Source of the DNA: Myxococcales bacterium
GTDB taxonomy: Bacteria > Myxococcota_A > Polyangia > Polyangiales > Houyiibacteriaceae
Length of the DNA: 36,574 nucleotides
Direction of reading: 5' to 3'
Assembly (NCBI GenBank): GCA_019637115.1
Contig: JAHBWH010000075.1
Span: forward strand, 1-36,574
The position numbers and the translations under genes are program-made. The notes beneath the pieces were generated by a model that saw only the letters and a list, made by a program, of their open reading frames with translations, was not told the DNA's origin and ran no database searches. Positions 1-36,574 of the stretch are shown in pieces; positions within the stretch are counted from its first letter, which is position 1, and every line of letters starts with the position of its first letter.

Positions 1-698
1 TCGAAGTGCGGCAGGGGATCGATCGGCCGTCCGTCGCGGCGGAGCTCGAAGTGCAGGTGTGGCCCGCGGCTGATGCCGGTGTTGCCGACGAAGGCGATCC
101 GCTCCCCGCGGCGCACCTGCCAGCCGGGCGGGACCGTCGTGCGGTAGTTGTGGGCGTACACGCTGACGAGGCCGTCGGGGTGCACGAGGATCACGAGGTT
201 GCCGAAGCCTCGCACCCCGTTGTCGCTGTACGCGACGACGCCGTCCGCGACCGCGCGCACCACGCGGCCCTCCTCGGCCACGATGTCGACGCCGTTGTGC
301 GCGAGGTCGGGGCGTGTGCGCCGCACGTAGCCGAAGCCGCGGCCGAAGCGGCCGAGCTCGACCGGCCAGTCGAGGTGCGCCGGCATCGATCCGCGCGCGG
401 CCTCGATCCACCGCGGATCCGGGCGGCCGTGCAGGAGCTGACTCGCGCACTCGCGCGTGCCGAGGCCGAGCGCCTCCGCGCGCGCGAGCGCGGCGCCGCG
501 CGCCTCGGGGACCCGACGCGGCCCGTCGCTGAAGCGCGAGTAGTCGAACTGGCGCGCGCGCGTGCGCCGGGGGGCGGGCTCGGGCTCGTCGTCGAGGTCG
601 TGATCCGCCTCGACGACGTCATCATCCGCCAACGACGTCGGGGCGGCGCCGAGGAGCGCGAGCAAGAGCCACCAGCAGGATGTTCGAGGAGCGCGCAT
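1..698 (-). CDS. M23-family peptidoglycan endopeptidase, secreted (C-terminus beyond the window)
   Basis: A zinc metallopeptidase of the M23 (LytM/lysostaphin-like) family that would cut peptide cross-links in the periplasmic cell wall. Reading the minus strand from the ATG at 698-696 gives a hydrophobic signal peptide (about residues 1-25, ending PTSLA), an acidic/Arg-rich linker, and then the peptidase domain. The HxxxD zinc motif (HNGVD) lies at residues 134-138 and the second motif (HLHFE) begins at His214. Both metal-binding motifs are intact, so the enzyme should be active. The reading frame is still open at base 1 after 232 codons, so the last residues are missing. Its start is only 5 bp after the stop of the L,D-transpeptidase gene, so the two are very likely co-transcribed. 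Confidence 0.9.
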   Translation of the reverse strand, partial: MRAPRTSCWWLLLALLGAAPTSLADDDVVEADHDLDDEPEPAPRRTRARQFDYSRFSDGPRRVPEARGAALARAEALGLGTRECASQLLHGRPDPRWIEAARGSMPAHLDWPVELGRFGRGFGYVRRTRPDLAHNGVDIVAEEGRVVRAVADGVVAYSDNGVRGFGNLVILVHPDGLVSVYAHNYRTTVPPGWQVRRGERIAFVGNTGISRGPHLHFELRRDGRPIDPLPHF

Positions 699-703
699 CG
701 CTT

Positions 704-2329
704 TCAATCCCGTGTGACGACGACCCAGGTACCGGCGCGTCGGTGGCGAGAGAAGACGCCGTGCCACGAGGTCGGCAGGTCCGGGCCCGCGAAGTGGAAG
801 ACCCAGCGGGCGTCCGCGGGGGCGAGGTTGACGCAGCCGTGGCTTCGCACGTGCCCGAAGCTCGAGTGCCAGAAGGCCGCGTGGATGGCGTAGTTGCCCT
901 CGAAGTACATCGTCCAGGGGACGTCCTCGATGAGGTACGACTCGTCGCCCGCGTCGAGGTCGTCCATCGTCGTCGAGACGTGCTTGGACGCGATCCGGAA
1001 CATCCCCGTCGGCGTCTCGAAGCCCGCGCGGCCGGTGGACACCATCGTCGCGAAGGCGGCGCGATCTCCCTCGTAGGCGACCAGAATCTGCTCCCGCAGA
1101 TCGACGTGCAGCCAGCGCTCGTCGGGTCCGATCTCGGCCGGCCGCGCGCGCGGCCGCGCCACCCGCACGGCGCTGCGCCGGATGATCTCGCCGTCGGGGG
1201 TCACGACGTAGTCGTGCGAGCCACGATCGACGGTGTCGGCGACGATGAGCGGTGAGAGGCGCTCGACGCTGCCGTCCTCGAAGAAGCGGTTGGTCGCCGG
1301 GTCGCGCCGGAGCCGCCGCGCGCCGCCGCGGTAGACGAAGCCGATCGGGAGCTGCCACGCGCCGCCGATCACGACGCCGCGGTGGGTCGAGGGCTCGGGG
1401 CTCACGAGGGACTCCGAGCGCACGTACGCGCCGCGGACGGTTCGGTAGAAGCTCCGCGCGCCGTCGCGCTCCTCCCCGTCCAAGCTGACGTAGAAGCCGC
1501 GCTGCATCCGCAGTCGCACGAAGGAGGGCACCGTCACCTCGCCGCGGGCCGCCGCCACGAGCGAAGGATCCGTCCGGCCCTCCGAGGGGGCCACTGCGGC
1601 GCCCTCGGAGCCCGGCGCGGGCGGAGCCTCGGCCTCGTCGGCCACGTCCGCCGCCACCTCGTCGGTCGCGGCCGCTTCGGCGCGCTCTCGCGCGACGCGA
1701 CGCGAGAGCGCCTCGAAGGCGCGCGCGGTCGTCGCTTCGTCCGCGACCGAGGGCAGGTGCCAATATTGCGCGATGTCTCCGCGCGCAGCGTAGGCGTAGG
1801 GATAGGGCAGCGCGTCCTCGAGCGAAGGCGGGTGCGGCGCCGGCTCGAAGGTCTGCGGCTCTCGGCCGATGATGAACCCCTCGCCGCGACAGACGAAGCC
1901 CTCCCCCGGGACCTCGTGCCATCCACGCGCGCAGCCGACGCCCGGCACGCGCTCGCTCGCGCGGAAGGTCGAGCCGCGGCGCATGTAGCCGACGACGGCG
2001 GCGTCTTGGCGCGGCTCGGCCCGGACACGCGCCAAGAAGTGATAGGTCACGCCGTAGCTCGGGAACTTGGCCTCGAACGCGCGCCGCGCGGCCTCCGCGG
2101 CGGCGCGAGCCTCAGCCTCGGGGTCGACCGGTTCGGGAGGCGGCGGAGGCTCGGGGAGGCGCGCGGGCTCCGGTCGTACGCGCGGGCGCGGGGGCGCCAC
2201 CGGCGGCGGCGGCGGCGCGACCTCGGGCGGCGCCGTGGCGACGATCTCGGCGTCCTCACCAGCCGAGACGACCAACGCGTCGCCACAGGCGAGCGGCAGG
2301 CAGCACACGACGACGAGCACTCGGCGCAT
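704..2329 (-). CDS. YkuD-type L,D-transpeptidase lipoprotein with SH3-like domain
   Basis: A 541-residue protein expected to form or remodel 3-3 cross-links, or to attach proteins to peptidoglycan. It begins with a lipoprotein signal (lipobox PLAC, Cys15), followed by a Pro-rich spacer (about 30-70) and an SH3b-like stretch (about 95-155). A long middle region of unknown fold follows, then a C-terminal YkuD domain from about residue 395. The catalytic SHGCVNL motif sits at about 496-502, with the partner His in the IHAAFWH segment upstream. The protein is much longer than a minimal YkuD enzyme because of the N-terminal wall-binding half. The M23 endopeptidase follows after 5 bp, giving a making/cutting pair for cell-wall remodelling. 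Family assignment is firm; the substrate is inferred. Confidence 0.92.
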   Translation of the reverse strand: MRRVLVVVCCLPLACGDALVVSAGEDAEIVATAPPEVAPPPPPVAPPRPRVRPEPARLPEPPPPPEPVDPEAEARAAAEAARRAFEAKFPSYGVTYHFLARVRAEPRQDAAVVGYMRRGSTFRASERVPGVGCARGWHEVPGEGFVCRGEGFIIGREPQTFEPAPHPPSLEDALPYPYAYAARGDIAQYWHLPSVADEATTARAFEALSRRVARERAEAAATDEVAADVADEAEAPPAPGSEGAAVAPSEGRTDPSLVAAARGEVTVPSFVRLRMQRGFYVSLDGEERDGARSFYRTVRGAYVRSESLVSPEPSTHRGVVIGGAWQLPIGFVYRGGARRLRRDPATNRFFEDGSVERLSPLIVADTVDRGSHDYVVTPDGEIIRRSAVRVARPRARPAEIGPDERWLHVDLREQILVAYEGDRAAFATMVSTGRAGFETPTGMFRIASKHVSTTMDDLDAGDESYLIEDVPWTMYFEGNYAIHAAFWHSSFGHVRSHGCVNLAPADARWVFHFAGPDLPTSWHGVFSRHRRAGTWVVVTRD

Positions 2330-2377
2330 GCCCGACGCCTCGCATACCGAGCGTCACCGGGTCCAATTTTCGGACGC

Positions 2378-2899
2378 TCACGCCTCGGCGGGTGTCGCGC
2401 GGTCGGGCAGATCGGTGGCCGGCGGCGGCGCACCTCGCACCCCGCGCCACCAGAACGCGACGATCGACGCGGCCCCCCACGCGAGGCCGACGACCACCCC
2501 GCCGTCGATGATCCCCCGCCACGGCTGCGGCAGCTGCCGGACGGCGATGATCAGCGCGACCAGGCCGACGAGGAACACCCAGCTCACGATCCGCTGCCGC
2601 CGCTGGGCGTGGAAGAGGCTGAGGCAGAACGGCAGCGCGAGCGCGACGTAGAGCGGCCTCGGGTTCGCGCCGAGGTGGAACGCGCGGCCGACGACCCGAG
2701 GCGAGAAGCGCTTCTGGAAGCCGCGGTACCCCTCGGCGTACGCGTTGAAGACGACGAAGCCCACGTAGAGCAGCTGCTGGGCGACGCTCATGGATCCATC
2801 CCGCCAGGGCTCGAGCGCCACCGGCGTCAGCTTCCAGAGGGCCTGTCCCAACATCCCGAGGACGAGGAGCACGCCCCATGTCGCCACCATGGCTTGCAT
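2378..2899 (-). CDS. Small multi-pass membrane protein of unknown function
   Basis: A 173-residue protein I cannot assign to a named family. It shows about four hydrophobic segments (near residues 8-22, 42-55, 85-97 and 103-122, with a further weaker one near 135-150), a positively charged FQKRFSPR loop, and a Pro/Ala-rich C-terminal tail. The first ATG (2899) is preferred over the one three codons later because AGGAAG lies about 5-10 bases upstream. It is on the same strand as the transpeptidase pair and ends 48 bp before that gene, so it may be the first gene of the same unit. Its function is unknown. Confidence 0.7.
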   Translation of the reverse strand: MQAMVATWGVLLVLGMLGQALWKLTPVALEPWRDGSMSVAQQLLYVGFVVFNAYAEGYRGFQKRFSPRVVGRAFHLGANPRPLYVALALPFCLSLFHAQRRQRIVSWVFLVGLVALIIAVRQLPQPWRGIIDGGVVVGLAWGAASIVAFWWRGVRGAPPPATDLPDRATPAEA

Positions 2900-3056
2900 C
2901 CGGCTCTTCCTAGTACACCCGCCCGGAAACGCGAGCCCCGCGCGCAGGACGCCTCTGAGAGTCAGTGCGAATCGCGGAGGCTCCCGCGAGTCTCCACTCG
3001 CGCACGCTGCGCGCCATCCCGCAGAGCGGCGGGCGAGATGACCCAGCCCGTCGTCA

Positions 3057-3264
3057 GCTTCCTATGAGGGGCTGTCGCCAGGTCGCCAGCCCTCCCCACG
3101 GGGCATGGTTCGAAGCGGAATCGTGCGAGGCGAAGCGGACGTAGTCCGCGAAGCTGCACGATTCCGCGAGACAGTCGCAACCGCGCGACAGCGCGGTGCG
3201 ACGAAGCCCCCTCCCGCGAGCCTACGCTCGCTTCGCTCGCTGCGCGCCGTCCAGTAGGGCGGCT
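3057..3264 (-). repeat. Dispersed intergenic element, copy A (208 bp, with a hairpin-rich insertion)
   Basis: On the minus strand both ends match a second element at 28985-29102. One block of about 55 bp begins GCCGCCC and includes ACTGGACGGCGCGC and GAGCGAGCG. The other block of about 45 bp includes GCCCCGTGGGG and GACCTG and ends at AGCCCCTCA. The blocks look roughly 85% identical by eye. Between them this copy carries about 100 bp that the other copy lacks, folding into two strong hairpins. The element starts about 22 bp after the stop codon at 3287, in the same orientation relative to the upstream gene as copy B is to mglA. The rest of the gene-free stretch (2900-3056) shows nothing I recognise. 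Confidence 0.8.
3115..3202. other. Two adjacent strong hairpins inside repeat copy A
   Basis: The first hairpin pairs GCGGAATCGTGC (3115-3126) with GCACGATTCCGC (3156-3167), a perfect 12-bp stem. Its loop holds a second stem, GCGGAC (3135-3140) with GTCCGC (3144-3149). The second hairpin pairs GTCGC (3174-3178) with GCGAC (3198-3202) and ACCGCGC (3180-3186) with GCGCGGT (3191-3197), with one bulged A and a GACA loop. Compensated stems of this quality suggest structured RNA or a mobile-element fold. No open reading frame here looks real. Confidence 0.75.
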
Positions 3265-3267
3265 TGC

Positions 3268-3288
3268 GAAAACGGCTGAGCTGTTTTC
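3268..3288 (-). terminator. Hairpin overlapping the stop of the Lys/Ala-rich protein gene
   Basis: On the minus strand GAAAAC and GTTTTC enclose GC/GC with a short loop, giving a stem of about eight pairs with one mismatch. The hairpin begins at the stop codon of the gene ending at 3287. The 3' arm ends in four Ts but no longer U-tract follows, so it is a possible weak intrinsic terminator or an mRNA-stabilising hairpin. Confidence 0.4.
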
Positions 3289-3697
3289 AGGACTTCTTGA
3301 CCTTCTTGCTGGCCTTCTCGAGCGCGTCGCTCGCCTTGTGCAGCGCGTCGGCGACGACGCCCTTCGCGCGCTCCCCCTTCTCCTTGAGCTTCGCCCCGGC
3401 CTTCTCCGCGCGAGCCTCAGTCTTCTGCGCGGCGACGCGGGTCTTGGTGTCCGCCTGGTTCGCCGCCTTGGTCGCCGCGCGGTCGATGGCGTCGAGCCCC
3501 TCCTTGAAGGCCTGCTCGACCTCGCCGCGCTCCTTCTTCACCTTGGCCTCGCCCTTCTTCACCTTGGCGGCGACCTCGTCGACCTTCTTCAGGAGCTTCT
3601 TCTCGGTGCTCTTCGCCGCGGCGCTCACGTCGGAGACGCCCTTCTTGATGGCCTTCTTCACCTCGGCCGCCTTGGTCTCGATCTTCTTCGACGCCAT
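3287..3697 (-). CDS. Lys/Ala/Glu-rich helical protein, histone-H1/LEA-like
   Basis: A 136-residue, highly charged protein composed almost entirely of Lys, Ala, Glu and Val (for example KKIETKAAEVKKAIKKG and EKASKKVKKS). It has no Cys or Trp and no membrane segment, and should form long amphipathic helices. Such composition is seen in bacterial histone-H1-like DNA-binding proteins, in LEA-like stress proteins and in phasins, and sequence alone does not separate these. The start is set at the ATG at 3697 because GGAGG lies about 8 bases upstream. A longer in-frame extension to 3811 has Arg-rich, non-homologous-looking sequence and is rejected. Divergent from the lipoprotein gene at 3835. Confidence 0.75.
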   Translation of the reverse strand: MASKKIETKAAEVKKAIKKGVSDVSAAAKSTEKKLLKKVDEVAAKVKKGEAKVKKERGEVEQAFKEGLDAIDRAATKAANQADTKTRVAAQKTEARAEKAGAKLKEKGERAKGVVADALHKASDALEKASKKVKKS

Positions 3698-3834
3698 GTT
3701 CGTCCTCCCTCTCCGATGTCGTGCGGAGGCGAGCGTACTCCGCTCGGCGCACGTCGTGTCGCCCAATCCGACGTGCGCACCGAGCGAAAGCCGGCGGCGA
3801 ACCCCGCCCACGATGGGGCTGTTATGATCGCGCG

Positions 3835-5460
3835 ATGTCTCGCCTACGCCGCTCGCTCGCCTTCGCCGCCCTGCTCGCGCTCGCGTGCGGCGACGACGAC
3901 GCCCCCGACGACGCGGGCGGCGAGGACGCGCCGGCCGACGCGGGCGTCGACGCCGGCGAGGACGCGGGAGCGCTCGACGCCGGACCGCCGCCCGCCACCC
4001 GGCTTTGCGAGGCAGCCCCCGCGCCCGCCCCCTTCCCCGCCCCCGACGCGTGGAAGCCCCCCGGCTGGCGATCGCGCGGACCCGCGCGGACCTTCGAGGA
4101 GGCCGAGCTCGGCGAGCACTGCGCCTACCTCTCCGGGCACCCCGACGACATCCAACACCACAACCTCGTCGTCGCCTACGACGGCTACCTGCTCATGCCG
4201 TGGGCGCCCGAGTGGGGCATCTTCGGCGGCATCACGCTCTGGGACATGACCGACCCCTGCCAACCCGTCGAGCACGGCGTCGGCACGTCGACGACGATGC
4301 GCGAGTCCCACTCCATCGGCTTCAGCCACCTCGGCGGCGCGTGGGCCGTCGTCGACGGCATCACGAGCATCCTCCCCCGACCCGCGGGCGGCGTGGAGTT
4401 TTGGGACCTCCGCGACACCACCGCGCCGCGTCCCGTGCGGAGCTTCGATCTCCCGGGCTTCGTCTACCCCGACGCCTACGCGCGCGTGACGCTCAGCGTC
4501 TTCTGGCAAGTCCCCTACGTCTACGCGGGCGGCGCCGACAACGGCGTCTACGTCATCGACGCGGCCGATCCGACCGATCCGCGGCTCGTCGGCCAGTACG
4601 TCTTCGACCCGATCCTGCGCGTGGGTCAGGTCCAGGCGATCGGCAACCTCCTCGTCGCCACGGCCGCGGAAGGCCCCCGCGCCGTGCTGCTCGACATCTC
4701 CGACCCGACCGACCCACAGCCCATCCCGGGCGGAGACTTCCTCGCGCTCGACGAGGCCGGAGAGCCTCGCGAGGCCTACTTCACGAACCTGGTGAACGGC
4801 CACGTCTGGTACGCGCGCAAATCGTCCGGCACCGGCCTGCTCGCCTACGACGTGCGCGATCCTCGCCGGCCGACCTTCGCCGGGTCCATCCGGAGCGAAG
4901 GCGGCGGCGGCTACGTCTTCGTGAAGGACGAGCACGCCTTCCTCGGCGCGAGCAACCGCGGCTTCGTCTACGACGTCTCGGATCTGTCCGCGATGCGCGA
5001 GGTGATGGAGCTGCACCTCACCGGTGACCTCGACACCGTGATCCCCTACGGCAACGTCGTCGTGCTCAGCGTCGACGACGCCGCCGAAGAGGGCCAGGGG
5101 AGCGCCGTCGTCCCCTTCGAGCGCGAGCCCGACACGCGCACGCCGCGCGTGACGTGGGCCTACCCGCCCGACGGCGCCGAGGGGCTCGCCCTCACCTCGC
5201 GCTTCGGCGTCGGCTTCAGCGAGATGCTCGAGCCGCGGAGCGCCTTCGAGGGCTCCGTTCGCCTGACCGTGACCGCCACCGGCGAGCGCGTGCCCGGCGT
5301 GGTGTCGGCGCAGGAGACGCTCGTCAGCTTCCACCCCTTCTGTCCGCTGCAGCCGGGGACGGAGTACACGCTCGAGATCATGGCGGGCGGCGTGACCGAC
5401 TTCGACGACAACGCCCTCGAGGAGACCGTCACCCTCCGCTACCGGACGGCAGCGCGATGA
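3835..5460 (+). CDS. LVIVD-type beta-propeller lipoprotein with C-terminal Ig-like domain
   Basis: A 541-residue predicted surface lipoprotein. The signal peptide ends in lipobox LALAC (Cys18). It is followed by an Asp/Ala-rich tether of about 30 residues (repeats of DAG/EDA), a pattern common on myxobacterial surface lipoproteins. The main body has repeated blades of the type 'YVIDAADPTDPRLVGQY' and 'LLDISDPTDPQPIPGG', matching LVIVD repeats that fold as a beta-propeller. The last 100 residues (VTWAYPPDGAEGLALTSR onward) resemble an SbsA/Big_5 Ig-like domain. The ATG at 3835 is chosen because it gives the lipoprotein signal. The stop overlaps the next start (ATGA at 5457-5460), so translation is probably coupled to the cytochrome gene. 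No enzymatic motif is visible; binding or scaffolding is inferred. Confidence 0.85.
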   Translation: MSRLRRSLAFAALLALACGDDDAPDDAGGEDAPADAGVDAGEDAGALDAGPPPATRLCEAAPAPAPFPAPDAWKPPGWRSRGPARTFEEAELGEHCAYLSGHPDDIQHHNLVVAYDGYLLMPWAPEWGIFGGITLWDMTDPCQPVEHGVGTSTTMRESHSIGFSHLGGAWAVVDGITSILPRPAGGVEFWDLRDTTAPRPVRSFDLPGFVYPDAYARVTLSVFWQVPYVYAGGADNGVYVIDAADPTDPRLVGQYVFDPILRVGQVQAIGNLLVATAAEGPRAVLLDISDPTDPQPIPGGDFLALDEAGEPREAYFTNLVNGHVWYARKSSGTGLLAYDVRDPRRPTFAGSIRSEGGGGYVFVKDEHAFLGASNRGFVYDVSDLSAMREVMELHLTGDLDTVIPYGNVVVLSVDDAAEEGQGSAVVPFEREPDTRTPRVTWAYPPDGAEGLALTSRFGVGFSEMLEPRSAFEGSVRLTVTATGERVPGVVSAQETLVSFHPFCPLQPGTEYTLEIMAGGVTDFDDNALEETVTLRYRTAAR

Positions 5461-7691
5461 CGCGGCTCGCGCCGTGCTCGTGCGTGTTGCTCGTCGCGCT
5501 CGCCGCCGCGTGCGGTGGCGACGACGGGGCCGCCGACGCGGCGACGCACGACGCCGCCGCCGATGCCTTTGCGGACGCCTCCGTGGACGCGCTGGACGCA
5601 GACGACCCGCTCTCGCTCGAGGCGCGCGTCGACGCGCCGACCTACGCGGACGTGGACGCGCTCGTGCGCTTCGACGCCAGCGCGAGCGACGCGGCGCGCT
5701 ACACCTTCGAGCTCGGCGACGGCCGCGTCTTCGGCCCGACGAACGCGGCCACCCTCGAGGTCCGCTTCGAGCGGCCGGGCCGCGTCGGTTGGCGGATCCT
5801 GGTCGAGCGAGGCGAGGAGCGCGCGAGCGCGCGCGGTCTGCTCACGGTCACGCTCCCTCGAACGCACACCCCGAGCGAGAGCGGGACCCTCGCGCGCGAA
5901 GGGGCGCGAGGCGCGGCGGTCTACCCGGACGCGAACCTCGTCACCCGCTTCGAGGTCGCGGGCGACCGCCTGCACCTCGTCGACCGCGTCGCGACCCCCG
6001 CCGGGCCACGCACCGTCGCGCTGAGCCGTGGTCTCATGGCGGTGGCCTGCCAAGACGCCGCCGTCCTCCTCGTCGTCCGGGGCGACGAGCGCGTCGAGGT
6101 CGCCCTGCCAGCCGCGAGCCGGCCCTTCGGGGTCGTCGGTGTCCCCGACGGCGAGGGCACGAGCTTCTGGGTCACGCTGCAGGCGCTCGGCGAGCTCGCA
6201 GAGGTCCGCGTCGACGCGGAGGGCGCGAGGCTCGTCCGCCGGATCGACGCCCTCGCGGACCCGCGCGGCGTCGCGGTCGCGCCGAGCGGCGAGCTCGTCG
6301 TCACGCGGTGGCGCTCGCCGGACGAGCGCGGCGAGCTGCTCTTCGTCGACGCGGCCACGGGGGCCCGTCGCGTCGCGCCGCTCGCCTTCGACCCGCGCGA
6401 GAGCCATGACACCGAGCACGGCGGCGTCCCGAGCTACCTCCACCAGGCGCTCTTCAGCCCGACCGGCCGCGAGCTGGCCGTGCCCTCGCTGCAGGCCAAC
6501 CTCGTCGAGGGGGTCTTCCGCGACGGGCGCCCGCTGACCTTCGAGACCACCGTCCGCGCCGTCGTCTCCTACCTCGAGCCCGACGACGAGGGCGCCTTCG
6601 TCGAGCGCTTCGTGCGCCGCAAGCACTTCGACAACCGGGGGCTCGCGGCCGCGGGCGTCTACTCGTCGCGTGGCGACTACCTCTACCTCGCGATGCGGGG
6701 CCACCGCTCCGTCGAGCGGATGGACGTGCTGACGCGCACGCAAGCCGGCGCCATCCTCGGCACGGGTCACGCGCCCGACGGCCTCGCGCTCTTCGACGAC
6801 GACCGCCGCCTCGTCGTGAACGCGAGCCTCGACGGCCGCCTCGAGCTCTACGACACCGTCGACTGGAGCACCCCACCCCGCGCGCTCGACGTCCTCCCCC
6901 TGCTCGGCGAGGGCGACGCGACGACGCTCTCAGAGGTCGAGCTCGAGGGCAAACGCCTCTTCAACGACACCTTCGATGTGCGCGTCGCGCGAGACGGCTA
7001 CGTCGCCTGCGCGCACTGCCACCTCGACGGGGACTCCGACCACCGCGTGTGGGACTTCACGGGGCGCGGCGAGGGCCTTCGGCGCACGCCGCCGCTCTTC
7101 GGCCGGATGGATCACGGGCTCTTCCATTGGAGCGCCAACTTCGACGAGGTGCAGGACTTCGAGAACGACATCCGAGCCCACCAAGGCGGGCGGGGTCTGA
7201 TGCGAGACGACGACTTCGCGCGGACCGCGGACACCCTCGGCCCGCCGAAGGCGGGGCTCTCGGCGGAGCTGGACGCGCTGACGGCGTACGTCGCGACGCT
7301 CGTCGAGCCGCCGAGCCCGCATCGCGCCGCCGATGGCTCGCTCCCCGAGGAAGCAGCCCGCGGTCGGGCCCACTTCGTGGCGCTCGCGTGCGCGAGCTGC
7401 CACGCCGGGGACGTCCTGACGGATAGCGGGCTCGACGCCGAAGGCCGGCCGGTGCTCCACGACGTCGGCACGCTGCGTGAGGGCTCGGGCGCGCGCCTCG
7501 GCGAGCCGCTGACGGGCATCGACACCCCGACCCTGCACGGCCTCTGGCACCAGCCGCGCTACCTCCACGACGGGCACGCGACCTCGCTCGAGGACGTCCT
7601 CCTCGCGCACGGGGGCGCCGACGCCCTCACCCCCGCAGAGCGCGCCGACCTCGTGGCGTACCTCCGCTGCCTCGACGGGCGCGTCGACTGA
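5457..7691 (+). CDS. Di-heme c-type cytochrome lipoprotein with PKD-like and beta-propeller domains
   Basis: A 744-residue protein: lipobox LAAAC near residue 20, an Asp/Ala-rich tether, a PKD-like domain (about 60-140, with FDASASDAARYTFELGDG), a YVTN/WD-like beta-propeller (about 145-490), and then a cytochrome part. Heme-binding CXXCH motifs are CAHCH at 518-522 and CASCH at 645-649. The C-terminal YLHDGHATSLEDVL and LVAYLRCL segments resemble the C-terminal domain of di-heme cytochrome c peroxidase/MauG-like proteins. It is expected to be tethered outside the inner membrane and to move electrons or act as a peroxidase/oxidase. The joining of PKD, propeller and di-heme parts in one lipoprotein is uncommon. 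It overlaps the LVIVD lipoprotein gene by 4 bp, so the two probably work together. Confidence 0.85.
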   Translation: MTRLAPCSCVLLVALAAACGGDDGAADAATHDAAADAFADASVDALDADDPLSLEARVDAPTYADVDALVRFDASASDAARYTFELGDGRVFGPTNAATLEVRFERPGRVGWRILVERGEERASARGLLTVTLPRTHTPSESGTLAREGARGAAVYPDANLVTRFEVAGDRLHLVDRVATPAGPRTVALSRGLMAVACQDAAVLLVVRGDERVEVALPAASRPFGVVGVPDGEGTSFWVTLQALGELAEVRVDAEGARLVRRIDALADPRGVAVAPSGELVVTRWRSPDERGELLFVDAATGARRVAPLAFDPRESHDTEHGGVPSYLHQALFSPTGRELAVPSLQANLVEGVFRDGRPLTFETTVRAVVSYLEPDDEGAFVERFVRRKHFDNRGLAAAGVYSSRGDYLYLAMRGHRSVERMDVLTRTQAGAILGTGHAPDGLALFDDDRRLVVNASLDGRLELYDTVDWSTPPRALDVLPLLGEGDATTLSEVELEGKRLFNDTFDVRVARDGYVACAHCHLDGDSDHRVWDFTGRGEGLRRTPPLFGRMDHGLFHWSANFDEVQDFENDIRAHQGGRGLMRDDDFARTADTLGPPKAGLSAELDALTAYVATLVEPPSPHRAADGSLPEEAARGRAHFVALACASCHAGDVLTDSGLDAEGRPVLHDVGTLREGSGARLGEPLTGIDTPTLHGLWHQPRYLHDGHATSLEDVLLAHGGADALTPAERADLVAYLRCLDGRVD

Positions 7692-7698
7692 CGACGGC

Positions 7699-8931
7699 TC
7701 AGCCGCTCAGCCACCACACGAGGGGCGTGCCGACGACCACGCTGACGAGCGTCGAGAGCGCGCCGACCCGCGCATAGGCCCAGAAGCCGAGCTCGTGCAC
7801 GTGCTTGGCCTGCTCGGCGACGATGATGTTCGCGGCGCTGCCCACCAGCGTGAGGTTTCCGGCCACCGTGCTCACCCACGCGAGCAGCGTCCACGTGCGG
7901 AAGGGATCGCCCATCGCGTCGACGTAGGGGGCGACCAAGAGGACGAGGGGCACGTTCGACACCGTGTTCGAGCCGACGACGATCGCCGCCGAGAAGCTGG
8001 CCACGCCGCCGACATCGCTCGCGCTGACGTGAGGCGCGACCGCGGCCCAGACCGCGTCGACGTAGCCGGTCGTCCGCAAGCCCGCGACGACCACGAAGAG
8101 CGACGCGAAGAAGACGAGCAAGGACCAGTCCACGCGCGCGAAGGTCGCCTGCGGCTCGCGCCGGTCGACGATGACGAAGGCCAGCACCGCCCCGAGCACC
8201 GCGAACGGGAGGTTCGCGCCCAGCATCAGGGCCGCCATGAGCGCCGTCACGACGACGAAGGCGAAGCGCGTCGCGCCCGCGCGGGTGTCTTCATGGGGAG
8301 GCTCGGCCGCCGACTCGAAGCGCTCGGGCAACGCGCGACGGCTGAGCACGACGAGGAGCGCCGCGTTCAGGACCAAACAGAGCGCGGCGGCGGGCCCCAC
8401 GGCGAAGAAGAACCGCGCGAAGTCGAGCCCGCCGAGGCTCCCGATCAACATATTCTGTGGGTTGCCGACGAGCGTCGCCGCGCTGCCGATGTTGGCGCTC
8501 GTCGCGAGCGCCACGAGGTAGGGGCCGTAGGGCAGCGAAGCTCGCGTGCAGAGCCTCAGCACGAGCGGCGTCAGGAAGAGGCAGACCGCGTCGTTGAGCA
8601 GCATCGCGGCGAGAGCGCCGGGGACGATCGCCACCACGACGAGCAGGCGCGTGGGCGTGGTGGCGACGCGCGAGGCGAGCCCGAGGAGCCGATCGAAGAG
8701 GCCGCTCTGATCGACGTACGCGCTGAGCGCCATGGCGCCGAAGAGCACGGCGAGCGTCGCCCCGTCGACGGCGGCGTAGGCCTCCTCGGGCGCGAGCGCC
8801 CCCGTCACGACCATCAGCACCGCGCCGAGGAGGGCGCCCGCGGGTCGACCGATCGGCAAGACGGCGAGCCGGCGCGACGCGATGAGCGCGTACGCGAGGA
8901 CGAAGACCGCGAGGGTGACGCTGGGATGCAT
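7699..8931 (-). CDS. SLC13/ArsB-NhaD superfamily (ion transporter) membrane protein
   Basis: About 410 residues with some ten to eleven hydrophobic spans, matching the citrate-transporter/ArsB/NhaD fold (CitMHS-like). Family-typical stretches are MLLNDAVCLFLTPLVL, TSANIGSAATLVGNPQNM (first half) and FSAAIVVGSNTVSNVPLV plus STVAGNLTLVGSAANIIV (second half), the two inverted halves of the transporter. The NIGSAATLVGNPQN and NLTLVGSAANIIV motifs are the substrate-binding hairpin regions. Substrate cannot be told from sequence: anions such as dicarboxylate, sulfate or arsenite, or Na+/H+ exchange, are all possible. The ATG at 8931 is preferred; an in-frame ATG at 8973 adds 14 non-hydrophobic residues. 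It converges with the cytochrome gene with only 7 bp between stops. Confidence 0.85.
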   Translation of the reverse strand: MHPSVTLAVFVLAYALIASRRLAVLPIGRPAGALLGAVLMVVTGALAPEEAYAAVDGATLAVLFGAMALSAYVDQSGLFDRLLGLASRVATTPTRLLVVVAIVPGALAAMLLNDAVCLFLTPLVLRLCTRASLPYGPYLVALATSANIGSAATLVGNPQNMLIGSLGGLDFARFFFAVGPAAALCLVLNAALLVVLSRRALPERFESAAEPPHEDTRAGATRFAFVVVTALMAALMLGANLPFAVLGAVLAFVIVDRREPQATFARVDWSLLVFFASLFVVVAGLRTTGYVDAVWAAVAPHVSASDVGGVASFSAAIVVGSNTVSNVPLVLLVAPYVDAMGDPFRTWTLLAWVSTVAGNLTLVGSAANIIVAEQAKHVHELGFWAYARVGALSTLVSVVVGTPLVWWLSG

Positions 8932-9105
8932 CGAGCGCGCCGGAGCATGCCCCGGCGGTCGCCGGCCGACCATCGCCTCGAGCGCGCCCAGGTCGTCGCC
9001 CTCGGCGGCCTGCGACGACTGCGCGCGACGCGGGGCGTCACCACGCTCGACGCAACGAGCATATAGCGCGCGCCGCCGCGAACGCTCCGCGCGCGCCCAG
9101 GCTCC

Positions 9106-10200
9106 TCAGCGACGCAGGCCCAGGGCCTCGTCGACGCGCGCGAGGTCCACGTTCGGAGCGCCGGGCGTGCGCGCGACGAAGCGGTCCCCCTCGGTGGCCG
9201 TCTCCCCGAAGAACGCGCGTGGGTTCGCCAGGGCCGACTGGCTCTGGTCGGGGCGCGCGACGCACTCCTCGAGGCAGAAGAGCACCTCCTCGGCCGTCGC
9301 GTTGCCGCGGCTGCACGCGGTGCGCGCGGGCGTCGGCTCGGCCTCGAGGCGCACGAGGACGTCGACCCGGCGCGCGCTCTGGCAGCGACCCGCGGCGGGC
9401 TCGTCGCTCGGGTTCGCCGGGAGCGGGCAGCGCGAGCGCTCTGGCACCATCGGGACGTCGTCCTGTGGGCCGAGGCGCTCGACGAGCCGCGCGTGCTCCG
9501 TCGCCGCCGTGCGATCGAGCTTCGCGTCGAGCCAGCGGCTGCCGTGGCCCACCGCCACCATCCGCAACGGGGCGGTCCCGAGGCCCTCGGCGAGCGCGCG
9601 CCCCGCGCGCGAGGCGCGGCACCACGCGAGCCGCTCGTTCGCCGCCTGCCGCGTGCGCTGGGGCGCGCGCCCCCACGGCAGCGCGCCCCATCCTTCGGCG
9701 AGCTCGGCGCAGTCGAGCTGCGCGTTGCGGGGCAGCTCCTGGTCGACGTGCCCGACGACGGCGACGTCCACGCGATCGACGTGGGGCAACATCGAGCGCA
9801 GCCCGCGACCGAGGCACGCGAAGGCGTTCTGGCCGCCATCACAGGTGACGACCGGCGCGCCGTGACCAGGATCGCCGTTGAGCGCGTACTGGCCGCTCTC
9901 GAAGAGCGCGTCCGCGCCGCAGCTCACGCGCCACTCGAGCGGGGTGTCGCCGACGAGCGCGACGCTGCAATAACGCCCGATGCTGGCGCGCACGGCCGAG
10001 AGCGCGCGCGCCGCCTCCTGGAAGGTCGTGCCCGGGATCGTCGCCCGACAGGCCCGCTCGAGCGTCTGCATGCGCTCGAGCGGCGGGGCCTCCGAGGTGG
10101 CCGGGGCGGGCGTGATCGCGGGCGTCGTCGGCCCTGCCTGCCCCTCGTAGGCGGTCCCGCCGCAAGGGATCGCGAGCGCCAGCATCAGCAGCGTGCGCAT
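9106..10200 (-). CDS. OmpA-like extracytoplasmic protein
   Basis: 364 residues. The N-terminus (MRTLLMLALAIPCGG) is a signal peptide, possibly a lipoprotein signal although Pro at -1 makes the lipobox poor. A segment near 95-120 (ADALFESGQYALNGD) recalls the start of an OmpA domain. Later VDVAVVGHVD, LAWCRASRAGRALAEGLG, MVAVGHG and SARRVDVLVRL follow the order of OmpA-family peptidoglycan-binding motifs, but with long insertions and extra Cys residues. It could anchor a complex to the cell wall. Its ATG overlaps the stop of the upstream gene by one base (TGATG at 10202-10198), so it is translationally coupled to the Cys-rich secreted protein. The OmpA assignment is by motif order and is moderately sure. 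Confidence 0.7.
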   Translation of the reverse strand: MRTLLMLALAIPCGGTAYEGQAGPTTPAITPAPATSEAPPLERMQTLERACRATIPGTTFQEAARALSAVRASIGRYCSVALVGDTPLEWRVSCGADALFESGQYALNGDPGHGAPVVTCDGGQNAFACLGRGLRSMLPHVDRVDVAVVGHVDQELPRNAQLDCAELAEGWGALPWGRAPQRTRQAANERLAWCRASRAGRALAEGLGTAPLRMVAVGHGSRWLDAKLDRTAATEHARLVERLGPQDDVPMVPERSRCPLPANPSDEPAAGRCQSARRVDVLVRLEAEPTPARTACSRGNATAEEVLFCLEECVARPDQSQSALANPRAFFGETATEGDRFVARTPGAPNVDLARVDEALGLRR

Positions 10201-12410
10201 CAGCGGCCTCCGAGCAGGTCGATGAGCGAGGTCAGGTTCACGCCGCCGAAGAAGCTCCAGACGCGATCGTCCGGGTGTGGCCACGGCGGGTGCACCAAGA
10301 ACCCGAAGGTGAGCAGCCGCGGCGCGATCTCCGGGTAGCCCCAGTTCATCGCGACCATCAGCGCGGGCCCAATGCGGCTCGCGCGGCCGTCGCTCCACGC
10401 GACCGACGCCGTGAGCGGGACCGAGATCTCGAAGACGAACCCGGCCTTGAGGTGCAGGTCGGTGTAGAAGATCGGGAGCAAGGCGCCGATCGCGTTGGGC
10501 TCGGGCGCGCTGAAGAAGACGCCGAGGCGCGCGTCCCCGAGGAAACCGACGCGCAGCTGGCGCCGCTCGCTGTTGCCGACCGTCGCGACCGTCCGCGGCT
10601 CGCGGGAGCGGAAGGCCGCGTGGGCGACGCAGCGCTTCGTCTGCCCGTCGTCGTGCACGAGGTGCGCGTGCACGACGCCGTCGAGCACCACCTCGGACGC
10701 GACCACGAAGCGCGCGTCCCGCCCCACGGGACACTCGGCGTCGTTCGTCAGCCGCGTGACGAAGGCGCTCGGGCGCGCGTGGCCGAAGCGCCCCTGCTCG
10801 ACGCCCACGCCCGGCGCGTGCTGTCCGATCGAGGTCGCGGCGCCCTGATCCGACTGACTGCGGGCGGGGTGATTCCAAGCCGCGGCGAGCCCCTCCGGGG
10901 TCGTCAGTCGGAAGCGCAGCTCATCGCGTCGGCGGACGTACGCGAAGGTCGAGGGGTCGTCGACCGGCACGCCGCGCCAGGCGCGCACGTCCGCCGGCGC
11001 GTCGTGGTCGCGGCGCGAGATGCCTGCGGGGACCCAGTCGAGGCCGGGGTCGAGCACGCCGATCCGCGCGAGCGCGGCGGTCTCGAAGGTCTGGCAGCCG
11101 CCGCGCGTCGCGACGCGCACCTCGACGAGGCCGCGCGCGAGCGTCACGCGCCCCTCGCTCACCTCGAGCTCGTCGCTGCCGCTGCACGCGAGCGTACCCT
11201 CCGGGAGCTCGAGCACCGCGCCGACCGTCGTCGCCAGCAGGGGTGCGTCGGCGGTCGTGACGCAGCGCCGCGCGCCCTCGCGGGGGCGGAGCCCGCTCGG
11301 CGTGACGTCGTGGACGACGTCCGTGACGCAGACCTCGGCGTCGACGAAGCGGGTGGTCAGCTCGCTGGCGCTGGCCGTCTGAGCGAACGCGAGCCCGATC
11401 GCCTCGCGGAGACCACGGGCGCCGTACGTGCCCGCGAGGCAGAGGTGCAGCTCTCCGGCCAGCTCGGCCAGCATCGCGAGGCTCGGCACGAAGCGCTCGC
11501 CATCGGCGCCGTAGCGGTCGCGCATGGTCCGTGCGATCCACGCCTCGTCGAACGAGAGCGCCTCGCTCGTGACGACGACGGGCACCGGCTCGCCCTCGGC
11601 CTGCCCGCCGACCTCGCACGCGGCCCGCGAGCTCACGCCGCGCCGGCGCACGAGGCGCGCCGCGCCCGCGCCGAACGCGGTGCGGAGCTCCGCCCAGGCG
11701 TCCGCGTCGCGCTCGACCGAGCTGAAGCGCAGCCCCCGCTCGCCGCTCCAGTCGGGGCGCATCAGGGCCGCGCCGTCCCGCAGCCGCCGCTGCAGCGGGG
11801 TCTCGCCGCCGGGCGTCAGGCGCCCGAGCGGGTAGGTCGGCTCGCCCGAGGCGCGCGCGTCGACCCGCCAGCCGGCCTGGCACGCCGGCAGCGTGAGCGA
11901 GCGGTCGCGGACACCGAGCGTCATCGCCGTGGCGCCGCTGCCCTCGCAGCGCAGCTCGAGCGCGATCGCCGAGGCGCCGCATTGCTCGGCGTGGGCCGCC
12001 ACGCGCTCGACCACGAGGGAGCCCGCCTCCGAGCCGGGGCGCACCGCGAACGGCCCGCCGGGCTGCAGCACGTAGTCCGTGCAGTGGTCGACGAAGACCG
12101 ACGCGACCTCGGTCGGCGCGTCCGGGCGGCGGCCGTAGACCGTGCCTTGGCGCGCGTCGCTCCACTGGAGCCCGGCGAGCAGATCGACGACGGTGTCCTT
12201 GCCGGAGAGCCTGCGCCAGGGGCCGCTCGGGTCGAGCGCGAACTCGCACGCCGAGTCGATGCGGACGCGCGCGCCGAGCGTCAGGGGGGCGCTGGCGACG
12301 GCGTCACCGCCGAAGCAGCGCGGCAGGGCCTGCGCGCTGACGTCGGAGGCGAACGTGGGCGCGAGCACGAAGACCGCCGCGCACGCGGCGAGAGAGGTCC
12401 GGAGCGTCAT
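10200..12410 (-). CDS. Large Cys-rich secreted protein of unknown function
   Basis: 736 residues that I do not recognise. It has a clear signal peptide (MTLRTSLAACAAVFVLAP, cleavage near SAQA), chosen as start because the 31 codons upstream look non-coding. The body contains at least fourteen Cys residues spread over the length, suggesting several disulfides in an oxidising compartment. The final 130 residues (about RRQLRVGFLGDARLGVFF to the end) alternate hydrophobic and small residues with many aromatic residues and resemble outer-membrane beta-strands. The downstream OmpA-like gene overlaps by one base, so the pair probably forms one cell-envelope unit. Divergent from the tetR-led efflux operon. 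Confidence 0.65.
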   Translation of the reverse strand: MTLRTSLAACAAVFVLAPTFASDVSAQALPRCFGGDAVASAPLTLGARVRIDSACEFALDPSGPWRRLSGKDTVVDLLAGLQWSDARQGTVYGRRPDAPTEVASVFVDHCTDYVLQPGGPFAVRPGSEAGSLVVERVAAHAEQCGASAIALELRCEGSGATAMTLGVRDRSLTLPACQAGWRVDARASGEPTYPLGRLTPGGETPLQRRLRDGAALMRPDWSGERGLRFSSVERDADAWAELRTAFGAGAARLVRRRGVSSRAACEVGGQAEGEPVPVVVTSEALSFDEAWIARTMRDRYGADGERFVPSLAMLAELAGELHLCLAGTYGARGLREAIGLAFAQTASASELTTRFVDAEVCVTDVVHDVTPSGLRPREGARRCVTTADAPLLATTVGAVLELPEGTLACSGSDELEVSEGRVTLARGLVEVRVATRGGCQTFETAALARIGVLDPGLDWVPAGISRRDHDAPADVRAWRGVPVDDPSTFAYVRRRDELRFRLTTPEGLAAAWNHPARSQSDQGAATSIGQHAPGVGVEQGRFGHARPSAFVTRLTNDAECPVGRDARFVVASEVVLDGVVHAHLVHDDGQTKRCVAHAAFRSREPRTVATVGNSERRQLRVGFLGDARLGVFFSAPEPNAIGALLPIFYTDLHLKAGFVFEISVPLTASVAWSDGRASRIGPALMVAMNWGYPEIAPRLLTFGFLVHPPWPHPDDRVWSFFGGVNLTSLIDLLGGR

Positions 12411-12579
12411 GGGGGCGCATGATGAACCGGAGGACGGGGGCCGCAACGCCCGACCCCCGAGCTGGTCCCCGACTCTCCGATGGCGTCGCTTCGTCGATGA
12501 CACCGGCGGCGAAGCGTCGGCGACGCAGCGCGCGAGAAACGCTCCGGCGCGTCCGGCGACCGAGGGTCACCAAATCCTC

Positions 12580-12608
12580 TTGCTTCCCTCGGGCGACGGA
12601 ACCATACC
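12580..12608 (+). promoter_or_regulatory. Predicted sigma-70-type promoter of the efflux operon
   Basis: TTGCTT at 12580-12585, a 17-bp spacer, and CATACC at 12603-12608 give a plausible -35/-10 pair. The double TetR operator starts 5 bp downstream, where transcription would begin, which is the expected geometry for repression. This is a consensus match by eye only. Confidence 0.45.
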
Positions 12609-12613
12609 TCGAA

Positions 12614-12646
12614 ATGACCGACAGTCAGTTAGTGACCGACGGTCAT
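12614..12646. promoter_or_regulatory. Double TetR-type operator
   Basis: Two 13-bp palindromes of form TGAC-N5-GTCA stand in tandem: TGACCGACAGTCA (12615-12627) and TGACCGACGGTCA (12633-12645), centres 18 bp apart. The whole 33-bp block is itself near-palindromic. TetR-family regulators commonly bind such sites as two dimers. The site lies between the predicted promoter and the regulator's GTG start, so the TetR protein encoded next probably represses its own operon here. Confidence 0.75.
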
Positions 12647-12718
12647 CCCAGCACCCCAGAGAGCCCCCACCCCCGAGGATCCGACCGTGCGCCGCTCGAC
12701 CCCACCGACGAGGCACCC

Positions 12719-13372
12719 GTGACCGCCGCCGCCAAACGACGGGCGCGCGAGCGCGAGGCCCGACGCGAGTCCATCCTGGACGCCGCCGAGGCGCTGCTCG
12801 CGCGGACGGGGCCCCGCACGCTGACGATGGACGACGTCGCCCGCGAGGCGACCCTGAGCAAGGGCGCGCTCTACCTCTACTTCCCGGGCAAGGACGCCCT
12901 CATCGCCGCCGTGGCCGAGCGCCGCTTGGCCGCCCAGCTCCCCGACCTGCGCGCGAGCGCCGAGGGCGCGACGACCGGGCTCGAGCGGCTGCTCGAGCTG
13001 ATGAACCACTTCATGAAGCGCTTCGTGAACGACCCCGCCATCTTCCGGACGATGGTGGAGTGGCTCCTCGAGCCCCGGGTCGACGACCTCTCGGAGGACT
13101 TCGCCGCCTATCGCGCGCGCGTGGCCGAGGTCTTCGGCCTCCTGTTCGAAGCCATCGAGCGCGGCAAGCGCGACGGCTCCATCCGCAACGACATCGACAC
13201 CATGCACCAAGCCCTGCAGATCTGGTCGAGCTCCCTCGGCGTGCTGCTCATGCACCACAACGCCGAGGGCATGAAGAAGCGTGTCCTCGTCCCGCTGGAC
13301 TTCGCGCGGCTCCCCGAGCTGCACACCGAGACGATCCGGCGCGCCCTCGCGAACGACGGAGGCGCGCGATGA
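12719..13372 (+). CDS. TetR/AcrR-family transcriptional repressor of the efflux operon
   Basis: 217 residues. The N-terminal helix-turn-helix (about residues 36-56, TMDDVAREATLSKGALYLYF) is a textbook TetR DNA-binding domain. The C-terminal helical domain would bind an inducer, probably an efflux substrate. GTG at 12719 is preferred as start: GAGG lies 5 bases upstream, whereas the in-frame ATG at 12614 has no ribosome site and falls inside the operator. The resulting length fits the family. The gene is first in an operon with outer-membrane factor, adaptor and RND permease, its stop overlapping the next ATG (13369-13372). Autoregulation through the double operator is inferred from position. 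Confidence 0.88.
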   Translation: MTAAAKRRAREREARRESILDAAEALLARTGPRTLTMDDVAREATLSKGALYLYFPGKDALIAAVAERRLAAQLPDLRASAEGATTGLERLLELMNHFMKRFVNDPAIFRTMVEWLLEPRVDDLSEDFAAYRARVAEVFGLLFEAIERGKRDGSIRNDIDTMHQALQIWSSSLGVLLMHHNAEGMKKRVLVPLDFARLPELHTETIRRALANDGGAR

Positions 13373-14868
13373 CCCGCGAGAAGACCTACGCGACGACGAT
13401 GGCGCTGGCCCTCTCGGCGATCGCGCTCACGAGCTGCCTGCCCCACGGCCGCACGCGGAATCCCGAGCCGGCCTACACGCTGCCCGAGCGCTTCGCGAGC
13501 CCGGACGCGGAGCGCGCGGCCGACGCGCGCCGGGCGACCCAGGAGCGCGCCGACGCGAGGTGGTGGCGGCACTACGACGACCCCGTCCTGCACGACCTCG
13601 TCGAGCGGTCGCTGTCGACGAACGTCTCGTTGCGCGCGCGCTGGGCCGCGCTCGAGCAGGCCCGCGCGCTCGCCGAGCAGGCGCACGCCGCCCGGTGGCC
13701 GACGATCGCCGCGCAGGGCGGCATCACCTTCAGCCGCAGCGTCGGCTTCTTCGGCACCAACAACGCCCTGCAGGCCCAAGCGCTCCTCCCCATCCAGTGG
13801 GAGCTCGACCTCTTCCGCCGCTACCGCGGCCTCGGCGAGGCCGCCGACCTCGAGGCCGAGGCGACCCGCCTCGAGATCGAGGCGCTCGCCGTCTCGACGA
13901 GCGCGCAGGTCGCCGACGCCTGGTATGGGCTCGTCGAAGCGAACGCGCGCCATCAGCTCTTGGCGGAGCAGCACCGGCTGAACGAGACCTACCTCGAGCT
14001 GGTCCAGCTCCGCTTCGGGCAAGGCCTCTCGAGCGCCCTCGACGTCCACCAGCAGCGCCAGCTCGTCGCGGGGTCGCGCGCGCGCCTCGAGCTCGTCGAC
14101 GCCGAGCGCGAGCTGCTCCGCCAGCAGATCGCCGTGCTCCTCGGCGAGATCCCTTCGGAGCTCGCGGCGCTCCCGCCGACCGCCGAGTTCCCGGAGCTCG
14201 GCGAGCCGCCCGCGCCGGGCGTGCCCGCCAGCGTCGTCTGGGCCCGTCCCGACGTCCGCGCGGCGCAAGAGCGCGTCCGCGCGGCCGACTGGCGCGTCGG
14301 CTCCGCCATCGCGGCCCGGCTCCCCTCGGTGCGCCTCAACGCCTCGCCCGGGTACACGTGGTCACGCAACGAGATCCAGGGCGGGGCCTTCGGCGGCGGA
14401 GACCCGATCGTCGTCAGCGGCTTCACGTTCACCGCGGGCGCGACGCTCAACGTGCCCCTCTTCGACGGCTTCGCCGGACGCGCGGGTGTCCGTCAGCAAG
14501 AGGCCGCGCTGCAGGCGCAGGTCGAGACGCTCTCGCAGGCCGTGCTCACCGCGCTGGTCGAGGTCGAAGGCGCGATCGTCCGCGAGGCGCAGCAGCGCCG
14601 CAACGTCGCGCTCCTCGGAGACCAGCTGACCATCACGCACGACACGCTCGAGGCCGCGCGAGATCGCTACCGCTCGGGACTGAGCGACTACCTCCCCGTG
14701 CTGACGGCGCTGCAGGCCGAGCAGGCCACGCAGGTCGAGCTGCTCGCCTCGAAGCGCCAGCTCGTCGCGGGTCGCGTGCAGCTGCACCGCGCGCTCGGCG
14801 GCGCCTTCCCCGAAGAGCTGCTCGCCCGCGGACGGACGACGCTCGTGGACGCAGGAGACGACCGATGA
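13369..14868 (+). CDS. TolC/NodT-type outer-membrane efflux lipoprotein
   Basis: 499 residues of the outer-membrane factor family, which forms the trimeric exit duct of tripartite pumps. The signal ends in lipobox LTSC (Cys23). A WWRHYDDPVLHDLVERSL segment near 65-85 is typical of NodT-family members, and two repeated long-helix/beta-hairpin halves follow (about 75-270 and 290-480), including the PVLTALQAEQA stretch. Length is normal for the family. It overlaps both neighbours by ATGA, and its partners are the adaptor and permease encoded immediately downstream. Confidence 0.92.
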   Translation: MTREKTYATTMALALSAIALTSCLPHGRTRNPEPAYTLPERFASPDAERAADARRATQERADARWWRHYDDPVLHDLVERSLSTNVSLRARWAALEQARALAEQAHAARWPTIAAQGGITFSRSVGFFGTNNALQAQALLPIQWELDLFRRYRGLGEAADLEAEATRLEIEALAVSTSAQVADAWYGLVEANARHQLLAEQHRLNETYLELVQLRFGQGLSSALDVHQQRQLVAGSRARLELVDAERELLRQQIAVLLGEIPSELAALPPTAEFPELGEPPAPGVPASVVWARPDVRAAQERVRAADWRVGSAIAARLPSVRLNASPGYTWSRNEIQGGAFGGGDPIVVSGFTFTAGATLNVPLFDGFAGRAGVRQQEAALQAQVETLSQAVLTALVEVEGAIVREAQQRRNVALLGDQLTITHDTLEAARDRYRSGLSDYLPVLTALQAEQATQVELLASKRQLVAGRVQLHRALGGAFPEELLARGRTTLVDAGDDR

Positions 14869-16100
14869 GCGAGCAGCCCAACAAGGTCGCGACCGTCCTC
14901 AAGGTCGTCCTCCCCCTCCTGGTGATCGCGGCCGGGGTCGGCTTCTTCCGCTTCGTCGTCTCGCGAAAGCCCGAGGCGCCTCGCCAGCCGCAGGTTGACA
15001 CCGCGCTCCTCGTCGAGACGACCGTGGTGGAGCGCGGTCGGCACGAGGTCGCGGTGCGCGCGAACGGCCAGGTGGTCGCCGCCGAGCTCGTCGTCCTCTC
15101 CCCCGAGGTCACTGGCCGCGTGCGCGCCATGTCGCCCGAGCTGGTGCCCGGCGGTCGGTTCCGTGCCGGCGAGACGATGCTGCGCATCGATCCCCGGGAC
15201 TACCAGCTCGCGGTCGACGCGCAGAGCGCGGAGGTGAACCGCGCCCAGCTCGAGCTGCAGCTCGAGGAGGGTCGTCAGCGGATCGCCGAGCGGGAGTGGG
15301 CGCTCTTCGAGCGGGAGCCGCAGGAGGCGGGCGCCGGGCGCGCGCTCGCGCTGCGAGAGCCGCAGGTGGAGACGGCGAGGGTCGCGGTCCGTTCGGCCCA
15401 GAGCAGCGCCCAGCGCGCGCGCCTCGCGCTCGAGAAGGCCACGCTCCGCGCGCCCTTCAACGGGATGGTGCTGAGCGAGAACGTCGACCTCGGCCAAGTG
15501 GTCGGGCCGCAGACGCAGGTCGCGACGCTCGTCGGCACCGACGCCTTCTGGGTTCGCGTGTCGGTGCCCGTGGCGAGCCTCGCGACCCTCCGCTTCCCAG
15601 ACCGCCACGGCGAGGGCTCTCCCGTCCGCGTCTGGCAGTCCGTGAACGGACAGCGGATCGAGCGCGAAGGTCGCCTGCTCCGCCTGCTCCCCGACGTCGA
15701 CCCGGTGGGGAGCATGGCGCGCGTGATCGTCCGCATCGACGATCCCCTGGCGCTGCAGGGAGAGCGCCGCGGCTCGCTCCCGATGCTGCTCGGCAGCTAC
15801 GTCGACGTCGAGCTCGGCGCCGCGCCGCTGGACGACGTCGTCGAGCTCCCGCGGCTCGCCCTGCGCGAGGGCAACAAGGTCTACGTGATGACGCCCGAGC
15901 GCACGCTCGCCGTCCGCGAGGTGGAGATCGTCTGGTCGCGCCCCGAGACGGTCCTTGTGCGCGATGGCCTCGCGAGCGGCGAGCAGGTCGTCACGAGCCG
16001 GGTGCCGACGCCCGTCGCCGGGCTGCCGCTGCGGACCGCGACCGAGCCGCGCGAGGTCGTCGCCGAGCGCGCCGGCGCGAGCCGCGAGGTCGTGCGATGA
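14865..16100 (+). CDS. RND-pump periplasmic adaptor (HlyD/MFP family)
   Basis: 411 residues. One N-terminal membrane anchor (about 10-29), then the beta-barrel/lipoyl half (VRANGQVVAAELVVLSPEV), a short coiled coil with heptad-like Gln/Glu-rich sequence (about 120-190), the second lipoyl half (ATLRAPFNGMVLSENVDLG) and a C-terminal membrane-proximal domain (VRDGLASGEQVV). It joins the permease to the outer-membrane duct in the periplasm. The sequence matches the membrane-fusion family along its length with no truncation. ATGA overlaps at both ends fix its place in the tetR operon. Confidence 0.92.
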   Translation: MSEQPNKVATVLKVVLPLLVIAAGVGFFRFVVSRKPEAPRQPQVDTALLVETTVVERGRHEVAVRANGQVVAAELVVLSPEVTGRVRAMSPELVPGGRFRAGETMLRIDPRDYQLAVDAQSAEVNRAQLELQLEEGRQRIAEREWALFEREPQEAGAGRALALREPQVETARVAVRSAQSSAQRARLALEKATLRAPFNGMVLSENVDLGQVVGPQTQVATLVGTDAFWVRVSVPVASLATLRFPDRHGEGSPVRVWQSVNGQRIEREGRLLRLLPDVDPVGSMARVIVRIDDPLALQGERRGSLPMLLGSYVDVELGAAPLDDVVELPRLALREGNKVYVMTPERTLAVREVEIVWSRPETVLVRDGLASGEQVVTSRVPTPVAGLPLRTATEPREVVAERAGASREVVR

Positions 16101-19100
16101 GCGCGCCGAGCGACGAGCCGAGCGCCGACGCCGACGACGGCGTCCCGGCGGAGAGCCTCGCGGGGTCCGCCGCGACGCCGCCCGATCTGCACCGCGGGAT
16201 CCTCGCGTGGTTCGCGCGCAACACGGTCGCGGCGAACATCATCATGCTCGTCCTGCTGGTCGGCGGCAGCGTGCTCGCCATCACGGGGGTCAAGCAGGAG
16301 GTCTTCCCCGAGGTCGAGATCGACACCGTCATCGTCAACGTGCCCTACCCCGGCGCCTCGCCCTCGGAGGTCGAGTCGGGCGTGGCGCTCGCGATCGAGG
16401 AGGCGGTGCAGGGCCTCGACGGCGTCAAGGAGGTCCGCACGACCGCCACCGAGGGATTCGCCGTCGTGGCCGTCGAGCTGCTCCTCGGCGCCGACACCGA
16501 TCGGGCGCTGAACGACGTGAAGAGCGCGGTCGATCGCATCACGTCCTTCCCGCAGGACATCGAGCGGCCCGTCGTCGCGCTCGCCACGAACCGCCGGCAG
16601 GTCGTCTCGCTGATCCTGCATGGCGACGTCGAAGACGCCGAGCGGGTGCTGCACGACCTCGCCGAGCAGGTGCGCTTCGATCTGCTCGAGAAGCCCGAGA
16701 TCACCTACGTCGAGATCGCCGGCACCCGCCCTCTCGAGATCGCGGTCGAGGTGCCGCAGTCCGAGCTGCGGCGCCACGGGCTCACCCTCGCCGAGGTCGC
16801 GGGCGCCGTCCGGGCCGCGTCGATCGAGGTCCCCGCGGGCTCGTTGAAGACCCGCAGCGGCGACATTCTCCTGCGCACCACCGAGCGCCGAGAGCGAGGG
16901 AGCGAGTACGCCGACATCACGCTGCGCAGCCGCGCGGACGGCGGGCGCATCCGGCTCGGGGACATCGCGAACATCGAGGACGGCTTCCGCGAGGAAGACC
17001 GCGCGGCGCGCTTCCTCGGCAACCGGGCCGTCAGCGTGGACGTCTTCCGTGTCGGCGACGAGGGCCCGATCCAGGTCGCGGGGGCCGTGCGTCGTTACCT
17101 CGACGAGGAGCTCTCGGAGCGGCTCCCGCCAGGCGTCGAGGCGGTGATCTGGAACGACACCTCGGAGCTCTACTCCGACCGCATCGACCTGCTCAGCCGC
17201 AACGCCCAGATCGGCCTCATCTTGGTCCTGATCATCCTCGGGCTCTTCCTCGAGCCGCGGCTCGCCTTCTGGGTGACGCTCGGCATCCCGATCAGCTTCG
17301 CGGGCGCGATGCTCTTCCTCCCCTCGGCGGAGGTGAGCATCAACATGATCTCGCTCTTCGCGTTCATCGTGGTGCTCGGCATGGTCGTCGACGACGCGAT
17401 CGTCGTGGGCGAGTCCGTCCACCACAAACGCAGCCAGGGCCTCTCGCGCATGGACGCCGCCGTCGCGGGCGTCAAAGAGGTCGCGGTCCCCGTGCTCTTC
17501 TCGATCACGACGACCTGCGTCGCCTTCGCGCCGCTGCTCTTCGTGCCCGGCGTCGCCGGCAAGTTCTTCCGCAACATCCCGCTCGTCGTCATCAGCGTGC
17601 TCATCGTCTCGCTGATCGAGAGCCTCGTCGTGCTCCCCGCCCACCTCTCGCACCGCATGCCGTGGGCGCTGCGCATGCTGACCTTCCCGCTGCAGGCCCT
17701 GTCGAAGCTCCGCGCCGAGCGCGGCCTGCTCTTCTTCATCGATCGCCTCTACCGCCCCGCCCTCCAGCTCGCGCTACGCTGGCGCTACCTCACCTTCGCC
17801 GTCGCGATCGCCATCGGCCTGGGCACCTGCGCGCTCCCCGCGAGCGGCCGCCTCCAGTTCTCCTTCATGCCGAAGGTCGAGGGCGACACCATCATGGCGA
17901 ACCTCCGCATGCCGGTCGGCACACCGGTCGCGGAGACCGAGCGCCTCGAGGCGCGCATGGTGAGCGCCGCCCGAGAGATCCTGGCCGAGAGCGGCGGCGA
18001 CGAGATCCTCCGCGGCCTCTACAGCCAGGTCGGCGCGAGCATGGGCGCGGGCGGCGGACCGGTGGCGGGCAGCGGCAGCGACGGCGCGCACCTCGCGAGC
18101 GCGATGGTCTACCTGGTGCAGATGGATCAGCGTGAGATCACCGCGGCGCAGTTCGCGGAGCGGTGGCGCGAGCGCATCGGCGAGATCGCAGGCGCCGAGA
18201 CGCTCACGTTCAGCTACAGCATCGGCGCGAGCCCCGGCTCGCCCGTCGACATCCGGCTCAGCCACCCCGACCCGAGCACGCTCGAAGCGGCAGCCGAGCG
18301 CCTCGCGCAAGAGCTCCGTAGCTACCCCGGCCTGCGCGACATCGACAGCGGCGTCTCGCCCGGCAAGGAGCAGCTCGACGTCACGCTCCGCCCCGAGGGG
18401 CGCGCGCGCGGGCTGACCGAGTCCGAGCTCGCGCGGCAGCTCCGCGACGCCTTCTTCGGCGCCGAAGCCGTGCGGCAGCAGCGCGGGCGCGAGGAGCTGC
18501 GGGTCTACGTCCGCCGCCCGCTCTCGGAGCGGAGCTCGATGGCGGACATCGAGCAGCTCGTCGTCCGCACCCCCGACGGGGGCGAGATGCCCCTCGCGCA
18601 GGCCGCCGACGTCCGACTCGGGCGCGCGTACACCACGATCCGCCGCACGGACGGACGCCGCATCGTCAGCGTCACCGCCGACGTGGTCGCCGGGGTGGGC
18701 AACGCCAACGAGATCCTGGCCACCGCGCGACAGCGCGAGCTGCCGCAGCTGCTCGCCGACACCCCCGGCCTGACCTACTCGATGGGCGGCGAGCAGAAGG
18801 AGCAGGCAGAGTCGCTCAAGGCCCTCGCCACCGGGCAGCTCTTCGCGCTCTTCGTGATGTACGGCCTGCTCGCGATCGTCTTCCGCAGCTACGCGCAGCC
18901 GCTCGTGGTGATGCTCGGCGCGATCCCCTTCGGCGTGACCGGCGCGTTCCTCGGCCACCTGATGATGGGCTTCGACCTCTCGATGATCTCGATCATGGGC
19001 ATCGTCGCCCTCTCGGGCGTGGTGGTGAACGACTCTCTCGTGCTCATCGACGCGATCAACCGCTTCCGTCGCGAGGAGGGCATGAGCGCGTTCGAGGCGG

Positions 19101-19387
19101 TGATCGCCGGCGGGACGCGCCGGTTCCGCCCCATCTTGCTCACCTCGCTCACGACCTTCTTCGGGCTGATGCCCATGATCCTCGAGCCCTCGGTTCAGGC
19201 ACGCTTCCTCGTCCCGATGGCGATCTCGCTCGGCTTCGGCATCGTCTTCGCGACCGTCATCCTCGTCTTCCTCGTCCCCTCCGCGTACCTCATCATCGAG
19301 GACCTCGTCCGCGGCACGAAGCGCGCGGCGGCCGCTTTCTCCCCGGCGGGCACGCCGCGCCCGAGCCCCGCGTCGCCGGCAGAGTGA
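16097..19387 (+). CDS. RND-family efflux permease (AcrB-like)
   Basis: 1,096 residues, the inner-membrane proton-driven pump of the tripartite system. The first membrane span (about 42-65) is followed by FPEVEIDTVIVNVPYPGASP, the usual start of the first periplasmic domain. A cluster of spans about 370-560 contains GMVVDDAIVVGE with the proton-relay pair Asp432-Asp433. A second periplasmic domain and a last membrane cluster (GIVALSGVVVNDSLVLID) follow. A 30-residue cytoplasmic N-terminal extension rich in Asp/Ser is longer than in AcrB. Substrate is unknown; drugs, lipids or secondary metabolites are possible. Its gene ends just before a good intrinsic terminator. Confidence 0.93.
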   Translation: MSAPSDEPSADADDGVPAESLAGSAATPPDLHRGILAWFARNTVAANIIMLVLLVGGSVLAITGVKQEVFPEVEIDTVIVNVPYPGASPSEVESGVALAIEEAVQGLDGVKEVRTTATEGFAVVAVELLLGADTDRALNDVKSAVDRITSFPQDIERPVVALATNRRQVVSLILHGDVEDAERVLHDLAEQVRFDLLEKPEITYVEIAGTRPLEIAVEVPQSELRRHGLTLAEVAGAVRAASIEVPAGSLKTRSGDILLRTTERRERGSEYADITLRSRADGGRIRLGDIANIEDGFREEDRAARFLGNRAVSVDVFRVGDEGPIQVAGAVRRYLDEELSERLPPGVEAVIWNDTSELYSDRIDLLSRNAQIGLILVLIILGLFLEPRLAFWVTLGIPISFAGAMLFLPSAEVSINMISLFAFIVVLGMVVDDAIVVGESVHHKRSQGLSRMDAAVAGVKEVAVPVLFSITTTCVAFAPLLFVPGVAGKFFRNIPLVVISVLIVSLIESLVVLPAHLSHRMPWALRMLTFPLQALSKLRAERGLLFFIDRLYRPALQLALRWRYLTFAVAIAIGLGTCALPASGRLQFSFMPKVEGDTIMANLRMPVGTPVAETERLEARMVSAAREILAESGGDEILRGLYSQVGASMGAGGGPVAGSGSDGAHLASAMVYLVQMDQREITAAQFAERWRERIGEIAGAETLTFSYSIGASPGSPVDIRLSHPDPSTLEAAAERLAQELRSYPGLRDIDSGVSPGKEQLDVTLRPEGRARGLTESELARQLRDAFFGAEAVRQQRGREELRVYVRRPLSERSSMADIEQLVVRTPDGGEMPLAQAADVRLGRAYTTIRRTDGRRIVSVTADVVAGVGNANEILATARQRELPQLLADTPGLTYSMGGEQKEQAESLKALATGQLFALFVMYGLLAIVFRSYAQPLVVMLGAIPFGVTGAFLGHLMMGFDLSMISIMGIVALSGVVVNDSLVLIDAINRFRREEGMSAFEAVIAGGTRRFRPILLTSLTTFFGLMPMILEPSVQARFLVPMAISLGFGIVFATVILVFLVPSAYLIIEDLVRGTKRAAAAFSPAGTPRPSPASPAE

Positions 19388-19390
19388 GCG

Positions 19391-19416
19391 GTGACCCGAA
19401 AGGGGTCGCAATTTTT
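19391..19416 (+). terminator. Intrinsic terminator of the efflux operon
   Basis: GTGACCC (19391-19397) pairs with GGGTCGC (19403-19409), including one wobble pair, around a GAAAG loop. The run TTTTT at 19412-19416 follows. It starts 3 bases after the permease stop codon, so it should end the tetR-to-permease transcript and separate it from the kinase gene. Confidence 0.7.
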
Positions 19417-19440
19417 CGCCACCGCTGCTATCTTACACTC

Positions 19441-20856
19441 GTGACGGAAGCACCTCGCAGCCTGCTCACGGTGAAGGAGGTCGCCCGCGGGGGCCTCGGC
19501 ATCGTCGAGCTGGCGCTCCGACGCGAGGGCCGCTTCGAGCGGCTCTGCGCCGTGAAGCGGCCACATCCGCACCTGCTGCACAGCCCCGACGCCGTCGAGA
19601 TGTTCCTCGAAGAGGGCCGGCTCGCAGGCTTGCTCCAACACCCCCACGTCGTCCCCGTCCTGGACGTCGGCAAGGACGAGCGCGGCCCCTTCCTCTTGAT
19701 GGACTTCATCGAGGGCGTCTCGCTGGCCGAGCTGGTCAAATCCGCCCAACGCGAGCGCGGCGCGCTCCCCGTCTCGGTCGTGGTGCAGATCGCCCGTCAG
19801 GCCGCGGAGGGGCTCCGCGCCGCCCACGAGCTCGTCGGCGTCGATGGAGCCGTCACGCCGCTCATCCACCGCGACATCTCCCCGCAGAACCTGCTGGTCG
19901 GCTACGACGGCGCGGTGCGCGTGCTCGACTTCGGGATCGCGAAGCTGCTGCGCAGCGACGCGCCCGAGACGCGGACCGGCCTCAAGGGCAAATGTGGCTA
20001 CATGGCGCCCGAGCAGCTCCGCTTCGAGCCGGTCGACCCGCGAACGGATCTCTTTGCGCTCGGCGTCGTGCTCTTCGAGGCGCTGACGACGACGCGCCTC
20101 TACCGGGGCGATCTCGAGACGGCGGCGCGGCTGATCCTGCACGGGCCGCCGCCGGATGTCCGCGACCACCGCCCCAACGTCGACCCGACGCTCGCGCGGC
20201 TCGTCGGCGACATGCTCGCGAAGCACCGCGACGATCGGGTGCCGAGCGCGAAGGCCGTGATCGACCGGCTGCGCGAGATCGAGCGGCGGCTCCGGCTCTC
20301 TCCGGACTGGATCGACCTCGGGGCGTTCATGGAGGGCAGCTTCGCGACGCGACGGGACGACGAGCGCGCCTCGCGCGCGTGGGACGTCGCGCGGGCGGAG
20401 CGGCGAGACGTGACGGGCTCGACAGGAGCGACAGGACCGACCGGACCGACCCTCGATCCCGTCCGCGAGCGCGCGAGCCTCCGCGCCCCGCTCGCGCTCG
20501 GCGCCGCCCTCGCCATCGTCCTCGGGGTCGTCGGCGGGCTCGCGTGGAGTCCGGACGACGCGCCGCCCGCGAGCGAAGCGACCCCACCTCGTCCGACCGC
20601 GAGCGACGCGACGCCCCCCCGTCCGACCGCGAGCGACGCGACGCCCCGCGAGCCGGGGGCCGACCAGCCGAGGAGCGCCGCGACGACCCCGACGATGCCC
20701 GCGAGCGCCCTCCCCTCCCCCTCCGCGGCCGCGCCCCCGCCCGAATCCGACGAGGACGAGGCGATCACGCTCACGCCCGCGCGACGGGAGCCACGACGCA
20801 CACGGAGCACGCGGAGCTCGACGCGGATGGGCCTCGCGGGGGAGTTCTGGGATTGA
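19441..20856 (+). CDS. Membrane-anchored Hanks-type Ser/Thr protein kinase
   Basis: 471 residues. The kinase domain (about 8-285) has a glycine-rich loop (ARGGLGIV, 15-22), the ATP-anchoring Lys39 (CAVKR), catalytic HRD at 143-145 (HRDISPQN), DFG at 163-165 and a YMAPEQ motif, all intact, so it should be active. A single membrane span lies near 350-368, placing the C-terminal Pro/Ser/Thr-rich tail outside. Just before the span sits a short collagen-like run (GSTGATGPTGPT). After it comes a 10-residue repeat, ASDATPPRPT. GTG at 19441 is chosen: the in-frame GTG at 19384 would translate the terminator, with AT-rich third positions. Its end overlaps the TPR/PEGA gene, a likely partner. Confidence 0.88.
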   Translation: MTEAPRSLLTVKEVARGGLGIVELALRREGRFERLCAVKRPHPHLLHSPDAVEMFLEEGRLAGLLQHPHVVPVLDVGKDERGPFLLMDFIEGVSLAELVKSAQRERGALPVSVVVQIARQAAEGLRAAHELVGVDGAVTPLIHRDISPQNLLVGYDGAVRVLDFGIAKLLRSDAPETRTGLKGKCGYMAPEQLRFEPVDPRTDLFALGVVLFEALTTTRLYRGDLETAARLILHGPPPDVRDHRPNVDPTLARLVGDMLAKHRDDRVPSAKAVIDRLREIERRLRLSPDWIDLGAFMEGSFATRRDDERASRAWDVARAERRDVTGSTGATGPTGPTLDPVRERASLRAPLALGAALAIVLGVVGGLAWSPDDAPPASEATPPRPTASDATPPRPTASDATPREPGADQPRSAATTPTMPASALPSPSAAAPPPESDEDEAITLTPARREPRRTRSTRSSTRMGLAGEFWD

Positions 20857-21668
20857 GGGCCGCTCGCGCACATCACCTCCTCGTCTCGGGCGCGCTCGCG
20901 CTCGGCGTCGTCCTGACGGTCTCCAGCGCGGACGCTCAGGAGCGGTGCCGCGCCTGCGAGCTCGACGAGGCCGCGCGGGAGGCCACGGCCAGCGGGCGCC
21001 TCGCGGACGCCGATCGGATGCTCACGGAATCCCTGGAGCTGCGCCCCCGCGCGGCGACGCTCTACAACCTGGCCGTCGTCCGCCAGAACCGCGGGCGCCT
21101 CGTGGACGCGAGGCTGCTGCTCGAGCGGCTCCTCTCGGGCGAGCTTGGGCGCATCCCCGCGGCCCGCCGCGCGGAGGTCACGGAGCGCCTCGCCGACGTC
21201 CTCGCGGGCATCGGCGCGGTCGTCTTGGCGCTCGAGGGTCTCGACGACGACGCGGAGCGCCCTCGCGTGCGCCTCGACGGTCGGCCCATGGGCGTGGCGG
21301 GGCCCGACGGTACGCTGCGGCTGAGCGTCGATCCGGGGTCCCACGTGCTGACCGTCTACCTCGAGGACGGTCGCGTGCTCGAGCGGACGTTCGACGTCGA
21401 GCCGGGCGCGACGCGGGAGGTCCGCGTCAACGTCCTCGCGCGCGCCGTGAGGCCAGCCCCCACCCCGCTCGTCGCCATCGAGCCCCCCGTGACGCCCCCG
21501 GTGTCGGTGGAGGAGCGCACCCCGCGGCGCCGGCGCATCCTGCTCGCCGTGGCCGGCGTCGTCGCGGTGGGCGGGGCCATCGCCCTCGCGGTGGGGCTCT
21601 CTCGGGGCGCCGAGGCGGGCCCCCCCGACACCTACCTCGGCACGCTGCACGCCCTCGCCGCGTTCTGA
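20853..21668 (+). CDS. Extracytoplasmic TPR/PEGA-domain protein
   Basis: 271 residues if translation begins at TTG 20853, which overlaps the kinase stop (TTGA) and has GGGGAG about 8 bases upstream. This start gives a proper signal peptide (HHLLVSGALALGVVLTVSS, cleavage near ADAQ). A TPR-like helical part (about 35-95, with DRMLTESLELRPRAATLYN) precedes a PEGA-like domain (about 125-195, with VRLDGRPMGVAG and VDPGSHVLTVYLEDG). A C-terminal hydrophobic span (ILLAVAGVVAVGGAIALAV) follows. PEGA proteins are surface-associated and often sit beside kinases in myxobacteria. It probably senses or relays at the envelope together with the kinase. Confidence 0.8.
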   Translation: MRAARAHHLLVSGALALGVVLTVSSADAQERCRACELDEAAREATASGRLADADRMLTESLELRPRAATLYNLAVVRQNRGRLVDARLLLERLLSGELGRIPAARRAEVTERLADVLAGIGAVVLALEGLDDDAERPRVRLDGRPMGVAGPDGTLRLSVDPGSHVLTVYLEDGRVLERTFDVEPGATREVRVNVLARAVRPAPTPLVAIEPPVTPPVSVEERTPRRRRILLAVAGVVAVGGAIALAVGLSRGAEAGPPDTYLGTLHALAAF

Positions 21669-21700
21669 GCCCGGCGTCCCGGCAGCTCCTTCCGTAGCCA

Positions 21701-21751
21701 TTGCACGGAGCAGGCGGTTGCACGAAGCGGGCGGTTGCACGGAGCGGGCCT
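21701..21751. repeat. 17-bp tandem repeat, three units
   Basis: Three consecutive 17-bp units beginning TTGCACG(G/A)AGC (21701-21717, 21718-21734, 21735-21751), differing at a few positions. They lie in the 222-bp gap between the TPR/PEGA gene and the regulator at 21891. No hairpin or operator was obvious. Confidence 0.8.
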
Positions 21752-21890
21752 CGGTCCGTGAAGCGGATACGACCCTTCGTGCCGGTCGAAGCGTCCCGCG
21801 GGGCGCGGTCCGACTTGGTCGCCACGCAGAAGCGAAGCCACCGGACGCGCTTTTTGCGCAACTGGCGGCACGAGGGGTCGAAGAGCGGCC

Positions 21891-22742
21891 ATGCCCCTCG
21901 CCGCCCCCGCTCGCCGCCCCACCATCCTCTACGTCGACGCCCACGACGCCGCGCGCGCGTGCCTATGGCAAGCGCTCCCCGCCGCTCGCGTGATCGCCGT
22001 GAAGTCGCTCGAGACCGCCTCGCGCGTCGTCTTCGGCGGCCCGCCCGACGAGCCCTCCGGGGTCGATCTGGTCCTGCTCCGCGCCGCCACCTGCGGAGAC
22101 CGCGCCTTCCGGTGGCCTCGACAGCTCGCGTCACACGGCTTCCAAGGGACCTGCGCGCTGGTCCTCGACGCGGACGGCGGGCTCGCGGAGCGGGCGAAGG
22201 CGATGGACGCCGAGGCCTTCCCCTTCCCGCTCCTCGGCTTCGCGCTGCGCGGCTTCGTCTACGGTCGCCTCGGCCTGCCCCACGACGGCGCCACGAACGG
22301 CGGCTACGACCCCGCGCAGCCCGCCGAGGAGCGACGCGGCTCCTCGCAGCGACCACGCGTCGACGCCGACGACGAAGACGTGTTGCTGCTCGCCCTGGGC
22401 CATCGCGCCCTCACGCCCGAGGACGTCCGCCTCGTCGCGTTCGCGTCGCGGACGACGACGCAGCGAGAGCTCGCCGATCTGCTCGGGCTCGCGCACGAGT
22501 CCGTGAAGAGCGCCGCCAAGCGGGTGCAGCTCAAGACCGGCCAGAACATCCACGCGTTCGCGCACGGGCTCGCCCGCGAGGCGCGGCGACGCGCGCGCGA
22601 CGAGGTCGCGCGCCTCCTCGCGCGCGCGGGCTCGGCGGCGGAGGCGTCGGGTGAGCGCGCCGTGCCCACCGTCGGGACGCCAAGGACGTCGACGCGCCGT
22701 CCGCGGACCGAGCGAAGGAGGGAGCCTGCGGCGACTCGATGA
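21891..22742 (+). CDS. Response-regulator-like protein with degenerate receiver and LuxR-like HTH
   Basis: 283 residues. The first 125 residues follow the receiver fold: TILYVDAHD gives the strand-1 acidic pair (Asp16, Asp19), and GVDLVLLRA is the third strand. The Asp normally phosphorylated there is Arg64, so classical phospho-activation is unlikely. A linker leads to a helix-turn-helix (about 180-225, TQRELADLLGLAHESVKSAAKRVQ) of NarL/LuxR type, followed by an Arg-rich tail. It probably binds DNA and is controlled by something other than phosphorylation, but the target is unknown. Its stop codon lies in the first unit of the 13-bp array at 22732. It converges with the ATPase-TPR gene. Confidence 0.7.
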   Translation: MPLAAPARRPTILYVDAHDAARACLWQALPAARVIAVKSLETASRVVFGGPPDEPSGVDLVLLRAATCGDRAFRWPRQLASHGFQGTCALVLDADGGLAERAKAMDAEAFPFPLLGFALRGFVYGRLGLPHDGATNGGYDPAQPAEERRGSSQRPRVDADDEDVLLLALGHRALTPEDVRLVAFASRTTTQRELADLLGLAHESVKSAAKRVQLKTGQNIHAFAHGLAREARRRARDEVARLLARAGSAAEASGERAVPTVGTPRTSTRRPRTERRREPAATR

Positions 22743-22887
22743 CGCGACTCGATGACACGACTCGATGACACGACTCGATGACACGACTCGATGACACGAC
22801 TCGGTGACACGACTCGATGACACGACTCGATGACACGACTCGATGACACGACTCGATCACGCGACGCGATGACGCGACTCAATGACG
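22732..22887. repeat. 13-bp tandem array, twelve units, spanning two convergent stop codons
   Basis: Twelve back-to-back copies of CGACTCGATGACA or close variants, with no spacers. Variant units are at 22797 (GGTGACA), 22849 (GATCACG), 22862 (CGACGCG) and 22875 (CTCAATG). A decayed thirteenth unit follows. The first unit supplies the TGA of the regulator gene (22740-22742). The twelfth, through a single G-to-A change, supplies the TGA of the minus-strand ATPase gene (22881-22879). Because 13 is not a multiple of 3, unit gain or loss would shift any reading frame that entered the array. Confidence 0.95.
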
Positions 22888-25506
22888 CGGCTCGACACCC
22901 GGCTGCGTGGACTCGCCCTCGAGGGGAGGCAGCTCGTAGCTCTCGCTCTCGCGCAGCCGCGACCGGATGTCGTCGGCGCGCCCGCGGAGCTGCATCGCCT
23001 CGTGCGCGACCACCGGGTCGGTCCGATCGTCGGCGCTCTCGAGGAACTTCGCGTAGGTCTCGAGGCTCTGCGAGAGCTCGATCTGGTTGCCGAGCTCCTC
23101 GAAGATGCTGATCGATCGGCGGAACGCTTCGCGGGCGCGGGCGTGGTCGTCGCCGCCCCACCCCGCCGCGGCGGTGATCTCGCCGAGCGTCCGGAAGGCG
23201 ACGCCGAGGAAGGCCTTCCCGCGCGCCTGCTCGAAGAGCGCGATCGAGCGCCCGATGTAGTCGCGGGCCGTGACGAAGTCGTTGACGAGGTAGTGCGCCT
23301 TGGCGAGGCCGCGGAGGATCTCGCCCTCCAGGATGCGATCGCCGAGCGTGCTCGAGATGTCCTCGGCCTCCTTCAAGGTCGCGATCGCGTCCTCGGGTCG
23401 CTCGAGGCGGTACTGCGACTCACCGAGGTTCGTGAGCACGACGGCCTGGCGCATCCGGTCGCCGACCTGCCGCGCGACCTCGAGCGCCTCGCGGAAGAGC
23501 TCCGCCGCGCGCGCGTGGTCGCCGTCGTCCTGGTGGATCGTCCCGAGGTTGTTGAGCGTCTGTGCGATCCCGGGGCGGTCGCCGATCTCCTGCCGCAGGT
23601 AGAGCGCCTCCTCGAAGGCCCGGCGGGCCTGCTCGAAGCGCCCCGAGTCCTGGTGGACGACGCCGAGGTTGTTCAGGCTGAGCGCGATCGATCGCCGATC
23701 ACCCAGCTCTCGGCGCAGATCGAGCGAGCGCGAGAAGAACCGCTCCGCGGTCTCGTAGCTGCCGCGCAGCCAGTGGACCTTGCCGATGTCGTCGATGGAC
23801 GACGCGACGCCGCGATGATCGTCGCTCGCCACGAAGAGCGCCTGGCCCGTGCCCAGGTGGCGCATCGCCTCGTCGAGGTGGCCGATGCTCCGGTAGAGCC
23901 GCCCGATGCGGTTGTGCGCGACGCCGCCCTTCGCCTTGAGGTCGAGCCGAAAGGCGCACTCGAGCATCTCTCGGAAAGCCGTGAGCGCCTCTTCGTTGCG
24001 CCCGGCGAGCTGGAGCACGTCGCCGTATCCGTGGAGCGCGTCGAGCCGGCGCCGCGTCTCGCCCTCGCCGAGCAGCTCGAGGCCCTGCTCGAAGTCCTCG
24101 GCGGCCTTGTGGTTCGCGTAGCGCGCGCGCGCGCGATCGCCGGCGTCGAGGTAGAGGAGCGCCGCACGCTGCTCGAGGCCGCCCTCCTCGTAATGATGCG
24201 CGAGCATCTCGAGCTGCTCTTCGCCGCGCGTGGGCAGCTTGAGGTCCAGCCACTCGGCGACGACCCGGTGATAGCGGCGCATCTGCGTGCGGTTCGTCAG
24301 CCGGTGCAGCATCTCGCGCTCGAGGTTGTGCTTGAACGCGAACTCGGGCTCGCCCGGCACGGTGCTGTCCGGCATGGGCAGCACGTAGTCACGCTCGGCG
24401 AGGCTCGCGAGCATGTCCTCGTAGTGCGCGACGACGCTCTCGTGACCTCCCCACAGCTCGGGCGCCTTCGCCTCGATGCGCGAGAGCGCGACGAGGGCCC
24501 CGAGCCAGAACACGCCCCCCATCGTCGACGCGCGCTCCAGCAGCTCGCGCTCGGCGGGCGCGAGCGAGCTGATGCGCGCGCTGATCGCCTGCTCCACGGT
24601 GAGCGGAAGCTGCGCGTCGTCGAGGCGGTCGAGATCGACCTCCCACGCGCCCGCCTCGCCGACGCGGAGCACGCCCGCGTCGAAGTACGTGCGCACCATC
24701 TGCTCGAGCAGGTACGGGCTGCCCGCCGCGACGTCGACCGCGGTGTCGACCAGCTCGTTGGGGACGTCGCCCGCCGGCTCGAGCAGCTTGAGGAGCAGGC
24801 TCGCGGCGTCGTCGCTCGTGAGGGGCGCGAGCTCCATCCGCGTGGAGCCCTTCGCCCAGTCGACCCGGCGCGCGAGCAGCTCGGGGCGCGCGGCCACGAG
24901 GATGAGCACGGACGTGTCCCGCAGCGAGCCGGCGAGGTACTCGACGAGCTCGAGCGCGTCGTCCTGGGCGTGGTGGAGATCGTCGAAGGCGATGACGATC
25001 GGGTGGTCCTGCCCGTCGAGCTCGATGGCCCGGCGGAGCACCGCCTGGCTGACGCGCCGCAGCTCCCGCGGGTCGTCCTCGAGCGCCTTCGTGAAGGGGG
25101 AGTCCTCGAAGTCGAGGTCGAGGTACGCGCCGAGGAAGAAGAGGAACTCGTCGACGCGATCGTTGCCGATCACCGCCGTCACCTCGTCGCGGAGGCGCTG
25201 CTTCGCCTCGGCGACCGGGGTGTTCTCCGGGATGCGGAAGCGCTGGCGGAGCACGCGCTGCACGAGCCCGTGCGCGGGGGCGTTCGCGCGGGCCTGCGCG
25301 CGGTAGACGCGCGTTCGTCGCTCGCGCTCGCGGAGCCGGACGAGCAGCTCGTCCAGCAGGCGAGTCTTGCCGATCCCGGGGCTGCCGATGAGGGTGACGA
25401 GCTGGGGCTCGCGCGCCGACATCGCGCGCGCGAGGGCGTCTTCGAGCTCGCGGAGCTCGGGGCCGCGGCCGACGAGGGGCACCGCAGGGAGGTGAATCTC
25501 GGACAT
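22879..25506 (-). CDS. AAA/STAND-type ATPase with TPR array
   Basis: 875 residues. The N-terminal half is an AAA_16/NB-ARC-like ATPase: VGRGPELRELEDAL entry motif, Walker A GSPGIGKT at 41-48, Walker B IVIAFDD ending at Asp175-Asp176, then a helical winged region. From about residue 400 to 860 it carries a run of tetratricopeptide repeats (for example LNNLGVVHQDSGRFEQARRA and its near repeat LNNLGTIHQDDGDHARAAEL). Such STAND-like proteins sense ligands or scaffold complexes. Here there is no kinase or DNA-binding domain attached, so the output must be another protein. The ATG start at 25506 gives the conserved entry motif. The last residues are encoded by the tandem array. Confidence 0.88.
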   Translation of the reverse strand: MSEIHLPAVPLVGRGPELRELEDALARAMSAREPQLVTLIGSPGIGKTRLLDELLVRLRERERRTRVYRAQARANAPAHGLVQRVLRQRFRIPENTPVAEAKQRLRDEVTAVIGNDRVDEFLFFLGAYLDLDFEDSPFTKALEDDPRELRRVSQAVLRRAIELDGQDHPIVIAFDDLHHAQDDALELVEYLAGSLRDTSVLILVAARPELLARRVDWAKGSTRMELAPLTSDDAASLLLKLLEPAGDVPNELVDTAVDVAAGSPYLLEQMVRTYFDAGVLRVGEAGAWEVDLDRLDDAQLPLTVEQAISARISSLAPAERELLERASTMGGVFWLGALVALSRIEAKAPELWGGHESVVAHYEDMLASLAERDYVLPMPDSTVPGEPEFAFKHNLEREMLHRLTNRTQMRRYHRVVAEWLDLKLPTRGEEQLEMLAHHYEEGGLEQRAALLYLDAGDRARARYANHKAAEDFEQGLELLGEGETRRRLDALHGYGDVLQLAGRNEEALTAFREMLECAFRLDLKAKGGVAHNRIGRLYRSIGHLDEAMRHLGTGQALFVASDDHRGVASSIDDIGKVHWLRGSYETAERFFSRSLDLRRELGDRRSIALSLNNLGVVHQDSGRFEQARRAFEEALYLRQEIGDRPGIAQTLNNLGTIHQDDGDHARAAELFREALEVARQVGDRMRQAVVLTNLGESQYRLERPEDAIATLKEAEDISSTLGDRILEGEILRGLAKAHYLVNDFVTARDYIGRSIALFEQARGKAFLGVAFRTLGEITAAAGWGGDDHARAREAFRRSISIFEELGNQIELSQSLETYAKFLESADDRTDPVVAHEAMQLRGRADDIRSRLRESESYELPPLEGESTQPGVEPRH

Positions 25507-25633
25507 GAGGGCGCGAGCGTATAGCGGATCGCGAGGCGCCGCGACCCCGGTTCATGAGGCAGATCACCAGCCGGTCCTTCGCTCCGGCGGCGTCGCAGGG
25601 CGCCGTCGAGCCGCGCCGTCCTTGGCGCGCCGC

Positions 25634-26863
25634 TCAGTCGGCGAGGGCGAGCGCCAGATCGACGAGGAGCGCGTGCGCGGCCAGCCCGTCACGCTCCGAG
25701 ATCGGGGCCCCGCCCTGCGCTCGCCGCAACGCGGACCGGAACGCGAGCCAGCGAGGCGCCGGCACCCCCAGCCAGGCGGCGAGCATCGCTGGCTCGGGCG
25801 TCGTCACGCCGGCCCGCTGCGCGGCGCGCGCGAGCAGCTCGTCGATGAGGACCTCACACTCGCCGAGGGCCTCCGCGATCGCGCCCGTCGCGAGGTGCCC
25901 CTCGAGGGTCCGCACCCGCAACGCGTGCTCGGGACGAAAGAGCGGCGCGAAGCTGAGCCCGACGCCCCTGCGCGTCGTCGGAGGCTCCGACGCGAACCCG
26001 GAGGGCAAGCTGGAGGGAAGGCTCGAAGGCAACGTGGAGGGCTCGGGCACCACCGCGCTCTCGAGGTGCGCCCGAAAGGCCGCCTCGCCGAGCTGCGCGT
26101 CGAAGGCCCGCCCAGGACCGAGCGCCTCGAGCCGCGGAGAGGTGGCGATCTCGGCGCCCGGGTCCGGACGCGAAGGCGCCCCAGACGACGGCGCCCCGAG
26201 GGACGACTCCGCGCCCGAAGGCGCACCGAACGACTCGGAGCGCGAAGGGGCCCGCAGCGACTCCGGGCCGCCGAAGGTGCCGCGGGCTTCGAGATCCTCG
26301 ATGACGAGCTCCACGAGCCGATCGAGCCCGGCCACCACGCCGTCCCCACGGGTCGCGACGCTCCCGAAGCGCGGGCGCCCGCTCGGGTTCAAGCGAACGT
26401 CGAGCTCGTCGGGCATCAGCACCCGCGGCAGATCCTGCTTGTTGTAGAGGAGGACGAGCGGGACGTCCGCGAGATCGCGACCCTGCTCGTGGAAGTTCGC
26501 CGCGAGGTTCTCGAGGCTCTCGAGGTTCGCGTCGAGGCGCTCTCGCTGCGAGTCGGCGACGAAGACGACGCCGTCCGCCCCCGTCAGCACGAGCTTGCGG
26601 GTCGCGTTGAAGTAGACCTGCCCCGGCACGGTGAAGAGCTGCAGGCGGACGTGGTGGCCGCGCACCTGCGGCCCACGCAGAGGCAAGAAGTCGAAGTAGA
26701 GCGTCCGGTCGACCGGCGTCGCGAGCGAGACGAGCTGTCCCCGAGTCTCCGCGGGCGCGATCGAGTGCAGGTGCTGCAGGCAGGTCGTCTTCCCGCCGAG
26801 CCCAGGCCCGTAGTAGACGAGCTTGACGAGCAGCTCGCGCGTCAGCGGGTTGACCTGGGCCAC
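25634..26863 (-). CDS. Long MglA-like small GTPase with C-terminal extension
   Basis: 409 residues. The first 190 residues match MglA closely: P-loop GPGLGGKTT (19-27, with Gly where MglA has Cys), TVPGQV switch-II region that lacks the usual Asp, FVADSQRERLDANLESLENL, and the NKQD guanine-specificity motif. Residues about 195-300 are a low-complexity Ser/Pro/Ala linker with SLPS repeats, and the last 100 residues form a predicted helical domain with no match I know. MglA itself is only about 195 residues, so the extension is a clear difference. Start is GTG (26863), 21 bp after the lipoprotein gene, with a 13-nt palindrome between. A role in polarity or membrane-associated assembly is inferred. 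Confidence 0.85.
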   Translation of the reverse strand: MAQVNPLTRELLVKLVYYGPGLGGKTTCLQHLHSIAPAETRGQLVSLATPVDRTLYFDFLPLRGPQVRGHHVRLQLFTVPGQVYFNATRKLVLTGADGVVFVADSQRERLDANLESLENLAANFHEQGRDLADVPLVLLYNKQDLPRVLMPDELDVRLNPSGRPRFGSVATRGDGVVAGLDRLVELVIEDLEARGTFGGPESLRAPSRSESFGAPSGAESSLGAPSSGAPSRPDPGAEIATSPRLEALGPGRAFDAQLGEAAFRAHLESAVVPEPSTLPSSLPSSLPSGFASEPPTTRRGVGLSFAPLFRPEHALRVRTLEGHLATGAIAEALGECEVLIDELLARAAQRAGVTTPEPAMLAAWLGVPAPRWLAFRSALRRAQGGAPISERDGLAAHALLVDLALALAD

Positions 26864-26865
26864 GT

Positions 26866-26878
26866 CGGGGAGTCCCCG
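26866..26878. promoter_or_regulatory. Perfect 13-nt palindrome before the long MglA-like gene
   Basis: CGGGGAGTCCCCG is symmetric about one central base and lies 2 bases upstream of the GTG on the minus strand, in the 21-bp gap after the lipoprotein stop. In RNA it could pair the purine-rich ribosome-binding region and tune translation. The length is short, so it may be chance. Confidence 0.35.
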
Positions 26879-26884
26879 TGCCGC

Positions 26885-27478
26885 TCAGTAGTCGTCCAGG
26901 CCCTCGAGGGCCGGATCGGCGTTGCCGCCTTGGAAGGAGCCGCTGGAGGTGCCGGAGCCACCGTAGCTGCCGCTTTCGTCGTCGTCCCAGCTCGAGCCGG
27001 AGTCGGAGCCCGTGCTGCGAGCGCCGCCGCTGCCAGTCGCCGTACAGCGCTCGGGGCGCAGGCGCCGCATCTTCACGCCGTTCCAGGGACCGCCACCTTG
27101 CTCGGCGGAGTCGTGGCCCCACTCGCCCTGGAAGTACCAGTCTTGGTCCTGCCCCTGCGCGATCCGGAAGTACCCGCGACCTCGCGACACGCTCGGCCGA
27201 CCGACCACGAGCTCGCGGCGCTCCTCCCACTGGAAGCGCATCACGTCGCCCTGCACCGTGCCTTGGATCCGGCCGCGCCGCTCGTCCTTCTCGTAGTCGC
27301 CCACCACCTGCGAGCCGCTCTGGCAGAGGTGCATGTTGCCGTACTGCGGCGACTGCCAGACGCCGTGGAAGGTGCCTCCGGGGGGCATGGTGCCGATGCG
27401 AAGGTTGGCAGAACCACCACCGCCGCAGCCGAGCGCCAGCGCGACCAACGGAAGACCCAATCGAGCGAGTGCGTGCAT
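26885..27478 (-). CDS. Lipoprotein with Gly/Ser/Asp-rich tail
   Basis: 197 residues. ATG at 27478 gives a lipoprotein signal with lipobox ALGC (Cys near 18) followed by glycines. The central part (about 35-135: GTFHGVWQSPQYGNMHLCQSG, DVMRFQWEERRE, DWYFQGEWGHDS) looks like an all-beta domain with many Trp/Tyr, reminiscent of small lipocalin-like or DUF folds but not identified. The last 60 residues are low-complexity Gly/Ser/Asp ending ALEGLDDY. The gene precedes the long MglA-like GTPase by 21 bp on the same strand and is divergent from mglBA. It is probably the envelope partner of that GTPase. Confidence 0.75.
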   Translation of the reverse strand: MHALARLGLPLVALALGCGGGGSANLRIGTMPPGGTFHGVWQSPQYGNMHLCQSGSQVVGDYEKDERRGRIQGTVQGDVMRFQWEERRELVVGRPSVSRGRGYFRIAQGQDQDWYFQGEWGHDSAEQGGGPWNGVKMRRLRPERCTATGSGGARSTGSDSGSSWDDDESGSYGGSGTSSGSFQGGNADPALEGLDDY

Positions 27479-27604
27479 CACGAGGCCGGGACGATAGTCG
27501 GTCCCGATGCCAGGGAAAAGCCCGAAGCAGCCCCGTAGACGATCGCACCCCACCGGAGGCCGCGGGCGACCTCGCGTTCCTGTCCGCGACCCACGCGGCG
27601 CATC

Positions 27605-27617
27605 CCAGTGGCACTGG
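27605..27617. promoter_or_regulatory. Palindrome in the divergent lipoprotein/mglB region
   Basis: CCAGTGGCACTGG is a perfect 13-nt palindrome followed by an AT-rich patch (AAATTTCGACAAAACA) that stands out in this GC-rich DNA. It lies in the 375-bp gap between the divergent genes at 27478 and 27854, a suitable place for a shared operator. The rest of the gap shows only the weak promoter listed separately. Confidence 0.35.
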
Positions 27618-27744
27618 AAATTTCGACAAAACAGACGATCCAGGGCGCGGTGACCCGGCTCGTGGCGCCGGGCTCGGCGCGCTCGGTGGCCCCCGCCGAG
27701 GAGGGACCACGCGGGAGGATTTCCCGACGGCTGCCACACCGCGC

Positions 27745-27774
27745 TTTACGCGCTGCGCGTCGATCGGGTATCAC
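27745..27774 (+). promoter_or_regulatory. Possible promoter of mglBA
   Basis: TTTACG (27745-27750), 18-bp spacer, TATCAC (27769-27774), about 80 bp upstream of the mglB ATG. It is a modest match to a sigma-70-type consensus and rests on inspection only. Confidence 0.3.
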
Positions 27775-27853
27775 CGAGTCGCGTGACGGGCTGGCCCGTC
27801 CTCGCGACGCCCTCGACCGACGGAGCGACCGCGGGAACAGCGCGGAGGAGTGA

Positions 27854-28336
27854 ATGACGAACCCGCAGATGGTGATGTACGAGGAGGAGTTCAACCAGAT
27901 CCAGACGATCGTCGATCGGCTGGTTCGGGAAGCGAACGCCCAGGTCGTGTTCATCATCGACAAGAACGGTCAGCTCATCGCCGCGGCGGGCGAGTCCGAG
28001 CAAATCGACACCACCAGCTTGGCCTCGCTCACGGCCGGCAACATCGCGGCCACCGGCGGCATCGCGAAGCTGCTGCGCGAGAACGAGTTCACGACGCAGT
28101 TCCACGAGGGCGAGCGCGCGAACATCCACATCCAGCTCGTGGGGAACCGGGTCATCCTGGTGGTCATCTTCGACAACAAGACCAGCCTCGGGCTAGTCCG
28201 CCTGCGCGTGAAGAAGGCCAGCGAGGAGCTCAGCCAGATCTTCGAGGCGCTGCTCGCGAAGGTCTCCGACCCGAACCGCGAGGCGCCATTCGCCGAGATA
28301 ACCGACGACGACATCGACAACCTCTTCAACGACTGA
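27854..28336 (+). CDS. mglB: MglB, Roadblock/LC7 GTPase-activating protein for MglA
   Basis: 160 residues, a Roadblock/LC7 protein. In Myxococcus xanthus, MglB is the GAP of MglA and marks the lagging cell pole. Seen here: VMYEEEFNQIQTI at the start, DKNGQLIAAAGESEQIDTTS, SLASLTAGNIAATGGIAKL, FHEGERANIHIQ, FDNKTSLGLVRLRVKKAS and the acidic C-terminal FAEITDDDIDNLF, all corresponding to the known MglB sequence. Length equals that of the M. xanthus protein within one residue. GGAGGAG lies 4 bases before the ATG, an unusually strong ribosome site here. mglA follows after 15 bp, so this is the standard mglBA operon. Confidence 0.97.
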   Translation: MTNPQMVMYEEEFNQIQTIVDRLVREANAQVVFIIDKNGQLIAAAGESEQIDTTSLASLTAGNIAATGGIAKLLRENEFTTQFHEGERANIHIQLVGNRVILVVIFDNKTSLGLVRLRVKKASEELSQIFEALLAKVSDPNREAPFAEITDDDIDNLFND

Positions 28337-28351
28337 GGACGAGGCACCGAC

Positions 28352-28969
28352 ATGTCGTTCATCAACTATCTCTCGCGCGAAATCAACTGCAAGATCGTCT
28401 ACTACGGCCCGGGCCTCTGCGGGAAAACGACGAACCTTCAGTACATCTACAACAAGACGAATCCCGAGGCGAAGGGCAAGATGATCTCCCTCGCCACGGA
28501 GACCGAGCGCACGCTCTTCTTCGACTTCCTCCCGCTGGCGCTGGGTGAGATCCGCGGCTTCAAGACGCGCTTCCACCTCTACACGGTCCCCGGGCAGGTC
28601 TTCTACGACGCGAGCCGCAAGCTCATCCTCAAGGGCGTCGACGGCGTCGTCTTCGTCGCCGACTCGCAGATCGCCCGCATGGAGGCGAACCTCGAGTCGA
28701 TGGAGAACCTGCGCACGAACCTGGCCGAGCAGGGCTACAGCCTCGACAAGCTCCCGTACGTCATCCAGTACAACAAGCGCGACATGCCGAGCGTCGCCCC
28801 GGTCGATGAGCTGCGCAGCTTGCTCAACCCCACGAACGTGCCGGACTTCGAGGGCATCGCGACGACGGGCGAGGGTGTCTTCGAGACGCTCAAGGCCATC
28901 GCCAAGCTCGTCCTCACCGAGCTGAAGCGCGGCGGCCCAGGCGCGGCGCCAGGCGCGGCGGGGCGCTGA
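28352..28969 (+). CDS. mglA: MglA, Ras-like GTPase controlling cell polarity and motility
   Basis: 205 residues, nearly colinear with M. xanthus MglA (195 residues). MglA-GTP sits at the leading pole and directs gliding and type IV pili reversals. Visible: P-loop GPGLCGKTT (19-27), [19 protein letters not shown] where Thr replaces the usual Asp of the third GTPase motif (an MglA hallmark), [20 protein letters not shown], the guanine-specificity NKRD, and [10 protein letters not shown] near the end. A ten-residue Gly/Pro/Ala tail beyond the M. xanthus end is extra. It is downstream of mglB by 15 bp. A repeated intergenic element begins 16 bases after the stop. Confidence 0.97.
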
Positions 28970-29118
28970 ACGGGCGAGCGAGCCAGCCGCCCGACTGGAC
29001 GGCGCGCAACGAGCGAGCGAGCGGAGGCTCGGGGGAGGCCCCGCGGGCTTTGCCCCGTGGGGGAGGGGCTGACGACCTGACGGCGGCCCCTCAGAAAAGC
29101 CAAACGGGCGAGCGAGCC
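28969..29118 (+). repeat. Dispersed intergenic element, copy B, flanked by 16-bp direct repeats
   Basis: The element (28985-29102, 118 bp) matches copy A at both ends and lacks its central hairpin insertion. It ends with a stem GAGGGGC (29063-29069) / GCCCCTC (29086-29092). Identical 16-bp direct repeats, AACGGGCGAGCGAGCC, flank it at 28969-28984 and 29103-29118, as a target-site duplication would. The first repeat begins at the last base of the mglA stop codon. It therefore forms the 3' untranslated region of mglBA. Confidence 0.8.
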
Positions 29119-29133
29119 GCGCTCACGACGAGA

Positions 29134-29163
29134 TTGCTCGCGTGGGCGCGCCTCGGCTAACCT
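29134..29163 (+). promoter_or_regulatory. Promoter of the small regulatory-domain lipoprotein
   Basis: TTGCTC (29134-29139), 18-bp spacer and TAACCT (29158-29163), 11 bases before the ATG at 29175. The close spacing implies a very short or absent leader. The site also argues against the in-frame GTG at 29142 as the start, because that codon lies in the spacer. Confidence 0.5.
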
Positions 29164-29174
29164 GCCCCCTGCGC

Positions 29175-29558
29175 ATGACCCGAGTTCTCCGCCACGCTCA
29201 CGCAGCGCGCGTCCCTTCCGTCGTCGCCCGGGTGGCGTTGCTGTCGGTGGTGTGGTTGTCGATCGCGGGCTGCGAAGGCTCTGGTGCGACCTCGACCTAC
29301 GAGCTCGCGGGCTACGTGCGTGAGCTGGGCACGGGCGTCGGCATCTCGGGCGCGACGGTCACGTTCACCTCCGACACGCGCTACCGCTCGGAGGCGCGCA
29401 CGGACGGCGACGGCTATTACGAGATGCAGGTCGAGACGGACGCGCTCTTCGGCCAGGTCCGCGCCGAGCACGAGCGCTTCCAGCCCGCCGAGTCGTCCGT
29501 GTATTTCGACACCCGCACTCGCCGGGTCGACCTCGCGCTGCGGCCGCGCCGCGACTGA
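29175..29558 (+). CDS. Small lipoprotein with carboxypeptidase-regulatory-like domain
   Basis: 127 residues. A long signal ends in lipobox SIAGC (Cys about 33). The mature part (TYELAGYVRELGTGVGISGA, TDGDGYYEMQVETD, FDTRTRRVDLALRP) is one carboxypeptidase-regulatory-like/CarbopepD_reg beta-sandwich, a fold that usually helps bind other surface proteins or sugars. No catalytic residues are present. ATG 29175 is taken as start because the promoter-like site lies just upstream. It stands alone downstream of mglBA and converges with the GH113-like gene across a repeat-rich 147-bp gap. Confidence 0.75.
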   Translation: MTRVLRHAHAARVPSVVARVALLSVVWLSIAGCEGSGATSTYELAGYVRELGTGVGISGATVTFTSDTRYRSEARTDGDGYYEMQVETDALFGQVRAEHERFQPAESSVYFDTRTRRVDLALRPRRD

Positions 29559-29594
29559 GCGCGCGCGACGCGCGGAGCCTCTGAGCGCGCGACC

Positions 29595-29690
29595 GCCGAC
29601 GCGCGCAACCCTGCACCCCTCTGACGCGCGTAACCCCGGAGCGCCCGTCCTGGGATCCGCGTAACCCCGGAGCGCGTCCTTTGGCGCGCG
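29595..29690. repeat. Degenerate tandem repeat between convergent genes
   Basis: CGCGTAACCCCGGAGCGC occurs exactly at 29627-29644 and 29658-29675 (31-bp period). Weaker relatives such as CGCGCAACCC (near 29600) and GCGCGCAGCCCC (near 29688) stand on either side. The array fills most of the gap between the stops at 29558 and 29706. Confidence 0.7.
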
Positions 29691-29705
29691 CGCAGCCCCT
29701 GAGCC

Positions 29706-30944
29706 CTAACGCCCCTCGAACGCGCGAAGCGGGGGTGCTGGAGGGAGCCACCCGGTCGGATGCCAGACCGGCAGCGACGGGAGCGACGCGGACGCCCACG
29801 GCCACGGCTCGGGGTCGACCCCCCAGCGCGCGCCGAAGACCTCGTGCAGGAGCGGCTCGGCCATCTTCCCGTGGGGCGAGAACCCCCACGCCGCCTCCTG
29901 CGAGACGTCGTCGAGGCGCGCGTAATAGCGCCACACGAAGAAGCCGGCGAAGAAGGGCTCCGGCAGGAACGCCGCGAAGCTCGCCGCGAGCGCCCGCGCC
30001 TGCTCGCGTTCGTCGAGGACGACGTCGGCCATGTCGTCGGGCCAGAGCCACGGCTGGACGGCGGCGTCGCGCCGAGTCGTGTAACCGACCTCGACGAAGA
30101 GGACGGGCATCTCGAGCACCTCGGCGAGCTCGCGGACCGCCGGCACGATGCGCGCGGCGCCCTCGAGGTAGGCCGCGTCGCTCGCGCCGTCCTCCGACGC
30201 GAGCGGGTAGAAGGCGTTGACCCCGATGAGATCGAGCTGATCCCAGAAGAGCACGTTCTCCGCCTCGTCCCAGTTGGCGCTGTAGGTCAGCCAGCCAGGG
30301 AAGACCTCCCGCACGCTCGCGATGAGCTCACGCCAATACCCGCCGAAGCGCCCCGACCAGCTCTTGCACTCGACCCCGATCGAGAAGGCATCCGCGCCCG
30401 CCTCCGCCGCGTCGCGCGCCCACGCCAGCACGAAGTCGCGATAGCTCGCCTGGTACCGCGCCCACTCCGCTTCCGTCGCGAAGTCGACCTCGCCGCGCCA
30501 CCCCGGCGTCTCGACCCAGAGGTGTGGGATCAGGAGGACGCGCAGGCCCCGCGCGCGCGCGGAGCGGATCATCCGCTTCACGTTCGCGCGGTTGAGCTCA
30601 TAGGGCGCCTCGAAGTCCATGACGATCTCGGGCGAGTCGAGCGCCCAGAGGCGACCGAAGGGCGTGAGCGAGATCCAGTTGGCGCCGAGCGCGACGACAT
30701 GATCGAGCAACGCCTCCGAGGCGTCCGACCCGTAGCCGAGCAGCTGCCCGGCCGCGTCGACCTGTTGGCTCGACTCGATGGGCCCGACCGTCACGCCGCG
30801 GAAGCCGGGCAGACCCGCGGCCGACCAGCCGTCCGCGCCGCGCGGCAAGGGAAGAAGAGGAGGCGGCGGCTCCGCGTACGCGGGGCTGACGGCGATCGCG
30901 ATCGCCACGAGCGACGCGCATCGGAGGACCACGGGGAACGACAC
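29706..30944 (-). CDS. Secreted GH113-like (beta-mannanase-type) glycoside hydrolase
   Basis: 412 residues with a signal peptide (cleavage near AYA, residue 24). The rest reads as one TIM barrel of the GH113 type: GFRGVTVGPIESSQQ at the first strand, LGANWISLTPFGRLW, RGLRVLLIPHLWVE, DAFSIGVECKSW carrying the candidate acid/base Glu at the end of strand 4, LTYSANWDEAENVLFWDQLD, and MPVLFVEVGYTT with the candidate nucleophile Glu at strand 7. Expected to cleave beta-mannan or a related polysaccharide outside the cell, though specificity is uncertain. It is the only gene of its transcription unit. Confidence 0.8.
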   Translation of the reverse strand: MSFPVVLRCASLVAIAIAVSPAYAEPPPPLLPLPRGADGWSAAGLPGFRGVTVGPIESSQQVDAAGQLLGYGSDASEALLDHVVALGANWISLTPFGRLWALDSPEIVMDFEAPYELNRANVKRMIRSARARGLRVLLIPHLWVETPGWRGEVDFATEAEWARYQASYRDFVLAWARDAAEAGADAFSIGVECKSWSGRFGGYWRELIASVREVFPGWLTYSANWDEAENVLFWDQLDLIGVNAFYPLASEDGASDAAYLEGAARIVPAVRELAEVLEMPVLFVEVGYTTRRDAAVQPWLWPDDMADVVLDEREQARALAASFAAFLPEPFFAGFFVWRYYARLDDVSQEAAWGFSPHGKMAEPLLHEVFGARWGVDPEPWPWASASLPSLPVWHPTGWLPPAPPLRAFEGR

Positions 30945-30978
30945 GCGGCGGTGCTATCACACCCTCCGGTCCGGCGCC

Positions 30979-31110
30979 GCGCGCCGCCTGGGGCCTCGGT
31001 CCCGACGAGCCGGATGCGTGCGGCGCGCCGCCTCGGGCCTCGGTCCCGACGAGCCGGATGCGTGCGGCGCGCCGCCTCGGGCCTCGGTCCCGACGAGCCG
31101 GATGCGTGCG
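30979..31110. repeat. 44-bp tandem repeat, three units
   Basis: Units at 30979-31022, 31023-31066 and 31067-31110; units 2 and 3 are identical and unit 1 differs at one base. Each contains the short palindrome TCGGTCCCGA. They lie in the 389-bp divergent gap between the GH113-like and glutaredoxin genes, beginning 35 bp from the former's ATG, so they may include its promoter region. The rest of the gap (31111-31333) holds the hairpin noted next and otherwise nothing recognised. Confidence 0.95.
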
Positions 31111-31136
31111 GCGCTCACGCCCTTCGTCGTGCGCTT

Positions 31137-31165
31137 GGCCACGTTCACCTGACGAGCACGTGGCC
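31137..31165. other. Inverted repeat upstream of the glutaredoxin gene
   Basis: GGCCACGT (31137-31144) and ACGTGGCC (31158-31165) form a perfect 8-bp inverted repeat around 13 bases. It could be an operator or a hairpin. It lies about 170 bp before the glutaredoxin start. Confidence 0.4.
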
Positions 31166-31333
31166 CTCTACGACGAGGATCGACCGAACTGCTGTGCCCA
31201 CCGCCACGCGCCACAGCCCACCGCCACGCACCACCACAGCGCCGACACTCCGCCGCGCGAGGGTCCGCGACCGCGCGACGGCGTCGGCGAGTAGCGCTCG
31301 GCCCCGGTCCGCGACCAAGATGCGGACCGTCTC

Positions 31334-31591
31334 ATGGCCGAAGTACGCATCTACACGACCCCTTGGTGCCCCTATTGCCGCCTCGCGCTCGGGCTGCTGC
31401 GCGACAAGGGCGTCGCCTTCGAGGAGATCGACGTCAGCGGCGACGAGGCGAAGCGCGCGTGGCTGAGAGACGCGACCGGCCAGACCACCGTCCCGCAGGT
31501 CTTCATCGACGGCCGCTCGGTCGGAGGCTACACGGACATCGCCGCGCTCGACCGAAGGGGCGAGCTCGACGAGCTCCTCTTCCGCGCGTGA
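31334..31591 (+). CDS. grxC: Glutaredoxin (dithiol, CPYC type)
   Basis: 85 residues, full length for a class I glutaredoxin. The active site CPYC is at 12-15, TVPQVFI supplies the cis-Pro, and VGGYTDI is the glutathione-binding GG motif. It reduces protein disulfides and glutathionylated proteins in the cytoplasm using glutathione. It is monocistronic, with repeats on both sides. The symbol is given by similarity to GrxC. Confidence 0.93.
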   Translation: MAEVRIYTTPWCPYCRLALGLLRDKGVAFEEIDVSGDEAKRAWLRDATGQTTVPQVFIDGRSVGGYTDIAALDRRGELDELLFRA

Positions 31592-31619
31592 CGCGAGGAG
31601 GAGCGCGCGAGACGCGAGC

Positions 31620-31688
31620 AGTAGTGCGCGTGAACGCGAGCAGTAGTAGTGCGCGTGAACGCGAGCAGTAGTGCGCGTGAACGCGAGC
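31620..31688. repeat. 22-bp tandem repeat, three units
   Basis: AGTAGTGCGCGTGAACGCGAGC at 31620-31641 and 31667-31688, with a middle copy (31642-31666) enlarged by one extra AGT. Decayed relatives lie on both sides (for example GCGTCACGCGAGGAG near 31700). The array occupies most of the 200-bp convergent gap between glutaredoxin and the HupE/UreJ-like gene. Confidence 0.9.
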
Positions 31689-31791
31689 AGGAGTCCGCGT
31701 CACGCGAGGAGCGCGCGCCCCTCGCGGAGCCGCTCGCCTCTGGCGCCCGCTCGCTCCACGACGTCCTGCCGCGCTCACTCCGCGACGCCGC

Positions 31792-32955
31792 TCACTCCGT
31801 CAGCCGCTCGACGACCCAGAAGACCGCGAGCAGCGCGATCACGACCGAGCCACCGCGCACGAAGCCTCGGTAGCCGCGCGTGCGCGCGGCCCACGCGAGC
31901 GGGCCGATCATCAGGGCGACGAAGGCGAGCTGCGCGAGCTCGATGCCGACGTTGAAGCAGACGAGCGCGAGGACCGACTGCGCGCGCGGGAGGCCGAGCT
32001 CCGCGAGCACCGACGAGAAGCCGAAGCCGTGGACGAGCCCGAAGCCGCCCGCGATCCACGGCATGGGCCCGCGAGACTCCGGGCGCCAGACGTTCCAGAG
32101 CGCGACGACCACGATCGAAGCGGCGATGATCACCTCGACCGGCTGCGCGGGCAGCACCACGACGCCGAGCGCCGCGAGCACGAGCGTCACGCTGTGGCCG
32201 AGCGTGAACGCCGTCACGAGGATCGCGACGTCGCGCAGCGCCTTCTTCGCGCCCTCCTTGCGCACGACGAAGCCGGCGGCCAGCACGAGCGACAGCAAGA
32301 AGAGCACGTGGTCGTAGCCCGTCGCGAAGTGCAGCACGCCCTCCCACAAGAAGACCCGCGCGATGGCGCCCGCGCCGGCGGGCTCGCCGAGCTCCACGGA
32401 CTGCCGGCCGCGGCGGAGGATCGTCGCGTCGGTGCCGCGCACGAAGCGCAGGCGGACGATGGCCTCGTGTTGGACGTCTTCGGGGAAGACGGTCGCGTCG
32501 TGGAGAACGAGCGGCCGCCCCTCGCCGCAGACGTGCTCGAAGCGCACGCGATAGAAGAGCACCCCATCGTGCTCGATGGGCTCGGGCTCGTCGGCGCGGA
32601 CCTCGCAGCGGGCGCCCGCGGCTTCGACCGTAATCCCCTCGCGCAGCCAACGCGCGAGCGCGTCGTAGCGCGCGCCGATGGCCTCGACGTCGGGGGTGTC
32701 CCCGAGCCCGAGCTCCATCGAGACGTCGACCCCCTCCACGTCGACCTCGACGACGACGAGTCGCTCGGTGACCTCGACGCGCAGGTACTTCCGGCTCCCG
32801 AGGTGCGCCGCGCCTGGCGACGCCACGCCGAGCAACGCGAAGAACGCGAGCGCCGCGAGCACACGTCGCCCGAGCGCGGCTCGCCCAACCGCAGCTCGCC
32901 CGAGCGCGGCGCTCACGCGGGCGCGCCATGCGTGAAGGTGTGTCGCAGGGCCCAC
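31792..32955 (-). CDS. HupE/UreJ-like membrane protein
   Basis: 387 residues from GTG 32955 (a later GTG at 32916 is also possible and gives a better signal peptide). After the signal (cleavage near GAAH) comes an extracytoplasmic beta-rich domain (about 55-205), then about six to seven spans. HFATGYDHVLFLLSL, TAFTLGHSVTL and FNVGIELAQLAFV are the His/Asp/Glu signatures of the HupE/UreJ_2 family, some members of which move nickel or cobalt. No hydrogenase or urease gene is nearby, so the role here is open. It follows tyrA by 55 bp on the same strand. Confidence 0.82.
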   Translation of the reverse strand: MGPATHLHAWRARVSAALGRAAVGRAALGRRVLAALAFFALLGVASPGAAHLGSRKYLRVEVTERLVVVEVDVEGVDVSMELGLGDTPDVEAIGARYDALARWLREGITVEAAGARCEVRADEPEPIEHDGVLFYRVRFEHVCGEGRPLVLHDATVFPEDVQHEAIVRLRFVRGTDATILRRGRQSVELGEPAGAGAIARVFLWEGVLHFATGYDHVLFLLSLVLAAGFVVRKEGAKKALRDVAILVTAFTLGHSVTLVLAALGVVVLPAQPVEVIIAASIVVVALWNVWRPESRGPMPWIAGGFGLVHGFGFSSVLAELGLPRAQSVLALVCFNVGIELAQLAFVALMIGPLAWAARTRGYRGFVRGGSVVIALLAVFWVVERLTE

Positions 32956-33010
32956 GCGCTGGTGATAACCGATGTCGACGGGGTTGACGACCGAGCTTGT
33001 CGACGCAGGG

Positions 33011-34174
33011 CTAACGCCCCGCGGTCAGCTCCACCAAGCGATCGACCAGGAAACGCGACTGCTCGAGGGCCTCTTCGGTGAACGCGGGCCCGAGGTAGGC
33101 GCGCACCTCGTCGAAGACGGCGTCGAAGCGCGGCTGATCGCCCGATGTGAGGATCTCGGTCAGCTCCTCCGCCGCCGCGCGGAAGCCGCTCGTGACCTCG
33201 GCGACGCGCGGGTTGAACATCTCGATGGGCCCGTAGAGGCCGGGCGACTGCGCGAAGTGCCGACCGACGACGTAGGCCTCGAGGAGATAGGTCGGCGAGG
33301 TGAAGGCGAGCGTCTCCTCGAGCGGGACGCCCGCGCGCGCGAGGGCGAGGCCCATCACCTGCGTCTGGAAGTGGTTGAGCACCTGCACGATCGACATGGC
33401 GCGGTCGTGCGCCTCGGCGCTGGTCTCGGTGACGACGAGGCCGCGAGAGCGGAACGCCTCGGCCGCCCACGCCTGCCACGCCTCGCCGCGGCCGGGACAA
33501 AGCACCACGCGCTGCCCGGTGAAGCTGTGCGCGCCCGGCCCGAACATCGGGTGGGTGCCGAGGACGCTGCCTCGGCAATGCGCCATCATCGCCCGCAGCG
33601 GCATCTCCTTGATGCTCGTGACGTCCATCATGAGCGCGTCCTCGCGCACGAGCGGCCCGAGCTCGCGGATGACCTGCTCGGTGACTCGGATGGGCACGCT
33701 GACGATGACGACGTCGGCGAGCCTCGCGGCCTCCGCGGGGCGCAGCGCGGTGTCGACGTCGGACACGAGCACGGCGTGGCCGAGGTCGCCGAAGAGCCGC
33801 GCCATCGAGCGCCCCATCCCCCCCTCGCCGCCGATGATCGCCACGGTCTTCGGCGCCTGGTCCTCGGGCACCTCGGCGCGGAGCTCGGCCTGTCGGTCGC
33901 GGCTCGCGAGCAGCAACATCCGGTAGACGCTCTCGATCACGCCTTGCGGCAGCCCGAGGAGCGCGCCGCGCTCGGCCCGGTCGCGGAGCACCTCGCGCTC
34001 TCGCGCGAGGTCGCGGATCGGCGTGCGGGAGTGGCGCTTGTAGGCGGCGATCTCGGCGACCACGCCCATGCGCCGCGCGAGCAGCTGGAGGACGTCGCGG
34101 TCGATCGCGTCGAGGAGCGCGCGCAGCACGGGGAGCGGGCGCGAGGGCGAGCCGGGGACGTTGTCTCGGGTCAT
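33011..34174 (-). CDS. tyrA: Bifunctional chorismate mutase / prephenate dehydrogenase (T-protein)
   Basis: 387 residues. The N-terminal 90 residues form an AroQ-type chorismate mutase (LRALLDAIDRDVLQLLARRM, then YKRHSRTPIRDLAREREVL). A Rossmann NAD-binding segment follows (TVAIIGGEGGMGRSMARLF), then MMDVTSIKEMPL and THPMFGPG of the dehydrogenase site. It would convert chorismate to prephenate and then to 4-hydroxyphenylpyruvate for tyrosine. Length agrees with the enterobacterial T-protein (373). ATG 34174 is preferred to GTG 34213. The gene is divergent from the SLC1 symporter; the HupE/UreJ-like gene follows. Confidence 0.9.
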   Translation of the reverse strand: MTRDNVPGSPSRPLPVLRALLDAIDRDVLQLLARRMGVVAEIAAYKRHSRTPIRDLAREREVLRDRAERGALLGLPQGVIESVYRMLLLASRDRQAELRAEVPEDQAPKTVAIIGGEGGMGRSMARLFGDLGHAVLVSDVDTALRPAEAARLADVVIVSVPIRVTEQVIRELGPLVREDALMMDVTSIKEMPLRAMMAHCRGSVLGTHPMFGPGAHSFTGQRVVLCPGRGEAWQAWAAEAFRSRGLVVTETSAEAHDRAMSIVQVLNHFQTQVMGLALARAGVPLEETLAFTSPTYLLEAYVVGRHFAQSPGLYGPIEMFNPRVAEVTSGFRAAAEELTEILTSGDQPRFDAVFDEVRAYLGPAFTEEALEQSRFLVDRLVELTAGR

Positions 34175-34303
34175 GACGAGCGGAGTCTGGCCGCTCGGCG
34201 CGATCGGGGCCACGCGCGCCGCGAAGGCTCAGCCTCGCTCAGCGGCACCGCGACGACCTTACGCTTGGCCCGTCCTACCTTTCCGCACCCTCGCGAGTGC
34301 GCT

Positions 34304-34464
34304 AGTACCTCGCCACACGAGTTTTTTTGATCGGTTCAGCGCGGAGGATCGGCCTCGAGGTCGGCGCCGTGAAAGGGACAGGCCGAAGCCTCTTCGACGA
34401 GGCAGGGCAGAGATCGAGGTCGACGACCGCGATCGACCGGTCGAGACTCGTGTGGCGAGGTACT
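34304..34464. repeat. Perfect 19-bp inverted repeat between divergent tyrA and symporter genes
   Basis: AGTACCTCGCCACACGAGT at 34304-34322 is repeated in reverse complement at 34446-34464, enclosing 123 bp. The right arm ends 10 bases before the symporter GTG. The left arm, reading toward tyrA on the minus strand, is preceded by an A-run (T7 at 34322-34328). So both genes are led by the same 19-bp sequence in mirror image. No flanking target duplication was seen. Confidence 0.9.
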
Positions 34465-34474
34465 CACTCTCACC

Positions 34475-35854
34475 GTGCGCCGTCTGAAGCTTCATCACTG
34501 GATCCTCATCGCGATGGCGCTCGGCAGCGGCATCGGCTTGCCGCTCAGCGAGCTCGGGGCGCGGGGCCAGGTGGACGCGGAGACGGTGGCGACCGTCGCC
34601 GACGTCGGTGGGAAGATCGGCGGGCTCTTCCTTCGCCTGCTGCAGATGCTCGTCGTGCCGCTCATCTTCACGTCGCTCGTGAGCGGCGTGACGGGCATGG
34701 GCGACCTGAAGAAGCTCGGCCGGCTCGGCGGACGCACGATGGGCTTCTACCTCGGCACGAGCGCCCTCGCGATCGCGACGGGGGTCTTCTTCGTGAACCT
34801 CGTGGGCCCGGGGCGCGGGTCGAGCCTCGAGCTCTTGCAGGACAGCGCCGAGGGCCACGCGCTGCCCACCGCCGCCGCCCACGAGCGGAGCCTCGGCGAG
34901 ATCCTCTGGGCGCAGCTCGAGGGCATGATCCCGACCAACCCGCTGAAGGCGGCGGCCGACGGCGACATGCTCCCGATCATCTTCTTCGCGCTCGTCTTCG
35001 CCGTCTTCTTGAGCGGCGTCGAGCACGGCGCGCACGACGACCACGAGCCCGCGCGCGATGGACCCTACCGCGAAGGCGAGCGAGAGGAGCCCGAGCCCGT
35101 GCGACAGCGGCGGCTCGACGCGGCGCTCGTGCGTCGTTTCTTCGAGGGCTTCTTCGCCGTGATGATGCGGATGACGCTGGCGGTGATCACGCTCGCTCCG
35201 ATCGGCGTCTTCGGATTCATGCTGAACGCGGCCGCGGGCCACGGGCTCGCGGCCTTCCAGGCGCTCGGACTCTATGCGGCGACGGTCCTCGCCGCGCTCG
35301 TCGTGCATGCGTGCATCACCCTCCCCTTGTTGACGGTGCTGCTCGCGCGCCGCTCGCCGCTCGCGCACGCGAAGGCGATGGCCCCGGCGCTGCTGACCGC
35401 GTTCAGCACGGCGTCGAGCAACGGCACGCTCCCGCTGACGATGCGCTGCGTCGAAGAGAGCGCCGTGCCCGCGCCGGTGACGTCCTTCGTGCTCCCGCTC
35501 GGCGCGACGATCAACATGGACGGCACGGCGCTCTACGAGGTCGTCGCGGTCCTCTTCATCGCGCAGGTCTACGGGCTCGATCTCTCGCTCTCGCAGCAGC
35601 TCGTGGTGGCGCTGACGGCGCTGCTCGCGAGCGTGGGCGCGGCGGGCATCCCGCACGCGGGCACGGTGATGATGGTCGTCGTCCTGAGCGCCGTGGGCCT
35701 CCCCACGACCGCCGTAGGCCTGATCCTCGCCGTGGATCGCATCCTGGACATGGGTCGCACGACGGTGAACGTCTGGAGCGACAGTATCGCGGCGTTGACG
35801 ATCGCCCGCTACGCAGAGCCCGCCCCGGCCGCGCCCGCGCCCGCAGATTCATGA
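34475..35854 (+). CDS. Dicarboxylate/amino acid:cation symporter (SLC1/DAACS, GltP-like)
   Basis: 459 residues starting at GTG. The family signatures are present: TAFSTASSNGTLPLTM (re-entrant loop 1), ATINMDGTALYE (span 7 binding motif), GAAGIPHAGTVMM (loop 2) and DRILDMGRTTVNVWSDS (span 8 substrate/cation motif). It imports acidic or small neutral amino acids or C4-dicarboxylates with Na+ or H+. The DRxxDMxRTxxN stretch would bind the substrate carboxylates. A charged stretch of about 30 residues (EHGAHDDHEPARDGPYREGE and onward) between spans 4 and 5 is not found in GltPh. It is divergent from tyrA. Confidence 0.92.
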   Translation: MRRLKLHHWILIAMALGSGIGLPLSELGARGQVDAETVATVADVGGKIGGLFLRLLQMLVVPLIFTSLVSGVTGMGDLKKLGRLGGRTMGFYLGTSALAIATGVFFVNLVGPGRGSSLELLQDSAEGHALPTAAAHERSLGEILWAQLEGMIPTNPLKAAADGDMLPIIFFALVFAVFLSGVEHGAHDDHEPARDGPYREGEREEPEPVRQRRLDAALVRRFFEGFFAVMMRMTLAVITLAPIGVFGFMLNAAAGHGLAAFQALGLYAATVLAALVVHACITLPLLTVLLARRSPLAHAKAMAPALLTAFSTASSNGTLPLTMRCVEESAVPAPVTSFVLPLGATINMDGTALYEVVAVLFIAQVYGLDLSLSQQLVVALTALLASVGAAGIPHAGTVMMVVVLSAVGLPTTAVGLILAVDRILDMGRTTVNVWSDSIAALTIARYAEPAPAAPAPADS

Positions 35855-35910
35855 AGCGACGGAGCAGACGCCGCCGCGAGCGTGGTGGCGATCGTGGTCG
35901 TGGAGCCAAA

Positions 35911-36003
35911 CGCGGACATGAACCCAGACGCGGACCCAGACCCGGCCCCGGACGCGGACCGCAAGCGGACCCGGACACGGACCGGGACACGGACCGGACA
36001 CGG
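35911..36003. repeat. Degenerate 6-bp repeats (GGACCC/GGACAC/GGACGC type)
   Basis: A run of imperfect hexamers such as CGGACC and GGACAC in the gene-free stretch 35855-36344. One plus-strand frame through it would give an Arg/Asp/Pro low-complexity protein, which I consider not real. The rest of this stretch holds the nested palindrome at 36104-36248 and a small CACACC/GGTGTG hairpin near 36314-36331. Confidence 0.7.
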
Positions 36004-36103
36004 TCGCCAACACCACCGCGAACACCGCAGGAACGCCAGCGACGACACGTACGCGTTCACCCCCTGACCCCTGCGGGTGATTGCTGAAGCAGCCGATCCA
36101 GAC

Positions 36104-36248
36104 GGCGAGGGACGGGGCGCCGCGGGGACGGGGTTCGCGGGCAGAGACGCGGCACCCTACTCTGGTCCGCGCGCGGCGCGCGGCCCAGAGGAGGGGGAGG
36201 AGATCTTCTCGGCCGCGCCCCCGCCCCCGCGGCGCCCCGTCCCTCGCC
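36104..36248. repeat. Nested palindrome: 24-bp inverted repeat enclosing a 31-nt palindrome
   Basis: The left arm (36104-36127, starting GGCGAGGGACGG) is perfectly complementary to the right arm (36225-36248, ending CCGTCCCTCGCC) over 24 bp. Inside, 36160-36190 (CTCTGG at one end, CCAGAG at the other) is palindromic at 14 of 15 pairs around a central G. The whole could extrude as a two-tier hairpin. It sits about 100 bp before the transposase-like reading frame. Confidence 0.9.
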
Positions 36249-36344
36249 TGGTGCGCTAGGGGAGAGCCATCGCGCGAGTCCCGGTCGACGACGATGTGCG
36301 CGGAGGGGATCGACACACCCCGCGAGGTGTGATCTACGACAGGA

Positions 36345-36574
36345 GTGCAGGATCTCGAAACGCGCGTTCGCGATCTCGAGGCAAAGCTCGCCGACCGCGA
36401 CGCACAGCTCGCCGACCGCGACGCGCGGCTCGCCGAACGCGACGCACAGCTCGCCGAGCAGGCGGCGAAGCTGGCCGAGCAAGCCGCACAACTCGAGAAG
36501 CTGCAGAAGCAGCTCGCGAAGCTGACCGGGCAGCTGAAGCGAAACTCGTCGAACTCCGCTTCCAGAGGGGCTTC
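36345..36574 (+). CDS. Heptad-repeat protein resembling an IS66-type transposase N-terminus (cut by window end)
   Basis: From GTG 36345 the frame runs open to the window edge (76 codons). It begins with a near-perfect leucine heptad coiled coil (LADRDAQ, LADRDAR, LAERDAQ, LAEQAAK and so on), followed by LKRNSSNS. IS66-family TnpC proteins often start with such a zipper followed by an NSxNSSKPPSSD motif. Here the motif reads NSSNSASRGA, so either it has diverged or the gene is damaged. AGGAG directly abuts the GTG, so the exact start is doubtful. If this is a transposase, the palindrome upstream may belong to the element's border. An unrelated coiled-coil protein is the alternative. Confidence 0.45.
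   Translation, partial: MQDLETRVRDLEAKLADRDAQLADRDARLAERDAQLAEQAAKLAEQAAQLEKLQKQLAKLTGQLKRNSSNSASRGA

Follow-up and report, generated by a model that had tools for sequence, protein, structure and literature searches.

GTAG-tagged REP elements often contribute, with their termini, a TAG stop codon to flanking ORFs (PMC3733652), MIRUs located at start codons fit the reading frames on either side (PMC12548453) and a survey across the tree of life found that short tandem repeats are not generally enriched in bacteria (PMC12699852). Closest to the locus described here are the intergenic minisatellites, or VNTR loci, of bacteria, with which it shares short head-to-tail units, an intergenic position, occurrence in one lineage only and a homogeneous core with degenerate edges. 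The repeats covered by the tree-of-life survey reportedly have units shorter than the 13 bp found here. In contrast to minisatellite and VNTR loci, the present array reaches into both flanking coding ends, and the comparison draws on a single genome of the species. As with REP elements, an extragenic repeat downstream of genes supplies the stop of a neighbouring ORF (PMC3733652). However, REPs are dispersed palindromes present in many copies, whereas this array is a set of non-palindromic direct repeats whose unit pair occurs at one locus, with only mismatched pairing between units and near-empty centroid structures. The array also resembles MIRUs in abutting coding ends and fitting the flanking frames with little harm (PMC12548453), but MIRUs are portrayed as mobile elements that insert at start codons, while the array lies between convergent 3' ends and is found once in the genome rather than dispersed.

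We analysed a window of 36,574 nucleotides, which is one whole contig (C408) of a Myxococcales draft genome of 434 contigs. At 22732-22895, TRF identified a tandem array (assigned to no strand) with a period of 13 bp, 12.6 copies of the consensus CGACTCGATGACA, 92% matches and a score of 265. Thirty Markov-1 shuffles of the window gave TRF scores of at most 73; the array is therefore not a product of chance, and its head-to-tail short units are those of a minisatellite. This confirms that it is real and lies where a preliminary description of the same DNA had placed it; that description had the 13-bp period right, although it spelled the unit with only 12 bases. Elsewhere in the window, TRF also reported arrays at 30979-31114 (44 bp, 3.1 copies, 98% matches) and 31584-31708 (22 bp, 5.7 copies).

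Units 2-5 and 7-9 match the consensus exactly and form the only runs of identical units (52 and 39 bp). Unit 6 carries one change and unit 1 ends in G; units 2-9 are nearly identical and units 10-13 more degenerate. Since the identical runs span only 52 and 39 bp, gross short-read collapse is not obvious, and the 12.6 copies are to be read as the figure of a draft assembly. An assembly artefact, affecting either the array itself or its copy number, might be suspected in a genome of this many contigs, given that the array is about as long as one short read. However, the order of units is anchored by the distinct variants 1, 6, 10, 11 and 12, and the same assembly holds many other arrays with different units, which leaves an artefact scarcely credible. 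Variation in copy number among strains, as the preliminary description had proposed, is plausible.

The array occupies the gap between two convergent genes and contains the stop codons of both, as had been reported. On the + strand, a gene for a putative DNA-binding regulator of 283 amino acids with an HTH-like C-terminal half (21891-22742) ends at a TGA in unit 1 (22740-22742). On the - strand, a gene for an AAA ATPase-TPR (STAND-like) protein of 875 amino acids with Pfam AAA_16 and TPR matches (22879-25506) ends at a TGA in unit 12 (22879-22881; TCA on the + strand). The degenerate 13th half-unit (22888-22895) falls within the ATPase-TPR coding sequence. Near this gene lie genes for a small-GTPase (Arf/Ras-like) protein with a long C-terminal extension (25634-26863) and for a roadblock/LC7 protein (27854-28336).

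The two stops appear to differ in history. Clear orthologues of the ATPase-TPR protein are found across the order, a same-genus orthologue being 82% identical, and in the near ones the stop falls no more than a few codons from the same PG motif: the protein of the same-genus genome G001 ends in ...STQPGVQAPRA and that of the window in ...STQPGVEPRH, each followed by the stop. This array was absent behind all orthologues inspected. DNA similarity to G001 starts exactly where the array finishes, at 22895, and on that G001 contig the ATPase-TPR gene alone is shared. Since array-less orthologues end at nearly the same codon, the ATPase-TPR stop is most likely older than the array. Unit 12 reads CGACTCAATGACG and differs from the consensus by G7A and A13G, of which G7A alone makes the stop. 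This single-base change had been taken as the origin of the stop, an interpretation at odds with the end points of the array-less orthologues; we infer that the change probably ran in the opposite direction, with unit 12 keeping the old stop and the inner copies having lost it.

For the regulator, no Pfam family scored above the cut-off, and a single-sequence structure model was too poor to use (mean pLDDT 38.9). No orthologue was found across the order, in which the sole full-length relative is encoded by the own genome itself, a paralogue (G000:C425) with ~45% identity; both proteins show weak HTH-like matches. In the alignment, the paralogue stops exactly at ...PRT, while the window protein goes on with a 17-codon tail, STRRPRTERRREPAATR (22689-22739), whose codon usage resembles that of non-coding DNA. 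The tail scores -0.487 per codon against 0.319 for the regulator body, below the lowest-scoring 17-codon body window tested (-0.176), and scores this low are found at only 1.3% of 1090 gene ends. The one paralogue and the codon usage suggest that an original stop of the regulator, 17 codons upstream, has probably been lost and that the gene now runs to the earliest in-frame TGA that the array offers. The earlier claim that the array supplies the stop of this gene is thus upheld for the TGA in unit 1, with the qualification that an earlier stop has probably been lost. The regulator and its paralogue each lie near a Ser/Thr protein kinase gene (window 19384-20856; L040 453-1400). The kinase gene facing the paralogue has its 3' end and stop within a repeat of 1.9 copies of a 63-bp unit (L048 10882-11000, corresponding to about L040 1355-1473).

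A search with the unit dimer, covering 183 genomes of the order with one genome per species, matched the own genome and none of the other 182, and gave no match in the scanned genome collection; within the own genome, this array is the sole locus of the unit pair. Arrays of other units are common there. We surveyed 1.97 Mb of the genome (L044-L101 and L122-L161; 71.7% G+C in the first 1.18 Mb) for intergenic arrays with a period of ≤40 and ≥5 copies, taking gene ends from a simple codon-score gene caller made for this analysis. Among the 105 arrays recovered, the periods included 6 (27 arrays), 12 (20), 13 (19, with differing units), 14 (7) and 18 (8), and none of 10 or 11. A preference for period 13 over 12 and 14 was not significant (p = 0.27). 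Some of the 13-mers resemble two hexamers plus one base. One 13-bp array in 37 copies (GACCGAGACCGAT; L153 5394-5864) has a called gene ending in its middle.

The surveyed arrays tend to lie behind genes: they are within 60 bp of 58 of the 92 genes that read toward an array, compared with 19 of the 105 genes whose start faces one, and of 61 located between co-oriented genes, 43 sit closer to the upstream gene, at its 3' end, than to the downstream one (p = 0.002). Nine contain the stop of a neighbouring gene, and the window array is the only one in the sample to hold the stops of two neighbours. Stop codons were not enriched in the intergenic arrays of the survey. Arrays of the same kind numbered six in G001 and one each in G006 and G009 (samples of ~0.1 Mb each), from which we suggest that richness in such arrays may characterise the genus, the samples from relatives being small.

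The reading frames through the window array are asymmetric. The + strand unit carries a TGA and, as 13 is not a multiple of three, any + frame is stopped within three units (39 bp); on the - strand the consensus is free of stops. Were the TGA in unit 1 lost, the regulator would therefore gain only 12 residues, the TGA recurring in every + frame every 39 bp, while loss of the stop in unit 12 would add 115 residues to the ATPase-TPR protein. The two stops sit in the outermost units, and changes in the number of interior units therefore leave both proteins unchanged, contrary to the suggestion in the preliminary description that slippage alters their tails. More generally, one stop codon within the unit of a non-triplet repeat suffices to close every frame of its strand, and here the consensus leaves all frames of the other strand open, so that such an array can set the end of a protein by accident. 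The same property, together with the apparent capture of the + strand gene by the array, would fit a selected stop trap that guards against read-through into the antisense of the ATPase-TPR gene. However, all frames are stopped by any unit that carries a TGA and has a non-triplet length, and this one leaves the - strand unguarded, at the cost of those 115 residues should the ATPase-TPR stop be lost. Across the survey, arrays with all-frame stops were not enriched where genes read into them within 60 bp (5 seen, 6.1 expected from shuffled units). Selection as a stop trap is, on this evidence, most improbable.

The location between convergent genes, and a long imperfect hairpin that can be drawn on both strands, would also be consistent with a bidirectional transcription barrier or terminator, as the preliminary description had raised. 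Against this, no terminator-like or promoter-like site was found in 21600-23600, and the array lacks the GC-rich stem followed by a T run of an intrinsic terminator. Folding of the array RNA is weak and ridden with mismatches, its energies being slightly below those of shuffles (z = -2.4 and -2.9) with nearly empty centroid structures, and an Rfam search of the array matched no family. Nor are arrays of the own-genome survey enriched in convergent gaps, which hold 12 of 92 (Fisher p = 0.46). A barrier is accordingly very unlikely. Binding of a protein to iteron-like sites, for example by the neighbouring regulator, would fit the regularity of the 13-bp direct repeats and their place immediately after a gene whose product is HTH-like in its C-terminal region. 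Yet this array is the only place in the genome where the unit occurs, 13-bp arrays elsewhere are built of different units and the regulator paralogue at C425 lacks a neighbouring array of this type. Such binding sites seem to us a most remote prospect.

We consider it very probable that the array is an ordinary, locally born intergenic minisatellite, neutral and generated by slippage, which by chance captured a stop-loss. Its origin would be the duplication of a 13-mer from the 3' terminus of the ATPase-TPR gene, the copies being extended through slippage or unequal recombination into the intergenic space that follows. Units 10-13 would represent the old, degenerate gene-proximal edge and units 2-9 a recently homogenised core. 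The ATPase-TPR gene keeps its stop near the conserved end point. Following or accompanying the birth of the minisatellite, the facing regulator would have lost its stop 17 codons upstream and run on to the first in-frame TGA, in unit 1. Most likely, the array has no dedicated function and remains in place since DNA of this sort is tolerated immediately downstream of stop codons. Several points weigh against this account: the stop-loss is putative, being drawn from one paralogue and no orthologue; the gene ends of the survey are those of a simple caller; the fold energies are slightly below those of shuffles; and holding the stops of both neighbours sets the window array apart from all other sampled arrays.

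By itself, the array is a curiosity. A broader proposal, which we put forward tentatively and consider unlikely, is that in this high-GC lineage minisatellites are born often behind genes and form a passive reservoir of new stops, in which genes that lose their own stop are caught again within a few units. If this were true, the birth of repeats would shape the C-termini of proteins over evolution. The arrays clustered behind gene ends across the genome offer a usable system for studying both the birth of intergenic repeats and change at protein C-termini.
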